A stretch of 64,000 bases of DNA. Source: Cellulosilyticum lentocellum DSM 5427 (GTDB taxonomy: Bacteria > Bacillota > Clostridia > Lachnospirales > Cellulosilyticaceae). The first letter of the stretch is position 1. Every line of letters starts with the position of its first letter. Position numbers and translations under genes: made by a program. The notes under the pieces were generated by a model. It did no database searches, had not been told where the DNA came from, and worked only from the letters and a program-made list of their open reading frames with translations. Where the stretch lies: the NCBI RefSeq assembly GCF_000178835.2, contig NC_015275.1, positions 2,501,001 through 2,565,000 of the forward strand. Direction: 5' to 3'. Below are positions 1 to 64,000 of the stretch, piece after piece.

Positions 1-19
1 ACTTAAACAATACAGCCAC
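1..19 (-). CDS. Possible 5' end of a gene running off the window
   Basis: A GTG codon at 19-17 (minus strand) is preceded by an AGGAGG ribosome site about 8 nt upstream and by a plausible promoter at 55-83. Only six codons (V/M A V L F K) lie inside the window, so the product cannot be named. The terminator of dacF lies just upstream, so this would be the first gene of a new transcript. The start is inferred from the ribosome site and promoter only. Confidence 0.3.
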
Positions 20-54
20 TTAAGGAGCCTCCTGTCAACTTTTGTTATATACTA

Positions 55-83
55 AGTGTAGTCGCTTGTCACTATTTATGCAA
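55..83 (-). promoter_or_regulatory. Candidate sigma-A promoter reading off the left edge
   Basis: On the minus strand a -35 TTGCAT (78-83) is followed by 17 bp and a -10 TACACT (55-60). It sits between the dacF terminator and the AGGAGG/GTG near position 19, which is where a new transcription unit would need a promoter. Confidence 0.45.
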
Positions 84-100
84 GCATTAAATATAACGTC

Positions 101-143
101 AGAAAAAGCATAATAAGAGTTACTCTCTTATTATGCTTTTTCT
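101..143 (-). terminator. Intrinsic terminator of dacF
   Basis: A perfect 19-bp inverted repeat (101-119 and 125-143) with a 5-nt loop ends in TTTTTCT on the minus strand. Its upstream arm reaches the last base of the dacF stop codon, so hairpin and stop codon touch. Confidence 0.85.
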
Positions 144-1333
144 CACTTGGATAATTTAAAAAAGCGTTTACACATATAAGGAACCATCTGTTTAAGTGTA
201 GCCTTCTTAACATCTGTTGCAGATATAAGCTGTCCCTTTCCCACTTCATTTCCATCTAAATAATAGGTCATTTCTCCTACTATAGCCCCTTTAGAAATAG
301 GTGCTATCAGTGGCTCTCTATAATGAGCTTCATAAGTGAGTTCACTATTTGTATTACTCTTAGGTACGACAAAAGCTTTCGTTTCTTTAGTAGCTACATT
401 TATTTTAGAAACATCGCCTTTTTTAATAGGTGCCTCACCTATAATTGTACCAATAGTTGGCCCAACTTTTACTTTGTAATTAGCAAAACCATAGTCTAAA
501 AGCTGCCCTGCTTCTTGAAAACGTGTTTTACCATCTGCAGCACCCATAATAACTGCGATTAATCCCATATTATCTCTTGTTGCAGTAGCACTTACACAAT
601 GTTTTGCTTCTGGGGTATAACCCGTTTTTAACCCTGTAATCCCTTTATACCATTTAAGCATTTTATTGGTATTGGATAAACCAAACTCTGACTCTCCTCT
701 TCTTGTTCTATGAGTAATTGTATCCATCCAAGTTGTTAGCGTTTTGGTGATTTCAGGATGCCCATTTACTAACGCTCTTGACATTAAGGCAATATCCCTT
801 GCCGTTGATACATGTCCTTCTGTATGAAGACCACAAGCATTCTTAAAAACAGTATGGGTCATTCCTAACTCTGCGGCACGTTTATTCATAAGCTCTACAA
901 ACTGCTCTTCACTTCCAGCAATATATTCACTCATAGCAACAGCAGCATCATTAGCTGAAGCAATACAAATACATTTTACTAAATCACGTACAGTCTGTTC
1001 TTCTCCAGGTTCCATAAAGACTTGAGAGCCACCCATATGTGCTGCATGCTCACTAATAGTTACTTTATCTTCCCAGTTAATTTTTCCGGTATCTACTGCT
1101 TCATTAATGAGTAACAAGGTCATTACTTTTGTAATGCTCGCCGGTGGTAAAGGCTCATCTGCATTTCGCTCTAATAAAATTTTACCACTCGATTCCTCCA
1201 TGAGTATATAACTTCTAGCTGTTGCTGCTAAAGTTTGATTGGTATTCTTCTTAGGTGTTGCAGCTGCAAAAACCTGAGAACAACACATGATGATAAGTAA
1301 TAAAAAGATAACTCCTACACGTTTACTTTTCAT
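143..1333 (-). CDS. dacF: D-alanyl-D-alanine carboxypeptidase (DacF type)
   Basis: This is a penicillin-binding D,D-carboxypeptidase (peptidase S11), which trims the terminal D-Ala from peptidoglycan stem peptides outside the membrane. The 396-residue protein begins with a signal peptide ending near A-A-A at 23-25. It carries all three active-site motifs: SITK at 66-69, SAN at 126-128 and KTG at 236-238. A C-terminal beta domain follows, as in DacA/DacF. The ATG start has an AGGAGG site 6-7 nt upstream. It lies downstream of deoB and pdp, presumably in one transcript, and is followed by a strong terminator. In Bacillus the DacF paralogue is made in the forespore; I saw no convincing forespore promoter here, so the dacF rather than dacA/dacB name rests on general resemblance. 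Confidence 0.88.
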   Translation of the reverse strand: MKSKRVGVIFLLLIIMCCSQVFAAATPKKNTNQTLAATARSYILMEESSGKILLERNADEPLPPASITKVMTLLLINEAVDTGKINWEDKVTISEHAAHMGGSQVFMEPGEEQTVRDLVKCICIASANDAAVAMSEYIAGSEEQFVELMNKRAAELGMTHTVFKNACGLHTEGHVSTARDIALMSRALVNGHPEITKTLTTWMDTITHRTRRGESEFGLSNTNKMLKWYKGITGLKTGYTPEAKHCVSATATRDNMGLIAVIMGAADGKTRFQEAGQLLDYGFANYKVKVGPTIGTIIGEAPIKKGDVSKINVATKETKAFVVPKSNTNSELTYEAHYREPLIAPISKGAIVGEMTYYLDGNEVGKGQLISATDVKKATLKQMVPYMCKRFFKLSK

Positions 1334-1425
1334 AACTGTCCTCCTTATTATCTTTTGTCTGTAGTATTTGTAATTCCATACAATTTATACCTATAGACTT
1401 ATATAAGAGAACAGTATTGTTATCT

Positions 1426-2730
1426 TTAATGAATAATATCGTAAATTAAATCCGGTTTTTCTATTTGTTGATCACTTATTTTATAAGCTTTTTCTAAGAT
1501 TGAAGTTGCTAAATTATATTTTTGTTCATTATTATAATAGATGGTTGCAACTGGTTCATCGACATTTATTTTATCACCTATTTTTTTATGAATAACAATG
1601 CCTACTGCTAAATCAATACTACTTTCTTTTGTTTCTCTACCTGCACCTAATACAAGCGCAGCTTTTCCTACTGCTTCTGCATTGATAGCTTCTACATAAC
1701 CTATTTGATTCAAACAAAAATCTCTATGGTATGGTGCTTGTGGTAAGTAGCTAAAATCGTCTACTGCTCGCTCATCTCCCCCTTGTAACTTAATCCATTC
1801 CTTTAACTTATCGATAGCAGCTCCTGTAGATAATAAGTCTTGAATCTGATTTTTAGCAGCTTCCACATCTTTTGCCAAACCAGCTAGCATAAGCATATGG
1901 CTAGCTAAGGTAATCGTTAATAAAGTTAAATCTTCAGGTCCTTTACCTCTTAATGTATTAATCGCCTCCATTACTTCTAAGGCATTACCTACTGCATATC
2001 CTAATGGCTGATTCATATCAGATACAACAGCCATGGTTTGGCGCCCTACATGATTGCCTATATCTACCATAGCTTTTCCTAATGCTTTTGCATCCTCTAA
2101 TTTTTTCATAAATGCACCTGTACCACACTTAACATCTAAACAGATGGCATCTGCTCCAGAAGCAATCTTCTTTGACATAATAGAGCTGGCTATAAGCGAC
2201 ATATTGTCTACAGTTGCTGTTACATCTCTAAGCGCATAAAGTTTCTTGTCTGCAGGCGCTAAATCTCCGCTTTGACCAACTACAGCAATATGGTGCGCAT
2301 TCACATTGTCGAAAAACTGTTCTTCTGTTAACTCTACTTTAAAGCCTTCAAATGATTCCAGTTTATCAATGGTCCCTCCTGTATGCCCAAGACCACGTCC
2401 CGACATCTTAGCTACCTTTGCTCCTGCAGCTGCTACAAGAGGTGCCAATACTATCGTTGTTTTATCACCTACACCACCTGTACTATGTTTATCTACCTTA
2501 ATGCCCTGAATAGGAGATAAATCTATTTGATCTCCACTACTAGCCATAGCCATAGTTAAATACGCTGTTTCTTCTAAAGACATGCCTTGAAAATAAATAG
2601 CCATTAATAAAGCTGATACCTGGTAATCTGGAATATCACCTTTTGTATAACCTTGTACTACAAAATCTATTTCTTCTTTTGTTAAAGCCAGCCCTCTTTT
2701 TTTGCAATCAATAATGTCATACATTCTCAT
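1426..2730 (-). CDS. pdp: Pyrimidine-nucleoside phosphorylase
   Basis: The enzyme cleaves thymidine, deoxyuridine and uridine with phosphate, giving the free base and (deoxy)ribose-1-phosphate. The 434-residue length fits the thymidine/pyrimidine phosphorylase family. The family signature is clear: [10 protein letters not shown] at 81-90 (phosphate and K+ site) and [10 protein letters not shown] at 111-120. A helical N-terminal domain precedes it and a C-terminal alpha/beta domain follows. The ATG has a GGGAGG site about 11 nt upstream, and an alternative ATG lies two codons in. It follows deoB by 23 nt. The pair forms a salvage module: Pdp makes pentose-1-phosphate and DeoB converts it to the 5-phosphate. 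The symbol could also be deoA; pdp is preferred for Firmicutes. Confidence 0.93.
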
Positions 2731-2753
2731 TTTCTTACTTTCCTCCCGTTCTA

Positions 2754-3923
2754 TTACTTATAAACTTCTTTCAAGAAACTTTCACCTATCTTAAGTTGTG
2801 GAAGATTAAATAACTCACATAAAGTTTGCCCAATATCCGCAAAACTCTTTCTTGTTCCTAAATTAATACCTTCTTTTATTTGTTTACCAATTACTAAAAG
2901 TGGGACATATTCTCTTGTATGGTCAGTTCCTGGTGCCGTCGGGTCACAACCATGATCTGCTGTAATAATAAGTATATCCTCTTCCTTTAAAGCTTCCACT
3001 ATTTGTGGTAATGCTTTATCAAAGGCTTCTAAACCTTTACCATAACTTGCTGGATCATTACGATGTCCCCATTTCATATCAAAATCAACCAAATTAGTAA
3101 AAATAAGGCCTTCTTGATGTTTTGTCATGCATTCTAATGTAACAGCAATACCATCATTATTATCCTTTGTATGAATAGCTTCGGTGATGCCTTGACTATT
3201 AAAAATATCTTCGATCTTTCCAACTGCTACCACTGGCACACCACCTTCTTCACAGTAAGATAAAAGGTTGGGTTTTGGTGGACAAATAGCATAGTCTCGT
3301 CTGTTAGCTGTACGTGTAAAATGGCCCTCTTCTCCTGTAAATGGTCTTGCAATAACACGCGCAACTTCATGCTTACCTTTTAATAAATTACGTGCAATTT
3401 CACACATTTCATATAGCTTTTCTAATGAAATAACAGATTCATGAGCTGCAATTTGAAAAACACTATCTGCTGATGTATAAACAATAGGATATCCTGTTTT
3501 TACATGCTCTTCACCCAATTCTTCAATAATAGCTGTACCTGATGCTGTACAATTCCCCAAGGTTCTTCTACCGATTTTTTCTTCAAAGGCTTTCATAATT
3601 TCTTCCGGAAAGCCATTTGGATAAGTTGGAAATGGTACTTCTGTATAAATACCCACCATTTCCCAATGACCTGTCGTTGTATCTTTTCCTTTAGATAATT
3701 CACTCATTCTTGCAAAACTGCCTTTTGGTGATTCATATCTAGGGAGTGCTTTCATCCCTTCTATATTCCCTAATCCATAACTTATCATATGATTTAATTC
3801 TAGTCCATTACAGTGCTCATACACATGTGCAATTGTATTTACATCTCCATCACCATATTGTTTTGAATCAGGCATTGCTCCCATTCCTACGCTGTCTAAG
3901 ACTATCCATATTGCTCTTTTCAT
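2754..3923 (-). CDS. deoB: Phosphopentomutase
   Basis: DeoB interconverts (deoxy)ribose-1-phosphate and (deoxy)ribose-5-phosphate, linking nucleoside breakdown to central metabolism. The protein (389 residues) has the alkaline-phosphatase-superfamily metal site: a [11 protein letters not shown] motif beginning at D10, and a C-terminal ADHGCDP motif followed by a TDHTRE stretch that completes the two-Mn site. Length matches the family. The ATG has GGAGGG 6 nt upstream. It is the first gene of the deoB-pdp-dacF run. A short inverted repeat lies between its ribosome site and the upstream region, a possible operator. Confidence 0.94.
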
Positions 3924-3941
3924 CTCTTACCCTCCTAATTC

Positions 3942-3957
3942 TTAAGTGATTACTTAA
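3942..3957. promoter_or_regulatory. Inverted repeat upstream of deoB, possible operator
   Basis: TTAAGT-GATT-ACTTAA (3942-3957) lies directly before the deoB ribosome site. A related half-site, CTAAGTGATA on the minus strand, lies about 20 bp further upstream. A regulator of the deo genes could bind here, but no regulator is encoded nearby, so this is only a candidate. Confidence 0.3.
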
Positions 3958-4030
3958 ACTTTCTACTATTATCACTTAGCTTCATATTGATTAACCTTTA
4001 TTGTACCACATTCTGCAAAAAAATTGCACA

Positions 4031-4058
4031 AAAAAACTAGGAGATTACCTCCTAGTTT
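4031..4058 (-). terminator. Intrinsic terminator of xerD
   Basis: The arms AAACTAGGAG (4034-4043) and CTCCTAGTTT (4049-4058) form a 10-bp stem with a 5-nt loop, followed on the minus strand by TTTT. The hairpin overlaps the first base of the xerD stop codon. Confidence 0.8.
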
Positions 4059-4948
4059 CATGCTCTTGGATGTGTTTTATTATACACATCCATTAACTCC
4101 TCTGTTTCTTTATTCAGATGCATATAAACTTGTGTAGTTGAAATATCTGAGTGCCCTAGCATTTGCTGCACGGATTTTAAATTAGCACCATTTTGCACTA
4201 AATGTGCTGCAAAAGAATGTCTTAACATATGGGGAGTAATCTCACCTTGAATATGTGCAGCATTAGCATAGGTCTTTAAAATCTTCCAAAAACCTTGTCT
4301 TGTCATAGGATAGCCATTGCAATTAACAAATAACGTTTTATCATTTGCACTACGGATTAAAATGTGTCTTACTTCTCCCAAATACATATTTAACGCTGAA
4401 ATGGCAGATTTACCAATAGGAATGGTTCGTTCTTTTTGAGCATCCCTACATATAATATACCCTTGTTGCAAATTAATATCTGTTGTTTTAAGTGAAATGA
4501 GCTCTGATACACGGATCCCTGTAGCATATAGCAGTTCAAGCATGGCTCGATCACGTATTCCTTTAGTATCTTTTTTATTAGGTTGTTCTAATAAAGAGCT
4601 AATTTGCTCCTGCGATAAAATACGAGGCGCTTTTTTCTCTATCTTAGGTAAAGCTATTAATCTAGCTGGATTCTCATTTAGCACTTGTTCTTTTACAAGA
4701 TATTGGCAAAAGGCACGAATAGATGCAAGAGTACGGGAAATAGTTGCAGTTGATTTCTCTTCATCTTTCATATGCTCTAAATAGACTTTAATTTGCTGAT
4801 CTGTCAAAGACTGAATCTCTATTTTCCCCTGTTCTTCAACATAACGTTCAAAATATCTCAAATCTCTTTCATAAGATTGCACCGTATTATCTGAAGCACG
4901 CTTAATATGCTTTAAATAATACAAAAATGATGTAATATACTCCTCCAT
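4058..4948 (-). CDS. xerD: Tyrosine recombinase XerD
   Basis: A site-specific tyrosine recombinase that with a partner resolves chromosome dimers at dif during division. The 296-residue protein has a SAM-like N-terminal domain (about 1-85) and a catalytic domain (about 105-290). All catalytic residues are visible: R146, K172, H240 with R243 (HMLRH), H266 (LGHSDIS) and nucleophile Y275. Length is typical of XerC/XerD. The start is set by AAAGGGG about 6 nt upstream of the ATG. It stands alone, with its own promoters at 5000-5079 and a terminator at its stop codon. XerD rather than XerC is inferred from overall resemblance and from synteny beside deoB/pdp in Firmicutes. Confidence 0.88.
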   Translation of the reverse strand: MEEYITSFLYYLKHIKRASDNTVQSYERDLRYFERYVEEQGKIEIQSLTDQQIKVYLEHMKDEEKSTATISRTLASIRAFCQYLVKEQVLNENPARLIALPKIEKKAPRILSQEQISSLLEQPNKKDTKGIRDRAMLELLYATGIRVSELISLKTTDINLQQGYIICRDAQKERTIPIGKSAISALNMYLGEVRHILIRSANDKTLFVNCNGYPMTRQGFWKILKTYANAAHIQGEITPHMLRHSFAAHLVQNGANLKSVQQMLGHSDISTTQVYMHLNKETEELMDVYNKTHPRA

Positions 4949-4999
4949 AGCAATTCCCCTTTAACACAACATATTCTCATGCTTATAGTATTTTATTCC

Positions 5000-5028
5000 A
5001 TTATAACCAAAATGACATTTGATGTCTA
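5000..5028 (-). promoter_or_regulatory. Sigma-A promoter of xerD, with a palindrome over the -35 box
   Basis: On the minus strand a -35 TAGACA (5023-5028) is followed by 17 bp and a perfect -10 TATAAT (5000-5005), about 50 nt before the xerD start. The palindrome GACAT-TTG-ATGTC (5014-5026) overlaps the -35 and spacer, so a repressor could act here. Confidence 0.65.
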
Positions 5029-5070
5029 TATTATTTCATTTTTATGTATAATTTTGTACTTTCTAAAATA

Positions 5071-5079
5071 ATTATACCA
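5071..5079 (-). promoter_or_regulatory. Second candidate promoter (extended -10) upstream of xerD
   Basis: The minus strand reads TGGTATAAT, a perfect -10 with an extended TGn element. The -35 region is poor. It may serve as a distal xerD promoter. Confidence 0.4.
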
Positions 5080-5131
5080 GATAATAATGCCTTAATTAAA
5101 AGATTTTATTCACCTTTTTTTATTTTCTCCT

Positions 5132-5179
5132 AAAACAAAAAGGCTTATACCTTTTTTAAATAGAAAGTATAAGTCCTTT
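5132..5179 (-). terminator. Terminator after the pyrR/pyrP-remnant unit
   Basis: The arms AAAGGCTTATAC (5139-5150) and GTATAAG-t-CCTTT (5167-5179) pair with one bulged T. On the minus strand they are followed by TTTTTGTTTT. It is placed right after the pyrP remnant and would end the lspA-rluD-pyrR transcript. Confidence 0.7.
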
Positions 5180-5180
5180 A

Positions 5181-5422
5181 TCATGCAGTTGTATACATAT
5201 TAAATATCTGTTGAGAAATCTTATTAGGAACAACCCTAAAAAGTGCTGCAATGCGTAAAATTCCTGGGCTATAAACTTTTATAGCAGCAGCCCTCTTGTA
5301 TTTTCTCCATAAGTTGTAATAGCTAGTCCACCAAGTAAACCTGCTACTACAACTGCTAAATCATCTCCAAACAAGGCAAAAAGATGCTGAAGCCCTAAAT
5401 TACTTTTTTACCGCTCCTTCAT
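5181..5422 (-). pseudogene. pyrP: Remnant of a uracil permease gene (pyrP/uraA)
   Basis: Translating the minus strand by eye gives a broken protein. One frame contains LGLQHLFALFGDD, then VVVAGLLGGLAITTYGENT, and stops at 5279-5281. After a one-base shift the next frame continues AAAIKVYSPGILRIAALF and ends at 5181. The first piece matches the start of UraA/PyrP permeases (LQHLFAMFG type). The second matches their TTYGENxGxxAITRVYS motif, normally more than 200 residues later. The gene has therefore lost a large internal block and also the whole C-terminus, and has an early in-frame stop at 5408-5410 next to a run of A. It sits directly after pyrR, where Bacillus has pyrP. The homology is from memory of the family, not a search. 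Confidence 0.75.
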
Positions 5423-5444
5423 CTTTGCATGCCTCTTTCCCTTC

Positions 5445-5984
5445 TTAACCTTTACTTACTAAACGTACAACACTTTCTGAGTCCACTTCTTTTAAACGTA
5501 CTTGGACAATTTCCTTTTTGGAAGTCGGAATGTTTTTTCCAACAAAATCAGGTCTAATAGGAAGCTCCCTATGTCCACGATCAATGAGTGTAGCTAATTT
5601 AATAAAACTTGGTCTTCCTATATCCATCAACGCATCCATTGCTGCACGTACAGTTCTTCCAGTAAAAATAACGTCATCTACTAAAATGACCCCTTTTCCA
5701 TTAATATCTGAAGTAATTGAATGTGCTTCAGTAAACGGTTGGTCAAATTTCTTTTCTAAATCATCTCTATAAAAAGTAATATTAATACTCTCCACAGGCA
5801 CTTCACTATTTTCAATAGATTTAATCTTATTTGACAAGATTTTGGCAAGAGGTACTCCTCTTGTTTCTATACCTATTAAAATCAAGTCTTTAGCACCTTT
5901 ATTGGCTTCTATAATTTCATGAGCAATTCGTGTTACAGCACGATTCATTGCTGCCTCATCCATTAAAACTTTTATTTCATCCAT
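5445..5984 (-). CDS. pyrR: Bifunctional pyr regulator / uracil phosphoribosyltransferase PyrR
   Basis: PyrR binds UMP/UTP and attaches to pyr leader RNA, favouring termination; it also has weak uracil phosphoribosyltransferase activity. The PRPP loop [14 protein letters not shown] is intact, as are the flanking segments GIETRG, YRDDL and DRGHRELP. I chose the ATG at 5984, giving 179 residues, because AAAGGATGG lies at a proper distance and the product begins like known PyrR. An upstream ATG at 5996 directly abuts AAAAGG and is less likely. A long leader with a PyrR-type hairpin and attenuator precedes it. The permease gene that should follow is degenerate, so at this locus PyrR controls mainly itself; other pyr genes must lie elsewhere. 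Confidence 0.93.
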
Positions 5985-6087
5985 ATAAAAATCCATCCTT
6001 TTATCCGTTATTATTTCAATAAAATAATCTCATTATTCCTGTATCTCTGGTCGCTTAAACTAAAGCATTCACATTTCTAGATAAATA

Positions 6088-6116
6088 ATAAAGAGACCTT
6101 TTATCGAAAGGTCTCT
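6088..6116 (-). terminator. Attenuator terminator in the pyrR leader
   Basis: AGAGACCTTT (6092-6101) and AAAGGTCTCT (6107-6116) form a perfect 10-bp stem, followed on the minus strand by TTATTATTT. It lies about 100 nt after rluD and about 100 nt before pyrR, downstream of a PyrR-like binding hairpin. This is the place expected for the pyr attenuator; it may double as the rluD terminator. Confidence 0.75.
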
Positions 6117-6167
6117 GAGTATTACACATGAATTGCCCATCTAATATGGCCTTATTTCTTTTGTGTA

Positions 6168-6199
6168 TCCTTATTAGCCTCACGTGCTACTTTAAAGGA
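6168..6199 (-). promoter_or_regulatory. PyrR-binding (anti-antiterminator) hairpin
   Basis: On the minus strand TCCTT and AAGGA form a lower stem. Between them AGTAGCAC and GTGAGGCT provide the upper part, including GTGAGGCT, which fits the GNGAGGYU half of the PyrR recognition loop. The other half of the consensus fits less well. With the attenuator at 6088-6116 this supports UMP-dependent control of pyrR. Confidence 0.6.
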
Positions 6200-6219
6200 A
6201 TATGATTTGACTTATTTTC

Positions 6220-7134
6220 TCATAATTTTCTTAGTTTGTCAATTACTCGTACAAAGTAGTCTGGTAACTCACTTTCAAAATACATTTCTTTATGAGTAAT
6301 AGGGTGCGTAAACCCTATTACTTTTGCATGAAGCATCTGCTTATTAATACCAAAGCTCATTTTTGTAGGGCCATATACAGGATCTCCCAAGAGTGGGTGA
6401 CCTATATGCTTCATATGAACACGTATTTGATGAGTCCTACCCGTATGAAGTGTAAGCTCAATATAAGTAAATTGTTTAAACCGTTCAAGTACTTTATAAT
6501 CCGTCTTGGCATACCGTCCATCACGTACTATGGCCATTTTTTTGCGATCTTGCGTTGAACGTCCAATAGGTTCTTCAATTGTTCCCTCATCCTCTTTAAA
6601 ACCACCATAAACAATAGCATGATATTTTCTAGTAATGTGATGGTCTTTTAGTAATTCTGACAATCCTAAATGGGCCTTATCATTTTTTGCAATCATCAGT
6701 AATCCGGAAGTATCCTTATCGATACGATGTACAATACCTGGCCTAATTTCTCCATTAATTCCAGACAATTTATCTTTACAGTGGTAAAGTAAACCATTAA
6801 CTAATGTACCAGAATAGTTACCTGGAGCCGGATGAACAACCATATCCTGAGGCTTATTGACAATCATTAAATCATCATCTTCATAAACAATTTCAATATC
6901 AATTGGCTCTGGTATAATATCTACCTCTATAGGATCTGGTATAGTCATTATAATATGATCATCTGCTTTAACTTGATACTTGCTATTAATCACTTTTTGA
7001 TTAACTAGAATACCACCTTTTTCTATTTGTTTTTGTATAAAGGAACGCGTATATTCAGGAAACACTTCTGCCAAATATTTATCTACTCTTCCTTTTGCTT
7101 CACTATTTACAATATGCTCAATCTTTTCTGCCAT
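6220..7134 (-). CDS. rluD: RluD-family 23S rRNA pseudouridine synthase
   Basis: The protein converts uridines of large-subunit rRNA to pseudouridine. It has 304 residues: an S4 RNA-binding domain at about 14-75, then the catalytic RsuA/RluD fold. The signature HRIDKDTSG at 136-144 contains catalytic D139. The ATG overlaps the TAA of lspA by one base (TAATG), indicating translational coupling. The order lspA-rluD-pyrR is the Bacillus order, where this gene is ylyB. Substrate positions cannot be read from sequence, so RluD denotes the family. Confidence 0.9.
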   Translation of the reverse strand: MAEKIEHIVNSEAKGRVDKYLAEVFPEYTRSFIQKQIEKGGILVNQKVINSKYQVKADDHIIMTIPDPIEVDIIPEPIDIEIVYEDDDLMIVNKPQDMVVHPAPGNYSGTLVNGLLYHCKDKLSGINGEIRPGIVHRIDKDTSGLLMIAKNDKAHLGLSELLKDHHITRKYHAIVYGGFKEDEGTIEEPIGRSTQDRKKMAIVRDGRYAKTDYKVLERFKQFTYIELTLHTGRTHQIRVHMKHIGHPLLGDPVYGPTKMSFGINKQMLHAKVIGFTHPITHKEMYFESELPDYFVRVIDKLRKL

Positions 7135-7637
7135 TAATTTATTTCCTCTTCAATATTTTCCTTCTCTATATTTGCCTTTTTTTCTTCTAAGTCTCCAAAC
7201 AACAGAACAATCATTAGTAGGGCTACTCCTACTACTACAAACATATCTGCCACATTAAAAACGGGAAAATTAATAAGAATAAAATATATAAAATCACGCA
7301 CATAACCTAAAAACAATCTATCAATCAAATTCCCAATTGCACCACTAATAATTAAAACAAAGGCAACTCTTCCCCAATTTCCCCATTTTGATTTTGGGAG
7401 TTGTCTGATATATATGAGCATCCCTATAATAATAATACTTGTTATGATAATAAGAAATCCCTGTTTACCACTTAATATTCCCCAAGCTGCTCCTTCATTT
7501 TTCACATAATGGAAATGAAATACATTTTCCCATATTTTAATGTCTTCTTGATTCATTAATGTAGACACAGCCCAAATCTTTGTTAACTGATCTATTCCCA
7601 CTAGGGCTATTATAATAAGTGTTATTGCAACTATCAT
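7134..7637 (-). CDS. lspA: Lipoprotein signal peptidase (signal peptidase II)
   Basis: LspA removes the signal peptide from lipid-modified prolipoproteins in the membrane. The 167-residue protein has four hydrophobic segments and the family motifs VKNEGAAWG, GNLIDR and FNVADMF. The likely catalytic aspartates are D115 (YVRDF) and D131 (NVAD). The charged C-terminal tail, rich in Glu and Lys, is probably cytoplasmic. The ATG has TAAGGAGG about 6 nt upstream. It follows the divIVA-cluster terminator closely, so its promoter is unclear; partial read-through is possible. It overlaps rluD by one base. Confidence 0.93.
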   Translation of the reverse strand: MIVAITLIIIALVGIDQLTKIWAVSTLMNQEDIKIWENVFHFHYVKNEGAAWGILSGKQGFLIIITSIIIIGMLIYIRQLPKSKWGNWGRVAFVLIISGAIGNLIDRLFLGYVRDFIYFILINFPVFNVADMFVVVGVALLMIVLLFGDLEEKKANIEKENIEEEIN

Positions 7638-7657
7638 ACTTTCCTCCTTAGCCTACT

Positions 7658-7688
7658 AGAAAAAAACGTGCTCATCAAGCACGTTTTT
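7658..7688 (-). terminator. Intrinsic terminator after divIVA
   Basis: AAAAACGTGCT (7662-7672) and AGCACGTTTTT (7678-7688) form an 11-bp stem with a CATCA loop, followed by a T-run on the minus strand. It separates the ylm/divIVA cluster from lspA. Confidence 0.85.
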
Positions 7689-7751
7689 ATGTAGTCATTT
7701 AAATATACAGCATCCATCTATTTAGTATATCACTCTTTACAATAATCATAC

Positions 7752-8396
7752 TTATTTATTCAGTAAGGAGGATATTTCTTCATCTGACACAGGAATATAT
7801 TCCTTCGTAAAATATTCTTCTTCTGTCGCCTCCGTTTGAGGTACTTCTACACTTGCTACGGTTTCTTTTTCAATAGCAGCAAAAGCTTGTACTAAATCAT
7901 CTTGAGCAATAGTTGCTCTAGCATCACCTTGTTCCAATAATTCCATCTGTGATTGAAGTAGTTGTTTAAACTGTGCTTTATAAGATAAGTATTGCCTCTT
8001 AATATCTTCAACTTTTTGGCTTAATTCAAAAGCTTCTTGCCTACCTTGCTCCACAATTCTGGCAACGCGTTCCTCAGCCAAACTAGTCATCTTTTCAGCT
8101 CTTTGTTCAGCTTCTTTTTTAATTTCTTCTGCTTTTTCATAAGCTGCACCTTTTGTATCTTGCGCTGTTTTATCTGCTAAAACAAGTACATTCTGTATCG
8201 TAGATTCCATAGTACGATAATATTGTACACTTTCATTTAAAGCATTAATCTTATCCTTTAGGGCATAGTTTTCATTAATTACCTCTTGATAACTTTTTAA
8301 TATTTCATCAAGAAAGTCATTAACTTCTTCAATATGATAGCCACCTATTTTACTTTTTCTAAATTCCTTGTTTTGAATGTCAACTGGTGATAACAT
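7752..8396 (-). CDS. divIVA: Cell-division protein DivIVA
   Basis: DivIVA is a coiled-coil scaffold that gathers at negatively curved membrane (poles and septum) and recruits division or sporulation partners. The N-terminus (MLSPVDIQNKEF, then FRKSKIGGYHIEEVNDFLDE) is the membrane-binding DivIVA domain. Long heptad-rich coiled coils follow at about 30-150, with an acidic tail. Length (214) is usual for clostridia. AGGGGG lies about 6 nt before the ATG. It is the last gene of the HlyD-like/ylmE/sepF/ylmH/divIVA run, the conserved Gram-positive arrangement beside division genes. Confidence 0.92.
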   Translation of the reverse strand: MLSPVDIQNKEFRKSKIGGYHIEEVNDFLDEILKSYQEVINENYALKDKINALNESVQYYRTMESTIQNVLVLADKTAQDTKGAAYEKAEEIKKEAEQRAEKMTSLAEERVARIVEQGRQEAFELSQKVEDIKRQYLSYKAQFKQLLQSQMELLEQGDARATIAQDDLVQAFAAIEKETVASVEVPQTEATEEEYFTKEYIPVSDEEISSLLNK

Positions 8397-8407
8397 GTTG
8401 TTTCCCC

Positions 8408-9187
8408 CTATACATATTTTTCTATTGTAATATGAATCCTATCCTTTTTTGTTAATCCACTTATTTGCTTAAGCTTAATTTTACCATATCCTCTAACAGT
8501 AATATGGTCCCCTTCTTTTATAAGCTGCTTATTTGTACTCGTCACACCATTACATTTTACACGGTCTGCTTGAATAAGTTTTGTACAGACACCCCTAGAT
8601 AATCCAAAACCTGCTGCTACTATAACATCTAACCGTAAAGAAGCTACAGTTGTTTCATAACTTTTAATCTGAGGAGGATTAATCTGCAATTGTGAAAAAG
8701 GGATTACTTGCTGTTCAATATTTTGACATTTCCCAATACTTAGTAAATTACTATAAATATAGGAAACCATAGACTCATTAGCAATGATGTATGCCCCAAA
8801 TGGTTTTATTACGATGTCTCCTATTGTCTCTCTTTCAATTCCTAGACCTAATAAAGCACCTAGGTAATCTCTATGTGTAAGTGCCTTTCCAATCCCAGTC
8901 TTAACCTTTAGTTCTAAGGCCATAATAGGAAAATCTTCCTCTTGAATTTCATAAGGAGCAATACCTAATACTTGTCTTTCTGCTTCTTCAAAACCACCGT
9001 AAAAATAACACATTTGTTTTGTAGATTCCTCTATATAACGATCTATCATACTTAACAACCATTCTTTATTATAAAAATCCGTAAAAATGGGTCTAAATTG
9101 CTGCTCTGATCGTTTGCTATATTCAAGCATCATTTTTACAAAGCGTTTTTCATCTGCATCATTTATATGATTTAACGATAGCTTCAT
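8408..9187 (-). CDS. ylmH: S4-domain RNA-binding protein YlmH
   Basis: This 259-residue protein belongs to the YlmH family found between sepF and divIVA in Gram-positive bacteria. Family members bind RNA/ribosomes through a C-terminal S4 domain. Here the S4 domain is at about 185-240, including SRGVCTKLIQADRVKCNG and EGDHITVRGYGK. The N-terminal part has the family domain found in ribosome-associated YlmH proteins. It is tightly packed between sepF (5 nt) and divIVA (11 nt). Reports link relatives to cell division and to rescue of stalled ribosomes; which applies here cannot be told from sequence. Confidence 0.88.
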   Translation of the reverse strand: MKLSLNHINDADEKRFVKMMLEYSKRSEQQFRPIFTDFYNKEWLLSMIDRYIEESTKQMCYFYGGFEEAERQVLGIAPYEIQEEDFPIMALELKVKTGIGKALTHRDYLGALLGLGIERETIGDIVIKPFGAYIIANESMVSYIYSNLLSIGKCQNIEQQVIPFSQLQINPPQIKSYETTVASLRLDVIVAAGFGLSRGVCTKLIQADRVKCNGVTSTNKQLIKEGDHITVRGYGKIKLKQISGLTKKDRIHITIEKYV

Positions 9188-9192
9188 CAGTA

Positions 9193-9639
9193 TTAGAGTG
9201 TAGGCGGAAACACACTACGTTGTTTTAATTTTTCTGGATTAATATTAACATGCTCTGGTGCAAAAATAAAAATACAGTCCGTTACTTTTTCAACTGTTCC
9301 ATTAAGTGCACAACAAGCTCCTGTTAAATAATCCACTGCACGTTGCATCTCATGAGCAGCTAGTTTTTCCATATTAACAATGATAGGTTTTCTATTTTTA
9401 ATGTAGCCACAAATCTCACCTGTCATATCATAACTTAACATGGTAAAATTAAGTAATTCCATACGATTAGGCTGATTAAGAGAAACAACCTTAGGTGTAT
9501 TCATTGGTGGTATATGAGTTTGATGCATAACATTTCTATTAACTTGCTCCACTTCTTGTTCCATTTCCTCTAACTCATCTTCATCAAATTCATCTTCTGG
9601 TATAAAAATATTCTTAAATTTTGACATAAAGCCGCTCAT
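9193..9639 (-). CDS. sepF: Cell-division protein SepF
   Basis: SepF binds the FtsZ C-terminus and the membrane and shapes the Z-ring. It has a short amphipathic N-terminus (MSGFMSKFKNIFI), an acidic linker (about 20-35), then the SepF fold including SYDMTGEICGYIKNRKP and VDYLTGACCALNGTVEKV. I chose the ATG at 9639 (148 residues) because GGGAGG lies 7 nt upstream; a TTG at 9654 would put that site inside the gene. No ftsA is found in the division cluster of this window, so SepF may be the main FtsZ membrane anchor. Confidence 0.92.
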   Translation of the reverse strand: MSGFMSKFKNIFIPEDEFDEDELEEMEQEVEQVNRNVMHQTHIPPMNTPKVVSLNQPNRMELLNFTMLSYDMTGEICGYIKNRKPIIVNMEKLAAHEMQRAVDYLTGACCALNGTVEKVTDCIFIFAPEHVNINPEKLKQRSVFPPTL

Positions 9640-9659
9640 TTGTATTCCTCCCAAAAAAA

Positions 9660-10349
9660 TTATTTAGTGTAATCTCTATTTCCAAAAATAGCCGTGCCGA
9701 TACGTACCATGGTAGCACCTTCTTCTATTGCTATTTTATAGTCATTACTCATCCCCATTGATAATATATCGCTACTTATATTATCAAACTTTTGCTTTTG
9801 TATGTCAACCGATAAATCGTAAAGTTTCCTAAATATGGGTCTATTTTCTTCAGGATTAGCTACAAAAGGGGCTACCGTCATTAATCCTCTCACTCTGATA
9901 TGTTTCATTTTTGCTAATTCTACCATAATAGGTATTACCTCTTCTACTAAGAAACCATGCTTTGAAGCTTCTTTTGCTACATTAACTTCTATCAAAATAT
10001 CTGTTATATACCCTTTTTTAGCTGATTGTTTTTCTATTTCTTCAGCCAGTTTTAAACGGTCTACAGAATGAATAAGAGTTGTTCTTCCAATAATGTATTT
10101 AACTTTATTAGTTTGGAGATGACCTATTAAATGCCAATGAACAGATTCATTTAATTCATCCATTTTTTGTACTAATTCTTGTACGTGATTTTCACCAAAA
10201 TCTTTACATCCTAAAGTTATTGCTTCTTGTATAGACGCCAAAGGATACGTTTTTGAAACAGCAATTAATGTAATATCCTCTACCTTTCTCCCACTTTTTA
10301 TTGCTGATTCCTCTATTTCTTTCCTTATCATTTCTAGTCTTTCTTTCAT
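9660..10349 (-). CDS. ylmE: PLP-homeostasis protein, YggS/YlmE family
   Basis: A member of the alanine-racemase-fold YggS/PROSC family, which binds pyridoxal phosphate and keeps the free cofactor balanced. The PLP-lysine motif is TLIAVSKTYP near the N-terminus. The phosphate-binding end is also present: SMGMSNDYKIAIEEGATMVR, then GTAIFG. I place the start at the ATG at 10349 (229 residues, the family length), with GGTGAGG 5 nt upstream. Longer in-frame starts would overlap the previous gene. It precedes sepF by 20 nt, the usual Gram-positive context, though no direct division role is established. Confidence 0.9.
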   Translation of the reverse strand: MKERLEMIRKEIEESAIKSGRKVEDITLIAVSKTYPLASIQEAITLGCKDFGENHVQELVQKMDELNESVHWHLIGHLQTNKVKYIIGRTTLIHSVDRLKLAEEIEKQSAKKGYITDILIEVNVAKEASKHGFLVEEVIPIMVELAKMKHIRVRGLMTVAPFVANPEENRPIFRKLYDLSVDIQKQKFDNISSDILSMGMSNDYKIAIEEGATMVRIGTAIFGNRDYTK

Positions 10350-10365
10350 TTCATCCTCACCTTCA

Positions 10366-12330
10366 TTATTCATTTTGCACATTCATATCTTCTAGTAATT
10401 GGTCAATCTTTATACTCTTAGGATTTGAAATCATTTTATCCATTTCTTTAAGTTGTGTATTTCCGTCATACTTAACAATAGCATATTCTCCACTGACCAA
10501 ATCAATCTCTACAGTCTTAAACTGAGCAATTTTCCCATTAATAACATAAACACCTTGCTTTGTTTCTATCTCTGTTACTTCATAGGAACTTCCCGATTGG
10601 GGATCCACCAAAACATTATTGACTTGTACATTATTACTATTAGTAATATCTTGTCGTATATAGTTATTATCCTCTTTTTGATATTGTATTTTAATAGGCA
10701 CAAATTCTGTTACTTCACCTACTTTTCTATAAACACCTAATTGCCCTTCATTCTCTATACAATAAGTTGCTGGGATTTTCAACATATTCTGCTCCACAAT
10801 GGCTTGCAGTGGAATTTTAAGACCTGTCACATTTTTATTCCCAATAGAAAAATCAACATATCTCAAGTCTAAAAAGTTGCTTATCTGATCACTTGTTTCA
10901 AATACTAGTTGTATACGCTTATCATCTTCAGCTTTTTTAGAAACTAATTTAAAAGTGACTTGCTTACTATTCGTGCCGGTAAAGTCAAGATTATAATTTT
11001 GCCCTTCCTTAAAAGCTTCATCTTGCGATAAATCTACATAACTTATTATATACCACTTATTATCTAAAATAATCTTATAAACAGGTTCTTCTTTAGTTAC
11101 TTCGCTTTTATTAAGATAGCTTACATTAGAGTTTTTAATAATACTATTATATTTATCATAATTAAGTGTCTCTATCACTTCTGATAAATTAGAAGTTTCT
11201 TGTCCATCTAATTTATATGATATAATCCCTGCTTGTGGTGCTGTTTTACCTAGTCGGTACTGATTGATATTAGCTTGAAGTTCTGTTTTTAGTACTGCTA
11301 TGCTTTGTTCTTGATCCTGTTGCTCTTGAGTATAAATGCTTGTCCGCTTATTAACATTTTGATCTAATTGATTACGTAATGTATAAATAAAGTGGGTTGT
11401 ATTTTCATAACGATTATCATAGAAAGCCTCTATATCTGCTTTTACCTCTTCATTTAAATCATAAATTTGATCTTGATAAAAGGAGATATCTTTACGTTCT
11501 TCTGCTTTCTGATAAATTTGCTCATCTACCTCATTCTCTGTCTTAGTTGACTGTGCTAACTGCTCCTCATCTACTAAAACATAAACCAGTCCATCCTTCT
11601 TTACTTTTTCTCCTTCAGAAACGACATACTGAACGTTTCCTTCATCTTGGCTATATACCACTTGCTCATTTCTTAAAATAATACCGCTTAGACTTCTTGA
11701 ATTATCAATTGTTCCTGTTTTAACAACCTGATAAGAAATTTTAGGTTTAGTGAGTGCTTCTTTTATCTCTATAGCTCCCCATACCCCAAAGGTTGTAAAA
11801 ATCATTACAAGTGCTATTCGTAATATCAATTGACGTTGCTTCCTTTTCTTATTTCTATAAATCTGCGCTCTTGTAAGCTTATTATTCTTCTTTATCTGCT
11901 CTCTTCTCATGTGCGGAGAATTATTTTCTTGTGTAACTTGCCTGTTAGGAGTAACATATTGCTCCTTTATATAAGGTGTTGTATTTTGATTCGTATATGA
12001 GGTAGCACTGTATGGATTTGTATATGATTGTTGATACCCCCTGTCTCCTCCTCTAACATAAGAAGATTCTTGCCTTTTTGGCGTGGTTTTATTTCTATTA
12101 GCGGAAGTACTCTTACTACTAGTTTTGCTTCTAACATCTTTTTTTCTATTATCATCTACCTTTTGCATGGTTGTATTAGTCTTGTATGTAGAACGTGTAC
12201 GTGATTGTACTGGCATATGAGTAGCATAAGGATTAAAATAGCTTCCTTCACCATAGGTAGTATGTCCCTTAGACGTGGGTTGCTTTTTATTGGTTTGCTT
12301 GATTTGATTCTTTTTACCACTATTTTTCAT
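10366..12330 (-). CDS. HlyD-like membrane protein of the ylmE-sepF cluster
   Basis: A 654-residue protein of unknown function. Residues 1-150 are low-complexity, rich in N, Q, T, S and K, and probably disordered. A basic stretch (KNKKRKQRQ) precedes one transmembrane helix at about 168-187, giving a cytoplasmic tail and a large external part. After the helix, residues about 197-260 resemble the barrel-sandwich half of HlyD/membrane-fusion proteins (GTIDNSRSLSGIILRNEQ, VSEGEKVKKDGLVYVLVDEE). A coiled-coil region and a beta-rich C-terminal region follow. No transporter gene is adjacent. Its place ahead of ylmE and sepF, from its own promoter, suggests an envelope or division role. The HlyD likeness is by pattern only. 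Confidence 0.75.
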   Translation of the reverse strand: MKNSGKKNQIKQTNKKQPTSKGHTTYGEGSYFNPYATHMPVQSRTRSTYKTNTTMQKVDDNRKKDVRSKTSSKSTSANRNKTTPKRQESSYVRGGDRGYQQSYTNPYSATSYTNQNTTPYIKEQYVTPNRQVTQENNSPHMRREQIKKNNKLTRAQIYRNKKRKQRQLILRIALVMIFTTFGVWGAIEIKEALTKPKISYQVVKTGTIDNSRSLSGIILRNEQVVYSQDEGNVQYVVSEGEKVKKDGLVYVLVDEEQLAQSTKTENEVDEQIYQKAEERKDISFYQDQIYDLNEEVKADIEAFYDNRYENTTHFIYTLRNQLDQNVNKRTSIYTQEQQDQEQSIAVLKTELQANINQYRLGKTAPQAGIISYKLDGQETSNLSEVIETLNYDKYNSIIKNSNVSYLNKSEVTKEEPVYKIILDNKWYIISYVDLSQDEAFKEGQNYNLDFTGTNSKQVTFKLVSKKAEDDKRIQLVFETSDQISNFLDLRYVDFSIGNKNVTGLKIPLQAIVEQNMLKIPATYCIENEGQLGVYRKVGEVTEFVPIKIQYQKEDNNYIRQDITNSNNVQVNNVLVDPQSGSSYEVTEIETKQGVYVINGKIAQFKTVEIDLVSGEYAIVKYDGNTQLKEMDKMISNPKSIKIDQLLEDMNVQNE

Positions 12331-12364
12331 TTATTCACTTCCAATTCTATCCTTAATACTTATC

Positions 12365-12393
12365 ATCATATAATGTAATAGCTTATCTTGCAA
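12365..12393 (-). promoter_or_regulatory. Sigma-A promoter of the HlyD-like/ylmE/sepF/ylmH/divIVA cluster
   Basis: On the minus strand a -35 TTGCAA (12388-12393), a 17-bp spacer and a -10 TATGAT (12365-12370) lie about 35 nt before the first gene. There is no other obvious promoter in this run until divIVA. Confidence 0.6.
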
Positions 12394-12473
12394 GATATTA
12401 CCTCTAAAAAGCTAATAATTTGACAGAGGTTTTTTATTTTTATCATTCCTTTCTAACCTTTTATTTTTTCCAT

Positions 12474-12495
12474 AAAAAAAGGCACATCATGTGCC
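12474..12495 (-). terminator. Intrinsic terminator of spoIVA
   Basis: GGCACA (12481-12486) and TGTGCC (12490-12495) form a short GC-rich stem, followed on the minus strand by seven T. It begins one base after the spoIVA stop codon. Confidence 0.75.
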
Positions 12496-12496
12496 C

Positions 12497-13975
12497 TTAA
12501 AGAAGGATGCAAATTAAACCGCCATTTCCTTCATTTATAATTTTTTGTAGTGTTTCTTGTAATTTTTGTTGCGCATCTTCTGGCATTCTAAATAGTTTAT
12601 TTTGTAATCCTTCGTTTACTAATTCATGAAGTGATTTTCCAAAAATATTTGATTCCCAAATCTTTGTAGGATCTGTTTCAAACTCACTTAAAATATTATT
12701 AATTAAATCTTCACTTTGTTTTTCTGTTCCAACAATAGGTGCAACTTCGGTTTGAATATTGGCTCGTATAATGTGATAGCTTGGTGCACTAGCCCTTAGT
12801 TTAACACCAAAACGATTACCTTGCTTAATAATTTCTGGTTCTTCTAATTTTAGCTCATCGAATACAGGACTAACTACTCCATAGCCTTTTTCCTTTACTT
12901 CATTCATAGCATAAGCTACCTTATCGTACTCTTTTTTAGTAGTAGCTAATTCTTTAATAAGCTTCATAAGCTCATGATCTCCATGAATTTCCATACCTGT
13001 CGTTTCAGAAAGTACTCTATAAAAGAGTTCTTCCGTTGTATTAATATCGACCTTTACAACGCCTTCTCCTAATTGAATCTTTTCTAAATAGACATTTTTA
13101 ACAAAATCTAAAGCTCTTAATTCATTGGTAGCTTCTTTAATCTGTCTAATATTCTCTACATTTGCAATTTGTTCCTTTACACAATCAATCCATGCTTTTT
13201 TCACCCAATGCTCATTATCTAAGGTTTCTACCCATTTAGGGAGCATGAATTGAATTTCATTAAGTGGGAATTCATATAAGATTTTTTCTAATAATTGATG
13301 AATATCCTCTGTTTTCATTTGGGCAATATCCATTGGTACCACTGGAACATCATATTCTCTTGATAATTTACTGGTAGATTCAATAACTTCTGTATCAAAA
13401 GGTTTCTTCGTATTGTACACTACAATAAAAGGTTTTCCTAAACGCTTCAATTCATTAATGGCACGCTGTTCCCCTTCTATGTAACTATTTCTAGAAATAT
13501 CAGTAAAACTTCCATCTGTAGTCACTACGACACCAATGGTAGAATGATCTGTAATAACCTTTTTAGTGCCAAGTTCTGCTGCTTGTGAAAAAGGAATTTC
13601 TTCTTCAAACCAAGGCGTTTTAACCATACGAGGTGTATTATTATACAGGTGGCCTTCAGCTTCTGGTACAATATAACCTACACAATCAATCATTCGTACT
13701 TTAACTTCAAAATCTCCCCCTATAGTAATACCAATAGCTTCATTTGGTATAAACTTGGGCTCTGTTGTTGTAATAACTTTGCCATCCCCACTTTGAGGTA
13801 ATTCATCTTGTGTACGTTCTTTACTATGCTCATTTTTAATATTAGGGAGTACCAATGTTTCCATAAAACGTTTAATAAAGGTAGATTTTCCTGTTCTAAC
13901 AGGTCCAACTACCCCTATGTATATATCCCCATTTGTCCTTTCAGAAATATCTTTGTAAATATCATAGTATTCCAT
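12497..13975 (-). CDS. spoIVA: Stage IV sporulation protein A (spore coat morphogenetic ATPase)
   Basis: SpoIVA coats the outer forespore membrane, hydrolyses ATP and polymerises into the basement layer of the spore coat. The 492-residue length equals the family norm. The Walker A GPVRTGKST lies at 24-32 and a Walker B-like region (VRMIDCVGYIVPEAEGH) near 110. The conserved extreme C-terminus GNGGLICILL is the forespore-surface anchoring region. AGGAGG precedes the ATG by about 8 nt. The gene is transcribed alone: gpsA ends 84 nt upstream, a sigma-E-like -10 lies in that gap, and a terminator follows the stop codon. This fits mother-cell expression. Confidence 0.96.
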   Translation of the reverse strand: MEYYDIYKDISERTNGDIYIGVVGPVRTGKSTFIKRFMETLVLPNIKNEHSKERTQDELPQSGDGKVITTTEPKFIPNEAIGITIGGDFEVKVRMIDCVGYIVPEAEGHLYNNTPRMVKTPWFEEEIPFSQAAELGTKKVITDHSTIGVVVTTDGSFTDISRNSYIEGEQRAINELKRLGKPFIVVYNTKKPFDTEVIESTSKLSREYDVPVVPMDIAQMKTEDIHQLLEKILYEFPLNEIQFMLPKWVETLDNEHWVKKAWIDCVKEQIANVENIRQIKEATNELRALDFVKNVYLEKIQLGEGVVKVDINTTEELFYRVLSETTGMEIHGDHELMKLIKELATTKKEYDKVAYAMNEVKEKGYGVVSPVFDELKLEEPEIIKQGNRFGVKLRASAPSYHIIRANIQTEVAPIVGTEKQSEDLINNILSEFETDPTKIWESNIFGKSLHELVNEGLQNKLFRMPEDAQQKLQETLQKIINEGNGGLICILL

Positions 13976-13997
13976 ATGAAAGCCTCCTTATATTTTA

Positions 13998-14026
13998 ATT
14001 GTATGGGTACATTAAAATATATTGTA
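13998..14026 (-). promoter_or_regulatory. Sigma-E-type promoter of spoIVA
   Basis: The minus strand has CATACAAT at 13998-14005, a perfect match to the sigma-E -10 box. An ATA-rich -35-like stretch (CAATATATT) lies upstream, but its spacing is a little short of the usual 14 bp. spoIVA belongs to the sigma-E regulon in Bacillus. Confidence 0.6.
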
Positions 14027-14059
14027 CAAAAGGCAGATATATACCACTTTTATTCATTT

Positions 14060-15049
14060 TTAATGTTCGTCTTTTTTATCTCTTAGCATAAGATTATAAA
14101 TAGTCTCTTTAACTGGCTCATTTTCAAAAATAACCTTATATATAGCATTTAGAATAGGCATCTCAACTTGATACTTTTGCATTAATGCATAACCTGCTTT
14201 AGTTGTGGGAACCCCTTCTACTACCATATTAACCTTTTGAATAGCCTCGTCCATTGTATAGCCTTGACCAATTAATTCACCAGCACGACGATTACGACTA
14301 TGTCCACTTGTACAAGTTACAATTAAATCTCCTATTCCTGTAAGACCTGCGAATGTATTAGGCTTACCGCCCATAGCAATACCTAATCTCGTCATTTCTG
14401 CAATGCCTCTAGTCATAAGTGCTGCTTTCGTGTTATCACCAAACCCCATACCTTCTACAACGCCTGCTGCTAAGGCAATTACATTTTTAAGTGCGCCACC
14501 TATTTCAATACCAATTAAGTCTTCATTAGTATATACTCTAAAATACATATCCATAAATAAATCTTGTATCTCATAAGCATATTTCATATCTTGGCTACTC
14601 ACAGTAACTGTTGTTGGAATATGTCTTGCTACTTCTTCAGCATGACTTGGCCCAGAAAGTACAACTACCGGATTAGGGAGTACAGATTCAATAACTTGTG
14701 AGAGTCTAAGCAAGGTTTCTTCTTCCACACCTTTTGCGACATTAACAATAATTGTACTTGGCTGTAAATAATCTTTCATCTTTTGGGCAGTCGCTCTAAC
14801 AGCTTTAGAAGGTACTGCCATAACAGCAACTTCTGCTTCTTCCAATGCTTCTGCCATAGAAGTTGTAAAATTAATCTCTAAAGGAATTTTAATTCCTGGA
14901 AGACACCTTTTATTTTCTCTATGTTGCAATATGTCCTCTTTTTCTTTTTCTTCATAGCACCAAAAAGTAACGTTATTCCCTTTTTCATTCAGAAGTAACC
15001 CTAAAGCTAAGCCCCAACCACCTGCTCCAATAACTGTTATCTTTTTCAT
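14060..15049 (-). CDS. gpsA: NAD(P)H-dependent glycerol-3-phosphate dehydrogenase
   Basis: GpsA reduces dihydroxyacetone phosphate to sn-glycerol-3-phosphate, the backbone of phospholipids. The start is the ATG at 15049 (329 residues), with AGGAGG 7 nt upstream; a GTG at 15067 would place that site inside the gene. The Rossmann motif GAGGWG follows the N-terminal ITVIG. Downstream are VVLSGPSHAEEV, the catalytic-lysine region GALKNVIALAAG, and GLTGIGDLIVTCTS with SRNRR. It directly follows plsY, which uses its product, in a der-plsY-gpsA operon. Confidence 0.95.
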   Translation of the reverse strand: MKKITVIGAGGWGLALGLLLNEKGNNVTFWCYEEKEKEDILQHRENKRCLPGIKIPLEINFTTSMAEALEEAEVAVMAVPSKAVRATAQKMKDYLQPSTIIVNVAKGVEEETLLRLSQVIESVLPNPVVVLSGPSHAEEVARHIPTTVTVSSQDMKYAYEIQDLFMDMYFRVYTNEDLIGIEIGGALKNVIALAAGVVEGMGFGDNTKAALMTRGIAEMTRLGIAMGGKPNTFAGLTGIGDLIVTCTSGHSRNRRAGELIGQGYTMDEAIQKVNMVVEGVPTTKAGYALMQKYQVEMPILNAIYKVIFENEPVKETIYNLMLRDKKDEH

Positions 15050-15066
15050 CTTAAAACCTCCTAACA

Positions 15067-15687
15067 CTACTTTTTACTTGTTAACCTTGCTTCATTACCT
15101 TCTATTAATCTCTTGATATTGGCTTTATGCCTATAGAAAGTAAAACCTGTAACCAAAAGTGACAGAACCATGGCCTCAATACCTATATTCCCTTTGCCAG
15201 AATAAAAAATAATAATCATAATAGGAATCGAGGCTGTCATAATAAGAGAGCTAATCGATACAATTCGTGTTATTGCAAATGTTATCAAGAATAGTGCTGC
15301 TCCTATTAAAAACAAACGATAATCTATTCCGATTAGTGTTCCTGCTGTGGTTGCAATACCTTTTCCACCTTTAAAATGAAAGAATAGAGGAAAACTATGT
15401 CCTAAAACAGCACCTATGCCACTATAAAACGTAATCAAAATAGTTGCATCTGGATGATTTGGTGAAAACAGCAATTTTGCCACATAAATAGCTATAATTG
15501 CTTTAAGTATATCAATGAGTAAAACAAGAAATCCTGCTTTTTTCCCTAATACACGAATGGTATTAGTTGTTCCTGCATTACCGCTACCTTGTGTTCTAAT
15601 ATCAATGCCTTTTAATTTACCACATAATATTGCTGATTGCACACCGCCAAAAAGATACCCAATAAGTAATGCCCCTAATCTATACAT
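15067..15687 (-). CDS. plsY: Acyl-phosphate:glycerol-3-phosphate acyltransferase PlsY
   Basis: PlsY is an integral membrane enzyme that transfers the acyl group from acyl-phosphate (made by PlsX, encoded at 33.7 kb) to glycerol-3-phosphate. The 206-residue protein has about five membrane segments and the conserved motifs: GSGNAGTTNTIRVLGKKAG at about 35-53, GAVLGHSFPLFFHFKGGKG near 100, and a third loop with the RHK segment (FYRHKANIKRL) near the C-terminus. It sits between der (2 nt) and gpsA, whose product is its substrate. Confidence 0.95.
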   Translation of the reverse strand: MYRLGALLIGYLFGGVQSAILCGKLKGIDIRTQGSGNAGTTNTIRVLGKKAGFLVLLIDILKAIIAIYVAKLLFSPNHPDATILITFYSGIGAVLGHSFPLFFHFKGGKGIATTAGTLIGIDYRLFLIGAALFLITFAITRIVSISSLIMTASIPIMIIIFYSGKGNIGIEAMVLSLLVTGFTFYRHKANIKRLIEGNEARLTSKK

Positions 15688-15689
15688 TT

Positions 15690-17015
15690 TTATTCTTTCG
15701 CCCCTTTTTCTCTTACAATAAATCGAAGTGGTGTGCCCTTAAAACCAAAGGCTTCTCTCATTTGATTTTCGATATAACGTTGGTATGAAAAATGCATTAG
15801 TTCTTTATCATTTACAAAAATAACAAATGTAGGCGGTTTAATACTTACTTGTGTCATATAGAAAATTTTAAGTGGCTTACCTTTATCACTTGGTGGCTGA
15901 TTCATAGCCATCGCTTCATATAATACATCATTTAAAACACCTGTACTAATACGTTGGGACTGATTTTGTGCAATTGCATAAATTGTATCAAATAATTTAG
16001 GAATACGTTGACCTGTTAAAGCTGAAATGAACATACATGGTGCATACTGCATATAAGCTAATGTATTTGTAATCTTTTTCAAATAAGCATTCATTGTTTT
16101 ATCATCTTTTTCAATGGCATCCCATTTGTTAACAACAATAATACAACCTTTTCCTGCCTCATGCGCCATACCTGCTATTTTAGTATCTTGTTCTGTAATT
16201 CCCTCTTCTGCATCAATAAGAATCAGAACTACATCTGCACGATCAATAGCTGCTATTGTACGGATAATGCTATACTTTTCAATGTTTTCTTTGATTTTAC
16301 TACGTCTTCTAATACCTGCAGTATCAATGAGTACATATTCTTGACCTTCAATAGTCACTTCTGTATCTACAGAATCACGTGTAGTTCCTGCTATATTACT
16401 TACAATAACACGCTCTTCTCCTACAATTTTATTAACTAAAGAAGACTTTCCTACATTTGGCTTACCAATAATCGCCACTCTTATTTTATCATCTTCCTCT
16501 GCTTCTGCATCTTCATCTGGGAAATAGCTTACTACTTCGTCAAGCATGTCTCCTAAATTTAAAGCTTGTCCAGAAGAGATAGGAATAGGTTCACCAAGTC
16601 CTAGGTTGTAAAATTCATACATGCCCATTGTTTGATGAACCATATCATCGACCTTATTCACTACTAAAACAACTGGTTTGTGTGACTTTCTAAGCATATT
16701 AGCAACGTGAGTATCTGCATCTGTCATACCCGTCTTTACATCCACCAAGAAGATAATCACATCCGCTGATTCAATAGCTGCTTCTGCCTGTCTTCTCATC
16801 TGACTTAAGATAATATCTGTACTATCTGGCTCAATACCACCTGTATCAATAATAGTGAATTTATGATTAAGCCATTCTACCTCTCCATAAATACGGTCTC
16901 TTGTTACACCTGGTGTATCATCTACTATTGACGTTTTTGATTTTGTTAATCTATTAAATAAAGTAGACTTTCCTACGTTAGGTCTACCTATTACAGCAAC
17001 AATCGGTTTACTCAT
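15690..17015 (-). CDS. der: Ribosome-assembly GTPase Der (EngA)
   Basis: Der is an essential tandem GTPase that helps assemble the 50S subunit. Both GTPase domains are intact: the first with GRPNVGKST at 10-18, DTPG, and NKVD; the second with GKPNVGKSS near 185, DTAGIRR, and NKWD. A C-terminal KH-like domain ends the 441-residue protein, the normal length. GGAG lies about 10 nt before the ATG. A good sigma-A promoter lies upstream. It heads der-plsY-gpsA. Confidence 0.96.
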
Positions 17016-17076
17016 TTATCTTTCTCCTTTTAATATTAATTTAAAATCTTTAGCTTATCTAAAGTACCTTTTTTCT

Positions 17077-17105
17077 AATGTACTGATAATCCCTAATTCT
17101 GTCAA
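17077..17105 (-). promoter_or_regulatory. Sigma-A promoter of der-plsY-gpsA
   Basis: On the minus strand TTGACA (17100-17105), a 17-bp spacer and TACATT (17077-17082) lie about 60 nt upstream of the der start. An imperfect hairpin CTTTAG-ATAAG-CTAAAG lies in the leader. Confidence 0.7.
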
Positions 17106-17135
17106 GAGTCTGCACCTATTCTCAAAAAAGTCACG

Positions 17136-17954
17136 TTATTTTAAGCACATAAATGCGCCTGATGTTCCTCTTTTACCTTGAGTTTTTCTGTGTGAAAAGA
17201 ATAAATCTGAATGACAACACGTACAGATTTGGCTTTGAATGATATTTTCCTTTAAAATCCCTGCTTCAAGAAGTATCCTTTCATTACATGCCCATAAATC
17301 AATATGATACTTATCATCATATTCATGGGCAATAATAAATGATGCTCCTGGAAACTGATTACTAAATTGGTCTGCCACCTCAGCACCTACTTCAAAACAG
17401 CATGAGCCTATAGATGGCCCTATAGCCACTTGAATGTCACTAGCCAAAATACCTTCCTTTTCCCATAACTCAATCATCTTCTTTCCAATTCTACCTACGG
17501 TTCCTCTCCATCCGGCATGAGCCATACCTATCATACCATATTTAGGTGCATAAAAAAACAAGGGAACACAATCTGCATAGTGTGTCACTAATGTGACCCC
17601 CTTCTCTCTTGTATAAATGCCATCTTTACTTTTCCACTTGTTAGGTTGTATAATACCATTCCCTTTATCTTCTTGAGTCACTTTTGCAATTTCCAATTCA
17701 TGTACTTGTTTAGATAGCACAAGCGAATCCAGTGTTACTTCTAGTGCATCACATACTCTCCTATAATTTTCTATAACGCTTGTTTCTTTATCACCTCTAT
17801 TAAAACCAAGATTTAAGCTGGACCACTCCCCCTCACTTACACCACCTGTTCTAGTAGTAAAACCATGTACTAAAGCTTCGTTTTCCCATGGTGTAAAAAT
17901 TAGGTAAGTTAACTCTCCTTTTGTAATAAACTTAAATGATGCTAAATCTATCAT
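17136..17954 (-). CDS. pgeF: Laccase-domain protein PgeF/YfiH family
   Basis: This 272-residue protein belongs to the DUF152 family, described both as peptidoglycan editing factor and as a purine-nucleoside phosphorylase/adenosine deaminase. Metal ligands are visible in THYADCVPLFF and in AHAGWRGTVGRI, followed by a Cys-rich stretch CTCCHSD and a C-terminal SHRKTQGKRG. The ATG has AGGAGG 7 nt upstream. It is the last gene of the rbgA-lepB-rnhB-ylqG-ylqH-yraN run. Which activity dominates cannot be decided here. Confidence 0.85.
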   Translation of the reverse strand: MIDLASFKFITKGELTYLIFTPWENEALVHGFTTRTGGVSEGEWSSLNLGFNRGDKETSVIENYRRVCDALEVTLDSLVLSKQVHELEIAKVTQEDKGNGIIQPNKWKSKDGIYTREKGVTLVTHYADCVPLFFYAPKYGMIGMAHAGWRGTVGRIGKKMIELWEKEGILASDIQVAIGPSIGSCCFEVGAEVADQFSNQFPGASFIIAHEYDDKYHIDLWACNERILLEAGILKENIIQSQICTCCHSDLFFSHRKTQGKRGTSGAFMCLK

Positions 17955-17965
17955 GTCAAATCCTC

Positions 17966-18334
17966 CTAAAATGCCGCTTCTAAATGTGTTATGCTAGTTT
18001 CCAAGATTTCAATCACATCAAAGCGACTTGCTACTTCATAACCTATCTTTGTTCTTAAATAGTACATAGCCGTACGTAAGATGTGCTGTCTTTTCTTATA
18101 ATCAACTGCTTCTCTTGGATAACCATAATCTACTCTTTTTCTATATTTTACTTCTACAAATACAATATATTCATCATCCTTAGCAATGATGTCAATCTCA
18201 CCGAAACGACACCTATAGCTATGTTCCAAAATCGTATAATGCTTAGCTTCTAAATAAGCTATTGCTAATAGTTCATATTGTGTTCCTAGTAAACGCTTAT
18301 TACTTATGCCCTCTCGTTTTGGCGTAAAGCTCAT
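17966..18334 (-). CDS. yraN: UPF0102 endonuclease-fold protein YraN
   Basis: A small protein with the PD-(D/E)XK nuclease-like core: FGEIDIIAKDDEYIVFVEVKYR supplies E, D and the ExK pair. The biological role is not established. I chose the ATG at 18334, which has AGGTGAT in register inside the end of ylqH; a GTG three codons earlier overlaps that site. It overlaps ylqH by about 35 nt, so translation is probably coupled. The ylqG-ylqH-yraN order after rnhB is the Bacillus order. Confidence 0.82.
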   Translation of the reverse strand: MSFTPKREGISNKRLLGTQYELLAIAYLEAKHYTILEHSYRCRFGEIDIIAKDDEYIVFVEVKYRKRVDYGYPREAVDYKKRQHILRTAMYYLRTKIGYEVASRFDVIEILETSITHLEAAF

Positions 18335-18584
18335 CCATATCACCTACAAATACTAAGACTTTTGCTACAAGCTCATATAGTTCTGTTGGAATTTGTTCTC
18401 CTACTTGTAACTCTGCTAAGATTGTAGCCAACTTCTTGTCTTCATAAACAGGCACATGATGTTTTTTAGCTTCTTCCAGTATATTTTCTGCTACTTTTCC
18501 ACTTCCACTAGCAACAATAGTAGGTGCATTCATATCTTCTTGATAAGATAAGGCAACAGCTTTCATTCTTTGCTTCTTTTTCAT
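18300..18584 (-). CDS. ylqH: FlhB C-terminal-domain-like protein (YlqH type)
   Basis: A 94-residue protein resembling the cytoplasmic C-terminal domain of the flagellar export switch FlhB/EscU, without its membrane domain. The region equivalent to the FlhB autocleavage motif NPTH reads NAPT here, so self-cleavage is not expected. The later segments (VPVYEDKKLATILAEL and GEQIPTELYELVAKVL) match the FlhB core. AAGGAGG precedes the ATG. It follows ylqG by 10 nt. Function is unknown; such proteins may substitute for or modulate the FlhB domain. Confidence 0.8.
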   Translation of the reverse strand: MKKKQRMKAVALSYQEDMNAPTIVASGSGKVAENILEEAKKHHVPVYEDKKLATILAELQVGEQIPTELYELVAKVLVFVGDMDELYAKTRGHK

Positions 18585-18594
18585 TACGCCCTCC

Positions 18595-20055
18595 TTATGC
18601 TTTAAGGTCCATATGATAAAGTCCTGTATATATTTCTTCCTTAAGTCTATTATCCTTCAATAATTTAACTTGTAATTGATTTAAATGATATCCTGAACTA
18701 CCTAATTCTTCAGATAATTGTTCTAATGAAGACTCTATTTGCTCTTTCATTGTTTGAGTTTCAACTTTAAGTGTCATATTAACAGCATCTTTTATTTGCT
18801 CTATATGTACTTCTACTTTACGCAAAAAGGGCATATTGAGTGCCATTACAATATACATCCGTTCATCGCTATTGCCTTGCTTTTTCTTTGGTTTAAAAAA
18901 ATAAAGTTCACCCGTGCTTTCTTGATTATTAAAAACCATAGGAAAACAAAAGTACTGCGCTTCTATATTATACTTTTGAACAACTTGAAACATCTGATGT
19001 ACTTGTTGCAACTTTTCTTTTCTTTCTTCAGAAAGATCTAATTTACCTAAATGCTCTAGAATTGCTTCTACACGTTCACTTGTCCCTGTAATTTTTTCAC
19101 TTTCTTTTATATGGTTATTTATTTGTTTGATATCAACTTCAAGGTAACTTTTAAAAATGGCCTCTGCAAGTGTTTTTAGTACTTTTTCATAAAAAATTTC
19201 CGGCTGTCCCCTAAAATAGTCATTTACTTTCTGCTCCAATCGAAAATCTTCCATAGAAAGTGATGAAAACCAATCTTTTAAAATCACTTCAGCCGAGTGG
19301 GACTGTGCAGGTGAACCATCAACTAATCTATTTTCTTTTAAGGACCTACTTTCCTCATACTTTCCTGTCTGTTCATCAATCAAACTTGCTTTTATTGCTT
19401 TTTCTAATTGTTCTAGCGACAATGCATGACCAAAATCATGTACTACATTCTCGAGTTGGTTCATGTTTTTTATGCCCTCTAGTATACCTTTAAAGGCTTC
19501 AGTTATTCCCTTTATTCCCTCCGATTTTAAATATGAAAGGTGCTCTATATCTTTTAATACTAATGGCACTTCACTTGATTTTAAATTGACAAGCATTTCT
19601 GTTGGTAAATCATAAGTTTTATGTCCTTGAAAAATGGATAAAAGGCTTTCTTTATTCAAAGGTAATTGCTTCTCTATAAACTGTCCGATAATATTTTTCA
19701 TTTCTATTTGATTAGGTAATTTCAACTCACTCATAATTTTATCAATAAGTTGACCATTTGATAAAGTTTCAGGTATTTTAGGTTGTAATATAAGCTTTTG
19801 ATTTTCTTTACCCACTACCACAAAAGAAAGTAATTTGCCTATATCCACAGCATCTAATAGATTAACAGGCACGCTTATACCATTCCCCAATTTTAATACA
19901 GTACCATTCTCGGCTTCTATTAATGTCCCCTCAATATAATCTCCTGGTTGTAACTTTGCTAGTAAATGACTTATATCCCTACTAGTTGAAGAAGCTTCAT
20001 AACTAGCTGGCGTCGCTTCTGTTAACGGACTAAACCTTAAAGTTTCATTAATCAA
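18595..20055 (-). CDS. ylqG: Uncharacterised protein, YlqG position
   Basis: A 486-residue soluble, mostly helical protein with no signal peptide or membrane segment. I recognise no catalytic motif. A beta-rich stretch at about 35-95 (GDYIEGTLIEAENGTVLKLGN) suggests an OB-like fold. The C-terminal third (MVFNNQESTGELYFFKPKKK, then LNMPFLRKVEVHIEQIKD) recalls the C-terminal domain of flagellar hook-length proteins, a weak pattern-based link. It starts at TTG (20055) with GAGGGG 5 nt upstream and overlaps the end of rnhB by 4 nt. It is named for its position between rnhB and ylqH. Confidence 0.6.
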   Translation of the reverse strand: MINETLRFSPLTEATPASYEASSTSRDISHLLAKLQPGDYIEGTLIEAENGTVLKLGNGISVPVNLLDAVDIGKLLSFVVVGKENQKLILQPKIPETLSNGQLIDKIMSELKLPNQIEMKNIIGQFIEKQLPLNKESLLSIFQGHKTYDLPTEMLVNLKSSEVPLVLKDIEHLSYLKSEGIKGITEAFKGILEGIKNMNQLENVVHDFGHALSLEQLEKAIKASLIDEQTGKYEESRSLKENRLVDGSPAQSHSAEVILKDWFSSLSMEDFRLEQKVNDYFRGQPEIFYEKVLKTLAEAIFKSYLEVDIKQINNHIKESEKITGTSERVEAILEHLGKLDLSEERKEKLQQVHQMFQVVQKYNIEAQYFCFPMVFNNQESTGELYFFKPKKKQGNSDERMYIVMALNMPFLRKVEVHIEQIKDAVNMTLKVETQTMKEQIESSLEQLSEELGSSGYHLNQLQVKLLKDNRLKEEIYTGLYHMDLKA

Positions 20056-20822
20056 AATATCCCCTCATTCTTTAAAAATGATTTACGATGCAATGGTGTA
20101 ATACCATAATTTCGTATTGCTTCATAATGTTTTTGACTACCATAACCCTTATTATTTTCCCAGTCATACTTGTCATAGGTGTTGGCATAAGCTTTCATCA
20201 TTCGATCTCTTGTCACCTTTGCAATCACACTAGCAGCTGCTATACTAGCACTTTTGTCATCACCACCTATAATAGCTTCTTGTCTTATTTGAATCTTTGG
20301 AATCACTTTATCACCATCTACTAATACCCTATCATAGTCTATCTTAAGCTCACTTAAGGCATGTCTCATTGCTTCAAAAGTAGCTTGTAAGATGTTAATC
20401 TCATCAATGCGATCAGCATCTACGATTCCTATACCAATTCCTAAAGCATTGGACTGAATTTGATCATAGAGCTTCTCTCTTTTGGGTTCTGTTAATTTTT
20501 TTGAATCCTTTAATCCTACAAGATTTGTATCATAAGGTAAAATAACAGCAGCTGCCACTACTGGTCCTGCTAAAGGTCCTCTGCCAACTTCATCTATTCC
20601 TACAAGGATATACTGATTATCATGAAATATGCTATCAAATTCGCACTTAAGTTGCCATAAAGCTAGTTCATTTTCATAAGTCTGTATTTTTCTTTTATAT
20701 TTATCAATTAACTTAATAACGCCACTACGTGTATCTATTTCATATGCTTTTAATTCTTCTTTTAGCGCCTCTATACTTAGGTTATTTAATAATTGATCTA
20801 GTTCTTTTATATTCAAATTCAC
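20052..20822 (-). CDS. rnhB: Ribonuclease HII
   Basis: RNase HII nicks RNA-DNA hybrids and removes single ribonucleotides from DNA. After an N-terminal extension of about 70 residues, as in Bacillus RnhB, the catalytic fold begins with VGIDEVGRGPLAGP, holding D77 and E78. The further acidic residues lie in RVLVDGDK and in the KVTRDRMM helix. Start codon is uncertain: GTG at 20822, or TTG at 20816, which has better spacing to AGGTGGGG. It follows the third lepB by 5 nt and overlaps ylqG by 4. Confidence 0.93.
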   Translation of the reverse strand: MNLNIKELDQLLNNLSIEALKEELKAYEIDTRSGVIKLIDKYKRKIQTYENELALWQLKCEFDSIFHDNQYILVGIDEVGRGPLAGPVVAAAVILPYDTNLVGLKDSKKLTEPKREKLYDQIQSNALGIGIGIVDADRIDEINILQATFEAMRHALSELKIDYDRVLVDGDKVIPKIQIRQEAIIGGDDKSASIAAASVIAKVTRDRMMKAYANTYDKYDWENNKGYGSQKHYEAIRNYGITPLHRKSFLKNEGIF

Positions 20823-20827
20823 CCCAC

Positions 20828-21376
20828 CTATTCTACCACTCCTATGCGTTGTAAAGGAAAAATTCTAAACCCAGCTTTTGCAATAATTGCAGTCCTTGGA
20901 ATAGGACCAAATACTCTACTATCTTTACTATTAATTCGGTTATCTCCCATCATAAAATAATAGCCTGAGGGTACTTTATAAGGAAAGTCTATGACTGAAC
21001 CTGAATAAAGATATGTTTTAGTTGTTTCATCTAAATATCTAGATTCATCCATAGCCTTTCCATTAACATAAACCTCATTATTAATAATATCTATGATATC
21101 TCCTGGCAAGCCTATAACACGCTTAATCAAATGATCTTCTTCGTACGTAAATACAGCAATCTCTCCTCTTTCAGGATTTCTATAATAATAAGGAATACGA
21201 TTAACAATAAGATGATCTCCAGGATAAATGGTATGCATCATAGATTCTGTAGGAATTCTTGTATGACTTATAATAAAACTTGAAATTAATAGTGCAGTTA
21301 ATACAGCAAGCATAGGCTCTTTTATCATTTCTATTATTTTTCTTACTTTAGTGTAATACCTGTTCATCCTCTGCAC
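20828..21376 (-). CDS. lepB: Signal peptidase I (third tandem copy)
   Basis: A type I signal peptidase with one N-terminal membrane helix. It cleaves secretory signal peptides at the outer membrane face. The catalytic Ser is S45 (IPTESMMHTI) and the general-base Lys is K85 (LIKRVIGLPGD). The GDNR box appears as MMGDNRINSKDSR. It is 182 residues from a GTG start; an ATG three codons in (21367) is an alternative. It is one of three adjacent paralogues and the most divergent around the Ser (ESMMHT) and in its C-terminal half. Confidence 0.9.
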   Translation of the reverse strand: MQRMNRYYTKVRKIIEMIKEPMLAVLTALLISSFIISHTRIPTESMMHTIYPGDHLIVNRIPYYYRNPERGEIAVFTYEEDHLIKRVIGLPGDIIDIINNEVYVNGKAMDESRYLDETTKTYLYSGSVIDFPYKVPSGYYFMMGDNRINSKDSRVFGPIPRTAIIAKAGFRIFPLQRIGVVE

Positions 21377-21394
21377 ATCTCTTTCTTCTACTCT

Positions 21395-21937
21395 CTATTT
21401 AAGTAAACCTATTTGATTAAATGGATATATTTTTATCCATGCCTTACCATATATTTTATCTCTAGCAATTGCTCCTAAATAACGGCAATCTTGACTCTGC
21501 GCCCGGTTATCTCCCATTAAGAAATAATGATCTTCTTGTACAGTATAAGGAAATGTTACATGGTCAGATCCAGGATAAGGTTCCGAACTCATTCCTGCTG
21601 CTAAATAGGCTGATTCATCTATTGCTTCATCATTGACATAAACCTGTCCTTCTCTAATATCAATTATATCACCTGGTAAACCTATAACACGCTTTACCCA
21701 ACTTTCTTCCCCTTGTTTAAATACAACGATTTCTCCCACCTCAGGATTACGATAATAATAGGGTACCATGGTAGTTAGAATATGATCTTGCTCATTAATG
21801 GTACTAACCATAGAAGGAGTTGGAATCTTATTATGGCTTACAATAAATGATGTAAACAATAAAGCAACTAATACAACTAAAACCAACTCTTTTATAAACT
21901 CTACACATCCTTTGATGCTATATAATACTTTACTCAT
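21395..21937 (-). CDS. lepB: Signal peptidase I (second tandem copy)
   Basis: A 180-residue type I signal peptidase with one N-terminal membrane helix (about 18-34), catalytic S42 (IPTPSMVSTI) and K82 (WVKRVIGLPGD). It has the MGDNRAQSQDCR box, in which a Cys replaces the more usual Ser. AAAGGATG precedes the ATG by about 7 nt. Its neighbours on both sides are paralogues, separated by 18 and 37 nt, so the three genes arose by tandem duplication and are probably co-transcribed from the rbgA promoter. Confidence 0.92.
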   Translation of the reverse strand: MSKVLYSIKGCVEFIKELVLVVLVALLFTSFIVSHNKIPTPSMVSTINEQDHILTTMVPYYYRNPEVGEIVVFKQGEESWVKRVIGLPGDIIDIREGQVYVNDEAIDESAYLAAGMSSEPYPGSDHVTFPYTVQEDHYFLMGDNRAQSQDCRYLGAIARDKIYGKAWIKIYPFNQIGLLK

Positions 21938-21974
21938 CTTTTCACATCCTTTTCGCTATGTATTCTTTTAAGAT

Positions 21975-22520
21975 TTATTTCATAGGTCCTATCTGATTAA
22001 ATGGATAAATACGAAAAATAGGTGTTCCCACTATTTCATCTCTTGAAACAGCACCTATATATCTAGAATCTTTACTATCCATCCTATTATCACCCATTAA
22101 AAAATAATGATCCTCTGGAACCTTATACGGAAACTCTACAGGTTCATCCCATGGCGAATTAGGTGTAGAAATTCCTGTATTTTTTAAATAAGTCTGTTCA
22201 TCATAGAATATATCATTAATGTAAACATCACCTTCACGTATATCGATTATATCTCCTGGCATACCTACCACACGTTTCACCCACATTTTATCTTCTTGAT
22301 GAAAAACTACAATTTCACCTCTATTAGGATTTCTATAATAAAAGGGGATAGGTGAAACTAATATGCGATCATTAATATTCAATGTGCTAATCATAGAACC
22401 AGATGGAATCTTATTTTGACTCAATATAAAGCTAAAGAACAATAAGCAAATTAAAACTACAATAGCTATTTCTTTTATCATTTCTATAATTGTCTTTAAT
22501 CTAAATCCCCCATCATGCAT
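21975..22520 (-). CDS. lepB: Signal peptidase I (first tandem copy)
   Basis: A 181-residue type I signal peptidase: membrane helix at about 16-33, S42 (IPSGSMISTL), K82 (WVKRVVGMPGD) and MGDNRMDSKDSR. The ribosome site (AGAAGTGAT) is weaker than for most neighbours, and the start could be a few codons later. The protein is closest to the second copy: both have WVKRV and end in YPFNQIG. All three copies keep both catalytic residues, so all are likely active, perhaps with different substrates or timing. Confidence 0.92.
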   Translation of the reverse strand: MHDGGFRLKTIIEMIKEIAIVVLICLLFFSFILSQNKIPSGSMISTLNINDRILVSPIPFYYRNPNRGEIVVFHQEDKMWVKRVVGMPGDIIDIREGDVYINDIFYDEQTYLKNTGISTPNSPWDEPVEFPYKVPEDHYFLMGDNRMDSKDSRYIGAVSRDEIVGTPIFRIYPFNQIGPMK

Positions 22521-22535
22521 CTTATCACTTCTTTT

Positions 22536-23390
22536 CTACTCTTTATCTTTCCTAGGCACTTCTACTGTTACACGTCCCCATTTACCACTACGAAATTCAT
22601 CAATAATGGTTTGGGCTGTACGCAATTCATCTAACTCCCCACCCGCTATTATCAAACCTCTTTTTAAACCAATAGCCTTAAAAGCTTCATAAGCCTCTAC
22701 TGGTAAATTCATCTTATAGCGCTGTTCAATCTGTGCTTTAAACAATGTACTTCCTTCTTCAAGTAAATGAATAGCTAGCTGTCTATTATCTAAAATATTA
22801 TCATTGATAGAACCAATATACGCTAAATGACGTGCCACCATTTGGTCTTCAAACTTAGGCCACAAAATACCTGGCATATCTAAAAGTTCAAAGCCTTTCT
22901 TAATTTTAACCCATTGTTTACCACGCGTAACTCCTGGCTTATCACCTGTCTTAGCTGTCCCTTTGCCAACTAAAGAGTTAATAAATGTAGATTTACCAAC
23001 ATTAGGAATTCCTACAATCATGGCACGTATAGGACGATAAATCCTTCCTCTCGCACGATCACGCTCTATTTTTTCCTTTAATAAATCTTCTGCAATTTTA
23101 GTTACTTCCTTAATACCTTTTCCCGTAGTCGCAATAATAGGTACCACTTTCACATTATGTGCACTATACCATTTGATCCATTCTTTTGTAATTGATTCAT
23201 CTGCTAAATCTGCTTTGTTTAAAATAATAATACGCATTTTATTTTGTGCAAGCTTATCAATATCTGGATTTTTTGTACTATAAGGTGCTCTTGCATCTAA
23301 AAGTTCAATAACAATATCAACAAGCTTAATATTTTCTTCTATTAATCTTTTTGTTTTGGTCATATGACCTGGATACCACTGTATATTCAT
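22536..23390 (-). CDS. rbgA: Ribosome biogenesis GTPase RbgA (YlqF)
   Basis: RbgA is a circularly permuted GTPase needed for late 50S assembly. The permuted order is visible: the G4 motif NKAD comes first (ILNKADLAD), then G1 GIPNVGKST, then G3 DMPG. The N-terminus NIQWYPGHMTK is the family signature. I chose the ATG at 23390 (284 residues), with AAAGGTGAT 7 nt upstream; an in-frame GTG at 23402 lies inside that site. It is the first gene of a long operon with its own promoter after the rplS terminator. Confidence 0.95.
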   Translation of the reverse strand: MNIQWYPGHMTKTKRLIEENIKLVDIVIELLDARAPYSTKNPDIDKLAQNKMRIIILNKADLADESITKEWIKWYSAHNVKVVPIIATTGKGIKEVTKIAEDLLKEKIERDRARGRIYRPIRAMIVGIPNVGKSTFINSLVGKGTAKTGDKPGVTRGKQWVKIKKGFELLDMPGILWPKFEDQMVARHLAYIGSINDNILDNRQLAIHLLEEGSTLFKAQIEQRYKMNLPVEAYEAFKAIGLKRGLIIAGGELDELRTAQTIIDEFRSGKWGRVTVEVPRKDKE

Positions 23391-23435
23391 TCTGTCTATC
23401 ACCTTTATGAAATCTATTTTATCTTTACTAGTTTT

Positions 23436-23464
23436 ATTATAGAGATGTTAATCTTGCTTCTCAA
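23436..23464 (-). promoter_or_regulatory. Sigma-A promoter of the rbgA-lepB-rnhB operon
   Basis: On the minus strand a -35 TTGAGA (23459-23464), a 17-bp spacer and a perfect -10 TATAAT (23436-23441) lie about 45 nt before the rbgA start, between the rplS terminator and rbgA. Confidence 0.75.
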
Positions 23465-23499
23465 TATATTTTTACAATAAATATATTTTTAGACTTATA

Positions 23500-23540
23500 A
23501 ATAATAAAAAAAGGACTATAAAAGTCCTTTTTTTATTATT
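23500..23540 (-). terminator. Intrinsic terminator of rplS
   Basis: A perfect 18-bp inverted repeat (23500-23517 and 23523-23540) with loop ATAAA contains GGACT/AGTCC flanked by seven A and seven T. It overlaps the rplS stop codon at 23536-23538. Confidence 0.92.
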
Positions 23541-23883
23541 TGATTAATTCTTTAACTTTAGCGTTTTTACCAACACGTTCACGTAAGTAGTTAAGTTTAG
23601 CTCTTCTAACTTTACCTAAACGAACAACTTCAATTTTTTCAATGTTTGGTGAATGAAGTGCCCAAGTTTTTTCAACTCCTACACCGTAAGACATTCTTCT
23701 AACTGTGAATGTTTCACGAACACCACCATTTTGTCTTTTTAATACGATACCTTCGAACATTTGGATACGTTCTCTTTGACCTTCTTTGATTTTAGCATAT
23801 ACACGAATTGTGTCACCTACGTTAAATGAAGGTACTTCTGCTTTAAGTTGAGCGTTTTCAATTTCTCTAATAATTGGGTTCAT
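23536..23883 (-). CDS. rplS: 50S ribosomal protein L19
   Basis: L19 sits at the interface of the ribosomal subunits. The 115-residue protein starts at ATG 23883 ([12 protein letters not shown]) with GGAG about 8 nt upstream; longer in-frame readings back into trmD lack support. Typical L19 segments are [32 protein letters not shown] and [17 protein letters not shown]. It is the last gene of the ylxM-ffh-rpsP-khpA-rimM-trmD-rplS run and ends in a strong terminator. A structured leader precedes it. Confidence 0.97.
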
Positions 23884-23899
23884 ATTTAATTCTCCTTTT

Positions 23900-23950
23900 T
23901 TCTCAGATGTTCTTAACAAGATCTTTGACAGCGGACCATCCGTAATAACA
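23900..23950 (-). ncRNA. Candidate L19 leader structure
   Basis: Between trmD and rplS the minus strand can form two short hairpins, CGGA-TGG-TCCG and AGAT..GTT-AAG-AAC..ATCT, just before the rplS ribosome site. The position fits the L19 leader family of low-GC Gram-positives, thought to mediate autoregulation. The family match is from memory. Confidence 0.45.
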
Positions 23951-23957
23951 CTACACA

Positions 23958-24719
23958 TTATAACATGTCTTGATTTTCATTGCAAACCTTTTTTGCATAA
24001 GCTTCAATAAAAGTTCGTTCCTTATGGGTTAATTTAGCTGTTTCTAGTAATTCAGGACGTTTTTTATAAGTATTAATAAGAGACTCTTGTCTACGATGCT
24101 CTGCAATCTTTTGGTGATTTCCTGACAATAATACAGGGGGTACTTCTTTTCCTCTAAAAACAGCAGGACGTGTATAATGATAATATTCTAAAAGTCCATC
24201 ACTAAAAGACTCTTCCTCAAAAGATTCTTGTTTACCTAAAACACCAGGTAATAATCTTATGATGCTATCTGCTATCATAACAGCAGGCAACTCTCCTCCA
24301 GTTAAAACAAAGTCACCAATAGAAATTTCATCTGTAACAATCTCATCAATAACACGTTGATCTATTCCTTCATAATGTCCACATAAAATAACAATATTTT
24401 CTTCTTTTGAAAATTCTTCGGCCAGTTGCTGATTCCATACTTTCCCATGTGGTGTCATATAAAGAATGCGCATTGACTTCCCTTCTGCTTTACTACGAAT
24501 ATGTTCATAACAATCATACACTGGCTGAGCCATCATAAGCATACCCGCACCACCACCATAAGGATAGTCATCCACTTGATGATGTTTGTTATTAGCAAAA
24601 TCTCTTATATCTACTGCTTCTAGTTCAACTAATCCACTTTTTCTTGCTCTGCCCATAATACTATAATCAAATAAGGTATTAATGGTTTCTTTAAACAGGG
24701 TCATAACTGTTATTCGCAT
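23958..24719 (-). CDS. trmD: tRNA (guanine-N1)-methyltransferase TrmD
   Basis: TrmD methylates G37 of tRNAs that have G36, preventing frameshifts. It is a SPOUT (knotted) methyltransferase of 253 residues. Conserved segments are [26 protein letters not shown] and the SAM-binding [18 protein letters not shown]. The C-terminal helical domain includes [20 protein letters not shown]. It overlaps the end of rimM by 10 nt. The rimM-trmD-rplS order is nearly universal. Confidence 0.97.
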
Positions 24720-25231
24720 AATTCTTCAAGTCCTTCTAAAAGTGTCACATGCATTTTATTTTGTTTAACATCAACAGATTTGATTACTTGTTTGATTGCT
24801 GGAAGCAACAAATCCTTGGCTCTATCTTCTTTTCTAACAGCATAAACATCATTACTTCCTGTGTAAATCACATCTACAATTTCTCCTAAATAGCGTTCTT
24901 CATCATAAGTATACACTTGCATACCATATAAATCTGCGATGTAATATTCATCTTCTTCCAGAGGTAAACTATCCTTACGATCTATTTTTAATAAAGCGCC
25001 CTTAAAGAGTTCCGCTGTTGTCATATCATCTATACCTTTTAATTTAAGAAGAACCATTCCTTTATGATAACGTACACTTTGAATTTCATATGATTCAAGT
25101 TTTTTTCTTTCTACATAAATTTCTTTTAATTGTTCAAAACGAGTAGGATCATCAGTACTAGGCATTACTTTTAACTCACCCTTAACCCCATGTGTATTTA
25201 CTATTTTTCCTACAATAAACATTTCATTCAT
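24710..25231 (-). CDS. rimM: 16S rRNA processing protein RimM
   Basis: RimM assists maturation of the 30S head, binding S19. The N-terminal RimM barrel (VGKIVNTHGVKGELKVMP, then LKGIDDMTTAELFKG) is followed by a PRC-barrel domain (EYYIADLYGMQVYT, then GEIVDVIYTGSNDVYAV and LLLPAIKQVIKSVD). I chose the ATG at 25231, with GAGG 9 nt upstream; an ATG three codons earlier abuts that site. The 173-residue product has the normal length. It overlaps trmD. Confidence 0.94.
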   Translation of the reverse strand: MNEMFIVGKIVNTHGVKGELKVMPSTDDPTRFEQLKEIYVERKKLESYEIQSVRYHKGMVLLKLKGIDDMTTAELFKGALLKIDRKDSLPLEEDEYYIADLYGMQVYTYDEERYLGEIVDVIYTGSNDVYAVRKEDRAKDLLLPAIKQVIKSVDVKQNKMHVTLLEGLEELCE

Positions 25232-25263
25232 TTTATTCATCCTCTACTTTCATCATTTATAAA

Positions 25264-25301
25264 TTTTCATAAATGATAGGTTAATCAATAACTTATGAAA
25301 A
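25264..25301. repeat. Inverted repeat between khpA and rimM
   Basis: TTTTCATAA (25264-25272) and TTATGAAAA (25293-25301) form a 9-bp AT-rich repeat in the 190-bp gap between khpA and rimM. It has no T-run characteristic of a terminator. Its role is unknown. Confidence 0.35.
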
Positions 25302-25390
25302 CTCACAAACGTCTTATTCCTAGTATAGCCATAAATTATTTATCTTATATGACATCATTATTAAACAAATTTATTCTTCAACTTTTGGAT

Positions 25391-25421
25391 AGATAAATAG
25401 GCTAGGGATATACCCTAACCT
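25391..25421 (-). terminator. Hairpin at the end of khpA, possible weak terminator
   Basis: AGGCTAGGG (25399-25407) and CCCTAACCT (25413-25421) pair with G-T wobbles. On the minus strand they are followed by ATTTATC, a poor T-run. It overlaps the khpA stop codon. It may cause partial termination before rimM-trmD-rplS. Confidence 0.5.
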
Positions 25422-25650
25422 ATTCTAAAATATCCACTACAACTTTTTTAGATGATTGAGCTGTAGTTGCTTTAATTATTGTTCGAATTGACTTAGCAAT
25501 TCTTCCTTGTTTGCCAATTACTTTTCCCATGTCCTCAGGGGCCACCTTTAGTTGTAAGATAATTTTGTCCTCTTCCTCTACTTGAGACACAGAAACTTGC
25601 TCTTTATTGTCTACTAATTCTGTAGCAATCATACGTAATAAATCTTCCAT
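25420..25650 (-). CDS. khpA: KH-domain RNA-binding protein KhpA
   Basis: A 76-residue single-KH protein. The KH loop GKQG lies in MGKVIGKQGRIAKSIRTI. Homologues (KhpA/YlqC) pair with KhpB and influence cell size and RNA binding in Gram-positives. It lies between rpsP and rimM, the standard place in Firmicutes. The start at 25650 is preceded by AAGGGGG. Confidence 0.93.
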   Translation of the reverse strand: MEDLLRMIATELVDNKEQVSVSQVEEEDKIILQLKVAPEDMGKVIGKQGRIAKSIRTIIKATTAQSSKKVVVDILE

Positions 25651-25674
25651 AAGACTTGCCCCCTTAGAAAAGTA

Positions 25675-25917
25675 TTATTGAATACCAGCTTTTTTAAGTA
25701 AATCTTTTACTGTATCTGTTGGTTGAGCACCAGTTGAAAGCCACTTTTCAGCTGCTTCTTTATTAATGTTTAACTCATTTGGTTCTTGACATGGATTGAA
25801 GTATCCAATCTCTTCGATAAATCTACCATCTCTTGGAGAACGAGAATCAGCTACAACGATTCTGTAAAAAGGAGCTTTCTTTTGTCCCATTCTTTTTAAA
25901 CGAATTTTTACTGCCAT
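25675..25917 (-). CDS. rpsP: 30S ribosomal protein S16
   Basis: S16 binds 16S rRNA early in 30S assembly. The 80-residue sequence begins [20 protein letters not shown], the family signature, and continues [21 protein letters not shown]. It is preceded by AGGTG and follows ffh by 35 nt. It is part of the SRP/ribosome operon. Confidence 0.98.
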
Positions 25918-25952
25918 AATATTTTCACCTCTTAAATTATTTTAAAATTTAT

Positions 25953-27293
25953 TTACATAAAAGGAAATTTAAATTTACCTTTTTTGCCTTTCATAGCACC
26001 TGAGAATTGCTTCATCATACCTTGCATCTGTTCAAACTGTTTAATCAGTCTGTTGACCTCTTGTAAGTCACGTCCTGAACCTTGTGCAATACGTTTTTTA
26101 CGACTCATATTTAGAAGGCTAGGATTTAGTCTCTCTGCTTTTGTCATTGATAAAATAATTGCTTCAATGTGCGCCATTTGCTTTTCATCCACTTGACCTT
26201 GGATTTCATTTAGCTTTGCAGCATTCATTCCAGGAATCATACCTAAGAGTTGACTAATAGGTCCCATATTCTTAATTTGCTGCATTTGTTCAAGAAAATC
26301 TTCAAAGTTAAACTCTGCTTTTCTAAACTTCGCTTCAAGCTCTTTTGCTTTTTTCTCATCAATATTTTGTTGTGCCTTTTCGATAAGTGTTAGTACATCT
26401 CCCATACCTAATATACGAGAAGCAATACGTTCCGGATGGAAAGGTTCTAAGTCATTTAACTTTTCTCCCATTCCCACGAACTTAATAGGTTTATTAGTGA
26501 CTGCCTTAACAGATAAAGCAGCACCACCTCTGCTATCACCATCTAACTTGGTCATAACAACACCATCAAGGCCTAAAGTCTGATCAAAAGATTCAGCAAC
26601 ATTTACTGCATCTTGACCTGTCATTGCATCTACTACAAGTAGGATTTCTTGCGGTTTCACTAATGCTTTGATATTCTTTAGCTCGTCCATTAATACTTCA
26701 TCTATATGCAAACGACCTGCTGTATCGATAATAACAACATCTAAGTTATTTTCTTTAGCATAGTTCACACCAGCTTGTGCAATATCAACTGGATTCTTAT
26801 CACTTCCCATTGAAAAAACAGGAACATTTACTTGCTTACCCACTTTTGTTAATTGATCAATAGCTGCTGGTCTATAAACATCACAGGCTACTAAAAGTGG
26901 CCTTTTACCTTGTGACTTGATATGACTACTTAATTTGGCACTAGTAGTCGTCTTACCTGCACCTTGAAGACCTACCATCATAATAACAGTAATACCTCTT
27001 GGAGCAAAATTTATTTTACTTTGGGTCGAACCCATTAAGTTAATTAACTCTTCATTAACAATCTTAATTACTTGTTGACCTGGAGTCAAGCTCTCCATGA
27101 CTTCATGTCCAACAGCTCGCTCTTCAATGGTTTTAATAAACTGTTTCACCACTTTAAAGTTAACATCCGCTTCCAATAAAGCTAGTTTTACTTCTCTAAG
27201 CGCTAACTTTACATCTTTATCTGAAAGCTTTCCTTTACCTTTTAGCTGTTTGAAGACATCTTGTAGTTTGGTTGATAATTGATCAAAGGCCAT
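25953..27293 (-). CDS. ffh: Signal recognition particle protein Ffh
   Basis: Ffh (SRP54) binds signal sequences on nascent chains and 4.5S/6S RNA, and docks with FtsY. Domains in order are a helical N domain (1-90), the G domain with GLQGAGKTTTSAKL near 107, DTAGRLH and TKLDGDSRGG, then a Met-rich M domain (about 300-446) with SRKKRIAQGSGRD. Length is standard at 446. GGAGG lies 7 nt before the ATG. ylxM, its partner gene, lies 11 nt upstream. Confidence 0.98.
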   Translation of the reverse strand: MAFDQLSTKLQDVFKQLKGKGKLSDKDVKLALREVKLALLEADVNFKVVKQFIKTIEERAVGHEVMESLTPGQQVIKIVNEELINLMGSTQSKINFAPRGITVIMMVGLQGAGKTTTSAKLSSHIKSQGKRPLLVACDVYRPAAIDQLTKVGKQVNVPVFSMGSDKNPVDIAQAGVNYAKENNLDVVIIDTAGRLHIDEVLMDELKNIKALVKPQEILLVVDAMTGQDAVNVAESFDQTLGLDGVVMTKLDGDSRGGAALSVKAVTNKPIKFVGMGEKLNDLEPFHPERIASRILGMGDVLTLIEKAQQNIDEKKAKELEAKFRKAEFNFEDFLEQMQQIKNMGPISQLLGMIPGMNAAKLNEIQGQVDEKQMAHIEAIILSMTKAERLNPSLLNMSRKKRIAQGSGRDLQEVNRLIKQFEQMQGMMKQFSGAMKGKKGKFKFPFM

Positions 27294-27303
27294 ATCCGTC
27301 CTC

Positions 27304-27657
27304 CTAAATCTTATTCATTAATTTATCTACTAGCGTAATGACCTTGTTTACACTATTCGCTTTTTCATCCTTTAAGTCACTAGCTAACGTCTGGCATAAA
27401 GCTTTTATATCACTTAATACTTTTTGCTCCGCTTGATATTTTGCAAATAAAGCTAGCTTGTTTTCATAATCTAGTAATTTCTGCTCTGCTTTTTTAATAG
27501 TATCAAAAGCACTTTGCCTGCTAATATCATGCTGCTCAGCTAATTCTCCTAAAGAAAGATCTTCAAAATAATATTCTTTTAATAAATCCCTTTGCTTATC
27601 AGTAAGTAGTTCCTGATAAAAATCGAACAAATAGGTAATCACCACAAATTTTTCCAT
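27304..27657 (-). CDS. ylxM: SRP-associated helix-turn-helix protein YlxM
   Basis: A UPF0122 protein of 117 residues with a sigma-70-region-4-like helix-turn-helix: LLTDKQRDLLKEYYFEDLS, then GELAEQHDISRQSAFDTIKK. In streptococci the homologue binds SRP RNA and modulates Ffh/FtsY GTPase activity. It is immediately upstream of ffh and is the first gene after a strong promoter. GGGAG lies about 7 nt before the ATG. Confidence 0.92.
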   Translation of the reverse strand: MEKFVVITYLFDFYQELLTDKQRDLLKEYYFEDLSLGELAEQHDISRQSAFDTIKKAEQKLLDYENKLALFAKYQAEQKVLSDIKALCQTLASDLKDEKANSVNKVITLVDKLMNKI

Positions 27658-27702
27658 GATTTACTCCCAAACACTGTCAGTCACTTTTACTTTACACTAG
27701 TT

Positions 27703-27731
27703 AGTATAGTAAAAACCTTGTTACTTGTCAA
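27703..27731 (-). promoter_or_regulatory. Strong sigma-A promoter of ylxM-ffh-rpsP operon
   Basis: On the minus strand a consensus -35 TTGACA (27726-27731), 17 bp and a -10 TATACT (27703-27708) lie about 45 nt upstream of ylxM. It marks the start of the ylxM-ffh-rpsP-khpA-rimM-trmD-rplS unit. Confidence 0.85.
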
Positions 27732-27757
27732 CCTTTTTATTAAATCCTTCTTTTAGT

Positions 27758-29017
27758 TTATGATTCTTTAAACAAGGCTGTAGCAAAAATTTCTGCATCA
27801 AATGGTTGAAGATCATTTATTTGCTCTCCTACGCCAATATACTTAACAGGTACTTTTAGCGATTCATAAATACCTACAATAGCTCCACCTTTAGCTGTAC
27901 CATCTAATTTGGTCAGAATAATACCATTAATGTCTGCCACTTCTTTAAATAACTTTACCTGCTGAATAGCATTTTGCCCTGTTGTTGCATCTAAAACAAT
28001 CAAAATCTCTTTTTTAGCTTCAGGATATTCTCTCGCTATAATACGTGAAATTTTTTCTAGTTCCTTCATTAAATTTGTTTTATTTTGTAATCTACCTGCT
28101 GTATCACAAATAAGCACATCACTTTTACGTGATTTAGCTGCTGCAATAGCATCAAATACAACGGCTGCCGCATCTGTACCTTCTTCATGCTTAATGAGGT
28201 CCACGCCTGCACGATTTACCCATACTTGAAGCTGTTCTATAGCTGCTGCTCTAAAAGTATCTGCTGCTGCAACGAGTACTTTTTTATGTTGGCTCTTAAA
28301 TAGATGTGACATTTTTCCAATCGAAGTTGTTTTTCCTACACCATTTACACCAATAACCAAAATAACTGTAGGTCCATTAGGATTTAATATCTCTTCTCTA
28401 GGCTGATCTGTAAGTAACTTTGTAATAATTTCTTGTAATGCTACTTTTAAGGCACTAGGTTCTGTTATTTTTTCTTGTTTTACTTTTTCTTTAAGACTCT
28501 CCATAATATGAAGTGTCGTTTCAACACCAAAGTCTGCCATTATTAATGCTTCTTCTAATTCTTCATAAAGGTCTTCATCGATATGTCTAAAATTACTTAA
28601 TACATCATCTACACCTTTTAAAATACTATCACGTGTTTTAGTAAGTCCGCCAAAAAGACGTTTAATAAACCCTTTCTTTTCTGTTTCTTCACTTAACTTG
28701 GTTGCATTCTCAACCTCTTCTTCGTCCGTTTTAGCTAGCGCTTCATCATTTGTTTCCAAATCCGCTTCTAATATTTCCTCTAAAACTTCTATTTTATCGA
28801 CACTTACCTCGTCGTTTACTAATATATCGGCTGAGCCCATCGTTAATTTTTCAGTTGTTTCTTTTAATATTTCCTCTTGTACTTCTTCTGCTTTCTCTTT
28901 TTCTTCTAGAACTTCATCCTCGACTAATAATTCTTGCTCTAATTTCTCTTCTTGAACACTAGACGCATCGATTTGCTCTTCTTTACTTTTACCAAAAAAC
29001 TTTTTAAAAAAACTCAC
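27758..29017 (-). CDS. ftsY: Signal recognition particle receptor FtsY
   Basis: FtsY is the membrane-associated SRP receptor GTPase. The first 110 residues form an acidic Glu/Val-rich A domain. The NG core follows with GVNGVGKTTSIGKM, DTAGRLQNK and TKLDGTAKGG. The total of 419 residues is longer than in Bacillus because of the acidic domain. It lies 11 nt downstream of smc; the order rnc-smc-ftsY is the Firmicutes arrangement. AGGAGG lies about 7 nt before the ATG. Confidence 0.97.
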   Translation of the reverse strand: MSFFKKFFGKSKEEQIDASSVQEEKLEQELLVEDEVLEEKEKAEEVQEEILKETTEKLTMGSADILVNDEVSVDKIEVLEEILEADLETNDEALAKTDEEEVENATKLSEETEKKGFIKRLFGGLTKTRDSILKGVDDVLSNFRHIDEDLYEELEEALIMADFGVETTLHIMESLKEKVKQEKITEPSALKVALQEIITKLLTDQPREEILNPNGPTVILVIGVNGVGKTTSIGKMSHLFKSQHKKVLVAAADTFRAAAIEQLQVWVNRAGVDLIKHEEGTDAAAVVFDAIAAAKSRKSDVLICDTAGRLQNKTNLMKELEKISRIIAREYPEAKKEILIVLDATTGQNAIQQVKLFKEVADINGIILTKLDGTAKGGAIVGIYESLKVPVKYIGVGEQINDLQPFDAEIFATALFKES

Positions 29018-29028
29018 TGTTTAACCTC

Positions 29029-32000
29029 CTAACTCGTCTTCTTTTGATCAATATATTCACTAACATCCTCTAACTGAATAGAAAGAATTGTTGAAACCCC
29101 TCTTTCTTGCATGGTCACGCCATATAAAGTATGTGCTCTTTCCATTGTACCTTTTCTATGTGTAATAACAATGAATTGTGTTTCTCTCGATAAACTCTCT
29201 AAATAATTAGCAAAGCGTAAAACATTGGCATCATCTAGAGCCGCTTCAATTTCATCTAGTACACAGAAAGGTGATGGTTTTAATTTTAAAATACCAAAAA
29301 TAAGTGAAATCGCTGTTAAAGTTCTTTCACCACCTGAAAGTAAAGTCATGTTCTGAAGCTTCTTTCCTGGTGGTTTGGCAATGATTTCAATTCCTGACTC
29401 TAAAATATTTTCTTCATCAAGTAACTTCAAATATGCTTCACCACCTCCAAATAATTCTTTGAAAACATGAGTGAAATTCTCGGCAATGATAGCAAATTGG
29501 GTGATGAAAATATCTTTCATCTGCTCCATTAATTCATTAATCAATTCAATGAGTGATTGTTCAGCTTTTTCTATATCTTCCTTTTGCTTTGTTAAAAACT
29601 CATAGCGTTCTTTAGTTTCTCTAAACTCTTCTACTGCATTAACATTAACATTTCCTATTTGTTTAATCTGACCTCTTACATCAACTGATTGCTTTTTAAG
29701 ATCAGTAATAGATATATTTTCTAAGCGGTATGGTAATGCATGTGTGAACGTAAGTTCATATTGTTCCCACATACTATTCCCCCAATTCTGCTTTTGAAGT
29801 TCACTATTTTGCTTTTTATTTTCAAGACGATATTTTTCCTCTTTCAATAAATTCATTTGTTCTGACATTGTAGTGATTTCATCTGATAGTTGAACTTGTT
29901 TTTGTTCTAATAATACTTTTTGTTCATCTAATTGTTTTCTTTCTTTTTGCTTAATAACAACTTCTTCATTAAGTAGTTTAATCACTTCTTTGACTTTTTC
30001 ATTTTCATTAATTAATTGTTGTATTTCCATTTGATAGCATTCAATCGTTTCACTTAAATGAGCATTTTTTTCGTCTTGACCATTAATATCAGCTTCTAAT
30101 TCATTCATCTGATCTATCATATAATTAATATTTTGTTCTGTATTTGAAAGGCTAATTTTTTTATCAGTCAATGCCTTTTCTAAGACCTCACGTCTACCTT
30201 TTGAATCCGCTAACTGCTTCTCTAAATCAGCAATTTGTAATTCATCATCGTTAATCGTTGCTTTCAAATCCCGTAATTTTTCTTCCGCCTGCTCTTTTCC
30301 TTGTTTAATCACTTCAATAGATTCATCAATATTATTTCGCTCTGTTATAAGTTGAAGCTGATTATTTTTAGTGAGTTTTAATGCATGCGCATTTTTCTCC
30401 CATTCTAGCCCATAATTTTTAATGGCATCACTTATTTGTATATATCTTACTTCTGTGCTTTCATACTGAGTCAGTTTTTCTTCTAACTCTTTTGTAAGCA
30501 TGACTAAGACTTTTTCTTTCTCTTCTTCTTCTTTTGCTAAGTGCTTCAGTTTCTGCTCTAATTCTTTCATTTCTCTAGCACGAGAAAATAAGTTATTACT
30601 TTGATTTTTCATACTTCCACCACTTAAAGAACCACCACTATTAAACACCTCACCTTCTAAAGTGACAATTTTGTATTTATAGTGGTACTTCTTTGCAATA
30701 CGTGAAGCATTCTTCATATCATTAACAATTAAAATACGTCCTAATAAAGATGAAATAACATTTTCATATTTTTTATCATAAGAAATAAGTTCACTTCCTA
30801 AACCTAGGAACCCTACTTCTTCAGATAAACCTTTTTCTTGCATAGGAAAAGCTGGCTTAATCGTATCTAATGGTAAGAAAGTCACACGAGAAATACCTCT
30901 TTGCTTCATAACTTGAATCATATTTTTGGCATCATCTTCTTTATCTGCTACTAGATTTTGAATAGAACCGCCTAGCGCTGTCACTATAGCAATCTCGTAG
31001 TCTTTTGGCACTTCCATTAACTCACCTACTACACCAACTATCCCTTGCCATTTATTAGGGTCACCTTTCACAACATTTAAGACTTGCTTAACACTACTAA
31101 AATAACCCTCATGTTCTTCCTTAAGGTGTTCAAACCACTTATATTGCCTTTCAGCTTGCATCTTATTTTGTTTAACCGTATTGAGCTCATTTTCATATTG
31201 TATCTTCCGAGACATTAACTGTCCTTTATCTTTTTCCATCGCCTCTAAGGAAGATTTTAAACTGGCTTGTTGCTCAGTTGCCTCTGCTTGATTCTTCTCA
31301 AGTACCTTGCAACTAACTTCTTGATGTTGAATCTCGCTATTGAGTATAGCTATTTGTTCTAAAATTTGTTCTTTACGATATTCTAATTGCGCTTCAACAC
31401 CGTCATTTTTTTTAACTTCAGCTTCGAAAATATCAATTTCTCTCATCTTATTAAAAAGCTCTTGCTTTGATTCACTAATACTTCCTTCTAAATGACTAAG
31501 CTCCTCCATAAGAAGATTAATTTTCTCTTCTTCTTGCTCAATAATAGCCATCTTAGAGGCTTTTTCTAATTCCAAAGCTGTACGCTTTGTTTCTAAAAAA
31601 GACCGTTTTTCTATCTTAGATTCATGCGCATTAGTTTGATTCTTTTGATCTTCATAAACCTGCTCTAGTAGCCTCTCAATGTTAACCTTTTTTTCAGCAT
31701 TGATTGTCAATTGGCTTTGTTTACGCTCCTGGTCTTTTTCTTTTTCTGAAATAGCTTCAATCAAATTCTCTGTTTGATGATATAACTCATCTCTTTGCTT
31801 TTTATAGGAATCATTTAATTCACACTTAGACAGATACTGAGTATTTTTATCTTTTAGCTCTTCATCAGTTGCTATCATTTTACAAGATAGCTCCTGAATT
31901 TCTTTTTCTAAGCGCTCAATCTCATAGATAAATATATTGATGTCTATTCCCTTTAATTCATCTTTTAACCTTAAAAACTGAGTTGTTTTCCCAGCTTCTC

Positions 32001-32619
32001 TTTCTAAAGGTGATAATCTATTTTCAATCTCACCAATAATATCTTGTAGTCTAGTCAGATTTTCTCTTTGTTTTTCTAATTTTCTTTCTGCTTCTTGACG
32101 CCTTACCTTGTATTTATAAATACCAGCAGCTTCTTCAAAAAGCGTTCTTCTCTCTTCTGGCTTGGAACTAAGCACTCTATCAATTTGACCTTGTCCGATA
32201 ATAGAATAACCATCTTTTCCTATTCCCGTGTCCATAAACAATTCTTGGACATCTTTTAATCGACAAGAACTCCCATTGATAAAATACTCACTTTCTCCAG
32301 AACGATACACTCTTCTTTTGATTACAATCTCCGTATAAGCAATACGAACAGTTTCATCTGGGTTTTTAATAGTCAAAGCTACTTCTGCATAACCCAGAGA
32401 TTTTCTTTTCTCTGTTCCTGCAAAAATAATATCTTCCATTTTACTACCCCTAAGACTCTTTGCACTTTGTTCACCTAGCACCCATCTGATAGCATCTGCT
32501 ACATTGCTTTTACCACTTCCATTTGGACCTATTACACCGGTAATTCCCTTTGGAATATTTAGCTTGACAGCATCACCAAAAGACTTAAAGCCATGTATCT
32601 CTATCTTATCTAGATACAT
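29029..32619 (-). CDS. smc: Chromosome segregation ATPase SMC
   Basis: SMC forms the condensin ring with ScpA and ScpB and compacts the origin region. The 1196-residue protein has Walker A GPNGSGKSN at 31-39, two long coiled coils (about 165-500 and 680-1030), a hinge between (about 510-670, with GVVGELMEVPKDYEIA), the ABC signature LLSGGERTLTA and Walker B FCVLDEIEAALDD. All ATPase motifs are intact. It lies 8 nt after rnc and 11 nt before ftsY. Confidence 0.98.
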   Translation of the reverse strand: MYLDKIEIHGFKSFGDAVKLNIPKGITGVIGPNGSGKSNVADAIRWVLGEQSAKSLRGSKMEDIIFAGTEKRKSLGYAEVALTIKNPDETVRIAYTEIVIKRRVYRSGESEYFINGSSCRLKDVQELFMDTGIGKDGYSIIGQGQIDRVLSSKPEERRTLFEEAAGIYKYKVRRQEAERKLEKQRENLTRLQDIIGEIENRLSPLEREAGKTTQFLRLKDELKGIDINIFIYEIERLEKEIQELSCKMIATDEELKDKNTQYLSKCELNDSYKKQRDELYHQTENLIEAISEKEKDQERKQSQLTINAEKKVNIERLLEQVYEDQKNQTNAHESKIEKRSFLETKRTALELEKASKMAIIEQEEEKINLLMEELSHLEGSISESKQELFNKMREIDIFEAEVKKNDGVEAQLEYRKEQILEQIAILNSEIQHQEVSCKVLEKNQAEATEQQASLKSSLEAMEKDKGQLMSRKIQYENELNTVKQNKMQAERQYKWFEHLKEEHEGYFSSVKQVLNVVKGDPNKWQGIVGVVGELMEVPKDYEIAIVTALGGSIQNLVADKEDDAKNMIQVMKQRGISRVTFLPLDTIKPAFPMQEKGLSEEVGFLGLGSELISYDKKYENVISSLLGRILIVNDMKNASRIAKKYHYKYKIVTLEGEVFNSGGSLSGGSMKNQSNNLFSRAREMKELEQKLKHLAKEEEEKEKVLVMLTKELEEKLTQYESTEVRYIQISDAIKNYGLEWEKNAHALKLTKNNQLQLITERNNIDESIEVIKQGKEQAEEKLRDLKATINDDELQIADLEKQLADSKGRREVLEKALTDKKISLSNTEQNINYMIDQMNELEADINGQDEKNAHLSETIECYQMEIQQLINENEKVKEVIKLLNEEVVIKQKERKQLDEQKVLLEQKQVQLSDEITTMSEQMNLLKEEKYRLENKKQNSELQKQNWGNSMWEQYELTFTHALPYRLENISITDLKKQSVDVRGQIKQIGNVNVNAVEEFRETKERYEFLTKQKEDIEKAEQSLIELINELMEQMKDIFITQFAIIAENFTHVFKELFGGGEAYLKLLDEENILESGIEIIAKPPGKKLQNMTLLSGGERTLTAISLIFGILKLKPSPFCVLDEIEAALDDANVLRFANYLESLSRETQFIVITHRKGTMERAHTLYGVTMQERGVSTILSIQLEDVSEYIDQKKTS

Positions 32620-32627
32620 ATTTCACC

Positions 32628-33350
32628 TCAATTTTTATAATTATTTAATGCTTTTTTAGCAGCATCTTGTTCTGCTTCCTTCTTACTTTTACCAATACCA
32701 CGCCCTAAACTTATTGTATCATGATAAACTTCCACATAAAAATATTTATCATGATCTGGGCCTTCTTCTCCAACTACTTCATAATGAATAGGAGCATTGC
32801 TGACCTTTTGAATACATTCCTGAAGGAGTGTTTTGTAGTCAGTATACAGATCCTCTAGAGAAGCAACTTGTTCTACTTGTGCAATCAACGTATCTGTCAA
32901 AAAACACTTAGCCTCATTAAATCCACCATCTAAGAAAAGAGCTCCAGTTAATGCTTCAAATCCGTCTGCCAAAATAGAAGCACGTTCTCTTCCACCTGTC
33001 ATTTCTTCTCCTTTTCCTAACAGAATATACTCGCCCAATCCAATAAATCTTGCCATTTTAGCTAAAGAAGCTTCACATACAATACTAGCTCGTATTTTAG
33101 ATAAATCACCCTCTGGCATTTCAGGATGCTTTTTAAATAAATATTCACTAATAATCAAGTCCAAAATAGCATCCCCTAAAAACTCCAAACGTTCGTTGTC
33201 TTTTACCCTTTCATTTCTATGCTCATTCGCATAAGAACTATGGGTTAAAGCCTCTTCTAAAAGATTGCTATTGGTAAAGGTATAGCTTAACTTTCTTTGC
33301 ATTTCATCTAGTACTATACTCTTGTTAGCTTTTTGTACCTTTTTACTCAT
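32628..33350 (-). CDS. rnc: Ribonuclease III
   Basis: RNase III cleaves double-stranded RNA in rRNA processing and mRNA turnover. The catalytic domain shows ERLEFLGDAILDLIISEYLF, the family signature with acidic residues. A second acidic pair lies in ILADGFEALTGALFLDGG. A C-terminal dsRNA-binding domain (about 165-238) ends with GKSKKEAEQDAAKKAL. Length is 240. GGAGAA lies about 10 nt before the ATG, immediately after the acpP terminator. Confidence 0.97.
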   Translation of the reverse strand: MSKKVQKANKSIVLDEMQRKLSYTFTNSNLLEEALTHSSYANEHRNERVKDNERLEFLGDAILDLIISEYLFKKHPEMPEGDLSKIRASIVCEASLAKMARFIGLGEYILLGKGEEMTGGRERASILADGFEALTGALFLDGGFNEAKCFLTDTLIAQVEQVASLEDLYTDYKTLLQECIQKVSNAPIHYEVVGEEGPDHDKYFYVEVYHDTISLGRGIGKSKKEAEQDAAKKALNNYKN

Positions 33351-33375
33351 TTTTACAATTCTCCTTTAATATACG

Positions 33376-33402
33376 AAAAGCCTCGCTAAGCGAGGCTTTT
33401 TT
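33376..33402 (-). terminator. Hairpin terminator between acpP and rnc
   Basis: AAAAGCCTCGC (33376-33386) and GCGAGGCTTTT (33390-33400) form an 11-bp stem with a TAA loop. The T-run on the minus strand is only four bases, so partial read-through into rnc is likely, because no other rnc promoter is visible. Confidence 0.75.
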
Positions 33403-33403
33403 G

Positions 33404-33640
33404 TTAGTCTAATCCTTTTTGATCTTTAATGTATTCTACTACATCACCGACAGTAGATACTTTCTCAGCTTCTTCATTAGAAATTTCCATTTCAAACTCT
33501 TCTTCAATTGCCATAATCACTTGAAATACATCTAATGAATCTGCATTTAAATCATCAGTGAAAGATGTTAATAAAGTAATTTCGTCCTCCGAAATATTAA
33601 ACTGTTCACTAATTATCTGTTTTACTTTATCGAATACCAT
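33404..33640 (-). CDS. acpP: Acyl carrier protein
   Basis: ACP carries fatty-acyl intermediates on a phosphopantetheine arm. The 78-residue acidic protein contains NADSLD with the attachment Ser at 35, and the C-terminal [13 protein letters not shown] helix region. It lies between plsX and rnc, the common order. AGGTG lies about 7 nt before the ATG. Confidence 0.97.
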
Positions 33641-33704
33641 TGTTCAACACCTCTTATAAACATTTATATTTTGATGATAGTATATACAACTTTTATAGTC
33701 AATA

Positions 33705-34706
33705 TTAATTTACATTTTCCTCAAATTTATCCTTTATTTTATCTACAAGCCCATCTTTTATAAAACCTTCTGTCTGTATTAAGGTGCTTAAAATTTCTTG
33801 AGACTTGGAACTTCCATGTGTTTTAACAATTAGTCCATTAACACCTAAGAAAGGCGCCCCACCTTTAGTAGCATAGTTGAATTTCTCTTTAATTTCTCCT
33901 ATACCTTTTTTCATAAGTACAGCTGCAAGCTTAGTTTTTAAACTTTTTAAAAATTGAACTTTAAGCATACCTAAAATCCACTTTCCAAAGCCTTCCATAA
34001 ATTTAAGAATAATATTTCCCGTAAACCCATCACATACAAGAATATCTACTTTTCCTAAAGGAATATCACGTGCTTCTACATTACCACAAAAATTAATTGA
34101 AGCATCAGCATCTAAAAGCTTATACGCTTCTTTCGTTAACTGATTGCCTTTTTCTTCTTCTGTCCCAATGTTAACAAGCCCTACTTTAGGTGATTTAATT
34201 TGCATACATTGCTCCATGTAAACAGTTCCCATACGCGCAAACTGATTAAGATAAGTTGGCTTTGCATCTACATTAGCACCACAATCAATCAATAAAGCAC
34301 AGCCCGTTTCAGTTGGGATAAAAGGAGCCATAGCTGGTCTTTCCACTCCTTTAATACGTCCTACAATAAGTGTTGCACCTGTCAAAAGAGCACCGGTACT
34401 ACCTGCACTCACAAAGCCATCCACTTGCTTTTCTTTGACTAATTTAAGTCCTACGACCATAGAGGAGTTCTTTTTTTGTCTAATAGCTGCAACAGGACTA
34501 TCCCCCATCTCAATGACTTCATCTGCATGTACAATTTCTATCTTAGATGCGTCATATGTATAGGCAGCTAGTTTTTCCTTAATGACATCTTCCTTACCTA
34601 CTAAAACGAGGGTAGATTCTAACTTTTCTGCCGCTAACACGCATCCCTTAACAATCTCATCAGGTGCATGATCGCCACCCATGACATCTATAGCTATTCT
34701 TGACAT
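33705..34706 (-). CDS. plsX: Phosphate acyltransferase PlsX
   Basis: PlsX converts acyl-ACP to acyl-phosphate, the substrate of PlsY. The 333-residue protein begins MSRIAIDVMGGDHAPDEIVKG and contains VSAGSTGALLTGA, CDGFTGNIILKF and GAPFLGVNGLIVKTHGSS, all family-typical. I chose the ATG at 34706 with AAGGGTG about 6 nt upstream; earlier in-frame starts overlap that site. It lies downstream of rpmF across a terminator hairpin and before acpP, so reduced read-through from the rpmF promoter may set its level. Confidence 0.96.
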   Translation of the reverse strand: MSRIAIDVMGGDHAPDEIVKGCVLAAEKLESTLVLVGKEDVIKEKLAAYTYDASKIEIVHADEVIEMGDSPVAAIRQKKNSSMVVGLKLVKEKQVDGFVSAGSTGALLTGATLIVGRIKGVERPAMAPFIPTETGCALLIDCGANVDAKPTYLNQFARMGTVYMEQCMQIKSPKVGLVNIGTEEEKGNQLTKEAYKLLDADASINFCGNVEARDIPLGKVDILVCDGFTGNIILKFMEGFGKWILGMLKVQFLKSLKTKLAAVLMKKGIGEIKEKFNYATKGGAPFLGVNGLIVKTHGSSKSQEILSTLIQTEGFIKDGLVDKIKDKFEENVN

Positions 34707-34748
34707 ATGCATCACCCTTATCTTTCTCACAATTTAAATCAAATATAC

Positions 34749-34776
34749 AAAAAGACAGCTAAAAGCTGTCTTTTTT
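34749..34776 (-). terminator. Intrinsic terminator between rpmF and plsX
   Basis: AAAAAGACAGCT (34749-34760) and AGCTGTCTTTTT (34764-34775) form a 12-bp stem with an AAA loop, followed on the minus strand by TTTTTG. No promoter is evident between it and plsX. Confidence 0.8.
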
Positions 34777-34782
34777 AAAGCA

Positions 34783-34959
34783 TTAGTCTACTTTTACTAC
34801 AACACGGTTTGCATAAGAACCGCAAGCTTTACATACTCTATGTGGCATCATTAATTCACCACATTTTGGACATTTTACTAAGTTAAGTGGAGAAAGTTTC
34901 CAATTTGCTTGTCTTTGGTTTCTTCTGGCTTTAGAAGTTTTTCTTTTTGGTACTGCCAT
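34783..34959 (-). CDS. rpmF: 50S ribosomal protein L32
   Basis: L32 is a small zinc-ribbon protein of the large subunit. The 58 codons translate to a protein starting MAVPKRKTSKARRNQRQANW. It has C30-x2-C33 and C43-x2-C46, so this is the zinc-binding (C+) form. AGGAGG lies about 6 nt before the ATG. It sits between the DUF177 gene and plsX, the classical yceD-rpmF-plsX order. Confidence 0.97.
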   Translation of the reverse strand: MAVPKRKTSKARRNQRQANWKLSPLNLVKCPKCGELMMPHRVCKACGSYANRVVVKVD

Positions 34960-34979
34960 TTCTACACCTCCTCTTGTTA

Positions 34980-35489
34980 CTACTCTTCACTTTGAGGGTG
35001 AAAAATATTTTTTAAACTTTCAAGTCTAGGATCTATATCATTCTTTTCACAATTACAAGATTGCTTATTCAAATTCTGACCACAAGTTTTGCAAATACCT
35101 TTGCAATTGTCATCATGTAAACCTTTCATTGGTACGTTCAGATAAATTGCTTCGGTTATAGCATCTTCTAAGTCAATTTCAGATCCAGTTACTTGAACGA
35201 TATCCTCATCTTCATCATCCAAAAACTCTTCAGATGAATATTCCTTATATAAGTCTGCTTGTAAGGCATGTTTATACTCTTCCAAGCAACGATCGCATAA
35301 AAGTAAGACTGTTGTAATAACATGTCCTTTTACTAAATAACGGTTACCCGACTTAGTAGCAACACCTTCTACAAAAGCCATACAATCAAGTACATCATGT
35401 ACAGGATTGATTCCTTTTAAGGATACACGCTGTTCACCTTTGAAAGTTACTTCGGACTTTTTATTAAGTTCATGGATATTAATCTTCAT
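34980..35489 (-). CDS. yceD: DUF177/YceD family protein
   Basis: A 169-residue protein of the YceD (DUF177) family, linked in other organisms to 23S rRNA accumulation. The Cys-rich segments are LLCDRCLEEY near 100 and CKGICKTCGQNLNKQSCNC near 140, probably a zinc site. The middle is acidic. It is the first gene of a unit with rpmF and has a consensus promoter just upstream. Function is inferred from family and position only. Confidence 0.88.
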   Translation of the reverse strand: MKINIHELNKKSEVTFKGEQRVSLKGINPVHDVLDCMAFVEGVATKSGNRYLVKGHVITTVLLLCDRCLEEYKHALQADLYKEYSSEEFLDDEDEDIVQVTGSEIDLEDAITEAIYLNVPMKGLHDDNCKGICKTCGQNLNKQSCNCEKNDIDPRLESLKNIFHPQSEE

Positions 35490-35519
35490 TTTTTCACTCC
35501 ATTAAGTAACACTTCTGTA

Positions 35520-35548
35520 ATTATACCTACTTGACTTATATTTGTCAA
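35520..35548 (-). promoter_or_regulatory. Consensus sigma-A promoter of yceD-rpmF-plsX
   Basis: On the minus strand a perfect -35 TTGACA (35543-35548), a 17-bp spacer and a perfect -10 TATAAT (35520-35525) lie about 30 nt before the yceD start and right after the ackA stop codon. This is the closest match to consensus in the window, as expected for ribosomal and lipid genes. Confidence 0.88.
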
Positions 35549-35552
35549 TGAC

Positions 35553-36746
35553 TTATTTTGCAACTAATGTTACAGTGTCTCTAGCAATCATAAGTTCTTC
35601 ATTTGTAGGAATTAAAAGCATTTTTACTTTTGATGTTTCTTTTGTTAGGTCTCTTTCCACACCACGGCATTTGTTTTTCTCAACATCAAGGTCTACACCT
35701 AACCATGTTAACATATTAGCGATTTCTTCACGCATAATAGCATTATTTTCACCAAGGCCACCTGCAAAACAAATCGCATCTACACCATTCATAAGTGCTG
35801 CATAAGCTCCAATATAGGATACTACGCGATGTTGATATGCATCCATTGTAAATCTACAAGCTGGATCACCTGCAACAACACCATCTTCAATTTCACGGAA
35901 GTCACTTGATAAACCAGATAAAGCATCTACACCAGATTTTTTATTTAAAATGTTATCCATTTCTTTAGCTGATAGACCTTCTTTTTCCATTAAGAAAGTA
36001 ACAATAGCTGGGTCGATATCACCTGAACGTGTTCCCATTACAAGTCCAGCAAGTGGTGTGAATCCCATTGAAGTTTCAACTGATTTACCACCATCCACAG
36101 CACAAACACTTGCACCATTTCCTAAGTGACAAACAATTATTTTTGTTTCTTCAAGTGGTTTGCCTAACATTTCAGCTGCTTTTTGTGATACATATTTATG
36201 AGATGTACCGTGGAAACCATATTTACGAATACCGTATTTTTCATAGTATTCTTGTGGAATAGCATACATATAAGTTGCTTTATCCATTGTTTGATGGAAA
36301 GCTGTATCAAATACTGCTACCATAGGTACGTTTGGCATTAATTCACGACATGCGTCAATACCAAGTAAGTTAGCTGGATTGTGAAGTGGAGCAAGTGCGC
36401 TACATTCTTCAATTGCTTTTTCTACTTCATCTGTAATCACTACAGATTGATTGAATTTCTCTCCACCATGAACAACACGGTGACCTACCGCTGAAATTTC
36501 TTCTGGTTTAACACAAGCTGTTTCACCTTCTGTAAGCATAGAAAGCATTTTTGCTAAAGCCACTTTATGGTTTGGAAAATCTACCATTACTTTTACTGAG
36601 TCTTGACCTTCAGTTGTATGTTTGATAAAAGAACCATCGATTCCAATTCTTTCACAAATTCCTTTTGCAATAACAGATTCATTTTCCATGTTTAATAATT
36701 GATACTTTAATGAAGAACTTCCACAGTTTACTACTAATACGTTCAT
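35553..36746 (-). CDS. ackA: Acetate kinase
   Basis: AckA transfers phosphate from acetyl phosphate to ADP, the ATP-yielding last step of acetate fermentation. The 397-residue protein begins MNVLVVNCGSSSLKYQLL, a signature of the family. It contains VGHRVVHGGEKF, VFDTAFHQTM, GFHGTSHKYVS and GTRSGDIDPAIV, all typical. AAGGAG lies about 8 nt before the ATG. It follows pta by 33 nt in a pta-ackA operon. Confidence 0.98.
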   Translation of the reverse strand: MNVLVVNCGSSSLKYQLLNMENESVIAKGICERIGIDGSFIKHTTEGQDSVKVMVDFPNHKVALAKMLSMLTEGETACVKPEEISAVGHRVVHGGEKFNQSVVITDEVEKAIEECSALAPLHNPANLLGIDACRELMPNVPMVAVFDTAFHQTMDKATYMYAIPQEYYEKYGIRKYGFHGTSHKYVSQKAAEMLGKPLEETKIIVCHLGNGASVCAVDGGKSVETSMGFTPLAGLVMGTRSGDIDPAIVTFLMEKEGLSAKEMDNILNKKSGVDALSGLSSDFREIEDGVVAGDPACRFTMDAYQHRVVSYIGAYAALMNGVDAICFAGGLGENNAIMREEIANMLTWLGVDLDVEKNKCRGVERDLTKETSKVKMLLIPTNEELMIARDTVTLVAK

Positions 36747-36779
36747 TTTTTACACTCCTTAAGTTATATTAATTGTCTT

Positions 36780-37775
36780 TTAGTTACCTTGGGCTTGTAC
36801 AGCTGTAATAGCAACAACACCCACAATATCTTCTGCACTACAACCTCTTGACAAGTCATTAACTGGTTTAGCAATACCTTGTGTAATTGGGCCATAAGCT
36901 TCTGCTTTTGCAAGTCTTTGTACAAGTTTATAACCAATGTTACCCGCATCAAGGTCTGGAAATACAAGAACATTTGCTTTTCCTGCCACATCACTATTTG
37001 GCGCTTTAGCACTACCTACTGATGGCACAATAGCAGCATCTAATTGTAATTCACCATCTATTTTAAGTTGTGGTGCTTCTTCTTTTGCAATACGAGTTGC
37101 TTCAACTACTTTATCTACGTCAGCATGTTTTGCACTGCCATATGTAGAATGTGAGAGCATACCTACTACTGGCTCTTCTCCAACTAATTGAGCAAAACTT
37201 TTAGCTGAGCTTTGTGCAATTGCTGCAAGTTCTTCTGCACTTGGATTTTGGTTAAGGCCTGCATCTGAGAAGATAAAAGTACCGTTTGAACCATATTCAC
37301 AGTCTGGTACAACCATAACAAAAAATGCTGAAACAAGTTTTGTACCTGGCGCTGTTTTTAAAATTTGAAGTGATGGTCTAAGTACATCTGCTGTTGCATG
37401 AATCGCACCAGCTACCATCCCATCTGCCATTCCTTGTTTTACCATCATTACGCCAAGGAATAATGGATCTCTATGAAGTAATTGACTTGCTTTTTCAGTT
37501 GTCATTCCTTTTTTCTCGCGAAGCTTTACAAGTTCTGCAATATAAGCATCCATTTGTTCAAAAGTTTCTGGGTTAATAATAGTTGCACCACTTAAATCTA
37601 AGCCTTCAGCTTTGTTAGTAATTGCTGTTTCATCACCAATTAAGATAACATCTGCAATCCCTTCAGCTAAAACTTGATGTGCAGCTTTAAGTGTTCTTAT
37701 ATCAGATGTTTCTGGAAGAACGATTGTTTTTTTATCTCTTTTTGCTCTTGCTTTAATATTTTCAATAAAAGACAT
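36780..37775 (-). CDS. pta: Phosphate acetyltransferase
   Basis: Pta converts acetyl-CoA and phosphate to acetyl phosphate. At 331 residues it is the short single-domain form. Conserved blocks are MVKQGMADGMVAGAIHAT, FIFSDAGLNQNPSAEELA, MLSHSTYGSAK and the C-terminal GPITQGIAKPVNDLSRG. It is the first gene of pta-ackA, with a sigma-A promoter about 50-75 nt upstream. The divergent neighbour tmcAL uses acetate in tRNA modification. Confidence 0.97.
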   Translation of the reverse strand: MSFIENIKARAKRDKKTIVLPETSDIRTLKAAHQVLAEGIADVILIGDETAITNKAEGLDLSGATIINPETFEQMDAYIAELVKLREKKGMTTEKASQLLHRDPLFLGVMMVKQGMADGMVAGAIHATADVLRPSLQILKTAPGTKLVSAFFVMVVPDCEYGSNGTFIFSDAGLNQNPSAEELAAIAQSSAKSFAQLVGEEPVVGMLSHSTYGSAKHADVDKVVEATRIAKEEAPQLKIDGELQLDAAIVPSVGSAKAPNSDVAGKANVLVFPDLDAGNIGYKLVQRLAKAEAYGPITQGIAKPVNDLSRGCSAEDIVGVVAITAVQAQGN

Positions 37776-37821
37776 TTAAATAACCCCTTTCAATTTTTAC
37801 TTCCAATTACCCTCAACCTCT

Positions 37822-37850
37822 ATTATATGCAATGTATCTCGTGTATACAA
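37822..37850 (-). promoter_or_regulatory. Sigma-A promoter of pta-ackA
   Basis: On the minus strand -35 TTGTAT (37845-37850), a 17-bp spacer and a perfect -10 TATAAT (37822-37827) lie about 47 nt upstream of the pta start. Confidence 0.75.
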
Positions 37851-37945
37851 GAGTGAAATAAAAATTTATTTGTTTTTTCGCCTTTATCTATTAAGATTTT
37901 TAGTATAAAATCAGTAATTGATAAAAATATTTCAAGGAGGTTCCA

Positions 37946-39187
37946 ATGCATATTGTTGGTATTATTGCCGAATACAATCCTTTTCATAACGGTCATCTCC
38001 ATCAAATTGTTTCTACTAGAAAACAAACACATTGCGATTATATCGTAGTTGCTATGAGTGGCAACTTTACACAACGAGGTGAGGCTGCTATTGTTGATAA
38101 GTTTGTACGCACACAAATGGCCTTAAAAGCAGGAGTTGATCTTGTCTTAGAGCTTCCTGTCCCCTTTGCAACAGCTAGTGCTGAACGATTTGCTCAAGGT
38201 GCTGTTTCTTTATTTCATCAAACTGGTATTGTTGAAACGCTTTCTTTTGGTAGCGAATGTGGTGATACGACTTTACTAGAATTGATTGCAAAACGTTTAG
38301 AAACACCTTCCCCTACTTTTAAAGCATCATTAAAAAAGCATTTAAAAGAAAGCTACAGTTTTCCTAGAGCTAGAGAACAAGCCTTACTAGAAGATTTAAA
38401 AACCCTAGAGCTCGACTCAGAAGTTTACACTTCACTCTTAGAACTTATTAGGAGCCCTAACAATATATTAGGAATTGAGTATATCAGAGCCATAGAGCAT
38501 TTTAGTACTACTATTCAACCTTTTACAATTAAACGTTTAACAGCAGGTTATCATGACCCCTTACTCTATCCTCAGATTGCTTCGGCTACTGCTATCCGTA
38601 CGCACCTAAGTAATGGCTACTCTTCAGAACTAGCCGCATGCATGCCCTCTACCACTTATGAACTCTTAGATAATACTTCATATCATCAACCCGATATGGA
38701 TATCTTAACACCTTTCTTGCATCACAAATTTATGTTTTCCAACAAAAACGATTTATATTCTTTATGGGACATTCCAAATGATCTTATTAACACTTTTTTA
38801 AACAACTATACTTCCTTTGAATACCTTTCAGAATTGGTTAAAGCTTGCACTTCTAAAACTTACACCTCTGCTACTGTTAGACGTGCGCTATTACGTTTGC
38901 TCCTTGATATTCAAGATGAAGCCCTAAAACAATTCGAGGCCATTTCTTGGATTCCTTATATTCGTGTTTTAGGTTGTAAAAAAGAGTCGGTGGCCATTTT
39001 GAAGCACTTAAATTATTCTGCAAATCGTCCCATTATCACTAACCTTAGTAGAGTTTATGCGGACCTTGATCCTTTAAGTAAACAACTTATTGATTATGAA
39101 TTGAATGCCACAAAACTTTATCATTATCTAACTAAGCAACCTAAATTGTACAATCAAGACTTTACTCAAGGCTTTTTGATGCTTTAA
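37946..39187 (+). CDS. tmcAL: tRNA(Met) cytidine acetate ligase TmcAL (YlbM)
   Basis: TmcAL activates acetate with ATP and forms N4-acetylcytidine at the wobble position of elongator tRNA-Met. The 413-residue protein has the nucleotidyltransferase HxGH box at 14-17 (FHNGH). SGNFTQRGEAAIVDKF, ELPVPFATASAERFA, SFGSECGD and NILGIEYIRAI follow, as in the YlbM family. AAGGAGG lies about 6 nt before the ATG. It is the first of the plus-strand genes and diverges from pta; a perfect hairpin terminator follows. Confidence 0.93.
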   Translation: MHIVGIIAEYNPFHNGHLHQIVSTRKQTHCDYIVVAMSGNFTQRGEAAIVDKFVRTQMALKAGVDLVLELPVPFATASAERFAQGAVSLFHQTGIVETLSFGSECGDTTLLELIAKRLETPSPTFKASLKKHLKESYSFPRAREQALLEDLKTLELDSEVYTSLLELIRSPNNILGIEYIRAIEHFSTTIQPFTIKRLTAGYHDPLLYPQIASATAIRTHLSNGYSSELAACMPSTTYELLDNTSYHQPDMDILTPFLHHKFMFSNKNDLYSLWDIPNDLINTFLNNYTSFEYLSELVKACTSKTYTSATVRRALLRLLLDIQDEALKQFEAISWIPYIRVLGCKKESVAILKHLNYSANRPIITNLSRVYADLDPLSKQLIDYELNATKLYHYLTKQPKLYNQDFTQGFLML

Positions 39188-39236
39188 ATGAATAAAGGTG
39201 CTATCTTATGATAGCACCTTTATTCATTGTTATTTT
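39187..39236 (+). terminator. Intrinsic terminator of tmcAL
   Basis: A perfect 19-bp stem (39187-39205 and 39210-39228) with a TTAT loop is followed by GTTATTTTTTG. It starts at the last base of the tmcAL stop codon. Confidence 0.88.
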
Positions 39237-39258
39237 TTGTCCAAGCTCAACATATACT
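39229..39258 (+). promoter_or_regulatory. Candidate sigma-E promoter of ylbJ
   Basis: GTTATTTT (39229-39236), a 14-bp spacer and CATATACT (39251-39258) match the sigma-E pattern (-35 GKCATATT, -10 CATACAnT) with few mismatches. It lies about 30 nt before ylbJ, which is a sigma-E gene in Bacillus. Confidence 0.5.
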
Positions 39259-39289
39259 AACTTATAGCATTTTCCTTGGGGGTGTCATG

Positions 39290-40399
39290 ATGTCAAAAAA
39301 ATCAACAACCGCTTTTATTTTATTTTGTTTCGTCATTATTTTATTAGCTTTTCCAAACTTATGTATCAATGCTGCTCAGCAAGGCCTTTTACTTTGGTTT
39401 AACAAAGTTCTTCCCTCCTTACTTCCTTTTATGATTTTAATCAACATACTTGTAGGTTTGGATAGTATAAAAAGCATAAGTAATCGTGCAACCTTTATTA
39501 CATATAAGTTTTGGAATTTGCCAGGTAGTACTTTATTTGCCTTTATCATGGGACTATTAGCAGGTTACCCTATGGGGGGGCGCATCATTAAAGAATTAGT
39601 TTCGTCTGGTGAATTAACCTCTCAGCAAGGCGAGAAAGCCCTTTGCTTCTGCAACAACTGTGGTCCACTTTTTATTGTTGGTACTGTGGGAACCACTATA
39701 CTTGGTAATGTTAAACTTGGCTACTTCCTATTACTCATTCATATTTTATCTGCTCTTATAACAAGTCTCTTACTTAAACCAACTTATCCTTTGTATCCAA
39801 TAAGATCTACTTCTCTGCAGATAGCTCCTTCAAGTAAAACTTTACCTTCATTGCTCAATGAAGCTGTTGCACACTCTATGGATACAATGACTTGTATTGG
39901 TGGATATATTATTTTCTTTTCCGTTTTAGCTCATCTTATAACCGATACACTTCTATTACAATGGTTATTCCACTTACCCCTTATTAATCAAATTTCTACT
40001 ACAACACTTCAAGCTATACTTACCAGCTTCCTTGAACTCTCTAACGGCGTGAATGCTTTAGGTCAGATTTCGTCTCCCTATGCTCTAGCTTTACTTGCTG
40101 CTACTCTTGCTTTTGGAGGCTTATGTGTCTATTTTCAGACGCTTTATGTATTAGAAGGAACTCATTTTTCCACAAAACCTTACTTCTTTAGTAAATGCTT
40201 GCAAGCCATTATTAGTTTTTTATTAACCTGTGTACTTTATCCTTTTTTCTCTGTGTATACACAAGGAACAAAAATAGTTTTTAATCATACTTGGAGCTTT
40301 ATTTTAATCGGATTTGTCAGTAGTTTTATTTTACTGACTCATTTTAATAAAAATATTCGTTCCATATTCACTACTTTTAAAGAAAGTCATAGATCTTAA
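39290..40399 (+). CDS. ylbJ: Sporulation integral membrane protein YlbJ
   Basis: YlbJ is a mother-cell membrane protein of the nucleoside-recognition (Gate) family, needed for proper spore maturation in Bacillus. This 369-residue protein has about eight hydrophobic helices. Family segments include NKVLPSLLPFMILINIL, GLLAGYPMGGRIIKELV, CFCNNCGPLFIVGTVG and LTSFLELSNGVNAL. The start is the second of two adjacent ATGs (39290), 7 nt after GGGGG; the first (39287) is too close. It converges on codY with a shared terminator. Confidence 0.9.
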   Translation: MSKKSTTAFILFCFVIILLAFPNLCINAAQQGLLLWFNKVLPSLLPFMILINILVGLDSIKSISNRATFITYKFWNLPGSTLFAFIMGLLAGYPMGGRIIKELVSSGELTSQQGEKALCFCNNCGPLFIVGTVGTTILGNVKLGYFLLLIHILSALITSLLLKPTYPLYPIRSTSLQIAPSSKTLPSLLNEAVAHSMDTMTCIGGYIIFFSVLAHLITDTLLLQWLFHLPLINQISTTTLQAILTSFLELSNGVNALGQISSPYALALLAATLAFGGLCVYFQTLYVLEGTHFSTKPYFFSKCLQAIISFLLTCVLYPFFSVYTQGTKIVFNHTWSFILIGFVSSFILLTHFNKNIRSIFTTFKESHRS

Positions 40400-40417
40400 T
40401 TCGTTTAATCTGTTAGT

Positions 40418-40458
40418 AAATAATAAAAAAGGAGCTAGTAGCTCCTTTTTTATTATTT
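40418..40458. terminator. Bidirectional terminator between ylbJ and codY
   Basis: A long inverted repeat AAATAATAAAAAAGGAGCT / AGCTCCTTTTTTATTATTT (40418-40436 and 40440-40458) with an AGT loop gives a T-run on both strands. It serves both convergent genes and overlaps the codY stop codon. Confidence 0.9.
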
Positions 40459-41211
40459 ACGTAATTTATTAAGTTCATCTAATAAAGCACTATTAAGAAC
40501 TTTAATGTATGTTCCCTTCATACCTAAAGATCTTGATTCAATAACACCCGCACTTTCAAATTTACGAAGTGCATTAACAATTACTGAACGAGTAATACCT
40601 ACTTTATCAGCAATTTTACTTGCGATTAAGAGGCCCTCACTACCGTCTAATTTTTCAAAGATATGGAAGATAGCTTCAAGTTCTGAGTAAGATAAAGTAG
40701 CAATAGCAGATTTAACAATAGCCACTCTACGTTCTTCCGCATCATTTTCATCTTTTAATGAAGTTAACATTTCAACTGCAACAATAGTTGCACCATACTC
40801 TGCTAAAATAAAATCTTCCGTATTAAATGAAGCTTCACTTTTTTCTTTATAAAGTACAAATGTACCAAGTCTTTGACCTGCTGCAATGATTGGAACGATA
40901 CAAGCTGTATAATTAGCACTATTTGCAGCAGCTGGGAATAATGATTCTAAAGAAACACCTTCTTTAATATCCATAATAGTTAAGAATTCATCATTCACTG
41001 AGTAATCAATATAATTTTCTTCATTTGCAAAATTATGTGGAATGCCACTGTTTACACCTAATACTTTACTTTTTGTACTAACTACCATAGCATTAGCTTT
41101 CACTACATCACTAATCACTTCACAGATATCAGAAAAGATAACGCGGTCTGAGCCGAATCTTTGTAAGAGTCTATTTACTTTTCGCATTTTTTGTAATAAT
41201 TCTTGAGACAT
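40453..41211 (-). CDS. codY: Global transcriptional regulator CodY
   Basis: CodY senses branched-chain amino acids and GTP and represses stationary-phase, nutrient-uptake and biosynthesis genes. The 252-residue protein has an N-terminal GAF domain (1-150), a linker, and a winged helix-turn-helix with ASKIADKVGITRSVIVNALR near 205-225. Both match Firmicutes CodY. GGAGG lies about 6 nt before the ATG. A CodY-box-like site lies about 65 nt upstream, suggesting autoregulation. It is transcribed alone. Confidence 0.97.
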   Translation of the reverse strand: MSQELLQKMRKVNRLLQRFGSDRVIFSDICEVISDVVKANAMVVSTKSKVLGVNSGIPHNFANEENYIDYSVNDEFLTIMDIKEGVSLESLFPAAANSANYTACIVPIIAAGQRLGTFVLYKEKSEASFNTEDFILAEYGATIVAVEMLTSLKDENDAEERRVAIVKSAIATLSYSELEAIFHIFEKLDGSEGLLIASKIADKVGITRSVIVNALRKFESAGVIESRSLGMKGTYIKVLNSALLDELNKLRK

Positions 41212-41271
41212 TTTATGTCCTCCTTAGTTCTATTTGTACTTTTTATACTCTAAAGGTTTTATATACTTTAG

Positions 41272-41286
41272 TATGTTCTAAAAATT
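41272..41286 (-). promoter_or_regulatory. Candidate CodY box upstream of codY
   Basis: The minus strand reads AATTTTTAGAACATA, matching 12 of 15 positions of the CodY consensus AATTTTCWGAAAATT. It lies 61 nt or more before the codY ATG, just upstream of AT-rich -10-like sequence. Confidence 0.5.
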
Positions 41287-41308
41287 TTAAAATATACACT
41301 TTATCATT

Positions 41309-41341
41309 TAAAAAGACAAAGTTGTATTACAACTTTGTCTT
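41309..41341 (-). terminator. Intrinsic terminator of topA
   Basis: AAGACAAAGTTGT (41313-41325) and ACAACTTTGTCTT (41329-41341) form a perfect 13-bp stem with an ATT loop. On the minus strand they are followed by TTAAATG after TTTTT. It lies about 85 nt after the topA stop codon. Confidence 0.8.
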
Positions 41342-41427
41342 GTACAAACAAATCTTAACATGATTTGACAAAAAACTCAATATACATTTGTAAACATTAA
41401 TACTAAAAATATTTAACAAATTGTAAA

Positions 41428-43500
41428 CTAATTCTTATTTTGTTTACCGTAGTTACATTTTGAATTGCGGCACACTATCTTTTTATTTTTACTATTTCCT
41501 TTTTCAATCAGTGCTTCTCCACATATTGGACACTTCTCTCCTGTTGGTTTATCCCATGACATAAACTCACATCCTTCACCATTATGTTCACATCCATAAT
41601 AGCTACGACCTTTTTTAGTTTTCTTCATCAAAATCTTGCCATTACACTCTGGACAACTAATTCCAGTCTCTTCATACCATGGTTTAGTACCATTACATTC
41701 CGGAAAATTAGGACATCCTAAAAACTTACCGTATTTTCCGTAACGTACTACCATATGGGTGCCACATTTTTCACAAGGAATATCTGTATGTTCTGTTAAA
41801 TCGATATTCTCTATCTGAGATTCTGCATATTCTACTGTATGATGAAAATGAGGATAAAAAGATTTGATAATTTCCTTCCATTCTACGTTACCTGATGCAA
41901 TTTCATCTAAAATTCTTTCCATATTAGCAGTGAAATCTACATCTACTACTTCATCAAAATATTCTTTCATAATTTGATTAACAACTTCACCAAGTTCTGT
42001 CATATACAATATCTTGCTTTCTTTTACAATATAGCCACGAGCAAGAAGAGTTGTTATAGTCGGCGCATAAGTACTAGGTCTTCCAACACCATTTTCTTCA
42101 AGTGTTTTTACTAGTGTAGCTTCTGAAAAATGAGCAGGTGGTTGTGTAAAGTGTTGGTTAGGAATAATACTACCACAAACTAATTGTTCCCCTTCTTCCA
42201 CCTGGAATTTTGCTTCCTTCTTAGCTTTTTCTTCACCTAAATTATAGACCTTAATAAAACCATCAAATAACTCTATTGAATAAGAAGCTTTAAACTCATA
42301 ATCTCCATTTTGAACTTTAATAGAATAAGTTTCATATTGTGCAGGAGCCATCTGACTTGCCACAAAGCGGTTCCATATAAGTTGATATAATCTAAATTGA
42401 TCTCTTGATAAATACTCTTTGATTTCATTTGGCTCATATTCCATATAAGTCGGTCTAATTGCTTCATGGGCATCTTGAATATGTGCCTTTTTAGCTTTCT
42501 CTATTTGTTTTTTAGCACCTAAATACTGTTCTCCATACTTTTGTGTAATATAAGTAGTCGCCTCTTCTTTAGCTTTGTCTGCTATTCTAATAGAATCTGT
42601 ACGGATATAAGTAACAACACCCACCTCTTTTTTTCCTACTTTAATGCCTTCATAGAGTTGCTGTGCAATATTCATGGTCTTTTGGGTGGAAAATCCTAAA
42701 TGTTTTGCTGCCTCTTGTTGTAAAGTACTTGTTGTAAATGGCAATACAGTATTTTTAACTCTTGTACCTTTTTTACTACTTACAACTTGAAAATGACCTT
42801 TTTTACAAGCTTTAACTATTTTCTTTGCTTCTTCTTCATTATTAATGTCACATTTTTCATTTTTATAAGTATCTAATTTTGCTTCAAATGTTTTACCCTT
42901 ACCCTGTTGTAAATTAGCCGTAATGCTCCAGTACTCTTCTTCAACAAATTCTCTGATTTGTTTATCACGATCGCTAATTAATCTTAAAGTCACTGACTGT
43001 ACACGTCCAGCACTTAGACCTTTACGTACTTTCTTCCATAGAATAGGACTAATCTCATATCCTACTAAACGATCTAAAACACGTCTTGCTTGTTGGGCAT
43101 CTACTAAATCTGTGTTAATATCTCTTGGGTGCTTAATGGCTTCTTTAACAGCCTGTTCTGTAATTTCATTAAAAGTAATACGACATACTTTTTTCTCCTG
43201 CAATTTAAGTGCATGATATAGATGCCATGAAATGGCTTCCCCTTCACGGTCAGGGTCAGTCGCAAGATAAACACATTTAGCATTTTTAACATCTTTTCTT
43301 AATTTCTGTAATAGCTCCCCTTTACCTCTTATGGTAATATACTTAGGTTCATAATTATTTGCTGTATCTACACCTAATTGACTTTTAGGTAAGTCTCTTA
43401 CATGTCCAATTGATGCTTCTACTTTATAGTTTTTGCCTAGAAAACGGCTAATTGTATTTACTTTAGCTGCTGACTCCACAATTACTAAATTATCAGCCAT
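41428..43500 (-). CDS. topA: DNA topoisomerase I
   Basis: TopA relaxes negative supercoils. I chose the ATG at 43500 (690 residues), with GAGGAGG about 6 nt upstream; an earlier in-frame start overlaps dprA. The Toprim domain starts with LVIVESAAK and holds ATDPDREGEAISWHL. The active-site Tyr lies in VVTYIRTDSIRI near 300. Three C-terminal zinc ribbons of the CxxC type follow (CEKCGTHMVV, CPECNGKILM, CPICGEALIE). It lies 13 nt after dprA, the usual dprA-topA pair. Confidence 0.97.
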   Translation of the reverse strand: MADNLVIVESAAKVNTISRFLGKNYKVEASIGHVRDLPKSQLGVDTANNYEPKYITIRGKGELLQKLRKDVKNAKCVYLATDPDREGEAISWHLYHALKLQEKKVCRITFNEITEQAVKEAIKHPRDINTDLVDAQQARRVLDRLVGYEISPILWKKVRKGLSAGRVQSVTLRLISDRDKQIREFVEEEYWSITANLQQGKGKTFEAKLDTYKNEKCDINNEEEAKKIVKACKKGHFQVVSSKKGTRVKNTVLPFTTSTLQQEAAKHLGFSTQKTMNIAQQLYEGIKVGKKEVGVVTYIRTDSIRIADKAKEEATTYITQKYGEQYLGAKKQIEKAKKAHIQDAHEAIRPTYMEYEPNEIKEYLSRDQFRLYQLIWNRFVASQMAPAQYETYSIKVQNGDYEFKASYSIELFDGFIKVYNLGEEKAKKEAKFQVEEGEQLVCGSIIPNQHFTQPPAHFSEATLVKTLEENGVGRPSTYAPTITTLLARGYIVKESKILYMTELGEVVNQIMKEYFDEVVDVDFTANMERILDEIASGNVEWKEIIKSFYPHFHHTVEYAESQIENIDLTEHTDIPCEKCGTHMVVRYGKYGKFLGCPNFPECNGTKPWYEETGISCPECNGKILMKKTKKGRSYYGCEHNGEGCEFMSWDKPTGEKCPICGEALIEKGNSKNKKIVCRNSKCNYGKQNKN

Positions 43501-43513
43501 ATTTGCCTCCTCA

Positions 43514-44602
43514 TTAAACACGTACATATCTTTCCCCTGGTAATCTCTTTATAAGCCCTTTTATTTCTAATTGTAATAAACCTTTATAAATACTTTTATA
43601 GGAAAGCTGTGTGCTATTTACTAATTCATTTAAAAAAATTGGTTCCTGACTTACATAAGCATATACTATCCTTTCCTCTTGTGCAAGTTCATAATGCTTT
43701 TTAGTTTTATTTTTCTTTATTTCTTCGTATTTTATTCTTAAATCAAAAGGAAGTTCTTCTATTACATCTTCTACACCGGTAACACACTTAGCACCTTTTT
43801 TAATAAGTTCATTGGTTCCTAAACTTAATTTTCTAGTAATATTACCTGGTATAGCACATACGTCTCTACCGTAATCTAGAGCTAACTGCGCTGTAATTAA
43901 AGAGCCGCTTCTTATATTAGCTTCTGTTACCACCACACACATAGACATACCGCTAATAATACGATTTCGTTTTGGAAACTGATAAGGTCTAGGTTCATGA
44001 TCCAAATCATATTCAGAAATAATGCACCCTTTGCTTAAGATCTCTTCATATATTCTTTGATTACAAGCTGGATAACATATATTTAATCCATTCCCTAATA
44101 CAGCAATGGTCATACCACTCTTTAAAGCACCATAATGAGCTGCTGCATCAACTCCCATAGCCATACCACTTATAACCGTTATACCCCCTCCTGCAAGCTC
44201 CTGTGCTAATTGAACCGTTACACTGTAACCATACTCTGAACAATTACGAGATCCTACTATTCCAATAGTAGGTGTATTCAACAGCTGATCATTACCTTTT
44301 ATATAGAGCAACATAGGTGAATCTGGGATATACCTTAAATATTCCGGATATCCTTCATCCAAATAATCTACTAATTTCACTTGATTGCTTTCATAACGCT
44401 TTATTCGCTCTTCTAATACATCTGTAAATAAAGGAGACTTTTTAATACGCTGAACAATTTCTCCTTGCCATCCTTTACACATGTATTCCTCCTGAGACGC
44501 CTTATAAATAGACTCAAAAGACTGAAAACATGCCACTAATTCCTTCTTAATCACTTCTGGTAATCCTATTTCATGAAACCAGATACTATATATTTTACTC
44601 AT
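43514..44602 (-). CDS. dprA: DNA-processing protein DprA
   Basis: DprA protects incoming single-stranded DNA and loads RecA during transformation. The Rossmann core shows TIGIVGSRNCSEYG, ISGMAMGVDAAAH, VLGNGLNICYP and SKGCIISEY, then PKRNRIISGMS with SGSLITAQLALDYGRDVCAIPG. A small winged-helix domain ends the protein. I chose the ATG at 44602 (362 residues) with GGTGAT nearby; a longer reading to 44737 would overlap the divergent comM gene and lacks a ribosome site. topA follows. Confidence 0.93.
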   Translation of the reverse strand: MSKIYSIWFHEIGLPEVIKKELVACFQSFESIYKASQEEYMCKGWQGEIVQRIKKSPLFTDVLEERIKRYESNQVKLVDYLDEGYPEYLRYIPDSPMLLYIKGNDQLLNTPTIGIVGSRNCSEYGYSVTVQLAQELAGGGITVISGMAMGVDAAAHYGALKSGMTIAVLGNGLNICYPACNQRIYEEILSKGCIISEYDLDHEPRPYQFPKRNRIISGMSMCVVVTEANIRSGSLITAQLALDYGRDVCAIPGNITRKLSLGTNELIKKGAKCVTGVEDVIEELPFDLRIKYEEIKKNKTKKHYELAQEERIVYAYVSQEPIFLNELVNSTQLSYKSIYKGLLQLEIKGLIKRLPGERYVRV

Positions 44603-44709
44603 AAAATCACCACTTTGTCCATTATTAAATTTTCGAATAATTAAGTTTATTATTTTAATTTTTTGTCTATACTCCAATAAATCTCTTTGATTAAAGAAAG
44701 GATACCCTA

Positions 44710-46221
44710 ATGTTCTGTAAATTAAACAGTTACTCATTAAATGGTATAGATGCCTTACCGATAGAAGTAGAAATTGACCTACATGATGGTCTTCCAGGAT
44801 TTGATATTGTTGGTCTCCCTGACTCCGCAGTCAAAGAAGCCAAGGAACGAGTTAAAAGTGCTATAAAAAATAGTGGCTATAAATTTCCTATCTGTCATAT
44901 CACCGTTAATTTAGCACCAGCTGACATCAAAAAAGAAGGAAGCTTGTATGACCTTCCTATTGCCTTAGGCTTATTATGTTGTTTAGGAGAATTCTCACCA
45001 ACAAACTTAGAACACAAATATTTTATAGGTGAACTTGCTTTAGATGGTACACTACGTAGTGTTAGAGGATTATTACCCTTATTATGTGAAGTAAATCAAT
45101 CTGATGAATGTATTATTCCTATAGGAAATGAACCTGAAGGAAGTTTAGTTCCTAGCACCGTTATTAAACTAGCTAGACATCTAAATGAAGTGGTTGACTC
45201 TGTAAAAGGCAACCTTCATTTACCTTTATGTAGCAAACAATCTTCTCATTTACCAGAGTTAACTCACTCTATAGATTTTGCTGATGTCAGAGGTCAAGAA
45301 GCAGCCAAAAGAGGTCTTATGATTGCTGCAGCTGGTTATCATAATACTCTTTTAATTGGCGCTCCTGGTTCTGGCAAAACTATGCTTGCCAAAAGACTTC
45401 CTACTATTCTTCCTCCTTTAACAGAAAAGGAATGTATAGAAGTCACAAAGATTTATAGCGTTGCACATCTCCTAGCAGACTGTGAAATTATAAAGAATCG
45501 TCCTTTTCGTTCTCCCCATCATACCATTTCTCCATTAGGTTTAACGGGTGGAGGTGCTCATCCCAAACCAGGTGAAATGAGCCTTGCTCATTTAGGTATT
45601 CTTTTTCTAGATGAACTCTTAGAATTTAATAGGCACACATTAGATTTGCTACGCCAACCTATAGAAGAACATCGCATCGTTCTTTCTCGTGCCCAGTTGA
45701 CCCTTACCTACCCTGCTAACTTTCTATTCCTTGCTTCAACGAACCCTTGTCCTTGTGGTTACTATCCAGATACACAAAAATGTAGTTGTAGCTTATCTAG
45801 TATAAAAAAATACTTATCTAAATTATCAGGTCCTCTTATTGACCGTATTGACATTCATTTAGAAACCCATGTGCCTTCTATTAGCGAATTTAAAGACACT
45901 CTACCTCTTTCCTCAAAAGAAATGGTCAAAAAAGTAATGTTAGCCCATAAACAACAAACTATTCGTTACCAAGACTATCCTTTTGATTATAATAGTCAAA
46001 TTCCTCCTTCACTGATTAAGCGTTTTTGTTCACTTACATCCGAGGGAGAAACTTTGTTAAATCAGTGGTTCTCTCAAACTAAAGCCAGTATCCGTGCTTA
46101 TGATAAAATTTTGCGTCTATCACGTACCCTTGCTGATTTAGAAGAAGCAACTCAAATTACCTCAACTCATATTGCTGAAGCACTTCAATATCGCTTACTA
46201 GACCGACACTTTTGGGCATAA
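44710..46221 (+). CDS. comM: Mg-chelatase-like AAA+ protein ComM/YifB
   Basis: A 503-residue YifB/ComM family protein. ComM is a hexameric helicase that promotes branch migration during transformation. The N-terminal domain has LPGFDIVGLPDSAVKEAKER, a Lon-protease-like fold. The AAA+ domain has Walker A GAPGSGKTMLAKR, Walker B GILFLDELLEFN and STNPCPCGYY. The ATG is preceded by AAAGGAT. It diverges from dprA, another transformation gene, and converges on nrdR. Confidence 0.92.
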   Translation: MFCKLNSYSLNGIDALPIEVEIDLHDGLPGFDIVGLPDSAVKEAKERVKSAIKNSGYKFPICHITVNLAPADIKKEGSLYDLPIALGLLCCLGEFSPTNLEHKYFIGELALDGTLRSVRGLLPLLCEVNQSDECIIPIGNEPEGSLVPSTVIKLARHLNEVVDSVKGNLHLPLCSKQSSHLPELTHSIDFADVRGQEAAKRGLMIAAAGYHNTLLIGAPGSGKTMLAKRLPTILPPLTEKECIEVTKIYSVAHLLADCEIIKNRPFRSPHHTISPLGLTGGGAHPKPGEMSLAHLGILFLDELLEFNRHTLDLLRQPIEEHRIVLSRAQLTLTYPANFLFLASTNPCPCGYYPDTQKCSCSLSSIKKYLSKLSGPLIDRIDIHLETHVPSISEFKDTLPLSSKEMVKKVMLAHKQQTIRYQDYPFDYNSQIPPSLIKRFCSLTSEGETLLNQWFSQTKASIRAYDKILRLSRTLADLEEATQITSTHIAEALQYRLLDRHFWA

Positions 46222-46256
46222 AAAAAGAGTTATTAAACCTATAATAACCCTTTATC
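46221..46256. terminator. Bidirectional terminator between comM and nrdR
   Basis: AAAGAGTTATTA (46224-46235) and TAATAACCCTTT (46242-46253) pair with one wobble. The hairpin touches the stop codons of both convergent genes. Confidence 0.75.
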
Positions 46257-46710
46257 GTTTTAACTTTTTTATATTTTCTAATTCTGTAATAAATTCATCA
46301 ATACAAACAAATTGTTTATAAACAGATGCAAATCGAATATAAGATACCTCATCTAGATTTTTTAAAGCTTGCATTGTCATTTCACCGATTTCAGTAGAAG
46401 AGACTTCTTTTTTTTCACCATTACAAATCTGATTTTCAATGGTATCTACTAAATCCTCAATTTGCTCAATAGAGATATTTCTTTTATTACAAGAACGAAG
46501 TATTCCTTTAAACAACTTATCTCTTTCAAATACTTCTCTACTCTTATCACGCTTAATCACAACTAGAGGAATGGATTCTATTTTTTCATATGTAGTAAAA
46601 CGCTTGTTGCAGCTTTCACACTGTCTCCTTCTTCTAATAGAATCATTTTCATTAACAGGTCTAGAGTTTAATACCTTAGAGGTACTATACCCACAATATG
46701 GACACTTCAT
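46252..46710 (-). CDS. nrdR: Transcriptional repressor NrdR
   Basis: NrdR represses ribonucleotide reductase genes, sensing ATP/dATP. The 152-residue protein has an N-terminal zinc ribbon (C3, C6, C31, C34) with a basic RRRRQCESC stretch, and an ATP-cone domain (about 48-138: VVIKRDKSREVFERDKLFKG). GGGGG lies about 9 nt before the ATG. A good sigma-A promoter lies upstream. No ribonucleotide reductase gene is in the window. Confidence 0.96.
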   Translation of the reverse strand: MKCPYCGYSTSKVLNSRPVNENDSIRRRRQCESCNKRFTTYEKIESIPLVVIKRDKSREVFERDKLFKGILRSCNKRNISIEQIEDLVDTIENQICNGEKKEVSSTEIGEMTMQALKNLDEVSYIRFASVYKQFVCIDEFITELENIKKLKR

Positions 46711-46743
46711 GATGTTGACTCCCCCTTTTATATATATGACAAG

Positions 46744-46771
46744 ATTATCACAATATGAAAATAAAAGTCAA
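46744..46771 (-). promoter_or_regulatory. Sigma-A promoter of nrdR
   Basis: On the minus strand -35 TTGACT (46766-46771), a 16-bp spacer and -10 GATAAT (46744-46749) lie about 34 nt before the nrdR ATG. Confidence 0.7.
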
Positions 46772-46874
46772 TACTCACTTACTTTTAAACAATCTTCACC
46801 TATCTCTTTTACTTTCTCTAAAGAATAGCATATTCTGGATGCTTGCTAACCCCCCTATTATCTTTCCTTATTTA

Positions 46875-46905
46875 GGTACAATTAATTTATTAATTGTACC
46901 TTTTT
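46875..46905 (+). terminator. Terminator-like hairpin on the plus strand in the nrdR-sigG gap
   Basis: GGTACAATTAA (46875-46885) and TTAATTGTACC (46890-46900) with loop TTTA are followed by TTTTTCC on the plus strand. The minus-strand tail (TAAATAAGG) is poor, although sigG would be the natural user. The 288-nt gap holds nothing else beyond the nrdR promoter. Confidence 0.55.
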
Positions 46906-46998
46906 CCTATCTCATTTGATGTCACATAGATAACTCAGCCTTAGATTAGATTTTTATGTTTCATATCTACTATACGTAGTCTCACTAATCCCCTTCCC

Positions 46999-47772
46999 TT
47001 AAATATATTTCTTCATATGTTTAAGGGCCGTTTTTTCTAATCTAGAAACCTGTGCTTGAGAAATACCAATTTCATTAGCTACCTCCATTTGTGTTTTACC
47101 CGCGAAAAATCTCAGCATCAAAATTTGTTTTTCTCTATCATTAATACGTTTCATTGCTTCTTTTAATGCAATATTCTCTAACCATACGTCATCTTGATTT
47201 TTATCATCGCTTACTTGATCCATAATATAAAGTGTATCACTTTCATCATGATAAACTGGTTCAAAAAGGGAAATAGGATCTTGAATAGCATCTAATGCAA
47301 ATACAATATCTTCTTTTTTTATACCTAATTCATCTGCAATTTCTTGAACTGTAGGCTCCTTAGCGTTTTTTCGTGTTAATTGTTCCTTTGTTTGAAGGGC
47401 TTTATAAGCTGTATCTCTTAGAGAACGACTTACTCTAATGGCATTATTATCTCTTAAGTAACGTCTAATCTCCCCAATAATCATAGGTACTGCATAAGTA
47501 GAAAACCTTACATTTTGCGTAACATCAAAATTATCAATAGCCTTAATAAGGCCTATACACCCTACTTGAAATAAATCATCTACATGTTCACCACGATTAT
47601 TAAATCGTTGAATAACACTTAGTACAAGTCTTAAATTGCCCCTAATATATTCTTCCCTCGCTTTATTATCTCCTTGTTCAATAAGCTTAAAAAGTGTTTC
47701 TTTTTGCTCGTTTGTCAAAATGGGTAACTTAGCTGTATTAACTCCGCATATTTCTACTTTATTTATAGCCAT
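46999..47772 (-). CDS. sigG: RNA polymerase sigma factor SigG (late forespore)
   Basis: Sigma-G drives late forespore genes. The 257-residue protein begins MAINKVEICGVNTAKLPIL, a typical SigG N-terminus. Region 2 (GNLRLVLSVIQRF, DDLFQVGCIGLIKAIDNFD), region 3 and the region 4 helix-turn-helix (GKTQMEVANEIGISQAQVSRLEK) are intact. AGGAGG lies 8 nt before the ATG. It follows sigE, the standard spoIIGA-sigE-sigG order. A forespore-type promoter lies in the gap between sigE and sigG. Confidence 0.97.
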   Translation of the reverse strand: MAINKVEICGVNTAKLPILTNEQKETLFKLIEQGDNKAREEYIRGNLRLVLSVIQRFNNRGEHVDDLFQVGCIGLIKAIDNFDVTQNVRFSTYAVPMIIGEIRRYLRDNNAIRVSRSLRDTAYKALQTKEQLTRKNAKEPTVQEIADELGIKKEDIVFALDAIQDPISLFEPVYHDESDTLYIMDQVSDDKNQDDVWLENIALKEAMKRINDREKQILMLRFFAGKTQMEVANEIGISQAQVSRLEKTALKHMKKYI

Positions 47773-47821
47773 ATCTATTGCCTCCTAGGAATACTATTTA
47801 AGCATAGGTAAAGTCAATAAA

Positions 47822-47850
47822 TATGTTCTCCATTAACGTTAGAAATATAC
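47822..47850 (-). promoter_or_regulatory. Candidate sigma-F/sigma-G promoter of sigG
   Basis: On the minus strand GTATA (47846-47850) and GGAGAACATA (47822-47831) resemble the forespore pattern (GYATA; GGnnAnAnTR), with a 14-bp spacer that is one or two short. CATATTTA within it could also act as a sigma-G -10 box. Confidence 0.45.
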
Positions 47851-47856
47851 TCTCTT

Positions 47857-48612
47857 TTAACTCATTCTATTAATTTCCTTTTTTAATCTTAATATAATTT
47901 TCTTTTCTAGTCTTGAAATATAAGATTGAGATATTCCCAATAGATCAGCCACTTCTTTTTGTGTCTTTTCTTTTCCTTGAGGCGTAAATCCAAATCTTAA
48001 TTCAACAATCTCCCTTTCACGATCCGTTAACTTAAGTAGTGCTTGTTTAAGTAACTTTTTATCAACTTCTTCTTCAATATTCCGATAAATAATATCAGGT
48101 TCTGTTCCTAATATATCAGAAAGGAGTAACTCATTCCCATCCCAATCTACATTTAAAGGTTCATCGATTGATACTTCTGTTTTAAGCTTATTGGTACGCC
48201 TTAAAAACATTAAAATCTCATTTTCAATACATCTAGAAGCATAAGTTGCCAACTTAATTTTTTTGCAAGGCTTAAAGGTATTAATGGACTTAATAAGACC
48301 AATTGTTCCTATTGAAATTAAATCCTCCATATAAATACCTGTATTTTCAAACTTTCTGGCAATGTACACAACTAGGCGCAAATTTCGCTCAATTAAAGTT
48401 GTTTTTATCGCTTTAATCTCTTCTTCTTGCTCTGCAAATTCTATTAGCTTTTGAATAAGAATTTCTTCTTCATCTCGCGATAAAGGAGGTGGTAACACCT
48501 CACTTCCACCAATATAATGAACTGCTTTTTTCCTTTTTAGCAAAAAGCTATACCACAGCTCCCTCCATTTCTTCTTAACCTTTTTTAATATACTATTAAT
48601 ATACCTAGTCAT
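47857..48612 (-). CDS. sigE: RNA polymerase sigma factor SigE precursor (mother cell)
   Basis: Sigma-E directs early mother-cell transcription. It is made as pro-sigma-E: the first roughly 30 residues are a basic, amphipathic pro-region, and SpoIIGA cleaves near VHYIGG. Region 2 ([20 protein letters not shown], then [17 protein letters not shown]) and region 4 ([20 protein letters not shown]) are intact. Length is 251. The ATG overlaps the spoIIGA stop codon by one base (TAATG), so protease and substrate are translationally coupled. Confidence 0.97.
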
Positions 48613-49490
48613 TATCCAACCTCCCCTATAATATATTCTGGATGTAATAGTGCTTTATAACTATGATCATTGAAAAGAGGCATTTGTGCTATGCCAATAA
48701 TGCATTTATTAAAATGCCTTTGTGTAGACATTTTTTCAAGAATCATTTCATCAATTTCTACGCCTAAAATCATACCGGATTCACACCCTATACTATTAAA
48801 CGGAATAAGATGTTTGATTATATCATCATCAAGTTGCTCTAACTCTACTAAATGATCTGAAAACCTTTCGAAAAACTTCTGCTCTTCTTCTGTGAAAAGC
48901 CCTTTAACCATATCATATTCAACTACGATAACCGGTTGATGCGTAATTGGTGTGTATAAACAGTTTCCTGTATCTAGTAATGCCCTTAACATAACTTTCT
49001 TATCTTTTTGAATGAATTGAAGTTGATATTCAAAAGTAGGTAAAATAAAACGCCTTCTTATATAATAAAAAGATGTATAAAAAGTGAAACCCATTATTAC
49101 GCCTATACCTATAAGCATGAATATATTGAGTTCACTAATAGCTCTACTATCATAGCCCAACATATACCATAAACTAAAAGTAGTTCCTCCTAACAATGCA
49201 GCTACTAACATTGATAATGAATAATATTTAAGTAATTGTCTGATATGAATAGGTCTAAAAATATAAAGAATAGGAAAAACAGGAATAAAAAATGAATAAA
49301 TGCTATAAGGTACATACTGCAAAAACGGGACTACAATTAACATACAGTACAAAACAGCTGCTAATAGGCCTCCTACTATCATCCTTTTTACCTTAACAGG
49401 CTGATTAATAAGCATGGACACAATCCAGAATATAATTGTATCCATAATAAAATTAATACAAAATAAAACATCCATGTAAACAACATACAT
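48612..49490 (-). CDS. spoIIGA: Pro-sigma-E processing protease SpoIIGA
   Basis: SpoIIGA is a membrane aspartic protease that activates pro-sigma-E after a signal from the forespore. The N-terminal half (about 1-145) has five hydrophobic helices. The C-terminal protease domain contains [12 protein letters not shown] with catalytic D173, then [14 protein letters not shown]. The 292-residue length matches the family. GAGGTG lies about 5 nt before the ATG. It precedes sigE with a one-base overlap. Confidence 0.95.
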
Positions 49491-49529
49491 ATGTACACCT
49501 CATCTACAGCTTTTTCCTTAGACATTCTC

Positions 49530-49562
49530 ATTTTAAAGGATAAGGCTTACAAATTTTGTAAA
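49530..49562 (-). promoter_or_regulatory. Candidate Spo0A-type promoter of spoIIGA-sigE
   Basis: On the minus strand TTTACA (49557-49562) and TAAAAT (49530-49535) are 21 bp apart. The Bacillus spoIIG promoter also has an over-long (22-bp) spacer and needs Spo0A. No perfect Spo0A box is seen (TGTCTAA, one mismatch, lies closer to the gene). Confidence 0.35.
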
Positions 49563-49580
49563 AACTCTAGAGTGAATAAA

Positions 49581-49611
49581 AAAAAAGATACGACAATATC
49601 GTATCTTTTTT
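49581..49611 (-). terminator. Intrinsic terminator of ftsZ
   Basis: AAAAAAGATACGA (49581-49593) and TCGTATCTTTTTT (49599-49611) form a perfect 13-bp stem with a CAATA loop. On the minus strand nine T follow the stem. It starts 8 nt after the ftsZ stop codon and closes the division cluster. Confidence 0.92.
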
Positions 49612-49619
49612 GAATGTTT

Positions 49620-50732
49620 TTATCGATTTCTTCTTAAGAATTGAGGAATTTCCACTTGAATATCTTTAATCGGTGTAAACTTTGTTTCCTCAACATGAGC
49701 TGTAGTTGCTTTTTGCGTTTGTACTGGCGTTTCTTCTTTTGTTGCTTGAACTGGTTTGAATGTATTAAGACTTACATCATGATTTTGAAAGTCTGTAGCA
49801 ATAACTGTAATTATAATTTCTTCACCAAGATTTTCATTAATAGATGTACCAAAAATAATTTCAGCATCTGGATCAACAGCTTCTCTAATAAGCCCCATAC
49901 CTACATTAGCTTCCATCAGTCCTAAAGACTCACCACCACACATATTAACAAGTACACAACGTGCACCATCAATGCTTGTATCTAGTAAAGGACTACTAAT
50001 TGCATATTTAACAGCTTCTTCTGCACGATTTTCGCCTGTTGCGCGTCCAATACCCATATGGGCTACACCTTTATTATTCATAATTGTACGTACGTCTGCA
50101 AAATCAAGGTTAATAATACCTGGGTTTGAAATTAAATCTGTAATCCCCTGTACACCTTGTTGTAATACATCGTCGGCCTTACTAAATGCGTCCACCATCG
50201 TTGTCTTCTTATCAATAACTTGTAAAATTTTATCATTTGGGATAACAACTAAAGTATCTACATTTTGCTTAAGCTCTGCAATACCTTTCTCTGCATTAAT
50301 CATTCTTTTGCGACCTTCAAAACTAAATGGCTTAGTCACTACACCAACTGTTAAAATACCTTCTTCTTTTGCAATACTCGCAATAACTGGTGCTGCACCT
50401 GTACCTGTACCACCACCCATTCCGGCTGTGATAAATAGCATATCTGCGCCTTTAATAGCTGTTAGTATCTCCTCACGACTTTCCTCTGCTGATTTTGTAC
50501 CAATTTCTGGATTAGCGCCTGCTCCAAGTCCACGTGTCATTTTTTCACCAATCTGAATTTTGGCTGGTGCACCTGATCTAGCCAGTGCTTGATGATCTGT
50601 ATTAACAGTAATAAATTCAACACCTTCAAGACCTTTTTCAATCATTCTATCTACAGCGTTATTACCGCCACCACCTACACCAATAACTTTTATTTGAGCA
50701 CCTTGTAATTCATTTTCCCATATTTCGAGCAA
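49620..50732 (-). CDS. ftsZ: Cell-division protein FtsZ
   Basis: FtsZ is the tubulin-like GTPase that forms the division ring. The 370-residue protein has the N-terminal [10 protein letters not shown] motif, the tubulin signature GGGTGTG at 106-112, and a short conserved C-terminal peptide ([12 protein letters not shown]) that binds SepF or FtsA. It starts at TTG (50732), supported by GGGGGAG 6-7 nt upstream and the MLEI-type N-terminus usual in clostridia. It is the last gene of the cluster, directly after ftsQ; there is no ftsA between. Confidence 0.98.
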
Positions 50733-50786
50733 AGTAGTCTCCCCCTTTATCTGAAGTATCTTTATTTATTTTTAGCCTTATCTTTT

Positions 50787-51503
50787 CTATGTAATGGGAT
50801 TTAAAAAAGCTTCACCTCTTTTTGCAAAAGTGCTTAAATCTAAAATACCCATATTATACTCTGCATGAACCTTGATAAGTACTTCGATTTTTTTGTCAAA
50901 ATCACTTATATCACCCATTATAACATTTAACTTATCAACATACAAGTGAATTTCTTCTAGGTTGTATACATCAATTTTACTCACTTCTTTTATATACTGA
51001 TGCTTTTCTAGATAACGTATAACTTCTGTTGCACAAAGCCACTCTTCATTATTCTGGATAGGTAGTACTTCTCCTATTTTGAAACTTTCAAACTTTAATC
51101 CCTGAATAATCGGAAGTTCATGATACATTTTAGGACTTTGCTCAATAACCTGTGCATTTTCATTTAAACAAATATAATTTCCCGAAAACTCAACATATGC
51201 AAATGGTGACTTTTCTACAACATCTATCTCCAATTTACCAGGAAAAATATAATTAAGTTTTACCTCTTTTATATATGGCAATTCTAAGAGCTGCTTCTTT
51301 GCTTCATTAAAAGATAAATCAAAAAAATGCTTTTTTTGAACACCTGCTGTTTGTATAATATCTTCAGCTGTATAGAAATGATTGTTCTTAACTTGTATCT
51401 CATTAATATAAAAAATAGGCATCATAAAAAATAGGAGCAATATTAGCCCTATTATGATGCCTATATACAGTTTTCTTTTCTTCTTTTGTTGTTCCTTTTT
51501 CAA
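50787..51503 (-). CDS. ftsQ: Cell-division protein FtsQ/DivIB
   Basis: FtsQ (DivIB) is a bitopic membrane protein of the divisome that works with FtsL and DivIC to activate septal synthesis. The 238-residue protein has a basic cytoplasmic tail, one membrane helix (about 12-30), then the POTRA domain (INEIQVKNNHFYTAEDIIQ, VKLNYIFPGKLEIDVVEKSP) and a beta domain. It starts at TTG (51503), with AAGGAG upstream inside the end of murA. Gene order murA-ftsQ-ftsZ is clear. The symbol divIB is also used. Confidence 0.9.
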   Translation of the reverse strand: MKKEQQKKKRKLYIGIIIGLILLLFFMMPIFYINEIQVKNNHFYTAEDIIQTAGVQKKHFFDLSFNEAKKQLLELPYIKEVKLNYIFPGKLEIDVVEKSPFAYVEFSGNYICLNENAQVIEQSPKMYHELPIIQGLKFESFKIGEVLPIQNNEEWLCATEVIRYLEKHQYIKEVSKIDVYNLEEIHLYVDKLNVIMGDISDFDKKIEVLIKVHAEYNMGILDLSTFAKRGEAFLNPIT

Positions 51504-51509
51504 CTGTAA

Positions 51510-52757
51510 CTACTCCTTCTCTTGTATCTGTGCACCTAGAGAGCTTAAATCAGTTACTATATTTTGATAGCCTCTTTTGATATAGTGGATTTGATTTACA
51601 ATGCTATAACCTTCTGCAGCTAGGCCCGCTAAAACAAGCGCCGCCCCTCCTCTTAAATCAGTAGCATTAACCTTTGCTCCCATCAAATGTGTAGGCATAA
51701 TATAAGCCTCATTGTCTTCCACATGAATTTTAGCACCCATCTTCATTAATTCATAAGCTGGTTTAAAACGTGCTTCAAATAAATTTTCTTTAATTCTACT
51801 TGGCGACTCACAAGTACAAAGGAGTGCCATCATTTGCGATTGCATATCTGTCGGATAACCTGGATAAGGCTCAGTGATTAATTCTATACCCTTTAAATGA
51901 GTAGGTGCCATTAAACTTACTTCATTACTGCTCGCCTTAATATGGCACCCTACTTCCTCTAACTTTTTAATAATTGTATCTAAATGTTCAATGCGTATGT
52001 CTTTTAGGGTAATATTCCCTCTGGTGATTGCTGCCGCCACCAAATACGTACCTGCTATGATACGATCTGGAATAACACGGTAGTTAACACCACCTAATTT
52101 TTTTACTCCTTGAATCTTAATCATTTCTGTCCCAGCTCCAGTAATATTGGCACCACAAGCCACAAGAAAATCTTGTAAATCAACAATTTCTGGTTCTTTA
52201 GCTGCATTATAAATCGTCGTATTGCCTTGTGCAAGCGTAGCAGCTAACATAATATTTTCTGTAGCTCCTACACTTGGTAAAGCAAGAGAAATCTCAGCGC
52301 CGTGAAGGTTTGAACTTTTACAAATAATTGTATCTTGCTGCTCTGTAATATGAACTCCCATTTGCTTTAATGCACTAAGATGTAAATCAATAGGTCTTGC
52401 ACCTAACTGACAACCACCTGGTTGACTAATACGGGCTTCCCCGCATCTTCCTATTAGGGCTCCTAGTAAAATAATGGACGAACGCATTTTTTTGACTAAT
52501 TCTTCACTAATGTCACAGTTCTGCAAAGTACTTGTATGAATCATCAAGTTCTCTTGTTCCCATTCTACTTTACAACCTAATTGCTTCAATATTTCTATCA
52601 TAATCTCCACATCTAATATCCTAGGACAATGTTGAAGATAAGTTATATTCCCACTTAGTAAAGTCGCTGCAATAATAGGAAGAACTGCATTTTTACTGCC
52701 ATCTATACACAGTTCACCTTCTAGACGCTTACCTCCATGAATAACATACTTACTCAT
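51510..52757 (-). CDS. murA: UDP-N-acetylglucosamine 1-carboxyvinyltransferase MurA
   Basis: MurA adds enolpyruvate to UDP-GlcNAc, the first committed step of peptidoglycan synthesis, and is the fosfomycin target. The 415-residue protein has the catalytic C116 in the loop ISQPGGCQLGARPIDLH, K22-N23 near the start (DGSKNAVLP) and DLRGGAALVLAGLAA near the C-terminus. Because Cys is present, fosfomycin sensitivity is expected. It stands where Bacillus has murG-murB; neither of those is in this window. Confidence 0.95.
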   Translation of the reverse strand: MSKYVIHGGKRLEGELCIDGSKNAVLPIIAATLLSGNITYLQHCPRILDVEIMIEILKQLGCKVEWEQENLMIHTSTLQNCDISEELVKKMRSSIILLGALIGRCGEARISQPGGCQLGARPIDLHLSALKQMGVHITEQQDTIICKSSNLHGAEISLALPSVGATENIMLAATLAQGNTTIYNAAKEPEIVDLQDFLVACGANITGAGTEMIKIQGVKKLGGVNYRVIPDRIIAGTYLVAAAITRGNITLKDIRIEHLDTIIKKLEEVGCHIKASSNEVSLMAPTHLKGIELITEPYPGYPTDMQSQMMALLCTCESPSRIKENLFEARFKPAYELMKMGAKIHVEDNEAYIMPTHLMGAKVNATDLRGGAALVLAGLAAEGYSIVNQIHYIKRGYQNIVTDLSSLGAQIQEKE

Positions 52758-52830
52758 TTAAGAGCACCTCCTGAAATAGGTAAGCTTCTATAAAACCATA
52801 TTATTCCAAGAAGTAGAAATATGTGACTTA

Positions 52831-54048
52831 TTACTTTTGCAGCTTTTCAATATCGGCACTTCTAGAAATATTAAGTAGAAGTCCCAATGTTGCTAAAAGT
52901 ACTACTAAAGCCGTCCCTCCATAACTTACAAGTGGTAACTGCATACCTGTAGTAGGCAATGTATTCGTATTAACAGCTACATTAATAATTGCTTGAATCC
53001 CAATCATACTAGTAATCCCAATTGCCATTAAAGAACCAGAAAAATCTGGTGCCCGCATGGCTATAGCCATTCCTCGTATAACAATAACAGCATAACCTAA
53101 CATTAAGAGAAGTGCCCCCACTAACCCTAATTCTTCACAAATAACAGCAAAAATAATATCATTATAGGGTTCCGGTAAAAAGCCTAACTTTTGTACACCT
53201 GAACCTAGGCCTACTCCAAATAACCCCCCGGATCCTACTGCTAATAATGCTTGTATCGGTTGATACCCATCTTCCGTAGGATCTGTCCAAGGATCTTCCC
53301 ATACTCTAATTCTATCCAAACGATAGCCTGGTAAGATTTTATTGATAATAGGGAAATTAGGATCTTCACCTTTTGGTGTTACAGAGGCCAAGTAACGCAC
53401 ACCAAAAATCAGCCCCACACCTAATGCTATCAATAATAAATAGTATCTCACCTTGCCTGTACAAGAAAACATAATGACTGCTCCAATACCACCAATAACG
53501 AGTCCAGAGCTTAGATTTGTTCCTAATACAACTACTACACCTGTTGGAATAAGTACAAGTAACCAGCCCTTTAATATGTTAATGGGCCGATTCATATCCT
53601 TCTTATTTCTAATAATAAAGGAAGTCAGCATAAGGACAACTGCTAATTTAACAAACTCAGATGGTTGGATTTGTATACCTCCTATTTGAATCCAACGTTT
53701 TGCACCATTAGCTTCAATACCAATCACCTTTACACTAGCTGCCAAGAGAATACTTCCCCAGTAAAAAAGGCGTACTAAATTACGATTTGTACAGATATGA
53801 TAATCAAATTTAAAGCTAATCCATAACATCGCTATGATCCCTACAGCCCCTAATCCAAGCTGCTTAATAGCTAATTTAGTAGGTGCCCACCCTTTGCCTG
53901 TACAATAATTGAAGCTCGCACTATACACCATTACAACACCAAAAGCTACAATGATTAAAATAATAGCCATTAACACAAAATCTGGTGTACTTTGTTCTTG
54001 CCTTTTTCTTCTTTTAGTAAGGTTAGTTGACCTAATTGTTTCCATCAT
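52831..54048 (-). CDS. ftsW: SEDS peptidoglycan glycosyltransferase FtsW/SpoVE
   Basis: FtsW polymerises glycan strands at the septum together with a class B penicillin-binding protein (PbpB or SpoVD here). The 405-residue protein has about ten membrane helices. SEDS-family segments include GANGAKRWIQIG, IQPSEFVKLAVVLML, GYQPIQALLAVGSGGLFGVG and the TTGMQLPLVSYGGTA C-terminal signature. The ATG lies one base after the murD stop codon. In this position the Bacillus gene is spoVE, so it might act in spore cortex synthesis, division, or both; sequence alone does not decide. Confidence 0.93.
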   Translation of the reverse strand: MMETIRSTNLTKRRKRQEQSTPDFVLMAIILIIVAFGVVMVYSASFNYCTGKGWAPTKLAIKQLGLGAVGIIAMLWISFKFDYHICTNRNLVRLFYWGSILLAASVKVIGIEANGAKRWIQIGGIQIQPSEFVKLAVVLMLTSFIIRNKKDMNRPINILKGWLLVLIPTGVVVVLGTNLSSGLVIGGIGAVIMFSCTGKVRYYLLLIALGVGLIFGVRYLASVTPKGEDPNFPIINKILPGYRLDRIRVWEDPWTDPTEDGYQPIQALLAVGSGGLFGVGLGSGVQKLGFLPEPYNDIIFAVICEELGLVGALLLMLGYAVIVIRGMAIAMRAPDFSGSLMAIGITSMIGIQAIINVAVNTNTLPTTGMQLPLVSYGGTALVVLLATLGLLLNISRSADIEKLQK

Positions 54049-54049
54049 C

Positions 54050-55423
54050 TCACCCTTCCAATTGCATTACAGTTTCTTTAAAGAGCTCTCCTCTTTTTTC
54101 ATAGCTTTCAAACATATCCCAACTTGCACATGCTGGCGATAGGAGGATACATTCATTTGCCTTACTCTCATTATAAGCTGCTTTGATAGCGTCCTCCAAA
54201 GTTTCGAAAGTAGCTACCTGTGTAAAGCCTTCTTCTAGACATTCCTTTACAATTTGCTGTTTTGTTTCACCAATAATATAAACTTTCTCTACTAAACCGT
54301 TAAAGTGTTTAATCCAGTCTTTAAAACTTGTTTGTTTGTCCATTCCCCCAGCAATTAAACGAATAGGTTTGTTTAAGCTACTTAAACCTACTAGACCTGC
54401 AATAGCTGCATCTGTGTTTGTTGCTTTAGAATCATTAAAGAAATCTACACCCCTCTTTGTCAATACATATTCTGTACGGTGCTCTACACCTTTAAATGTT
54501 GTTAATACTTCTCTAATTAAATTTCCAGGTACACCAAAGGCGGCAGCCATAGCTATAGCTGCTAAAGCATTTTCTACATTATGAGTGCCCTTAATATGCA
54601 AGTCTTCTATTTTGCAAATTGCATGAGCCGTTCCATGAACATTTTCATATAAAGTGTCAGCTTGTACATACGCACCACAATCAGGTATTTCTTGAAGAGA
54701 AAAACTCATACACCTTGCTTTTACCTGTTTTTTTGCTTCTTCATAATAGTGATCTTTAGTGTTTAAAAGACTATATCCTTCCTCTGGTTGATTTTTAAAA
54801 ATATTATATTTACAAGCACAATAATTTTCCATTGTATGATGTCTATTTAAATGATCAGGTGTAATGTTAAGTAATGCGCTGATAAATGGATGGAAGGTAT
54901 CAGCTGTTTCTAGTTGAAAACTACTTACTTCTGCTACCACAATGCCATTTTCAGGTATTTGGAGCACTTCTTCACTAAAAGCCCTTCCTATGTTTCCCAC
55001 CACATAAGTAGACGGATTGTATTTCTTCATAATTTCTCCTACTAAAGTGGTTGTCGTTGTTTTACCATTTGTTCCTGTAATAGCAATAATGGGAGCCTTG
55101 CAGTACCATGAAGCAAATTCAAATTCTCCTGTAATCTTTTTTCCTAGCTGTTTAGCTAGCTGAACGACTTCAATCTCCGGAGAAATCCCTGGGCTCATCA
55201 CCACAAGGTCAAATGCTTTAACATCAGGCATTTCTCCTAATGTATACATTATTCCTTGTGATTTAAGCTCATTAATGGTTTGTTTAGCTTCTTCTTGCCA
55301 TGCTTCATAAGGTTTACCATCATAAATACAAACCGTCGCACCTTTTTGATGTGCTAACTTAGCAGCACCAATACCACTTCTGGCATTACCCACTACTAAA
55401 ACATTTTTTCCCATGATTTCCAC
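54050..55423 (-). CDS. murD: UDP-N-acetylmuramoylalanine--D-glutamate ligase MurD
   Basis: MurD adds D-Glu to UDP-MurNAc-L-Ala. The start is best placed at GTG 55423 (457 residues), 8 nt after GGGAGG; the ATG three codons later (55414) is an alternative. The N-terminal NVLVVGNARSGIGAAKLA is family-typical. The ATP loop is AITGTNGKTTTT. Then come ISALLNITPDHLNRH, GTHNVENALAAIAMA, FNDSKATNTDA and LLSPACASWDMFESYEKRG, all Mur ligase hallmarks. It lies 13 nt after mraY and is followed immediately by ftsW. Confidence 0.96.
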   Translation of the reverse strand: MEIMGKNVLVVGNARSGIGAAKLAHQKGATVCIYDGKPYEAWQEEAKQTINELKSQGIMYTLGEMPDVKAFDLVVMSPGISPEIEVVQLAKQLGKKITGEFEFASWYCKAPIIAITGTNGKTTTTTLVGEIMKKYNPSTYVVGNIGRAFSEEVLQIPENGIVVAEVSSFQLETADTFHPFISALLNITPDHLNRHHTMENYCACKYNIFKNQPEEGYSLLNTKDHYYEEAKKQVKARCMSFSLQEIPDCGAYVQADTLYENVHGTAHAICKIEDLHIKGTHNVENALAAIAMAAAFGVPGNLIREVLTTFKGVEHRTEYVLTKRGVDFFNDSKATNTDAAIAGLVGLSSLNKPIRLIAGGMDKQTSFKDWIKHFNGLVEKVYIIGETKQQIVKECLEEGFTQVATFETLEDAIKAAYNESKANECILLSPACASWDMFESYEKRGELFKETVMQLEG

Positions 55424-55436
55424 GTTACTTTCCTCC

Positions 55437-56390
55437 CTATAAGGCAATAAGCCCAATTAAACACATAATGGCAGTAATAACCGAAAAAACTGTTACAACC
55501 TTTGTCTCTGGCCATCCTCCTAATTCAAAATGATGGTGAATAGGTGCCATTCTAAATAAACGTTTTTTTGTTTTTTTGAAATATGCCACTTGTAAAATAA
55601 CCGAAATATTTTCTACTACATAAATAAATCCTACTATTAAAATAAACAACGGCATTTTCATAACAAAAGCGGTAGCAACCACAAAACCACCTAATGCAAG
55701 AGATCCTGTATCCCCCATAAATACTTTGGCAGGATAGCTATTGAATAATAAAAAGCCCAGTAAACTTCCTACTGCCGCTGCTGCAATAGGTACGACATTA
55801 CTTTGAATTCCCCATGCAATAGCTGCAAAATAAGTAGCAACTAAAACAGTTACTCCTGAAGCTAAGCCATCTAAACCATCTGTTAAATTAACTGCATTAA
55901 CTAGCCCCAGTACACCTACTACTAAAAATGGCCAATATAAAACACCCATATCCCACTCACTTCCGCCTGTGAATGGTAGAATAATGCTAGTACCTAACCC
56001 CACATAATTCGCTAGTAAATACGCAAAAATACAAGTTACAATCAATTGTCCTATAATTTTTTGCATAGCTGTTAAACCTAAAGAACGCTTTTTTACAACC
56101 TTAATATAGTCATCTATAAATCCAATAATACCAAAACCTAAAGTTACAAATAAAATAGTTTGAACCTCTTTATTATTAACAATAAATAATAAGCTTGTTA
56201 AAACAAGGCTAGCCAATATGATAATACCCCCCATTGTTGGGGTCCCTGACTTTTTAAGGTGAGAATTAGGTCCATCGGTTCTTACATTTTGCCCAAATTT
56301 TAATTTTTGTAATAATGGTATTACAAAGGGGCTCATTACAATATTTAAAAAGAATGCAATTAAAACCGCATATAATGCTTCATTTTTCAT
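55437..56390 (-). CDS. mraY: Phospho-N-acetylmuramoyl-pentapeptide transferase MraY
   Basis: MraY makes lipid I from UDP-MurNAc-pentapeptide and undecaprenyl phosphate in the membrane. The 317-residue protein has about ten membrane helices. The catalytic aspartates lie in GFIDDYIKVVKKRSLGL and in NAVNLTDGLDGLASG. The conserved HHH loop is MAPIHHHFELGGWPE near the C-terminus. It follows murF by one base and precedes murD. Confidence 0.97.
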   Translation of the reverse strand: MKNEALYAVLIAFFLNIVMSPFVIPLLQKLKFGQNVRTDGPNSHLKKSGTPTMGGIIILASLVLTSLLFIVNNKEVQTILFVTLGFGIIGFIDDYIKVVKKRSLGLTAMQKIIGQLIVTCIFAYLLANYVGLGTSIILPFTGGSEWDMGVLYWPFLVVGVLGLVNAVNLTDGLDGLASGVTVLVATYFAAIAWGIQSNVVPIAAAAVGSLLGFLLFNSYPAKVFMGDTGSLALGGFVVATAFVMKMPLFILIVGFIYVVENISVILQVAYFKKTKKRLFRMAPIHHHFELGGWPETKVVTVFSVITAIMCLIGLIAL

Positions 56391-56391
56391 C

Positions 56392-57762
56392 TCACTTCAC
56401 CTTTCTTACTGCTTCTAGCATTTCTTCAAAATGCATCCCTCTAGATGCCTTAAATAAAACGGTATCTTCTGCTTGAAGTTCCCTTTGCATTACTTCAATA
56501 AACGCTTCTTTCGTTGGATAATAAAATGTTGGTGCACCTTCTTGTTCTTTGGCACCCTTAAAAATATATTCTGCTAGAGTCCCTACTGCATAAACTCTAT
56601 CAATCCCTATTTCAGCAGCAAATGCTCCTACCTTTTTATGAAGTTCTGGGGCAAATTCCCCCATTTCAAACATATCACCTAACACTGCTATTTTTCTTCC
56701 CTTTGTATCATAATCTCTAAGTACCTTAAGGGCCGCCTCCATAGAGTCAGGACTAGCATTGTAAGTATCATCAATAACTGTTATTTGATTATCATAAGTT
56801 TCAAGATGCATACGCATTTTTGCTGGTGCATAGCTTTCTAATCCCTTTTGAATTTCAGCCTTACTTAAACCTAAATATTGGGCGACAGCAATAGCAGCCA
56901 GTGTATTATATACCATATGTTCTCCTAATGCCTTAATACGTATGTTGCACTTATACTGCGGTGTTGTCACTATTGCAGTAGTATATTCTCCTTCATTGGC
57001 AATAGCCTCTGCATAATAATCATTACTTGTATTTAAACCGTAAGTCACCTTATTAAAAGGTAATTCACCCACTGTACTTAAAAGGTCATTATCACCATTA
57101 AGTACTAATAAGCCCCCTGGCATCAAACCATCTAATATTTCAAGCTTTGCTTTTAAGATACCTTCTCTACTTCCAAGATTCTCAATATGTGAGGTTCCCA
57201 CATTAGTAATAACTGCCACTTCTGGTGCTGCTGCTAAACTTAATCGATGAATTTCGTCAAAATGATTCATGCCCATTTCGATAACCGCAGCTTCATGTGA
57301 TGCATCCATTTTAAATAAGGTAAGTGGCAAACCTATTTCATTATTGAAATTACCATCCGTCTTATGCACATGCCACTTGCCACTTAAAACAGCTGCAACC
57401 ATCTCTTTTGTACTTGTTTTTCCTACACTACCTGTAATTCCTACAACTGGTACTGTAAATTGATTTCTATAATAATGTCCTAGATCTAGTAACGCTTGTC
57501 TCGTATCCTCTACCTTAATAGTCCATAAACGGGGGTCAATCACTTTATCCTCCATAGTTAAGGTGGCAATTACTCCTTTTTCGTATACACTTTTAATAAA
57601 CTCATGTCCATCAAAGCGATCACCTTTCAGGGGTACAAATAAACCATTTGTTACCTGACTTCTTGAGTCTGTTGTAATCACCTCAATAGGTTGTTTTATT
57701 AAACCTTCTTGAATACATTTGCCTCCTACAGCTGATATAATGTCTTGTATATCTAATTTCAT
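56392..57762 (-). CDS. murF: UDP-MurNAc-tripeptide--D-Ala-D-Ala ligase MurF
   Basis: MurF joins the D-Ala-D-Ala dipeptide, completing the UDP-MurNAc-pentapeptide. The 456-residue protein shows GVTGSVGKTSTKEMVA-type Walker A (VGITGSVGKTSTKEM near 108-122), EMGMNHFDEIHRLS, ITNVGTSHIENLGS and IDDTYNASPDSMEAAL. Its ATG overlaps the end of murE by 4 nt (ATGA type), so the two ligases are translationally coupled. No ddl gene is in the window. Confidence 0.97.
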   Translation of the reverse strand: MKLDIQDIISAVGGKCIQEGLIKQPIEVITTDSRSQVTNGLFVPLKGDRFDGHEFIKSVYEKGVIATLTMEDKVIDPRLWTIKVEDTRQALLDLGHYYRNQFTVPVVGITGSVGKTSTKEMVAAVLSGKWHVHKTDGNFNNEIGLPLTLFKMDASHEAAVIEMGMNHFDEIHRLSLAAAPEVAVITNVGTSHIENLGSREGILKAKLEILDGLMPGGLLVLNGDNDLLSTVGELPFNKVTYGLNTSNDYYAEAIANEGEYTTAIVTTPQYKCNIRIKALGEHMVYNTLAAIAVAQYLGLSKAEIQKGLESYAPAKMRMHLETYDNQITVIDDTYNASPDSMEAALKVLRDYDTKGRKIAVLGDMFEMGEFAPELHKKVGAFAAEIGIDRVYAVGTLAEYIFKGAKEQEGAPTFYYPTKEAFIEVMQRELQAEDTVLFKASRGMHFEEMLEAVRKVK

Positions 57763-59210
57763 TCTATTTCCCCCTGTAGATACGCATTAACAATTTCACT
57801 ATCATCAAAGTGGATAATTCTATCTTTTAAAATTTGATAATTTTCATGACCTTTGCCTGCAATCAGTACAACATCTTCAGCTTTTGCTTCACTTAATGCC
57901 ATTTCAATAGCAGCCTTACGATCTTCAACTTTAACATAATTATCTGTTATTGCCTTAACACCTACTTCTACTTCGTCTAAGATTAGAAGCGGATCTTCAG
58001 TTCTTGGGTTATCAGAGGTAATAAAAACATGATCGGAATAAGTAGCAGCAATTTTTCCCATAATTGGCCTCTTTGTTTTATCACGATCTCCCCCACAGCC
58101 AAATACTGTGATAATATGACCTTGTGCAAATTCTTTTATAGTTGATAAAACATTTTCTAAGCCATCGGGTGTATGCGCATAATCAACTAATACACTATAA
58201 CCTTTGATAGATTTAAAAGCTTGCACCCTGCCAGGAACACCTTTTGCTATTTTTAACGTTGCAAGAATATGTGTCATTGGAATTTCTAATGCACGGGCTG
58301 CTGCAATAACTGCTAATGTATTATAAACAGTAAATTTACCTGGAATAGGCACATCAACCTTAAAGGTTCCCTGGTCACACACTAAAGTATATTCTACACC
58401 TGCAGCAGTTATTATTACATTTGTTGCTTTGTAATCTGCATCCTTGTCAATGGCATACGTTACAAGATTACATGTAGCACCTTTAATAATTTCGTTTATA
58501 TAATCACTATCTTTATTAACAATACCTGTTTCACACATAGTAAAAAGCTTTGCTTTAGCTGCAGCATAATTTTCCATCGTTTGATGAAAATCTAAATGAT
58601 CTTGAGTAAGATTCGTAAATATACCCACTTTAAAATCAGAACCTGCTACACGACTTAATGCTAAAGCATGTGAAGAAACTTCCATTAAAGTTGTGTCTAC
58701 TTGACTTTCTACCATCTTTTTAAATAAAGCTTGTAAATCTAAAGATTCAGGTGTTGTACGCTCAGCTTTTAAAATTTGACTTCCTATACGATTTTCAATC
58801 GTTCCAATAATTCCTATTTTTTTATGATAAGCTTCTAAAATCTGTCCTAATAAAAAAGTAATACTTGTTTTACCATTAGTTCCTGTTACACCTACAAGTT
58901 CAAATTGCTTTGATGGATGTCCATAGGCATTATTCGCTACTAATGCCATAGCTAGCCTTGTATCCTCCACCTTAATGATTGTAACATCTTCTTTTATCTC
59001 TACATCTTTTTGTACTAAAATAGCTTTTGCACCATTTGCAATGGCCGCCTCAATAAATTGATGGCCATCGGTTTTAAATCCCTCTATAGCAATAAATAAT
59101 CCCGCATTTGTCTTGATACGTGAATCATAAATCATATGGTCAACTTCCTGATGTTCGTTACCTTTTACACATACATAATTTAGTCCCGTTAATAGTTTAC
59201 TTAGTTCCAT
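57759..59210 (-). CDS. murE: UDP-MurNAc-L-Ala-D-Glu--meso-diaminopimelate ligase MurE
   Basis: MurE adds the third residue of the stem peptide. The 483-residue protein has ATP loop GVTGTNGKTSITFLLG, TTPESLDLQALF, EVSSHALALSRV and TNLTQDHLDFHQTMENY. The motif DNPR, in FITSDNPRTEDP, marks meso-diaminopimelate as the amino acid, so this organism's wall is DAP-type. AAGGAGGG lies 5 nt before the ATG. It follows spoVD by 62 nt; an extended -10 promoter in that gap can drive murE and the genes beyond independently of spoVD. Confidence 0.97.
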   Translation of the reverse strand: MELSKLLTGLNYVCVKGNEHQEVDHMIYDSRIKTNAGLFIAIEGFKTDGHQFIEAAIANGAKAILVQKDVEIKEDVTIIKVEDTRLAMALVANNAYGHPSKQFELVGVTGTNGKTSITFLLGQILEAYHKKIGIIGTIENRIGSQILKAERTTPESLDLQALFKKMVESQVDTTLMEVSSHALALSRVAGSDFKVGIFTNLTQDHLDFHQTMENYAAAKAKLFTMCETGIVNKDSDYINEIIKGATCNLVTYAIDKDADYKATNVIITAAGVEYTLVCDQGTFKVDVPIPGKFTVYNTLAVIAAARALEIPMTHILATLKIAKGVPGRVQAFKSIKGYSVLVDYAHTPDGLENVLSTIKEFAQGHIITVFGCGGDRDKTKRPIMGKIAATYSDHVFITSDNPRTEDPLLILDEVEVGVKAITDNYVKVEDRKAAIEMALSEAKAEDVVLIAGKGHENYQILKDRIIHFDDSEIVNAYLQGEIE

Positions 59211-59238
59211 GGTAACCCTCCTTATTCATTTCCTAGTT

Positions 59239-59247
59239 ATTATAGCA
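59239..59247 (-). promoter_or_regulatory. Extended -10 promoter before murE
   Basis: The minus strand reads TGCTATAAT: a perfect -10 with a TGn extension, about 30 nt before the murE ATG. The -35 region (TTTTTT at 17 bp) is poor, as is usual for extended -10 promoters. It would let murE-to-ftsZ be transcribed during growth even if spoVD is off. Confidence 0.6.
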
Positions 59248-59272
59248 CGACTCATTCAGATAAAAAAGTCAT

Positions 59273-61222
59273 CTAGTCTGTATAAAGAATAATTTTCGTC
59301 GTTTTGTTAATGACCTCTCCTTCTAAAGGAAATTGATTAACAATTTGACTTCCTTCTCCTTCAATTCGAATCGCAACTCCTTGCTTTTCCGCTAGGCTTT
59401 TTGCTTCTGTAACTTTTATTCCCACAAAAGAAGGTACCATTACTTTCTGAACTTCATCCAACTTCTGTTCTGTCTCTGAATAAGTTGGTTCAACCCCTAA
59501 ATAAGGAAGCGCATTAGATAAAACTTCTTTCATAACAGGTCCTGCAATAGTTCCACCATAATAAGTACCTTGGGGCTCATCAATAATCACCAGTGTCATT
59601 ACCACTGGATTTTCAGCTGGCGCAAAAGCCAGAAAAGAGGCTGTATATTTTCCCGAACCACGGGGTAATTTTTGTGAAGTAGCAGTTTTTCCCCCTATAC
59701 GATAACCAGGAATATACGCTTTCTTACCTCCTCCTTCAGAAACAACGCTCTCTAGGATCTTTTTTAGGCGCTCACTTGTTTCACTCGAGATAATTTGTTC
59801 ACCTTTAGCATATTCAAAGGTTGTCAATACTTCCCCCCTATCATTAACAATCTCTTTACCAAAATGTGGCGTTACTTTATAACCACCATTAACAGCTGCT
59901 GCACCTGCAGATAAAAGTTGCATAGGTGTAATTTGAAAAGATTGCCCAAAAGACATGGTTGCTAATTCTACAGGTCCAATATTACTTTTATTATGTAAGA
60001 TTCCTACTGCTTCCCCAGGCAAATCGATGTTTGTCTTGGATTTGAAGCCAAATTTTATCATATAGTCGTAAAATTTACTAGCACCAACACGTTCTGCCAC
60101 CTCCATAAAAACTGGATTGCATGAATTTTGAACCCCCTGCACAAAATTCTCGGCGCCGTGAGAACGTGGACTGCGCCAACATTTGATGGTTCTTCCAGCT
60201 ACTACTTTACTTCCTGAACAGTTAAATTGACTATTCTCGCTTACCACATTCTCTTCAAGTCCCATGGCTGAAGTAAAAATTTTAAAGGTAGATCCTGGTT
60301 CATAGGTATCATTAATGGTGAAGTTTCTCCACATTTGATTTAAGAATTCTTGCTTTTCTTTTGATGAGTATAAATCCCAATTATTCGCTATACCTTCATT
60401 GTTAATGGTAAAAGGTGCATTAAGGTCAAAGTCTGGTTTTGTAGCTAATGCATAAATTTCTCCATTTTGGGGATTCAACATAATAATAGCCCCTCTTTTA
60501 GCTCCTTTCATCTCCACAGCTTTTTCTATAGCTTGTTCAGCATACTCTTGCAAAGTTAAATCTAGGGTTGTTACAAGGTGATTGCCATTTTCCGGATTAA
60601 TCCTTACCTCAACTTCTTCCTCTCTTCTCTCACCTTTACCATTGGTTTCCATTAAGATTTTTCCTGGAATACCCTTCAGATAACTATCATACTTGACCTC
60701 TAACCCAATAATGCCTTGATTATCTTTTCCTACAAACCCTAATGTCTGCGAAGCTAATGTATGGTAAGGATAATAGCGTTTTGAATCTTCATCTACTTTC
60801 ACACCTGATAAATTCAGGCTACGAATTTCATCTGCCAAACTTTTTTCTACCTTTGTAGCAATACGCATGAAAGCTACTCGCTTTGTCACCTTCTTATAAA
60901 CTTCATCGTAGTCCATATTCAAATGCTCAGATAATACTTTTGCAACACGTTCTGGTTCCGTAATTTGTGCATGTACTACACCAATAGTAGCAACTGAAGC
61001 ACTTTTTGCAAGTACATTTAAATTCCGGTCATAAATATTTCCTCTAGTGGGAGTAATGGCTCTATTTCTCGTTTGCTGTTCATCTGCTAGTTCTTGAAGT
61101 TTTTTTCCTTCTATAACTTGTACATAAGCTAAGCGCACACCCATTCCTAAAAGACCTAATGTAAAGCAAAGCATTATAATCAGCATTCTTCTCTTTAAAG
61201 CAAGAGAAACATCATTTTGCAT
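59273..61222 (-). CDS. spoVD: Sporulation-specific class B penicillin-binding protein SpoVD
   Basis: SpoVD is the transpeptidase for spore cortex peptidoglycan. The 649-residue protein has a membrane helix at about 12-30, a PBP dimerisation domain, then the transpeptidase domain with STFK at 311-314 (nucleophile S311) and SCN at 367-369. The third motif reads KTA at 512-514 rather than KTG. One PASTA domain (about 594-649) ends the protein. It is the shorter, single-PASTA member of a tandem pair with pbpB, matching the Bacillus pbpB-spoVD order. AAAGGAGGAG lies 7 nt before the ATG but inside a hairpin arm; a sigma-E promoter overlaps that hairpin. Confidence 0.92.
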   Translation of the reverse strand: MQNDVSLALKRRMLIIMLCFTLGLLGMGVRLAYVQVIEGKKLQELADEQQTRNRAITPTRGNIYDRNLNVLAKSASVATIGVVHAQITEPERVAKVLSEHLNMDYDEVYKKVTKRVAFMRIATKVEKSLADEIRSLNLSGVKVDEDSKRYYPYHTLASQTLGFVGKDNQGIIGLEVKYDSYLKGIPGKILMETNGKGERREEEVEVRINPENGNHLVTTLDLTLQEYAEQAIEKAVEMKGAKRGAIIMLNPQNGEIYALATKPDFDLNAPFTINNEGIANNWDLYSSKEKQEFLNQMWRNFTINDTYEPGSTFKIFTSAMGLEENVVSENSQFNCSGSKVVAGRTIKCWRSPRSHGAENFVQGVQNSCNPVFMEVAERVGASKFYDYMIKFGFKSKTNIDLPGEAVGILHNKSNIGPVELATMSFGQSFQITPMQLLSAGAAAVNGGYKVTPHFGKEIVNDRGEVLTTFEYAKGEQIISSETSERLKKILESVVSEGGGKKAYIPGYRIGGKTATSQKLPRGSGKYTASFLAFAPAENPVVMTLVIIDEPQGTYYGGTIAGPVMKEVLSNALPYLGVEPTYSETEQKLDEVQKVMVPSFVGIKVTEAKSLAEKQGVAIRIEGEGSQIVNQFPLEGEVINKTTKIILYTD

Positions 61223-61229
61223 AGAAAAA

Positions 61230-61277
61230 CTCCTCCTTTAAAAGTTGTCTTACCTAAAGTGTATTTTAAAGGAGGAG
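61230..61277 (-). promoter_or_regulatory. Hairpin masking the spoVD ribosome site; also terminator-like
   Basis: CTCCTCCTTTAAAA (61230-61243) and TTTTAAAGGAGGAG (61264-61277) are perfect 14-bp inverted arms with a 20-nt loop. On the minus strand the second arm to be transcribed contains the spoVD ribosome site AAAGGAGGAG, directly followed by TTTTTCT and the ATG. The hairpin starts 11 nt after the pbpB stop codon. It could terminate pbpB RNA, or block spoVD translation on read-through RNA. Confidence 0.75.
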
Positions 61278-61287
61278 GCATTATGCC
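61258..61287 (-). promoter_or_regulatory. Sigma-E-type promoter of spoVD
   Basis: On the minus strand GGCATAAT (61280-61287), a 14-bp spacer and AATACACT (61258-61265) match the sigma-E pattern (GKCATATT; CATACAnT) with one mismatch in each box. The predicted start, about 7 nt on (near 61251), falls in the loop of the hairpin at 61230-61277. Confidence 0.65.
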
Positions 61288-61288
61288 A

Positions 61289-63454
61289 TTATTCAGTTGT
61301 TTTTACGATAATCTTATTATTTTTTTCTATTTTTGTACCAGCTTTTGGCATTTGACTCGATATACTTCCTGAGATAGCACCTTCAATTACAAATTTACCT
61401 TCTACTAATGTCTGTGCTTCTTCTATTGTTTTTCCTATCAAATCTGGAACCTCTTCTATTTGATCCATTTGGTTAGTTTTTAAATAAAGTTTTACACTTC
61501 CACCTTTATTCCATAAAGCCTGAGCCTTTGGTGCTTGATCTATAACCTCACTACCTACACCAACAAACTCATAGTCTAACTCATTTTGCTTAAGAATCTC
61601 TACCGCTTCATAAATATTTTTATTAGAAACATCAGGTACTACACTTACTGTACTTGCTGCATTCTCAGCGCTAACATTCAACTCAATATCTAAATAAGGT
61701 AAAATATTTTCCATCATTTCTTTAAAAGCAGCTGAAGGAGCACCTGTTTTATCAGGTAAACCATCAAAAACAACTAATCCTACAACTTCAGGTTTACTGA
61801 TAGGTGCAGCTCCAATAAAGGAAACAACATATTCATCTTCTGGACGCTCTAACTTGCCGTCAACATTCACCCGCTTTTCACCAGTTCCTGTTTTCCCACC
61901 AATATCATACCCTGAAATAGCCGCTGCTGTACCAGTTCCATCCTCTACTACCTTTTTCAAATAGCTCGTCACAAGAGTAGAAATCTCAGAAGAAATAACC
62001 GGACGACGTACTGCTTTTTTCTGATTAAGAAGTTCTTCACCGTCTTCATTTATAATATTAGAAACTACATAGGGTTCCATAAGATACCCACCATTAACGA
62101 CTGCTGAAAAAGCTGTAATAAGTTGCAACGGCGTAACTGTCAGGTTTTGCCCCATTGAATAAGTTGCTTTATCCACAACATTTAATTTCTTGCCTAGTAA
62201 GCCAACTTCTTCTCCAGCTAACTCAATACCTGTCTCCTCGCCAAAACCAAAGCGCTTAATATACTCTAAGAAAACATCATTATCCATACCGCTAGTAAGC
62301 TCCATCATTCCCACATTACAAGAGTTGGCTATTACCTCTTCCAAAGTTTGTACACCATGTCCACCAGTTTTCCAACAACTAATTCTTGTATCTGCTACAA
62401 CCTTATATCCTGGACAATTGTAGGTTTCATCCCCTTTAATAACACCTTCTTCTAATGCCATTGCCATAATAATGGGTTTCATAGTAGAACCGGGTTCATA
62501 CATATATTGCATGGTATGATTTTTCCACGCCTCTAAAAGCTTTTCTGTTTGTTTATCTAAAGACAACCCTTTCCAAGTACTGGCTCCTAATTGTTCACTT
62601 AAATCATTATATGTATTCGGATTATAACTAGGATAGGAATACATACTATAAACCTCACCTGTATTAGGATTCATTATGATTGCAGATGCATTAATGGGAT
62701 TATACTGCTCAATATATTTTTCCATAGTTGTAGTTACATATTGTTGAATCACTTCATCCAAAGTTAAGGTAATCGTACTTCCCGCTTCTGCATCTTGTAA
62801 TTGTCTTGTGATAATTTTAGAACCTTCCATCTGTGAAAATTCTCTACCTGGCTTACCTGCCAAATAGGATTCATACTGTTGTTCTATACCGTATTTTCCT
62901 TCTTCATTTTTATTAAAATAGCCTAATACTTGTGCAGCCAACTCACCTGCTGGATACTTTCTTACATAAGTTCTATCTAATGCTACTCCTCCCAAACCTT
63001 TAAGAGGCTCTGCTTTTTCAGTAGATATTCTTTTAGCTAGAATATAATATTTTGAATTAGATCTTTCATTAACGATGTTTCTTATTTCATCGACTGTTTT
63101 GTCTACCTGTTTAGCTAATGTAGCATATAATTTTTCTTGTTGTTCTTCTTTAAGCGTTAGAATATCTTTAGGGCTTAAAATAACATTATACGCCAAAACA
63201 CTTGTAGCCAATGTCTTATGATTTCGATCTACAATATCACCACGCTGAGCTGCTATAATAGATTCACTTCTGGTCATATTACTTAAAGCACCCTTGGTAT
63301 ATTCTTCCCCTTTAAAGATTTTAATACTTGTTACTTGCCAACCTAGAAATAAAAAAACACCAAAGAAGCATATATTCAAAATAACAATACGCCTGTTCAG
63401 GTGTTTTCTAGTCACTAGGTTATGCTTTTTCTTTGCTCTTGTCCGTTTTTTCAT
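61289..63454 (-). CDS. pbpB: Division-specific class B penicillin-binding protein (PBP 2B type)
   Basis: PbpB cross-links septal peptidoglycan with FtsW. I chose the ATG at 63454 (721 residues), with AGTAGG upstream; a TTG at 63511 would overlap ftsL and lacks a ribosome site. A very basic tail precedes one membrane helix (about 22-40). The transpeptidase domain has STMK (S323), SCN (378-380) and KTG (521-523). Two PASTA domains fill the C-terminus (about 605-660 and 665-721). It follows ftsL by 16 nt. The two PASTA units and position distinguish it from spoVD. Confidence 0.92.
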   Translation of the reverse strand: MKKRTRAKKKHNLVTRKHLNRRIVILNICFFGVFLFLGWQVTSIKIFKGEEYTKGALSNMTRSESIIAAQRGDIVDRNHKTLATSVLAYNVILSPKDILTLKEEQQEKLYATLAKQVDKTVDEIRNIVNERSNSKYYILAKRISTEKAEPLKGLGGVALDRTYVRKYPAGELAAQVLGYFNKNEEGKYGIEQQYESYLAGKPGREFSQMEGSKIITRQLQDAEAGSTITLTLDEVIQQYVTTTMEKYIEQYNPINASAIIMNPNTGEVYSMYSYPSYNPNTYNDLSEQLGASTWKGLSLDKQTEKLLEAWKNHTMQYMYEPGSTMKPIIMAMALEEGVIKGDETYNCPGYKVVADTRISCWKTGGHGVQTLEEVIANSCNVGMMELTSGMDNDVFLEYIKRFGFGEETGIELAGEEVGLLGKKLNVVDKATYSMGQNLTVTPLQLITAFSAVVNGGYLMEPYVVSNIINEDGEELLNQKKAVRRPVISSEISTLVTSYLKKVVEDGTGTAAAISGYDIGGKTGTGEKRVNVDGKLERPEDEYVVSFIGAAPISKPEVVGLVVFDGLPDKTGAPSAAFKEMMENILPYLDIELNVSAENAASTVSVVPDVSNKNIYEAVEILKQNELDYEFVGVGSEVIDQAPKAQALWNKGGSVKLYLKTNQMDQIEEVPDLIGKTIEEAQTLVEGKFVIEGAISGSISSQMPKAGTKIEKNNKIIVKTTE

Positions 63455-63470
63455 CTTTTTACCTACTTCT

Positions 63471-63905
63471 TTACTTCTCGTATGAGGTATAACTCTCTTC
63501 TGATAACTCAATATAAACGATTTGATGTGGTAAAGGCTCTCTCATACCAAGTTCATTTGCTGCACGTTCACGTATATAATCTAAGTTAAGCTTTTCTGAT
63601 ATCGTCGCTTGTGTTTCACTAATAGCACTTTTTACTGCTATCATATTATTTTTTAATTCAATCAGTTGACCTTGTTTGGCGCGAAGCGAAGCATAACTAT
63701 TAATATAAAGAAAGGCACTTGTAAATAAAACAACACCACAAAAAGAAAGTTGCATACCAAAAGCAATATCTAATTTTTTCTTTTGAGCTTTTCTTGGACG
63801 TTTTAATGGCTCAGTACTTGGTACAGGACTAATAATCGGCTGTTCATAAGCCCGTGCTGTACTATCATACTGGTAATTATACCCCTTCTTAAACTCCTTT
63901 GCCAT
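63471..63905 (-). CDS. ftsL: Cell-division protein FtsL
   Basis: FtsL is a small bitopic divisome protein that partners with FtsQ/DivIB and DivIC and activates FtsW-PbpB. The 144-residue protein has a 45-residue basic cytoplasmic tail, one membrane helix (about 49-67), then a leucine-zipper-like coiled coil (SLRAKQGQLIELKNNMIAV) and an external tail. Sequence conservation in this family is low; the call rests on topology and on the rsmH-ftsL-pbpB order. GGAGGGG lies about 7 nt before the ATG. Confidence 0.88.
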   Translation of the reverse strand: MAKEFKKGYNYQYDSTARAYEQPIISPVPSTEPLKRPRKAQKKKLDIAFGMQLSFCGVVLFTSAFLYINSYASLRAKQGQLIELKNNMIAVKSAISETQATISEKLNLDYIRERAANELGMREPLPHQIVYIELSEESYTSYEK

Positions 63906-63920
63906 ACTTCACCCCTCCAA

Positions 63921-64000
63921 TTATAACTTCTCTATAATTCTTAATTTAGCACTTCGAGAACGTGGATTAATTTCTATCTCCTCATCTGAAGGTAAAATTG
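63921..64000 (-). CDS. rsmH: 16S rRNA m4C1402 methyltransferase RsmH, C-terminal end only
   Basis: The minus strand from the window edge reads ILPSDEEIEINPRSRSAKLR and then IIEKL before TAA at 63921-63923. The EINPRSRSAKLR block is the conserved C-terminus of RsmH (MraW), which methylates C1402 of 16S rRNA. The rest of the gene lies outside the window. It stands upstream of ftsL, as in most dcw clusters. Confidence 0.88.
   Translation of the reverse strand, partial: ILPSDEEIEINPRSRSAKLRIIEKL

Follow-up and report, generated by a model that had tools for sequence, protein, structure and literature searches.

The gap between a PBP gene, pbpB, and the sporulation gene spoVD of Cellulosilyticum lentocellum DSM 5427 encodes a 14-bp hairpin that, judging by folding models and comparison of related genomes, probably functions as a read-through silencer for spoVD. 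The spoVD Shine-Dalgarno sequence (SD) lies in the 3' arm of the hairpin, and the 5' arm is nested in a sigma-E-like promoter. This anatomy is conserved in many relatives with sequence changes on both sides of the stem, and it is associated with a PBP gene upstream.

All coordinates refer to the window, i.e. the whole 64,000-nucleotide stretch of DNA that was analysed, and the three genes concerned lie on its minus strand. The best NCBIfam match of spoVD (59273-61222) is TIGR02214 (6.9e-189, 629 bits; cut-off 688), while murE (57759-59210) matches NF001126 with 616 bits, over the cut-off of 373. The gene preceding spoVD (61289-63511) belongs to the class B PBP families, but its matches to TIGR03423 (9.7e-99) and TIGR02214 (8.2e-143) are both under the curated cut-offs, and the name pbpB is thus given by position and type. 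Read directly on the minus strand, the gap runs from the pbpB stop codon TAA (61291-61289) through GCATAAT, a 14-nt spacer, AATACACT, a loop, TTTTAAAGGAGGAG and TTTTTCT to the spoVD ATG (61222-61220). The hairpin arms, CTCCTCCTTTAAAA (61277-61264) and TTTTAAAGGAGGAG (61243-61230), are perfectly complementary over 14 bp and enclose a loop of 20 nt, and the stem begins 11 nt after the stop codon. Its base, CTCCTCC/GGAGGAG, consists of five G-C and two A-U pairs and is followed by the TTTTTCT run (61229-61223), a possible terminator tail. An earlier sequence-only reading of this DNA had described a perfect inverted repeat behind pbpB, with the spoVD ribosome site as its second arm and TTTTTCT before the ATG, and all three elements are in place; the SD, AAAGGAGGAG, falls within the 3' arm, as sequence, fold, duplex score and covariation agree. 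Rfam covariance models gave no match in positions 61000-61500 up to an E-value of 1.

The gap further carries a sequence with the features of a sigma-E promoter: ATA in the -35 element, an N16 interval and a -10 element like CATATATA. The candidate promoter consists of GCATAAT (61286-61280), 14 nt and AATACACT (61265-61258). Written as GC-ATA-N16-AATACACT, it has the same geometry as the sigma-E promoter of Clostridioides difficile spoIIID, ATA-N16-CATATATA, for which a mapped start is reported (PMC3789822). It ranked first among 268 gene starts by a score whose weights were taken from a sigma-E consensus and whose threshold is lenient, 72 of the 268 control starts passing it. The 5' arm of the hairpin, referred to here as the anti-SD arm, lies in the promoter spacer and reaches two bases into the -10 element. 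Going by the position of the -10 element, the transcript is predicted to start at about 61251, within the hairpin loop and 29 nt before the ATG; at the level of sequence, this agrees with the promoter and start proposed in the earlier reading. A SigE gene scoring over the curated cut-off is present in the genome (window positions ~47863-48570). A near-perfect form of the promoter pattern occurs at 13 sites genome-wide, compared to 11 for the reversed pattern, and at the sites other than spoVD no SD in a stem was found when judged by eye. The promoters noted in the available part of an Epulopiscium survey include sigma-E promoters for several genes, spoVD not being among those noted there (PMC3416734).

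RNA covering positions 61219-61291 folds with -21.5 kcal/mol (z -3.8), a value reached by none of 200 shuffled sequences, and a wider 101-nt RNA around the gap gave a z of -2.6, with 3 of 200 shuffles equal or better. The predicted sigma-E RNA starting at 61251 has an open centroid structure; its best fold (-5.2 kcal/mol, z +1.0) is weaker than the shuffled mean and leaves the SD weakly paired with downstream bases. The probability of the SD being unpaired is 0.013 in the long RNA and 0.27 in the predicted sigma-E RNA. Pairing of the SD region (-25 to -4) with the sequence upstream (-80 to -27) was also scored against dinucleotide shuffles, 200 for spoVD starts across the order and 100 for control starts, the latter being 268 gene starts sampled over 464 kb of the genome, with spoVD among them; SD strength was one criterion for picking start codons in cases and controls alike. 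With -20.7 kcal/mol, the spoVD duplex was the strongest of the 268 sampled starts, which argues that the hairpin is not a product of chance. Among these starts, spoVD included, 10 reached p ≤ 0.01 and 12 reached -15 kcal/mol or less. In the same sample, an SDR gene, a phage integrase gene and a thiamine transporter gene are also preceded by strong SD hairpins.

The element recurs in related genomes. The order-wide set comprised 106 spoVD loci, one per genome, 96 of them from the 120 matching genomes and 10 from further searches; it excludes 23 weaker or truncated matches, one match beginning at residue 34, and the genomes G024, G027 and G031. A second set of 80 named loci, possibly overlapping with the 106, was used in part: 56 were viewed (one without a start) and 36, mostly of Lachnospiraceae type, were tested. 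Of the 106 order-wide starts, 47 reached p ≤ 0.01 and 48 had a duplex of -15 kcal/mol or less (hereafter strong-duplex loci). For the next start after spoVD, murE-like by position, the corresponding numbers were 1 and 0 of 35. Carriers of the stem with the nested promoter include Niameybacter massiliensis, Anaerotignum lactatifermentans, Dorea sp. D27, Mediterraneibacter glycyrrhizinilyticus, Merdimonas faecis and a Blautia species. The strong duplex is absent from 58 of the 106 genomes, in 30 of which spoVD nevertheless follows a PBP gene, and the element is thus dispensable. One genome of the same genus (G005) has a duplex of only -9.1 kcal/mol (p 0.37).

A 14-nt spacer separates the two elements of the best sigma-E-like match in nearly all strong-duplex loci, and transcription is predicted to start downstream of the 5' arm in 47 of the 48, in line with the earlier proposal that mother-cell RNA lacks the first arm. 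The arrangement was counted as nested where the duplex was -15 kcal/mol or less, the sigma-E score was at least 16, the 5' arm lay between the -35 element and the start, and the start did not lie beyond the top of the 3' arm. By this definition, 44 of the 106 order loci and 13 of the 36 named loci are nested; among the control starts the only instance was spoVD itself (1/268; 0/267 others). Outside the order, 69 genomes matched at class level and 67 at phylum level, yielding 27 class-level loci and 30 phylum-level loci, 28 of the latter with usable starts; a B. subtilis locus was not in the phylum-level set, and some of these matches may not be spoVD. Strong duplexes were found in 3/27 and 7/28 of them and the nested arrangement in 0/27 and 0/28, respectively, but sigma-E-like sites were present in only 5/27 and 0/28, so this comparison is weak and says little about the hairpin.

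The spoIVA gene (window positions 12497-13975), which in this genome follows genes of the der, plsY and gpsA types by Pfam, was considered as a second case. Its duplex here is -14.3 kcal/mol, but only 2 of the 30 loci fetched reached p ≤ 0.01. In three of the 30 the start codon was not at the assumed place, and the nested arrangement was present in 0 of 27 despite a sigma-E-like site in 26 of them. The arrangement is thus not extended to other sigma-E genes.

The paired letters of the 5' arm differ between families (labelled, like the genus g71, with numbers in place of taxon names): CTCCTCCTTTAAAA in f1, CCCCCATTATTGC in f24, ACACCCCTGTTTTTTCCAT, TTACAGCTCCAATAAATATTA or GCACTCTGCTTTTTCAAT in f17, CCTTGCGGCAT in f11, and CCTCACAGAAG or CCCTGCAGAAG in the Dorea and Mediterraneibacter loci. 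Across 19 family sequences, 93.5% of the cells are paired. Compensatory changes between related genomes, which the sequence-only reading had suggested looking for, do occur: 7 of the 14 pairs show two-sided changes, a number reached by 5 of 500 shuffles, and the covariation score was 0.290 compared to 0.147 for shuffled data (reached by 0/500; slid controls all lower), the shuffles ignoring relatedness although related genomes are not independent. In the MAFFT alignment (A3), a few divergent rows are misregistered, and one row (L010) extends past the start codon. At one position, U-G replaces C-G in five sequences, as would be expected if pairing is kept in RNA. When arms were exchanged between families, using one locus from each of 62 genera, the native arms were best in both directions in 22 genera, and values at or below 0.05 both ways were obtained in 24. 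The outcome varied by family, with success in 8/9 genera of f1, 4/4 of f24, 7/10 of f17 and 1/7 of f11, and none in f4 (0/10) or f16 (0/4). The two-sided changes together with the arm swaps indicate that the spoVD stem has been shaped by selection for pairing at the RNA level.

Folding of both RNA forms, likewise proposed in the sequence-only reading, was carried out across the order. In the 48 strong-duplex loci the SD is predicted to be largely paired in the long RNA (median unpaired 0.01) and freer in the sigma-E RNA (0.43), while the medians for the other 58 loci, 51 of them with a usable start, were 0.27 and 0.40. The ratio of SD freedom between the two forms exceeded 5 in 33/48 strong-duplex loci and 12/51 others. 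Exceptions are four f11 loci, where the SD window is 44-63% unpaired in the long RNA, and loci L063 and L104, whose short RNA likewise has a paired SD. Using a profile built in this analysis, a same-strand PBP gene was detected upstream of 43/48 strong-duplex loci and 30/58 others (Fisher p 2e-5, not corrected for relatedness), which fits the earlier suggestion that the element insulates a sporulation gene from the division gene before it.

An intrinsic terminator, or a structure stabilising the 3' end of the pbpB transcript, could have much the same appearance, with the SD overlap reflecting compactness only, and as the main function of the hairpin this is possible, albeit clearly less likely than silencing. 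A U run directly follows the stem here, and a T run of at least four precedes the start in 27/48 strong-duplex loci and 14/16 strong named loci, compared to 13/268 control starts. Stand-alone terminator-like hairpins upstream are likewise more frequent where the strong duplex is lacking (14/58 versus 2/48). A generic terminator scan, restricted to loops of 3-8 nt, did not list the present hairpin with its 20-nt loop. However, the U run is missing in f24 (6/6 strong-duplex loci) and in f11-g71 (4/4) with pairing retained in both, T runs also occur without the duplex (10/58 loci, four of them f1), and in four loci the stem remains at the SD even though the PBP stop codon is 100-280 nt away. SD masking therefore appears to be the shared function, with termination probably added to it in certain lineages, among them the present one. 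The sequence-only reading had held that RNA arriving from pbpB either ends at the hairpin or folds so that ribosomes cannot load; the second half fits the conserved stem and the predicted pairing of the SD, while the first half would apply in a lineage-dependent manner.

Translational coupling classically uses stems that mask an SD right behind a stop codon, and the 11 nt between stop codon and stem at this locus would suit a mechanism in which ribosomes finishing pbpB open the stem and spoVD is made along with pbpB. Over 43 loci, however, the distance from stop codon to 5' arm spans -3 to 280 nt, which is too loose for coupling, speaks likewise against a role solely at the 3' end of the pbpB transcript, and indicates that the stem keeps to the promoter and the SD, not to the place where the PBP gene ends. 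Moreover, RNA from the sigma-E-like promoter inside the element would have no upstream frame to couple to, and coupling is therefore an improbable explanation.

It is still less probable that the dyad is a DNA-binding site for a repressor, SpoIIID or another protein and not an RNA structure. A putative SpoIIID site, TAAGACAACT (61243-61252), does lie at the predicted start, as identified with the SpoIIID consensus WWRRACARNY. Such sites occur at the predicted start in 12/106 loci, all f1, and anywhere in the 75 nt upstream in 16/106 loci compared to 21/268 controls. In B. subtilis, spoVD is reported to be a SpoIIID target, being controlled by sigma-E and repressed by SpoIIID (PMC517825). Against this, the dyad does not include the SpoIIID-like site, which is located in the loop, and the dyad varies in sequence by family while complementarity, including U-G pairs, is maintained. 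That the complementarity to a conserved, purine-rich SD arose by chance is hardly credible given the order-wide rates at spoVD compared to control, murE-like and spoIVA starts, the arm swaps and the two-sided changes, even though SDs are short and alike, CU-rich stretches upstream pair with them readily, and the control starts are not free of such duplexes.

The silencing reading suggests the following model. RNA of the division cluster that starts upstream of pbpB during growth would carry both arms, and the anti-SD arm would pair with the SD and prevent ribosomes from starting on spoVD; where a U run follows the stem, part of this read-through RNA may in addition be terminated there. A point against such silencing is that helicases and ribosomes might unwind the stem. 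In the mother cell, RNA polymerase with sigma-E would use the promoter with the anti-SD arm encoded in its 14-nt spacer, and the transcript, presumably beginning in the loop, would lack the 5' arm and leave the SD open for translation of spoVD. Growing cells might benefit from being free of SpoVD. The murE gene would be transcribed anew from its own extended -10 promoter, which the earlier reading had placed before it and which is found at 59247-59239 (TGCTATAAT). A motif of the form TGNTA[ACT]AAT is present within 170 nt of the spoVD stop codon in 27 of 38 loci, including 20/22 of f1 and 6/6 of f24, in a count made with no shuffled control and with the next gene taken as murE without locus-by-locus identification. 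The recurrence of the motif fits a fresh start of murE transcription after an insulated spoVD. We lean slightly towards a broader interpretation in which the gap is a composite element of ~60 nt that has undergone compensatory evolution across much of the order, where the sigma-E promoter spacer encodes the anti-SD and the sigma factor that starts the RNA decides whether a sporulation gene embedded in an operon essential for growth is translated; since a U run closes the stem in many lineages, the promoter, the terminator and the ribosome site would there occupy the same DNA.

Bacteriophage T4 and the C. lentocellum chromosome are very different settings, yet the principle is similar. Sealed early read-through RNA and free late RNA are reported for T4 gene e (lysozyme) as well as for I-TevI, soc and 49 (PMC3014915). 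As proposed for spoVD, the SD of gene e is masked in the long RNA, while RNA from late promoters directly upstream of the gene, located in the region encoding the 5' strand of the structure, lacks that part and is translated well. The T4 case relies on a phage late promoter and lytic timing, whereas spoVD is a mother-cell gene between two growth genes in a chromosomal operon, with a sporulation sigma factor, an anti-SD arm in the promoter spacer and often a U run after the stem. B. subtilis sigG is closer in biology, in that a hairpin of more than 20 pairs, unable to form in PsigG RNA, has been proposed to block translation of spoIIG read-through RNA (PMC5942855). Here too an endospore former has a sporulation gene behind another unit and a promoter-specific loss of one arm, but the sigma factor is that of the forespore, the gene is another and the mechanism is a proposed one. 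In the present genome, one 161-nt stretch before sigG folds with -29.3 kcal/mol, a value obtained without a shuffle control.

The gene order of B. subtilis is the same, with the sigma-E gene spoVD between pbpB and murE, and both pbpB-spoVD and spoVD-murE are given there as non-operon pairs (PMC1808063). C. difficile spoVD has an orthologous role in cortex synthesis but seems to be handled differently, as its promoter appears upstream of an FtsL-like gene (PMC8417463) and the gene is listed among SigH genes (PMC7438776). A literature search covering titles and the beginnings of abstracts, with few subscription papers and excluding the original B. subtilis spoVD papers, gave no account of an SD hairpin at spoVD. 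The earlier statement that no description of this arrangement was known is too strong, since T4 gene e, I-TevI and, as proposed, B. subtilis sigG work alike. What looks new is the gene and its setting, the location of the anti-SD arm in a promoter spacer, and the compensatory evolution across several families.

The position of spoVD amid division and cell-wall genes whose transcription is indispensable during growth gives the element its potential significance. A cell-type gate built on RNA geometry would explain how spoVD can stay in the cluster and yet not be made during growth, and why the promoter spacer has evolved in step with the ribosome site. Promoter spacers are usually considered free sequence, and the element described here suggests that they can carry an RNA function.

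The predicted helix at spoVD extends beyond the Shine-Dalgarno (SD) hairpin: the -35 element GCATA (window 61280-61286, minus strand) is complementary to TATGC in the start region (61220-61224, minus strand), and RNA folding predicts that their pairing lengthens the helix across the AUG. By eye, the pairing is retained in several genomes of the same genus and not kept in genus g9. In two loci of genus g8 (L051 and L053, family f1), spoVD has lost the SD hairpin; its upstream region instead carries a distinct CTGCTGC/GCAGCAG stem that lacks a clear T run.

A hairpin resembling that of spoVD in form precedes an SDR-family gene of the C. lentocellum genome (locus L181, 6895-6935, within 4600001-4620000, plus strand), where the arms of the SD hairpin, ATCACTTCTTCC/GGAAGGAGTGAT, are followed by TTTTTT and then ATG (duplex energy -20.5 kcal/mol). 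Before a gene judged by eye to be recG-like (locus L190, 1501-1575, contig position 2001862 onward, plus strand), a sigma-E-like promoter, GCATAAA-14-CATACAAT, lies within a strong predicted hairpin (AGGCAA.TCCATACA/TGTGTGGA.TTGCCT; -23.5 kcal/mol over 75 nt) with TTTTTT 3' of it. This stem is terminator-like and one of its arms holds the promoter spacer; the SD, however, is left free. Different from the spoVD element is a TTTAAATGTACCCATACATTTAAA-like dyad (window 13976-14059, minus strand) a short way ahead of the spoIVA SD, repeated in many f1 genomes, including many of the spoIVA loci L309-L330.

The predicted sigma-E start of spoVD coincides with a SpoIIID-like site (window 61243-61252, minus strand) that fits the SpoIIID consensus WWRRACARNY. 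Eleven other f1 spoVD loci carry a SpoIIID-like site at the same position; the sequence is TAAGACAACT or TAAGACAAGT. Such a site would explain the conserved loop of the hairpin, and suggests that SpoIIID switches off spoVD, a role like the one it has in B. subtilis.
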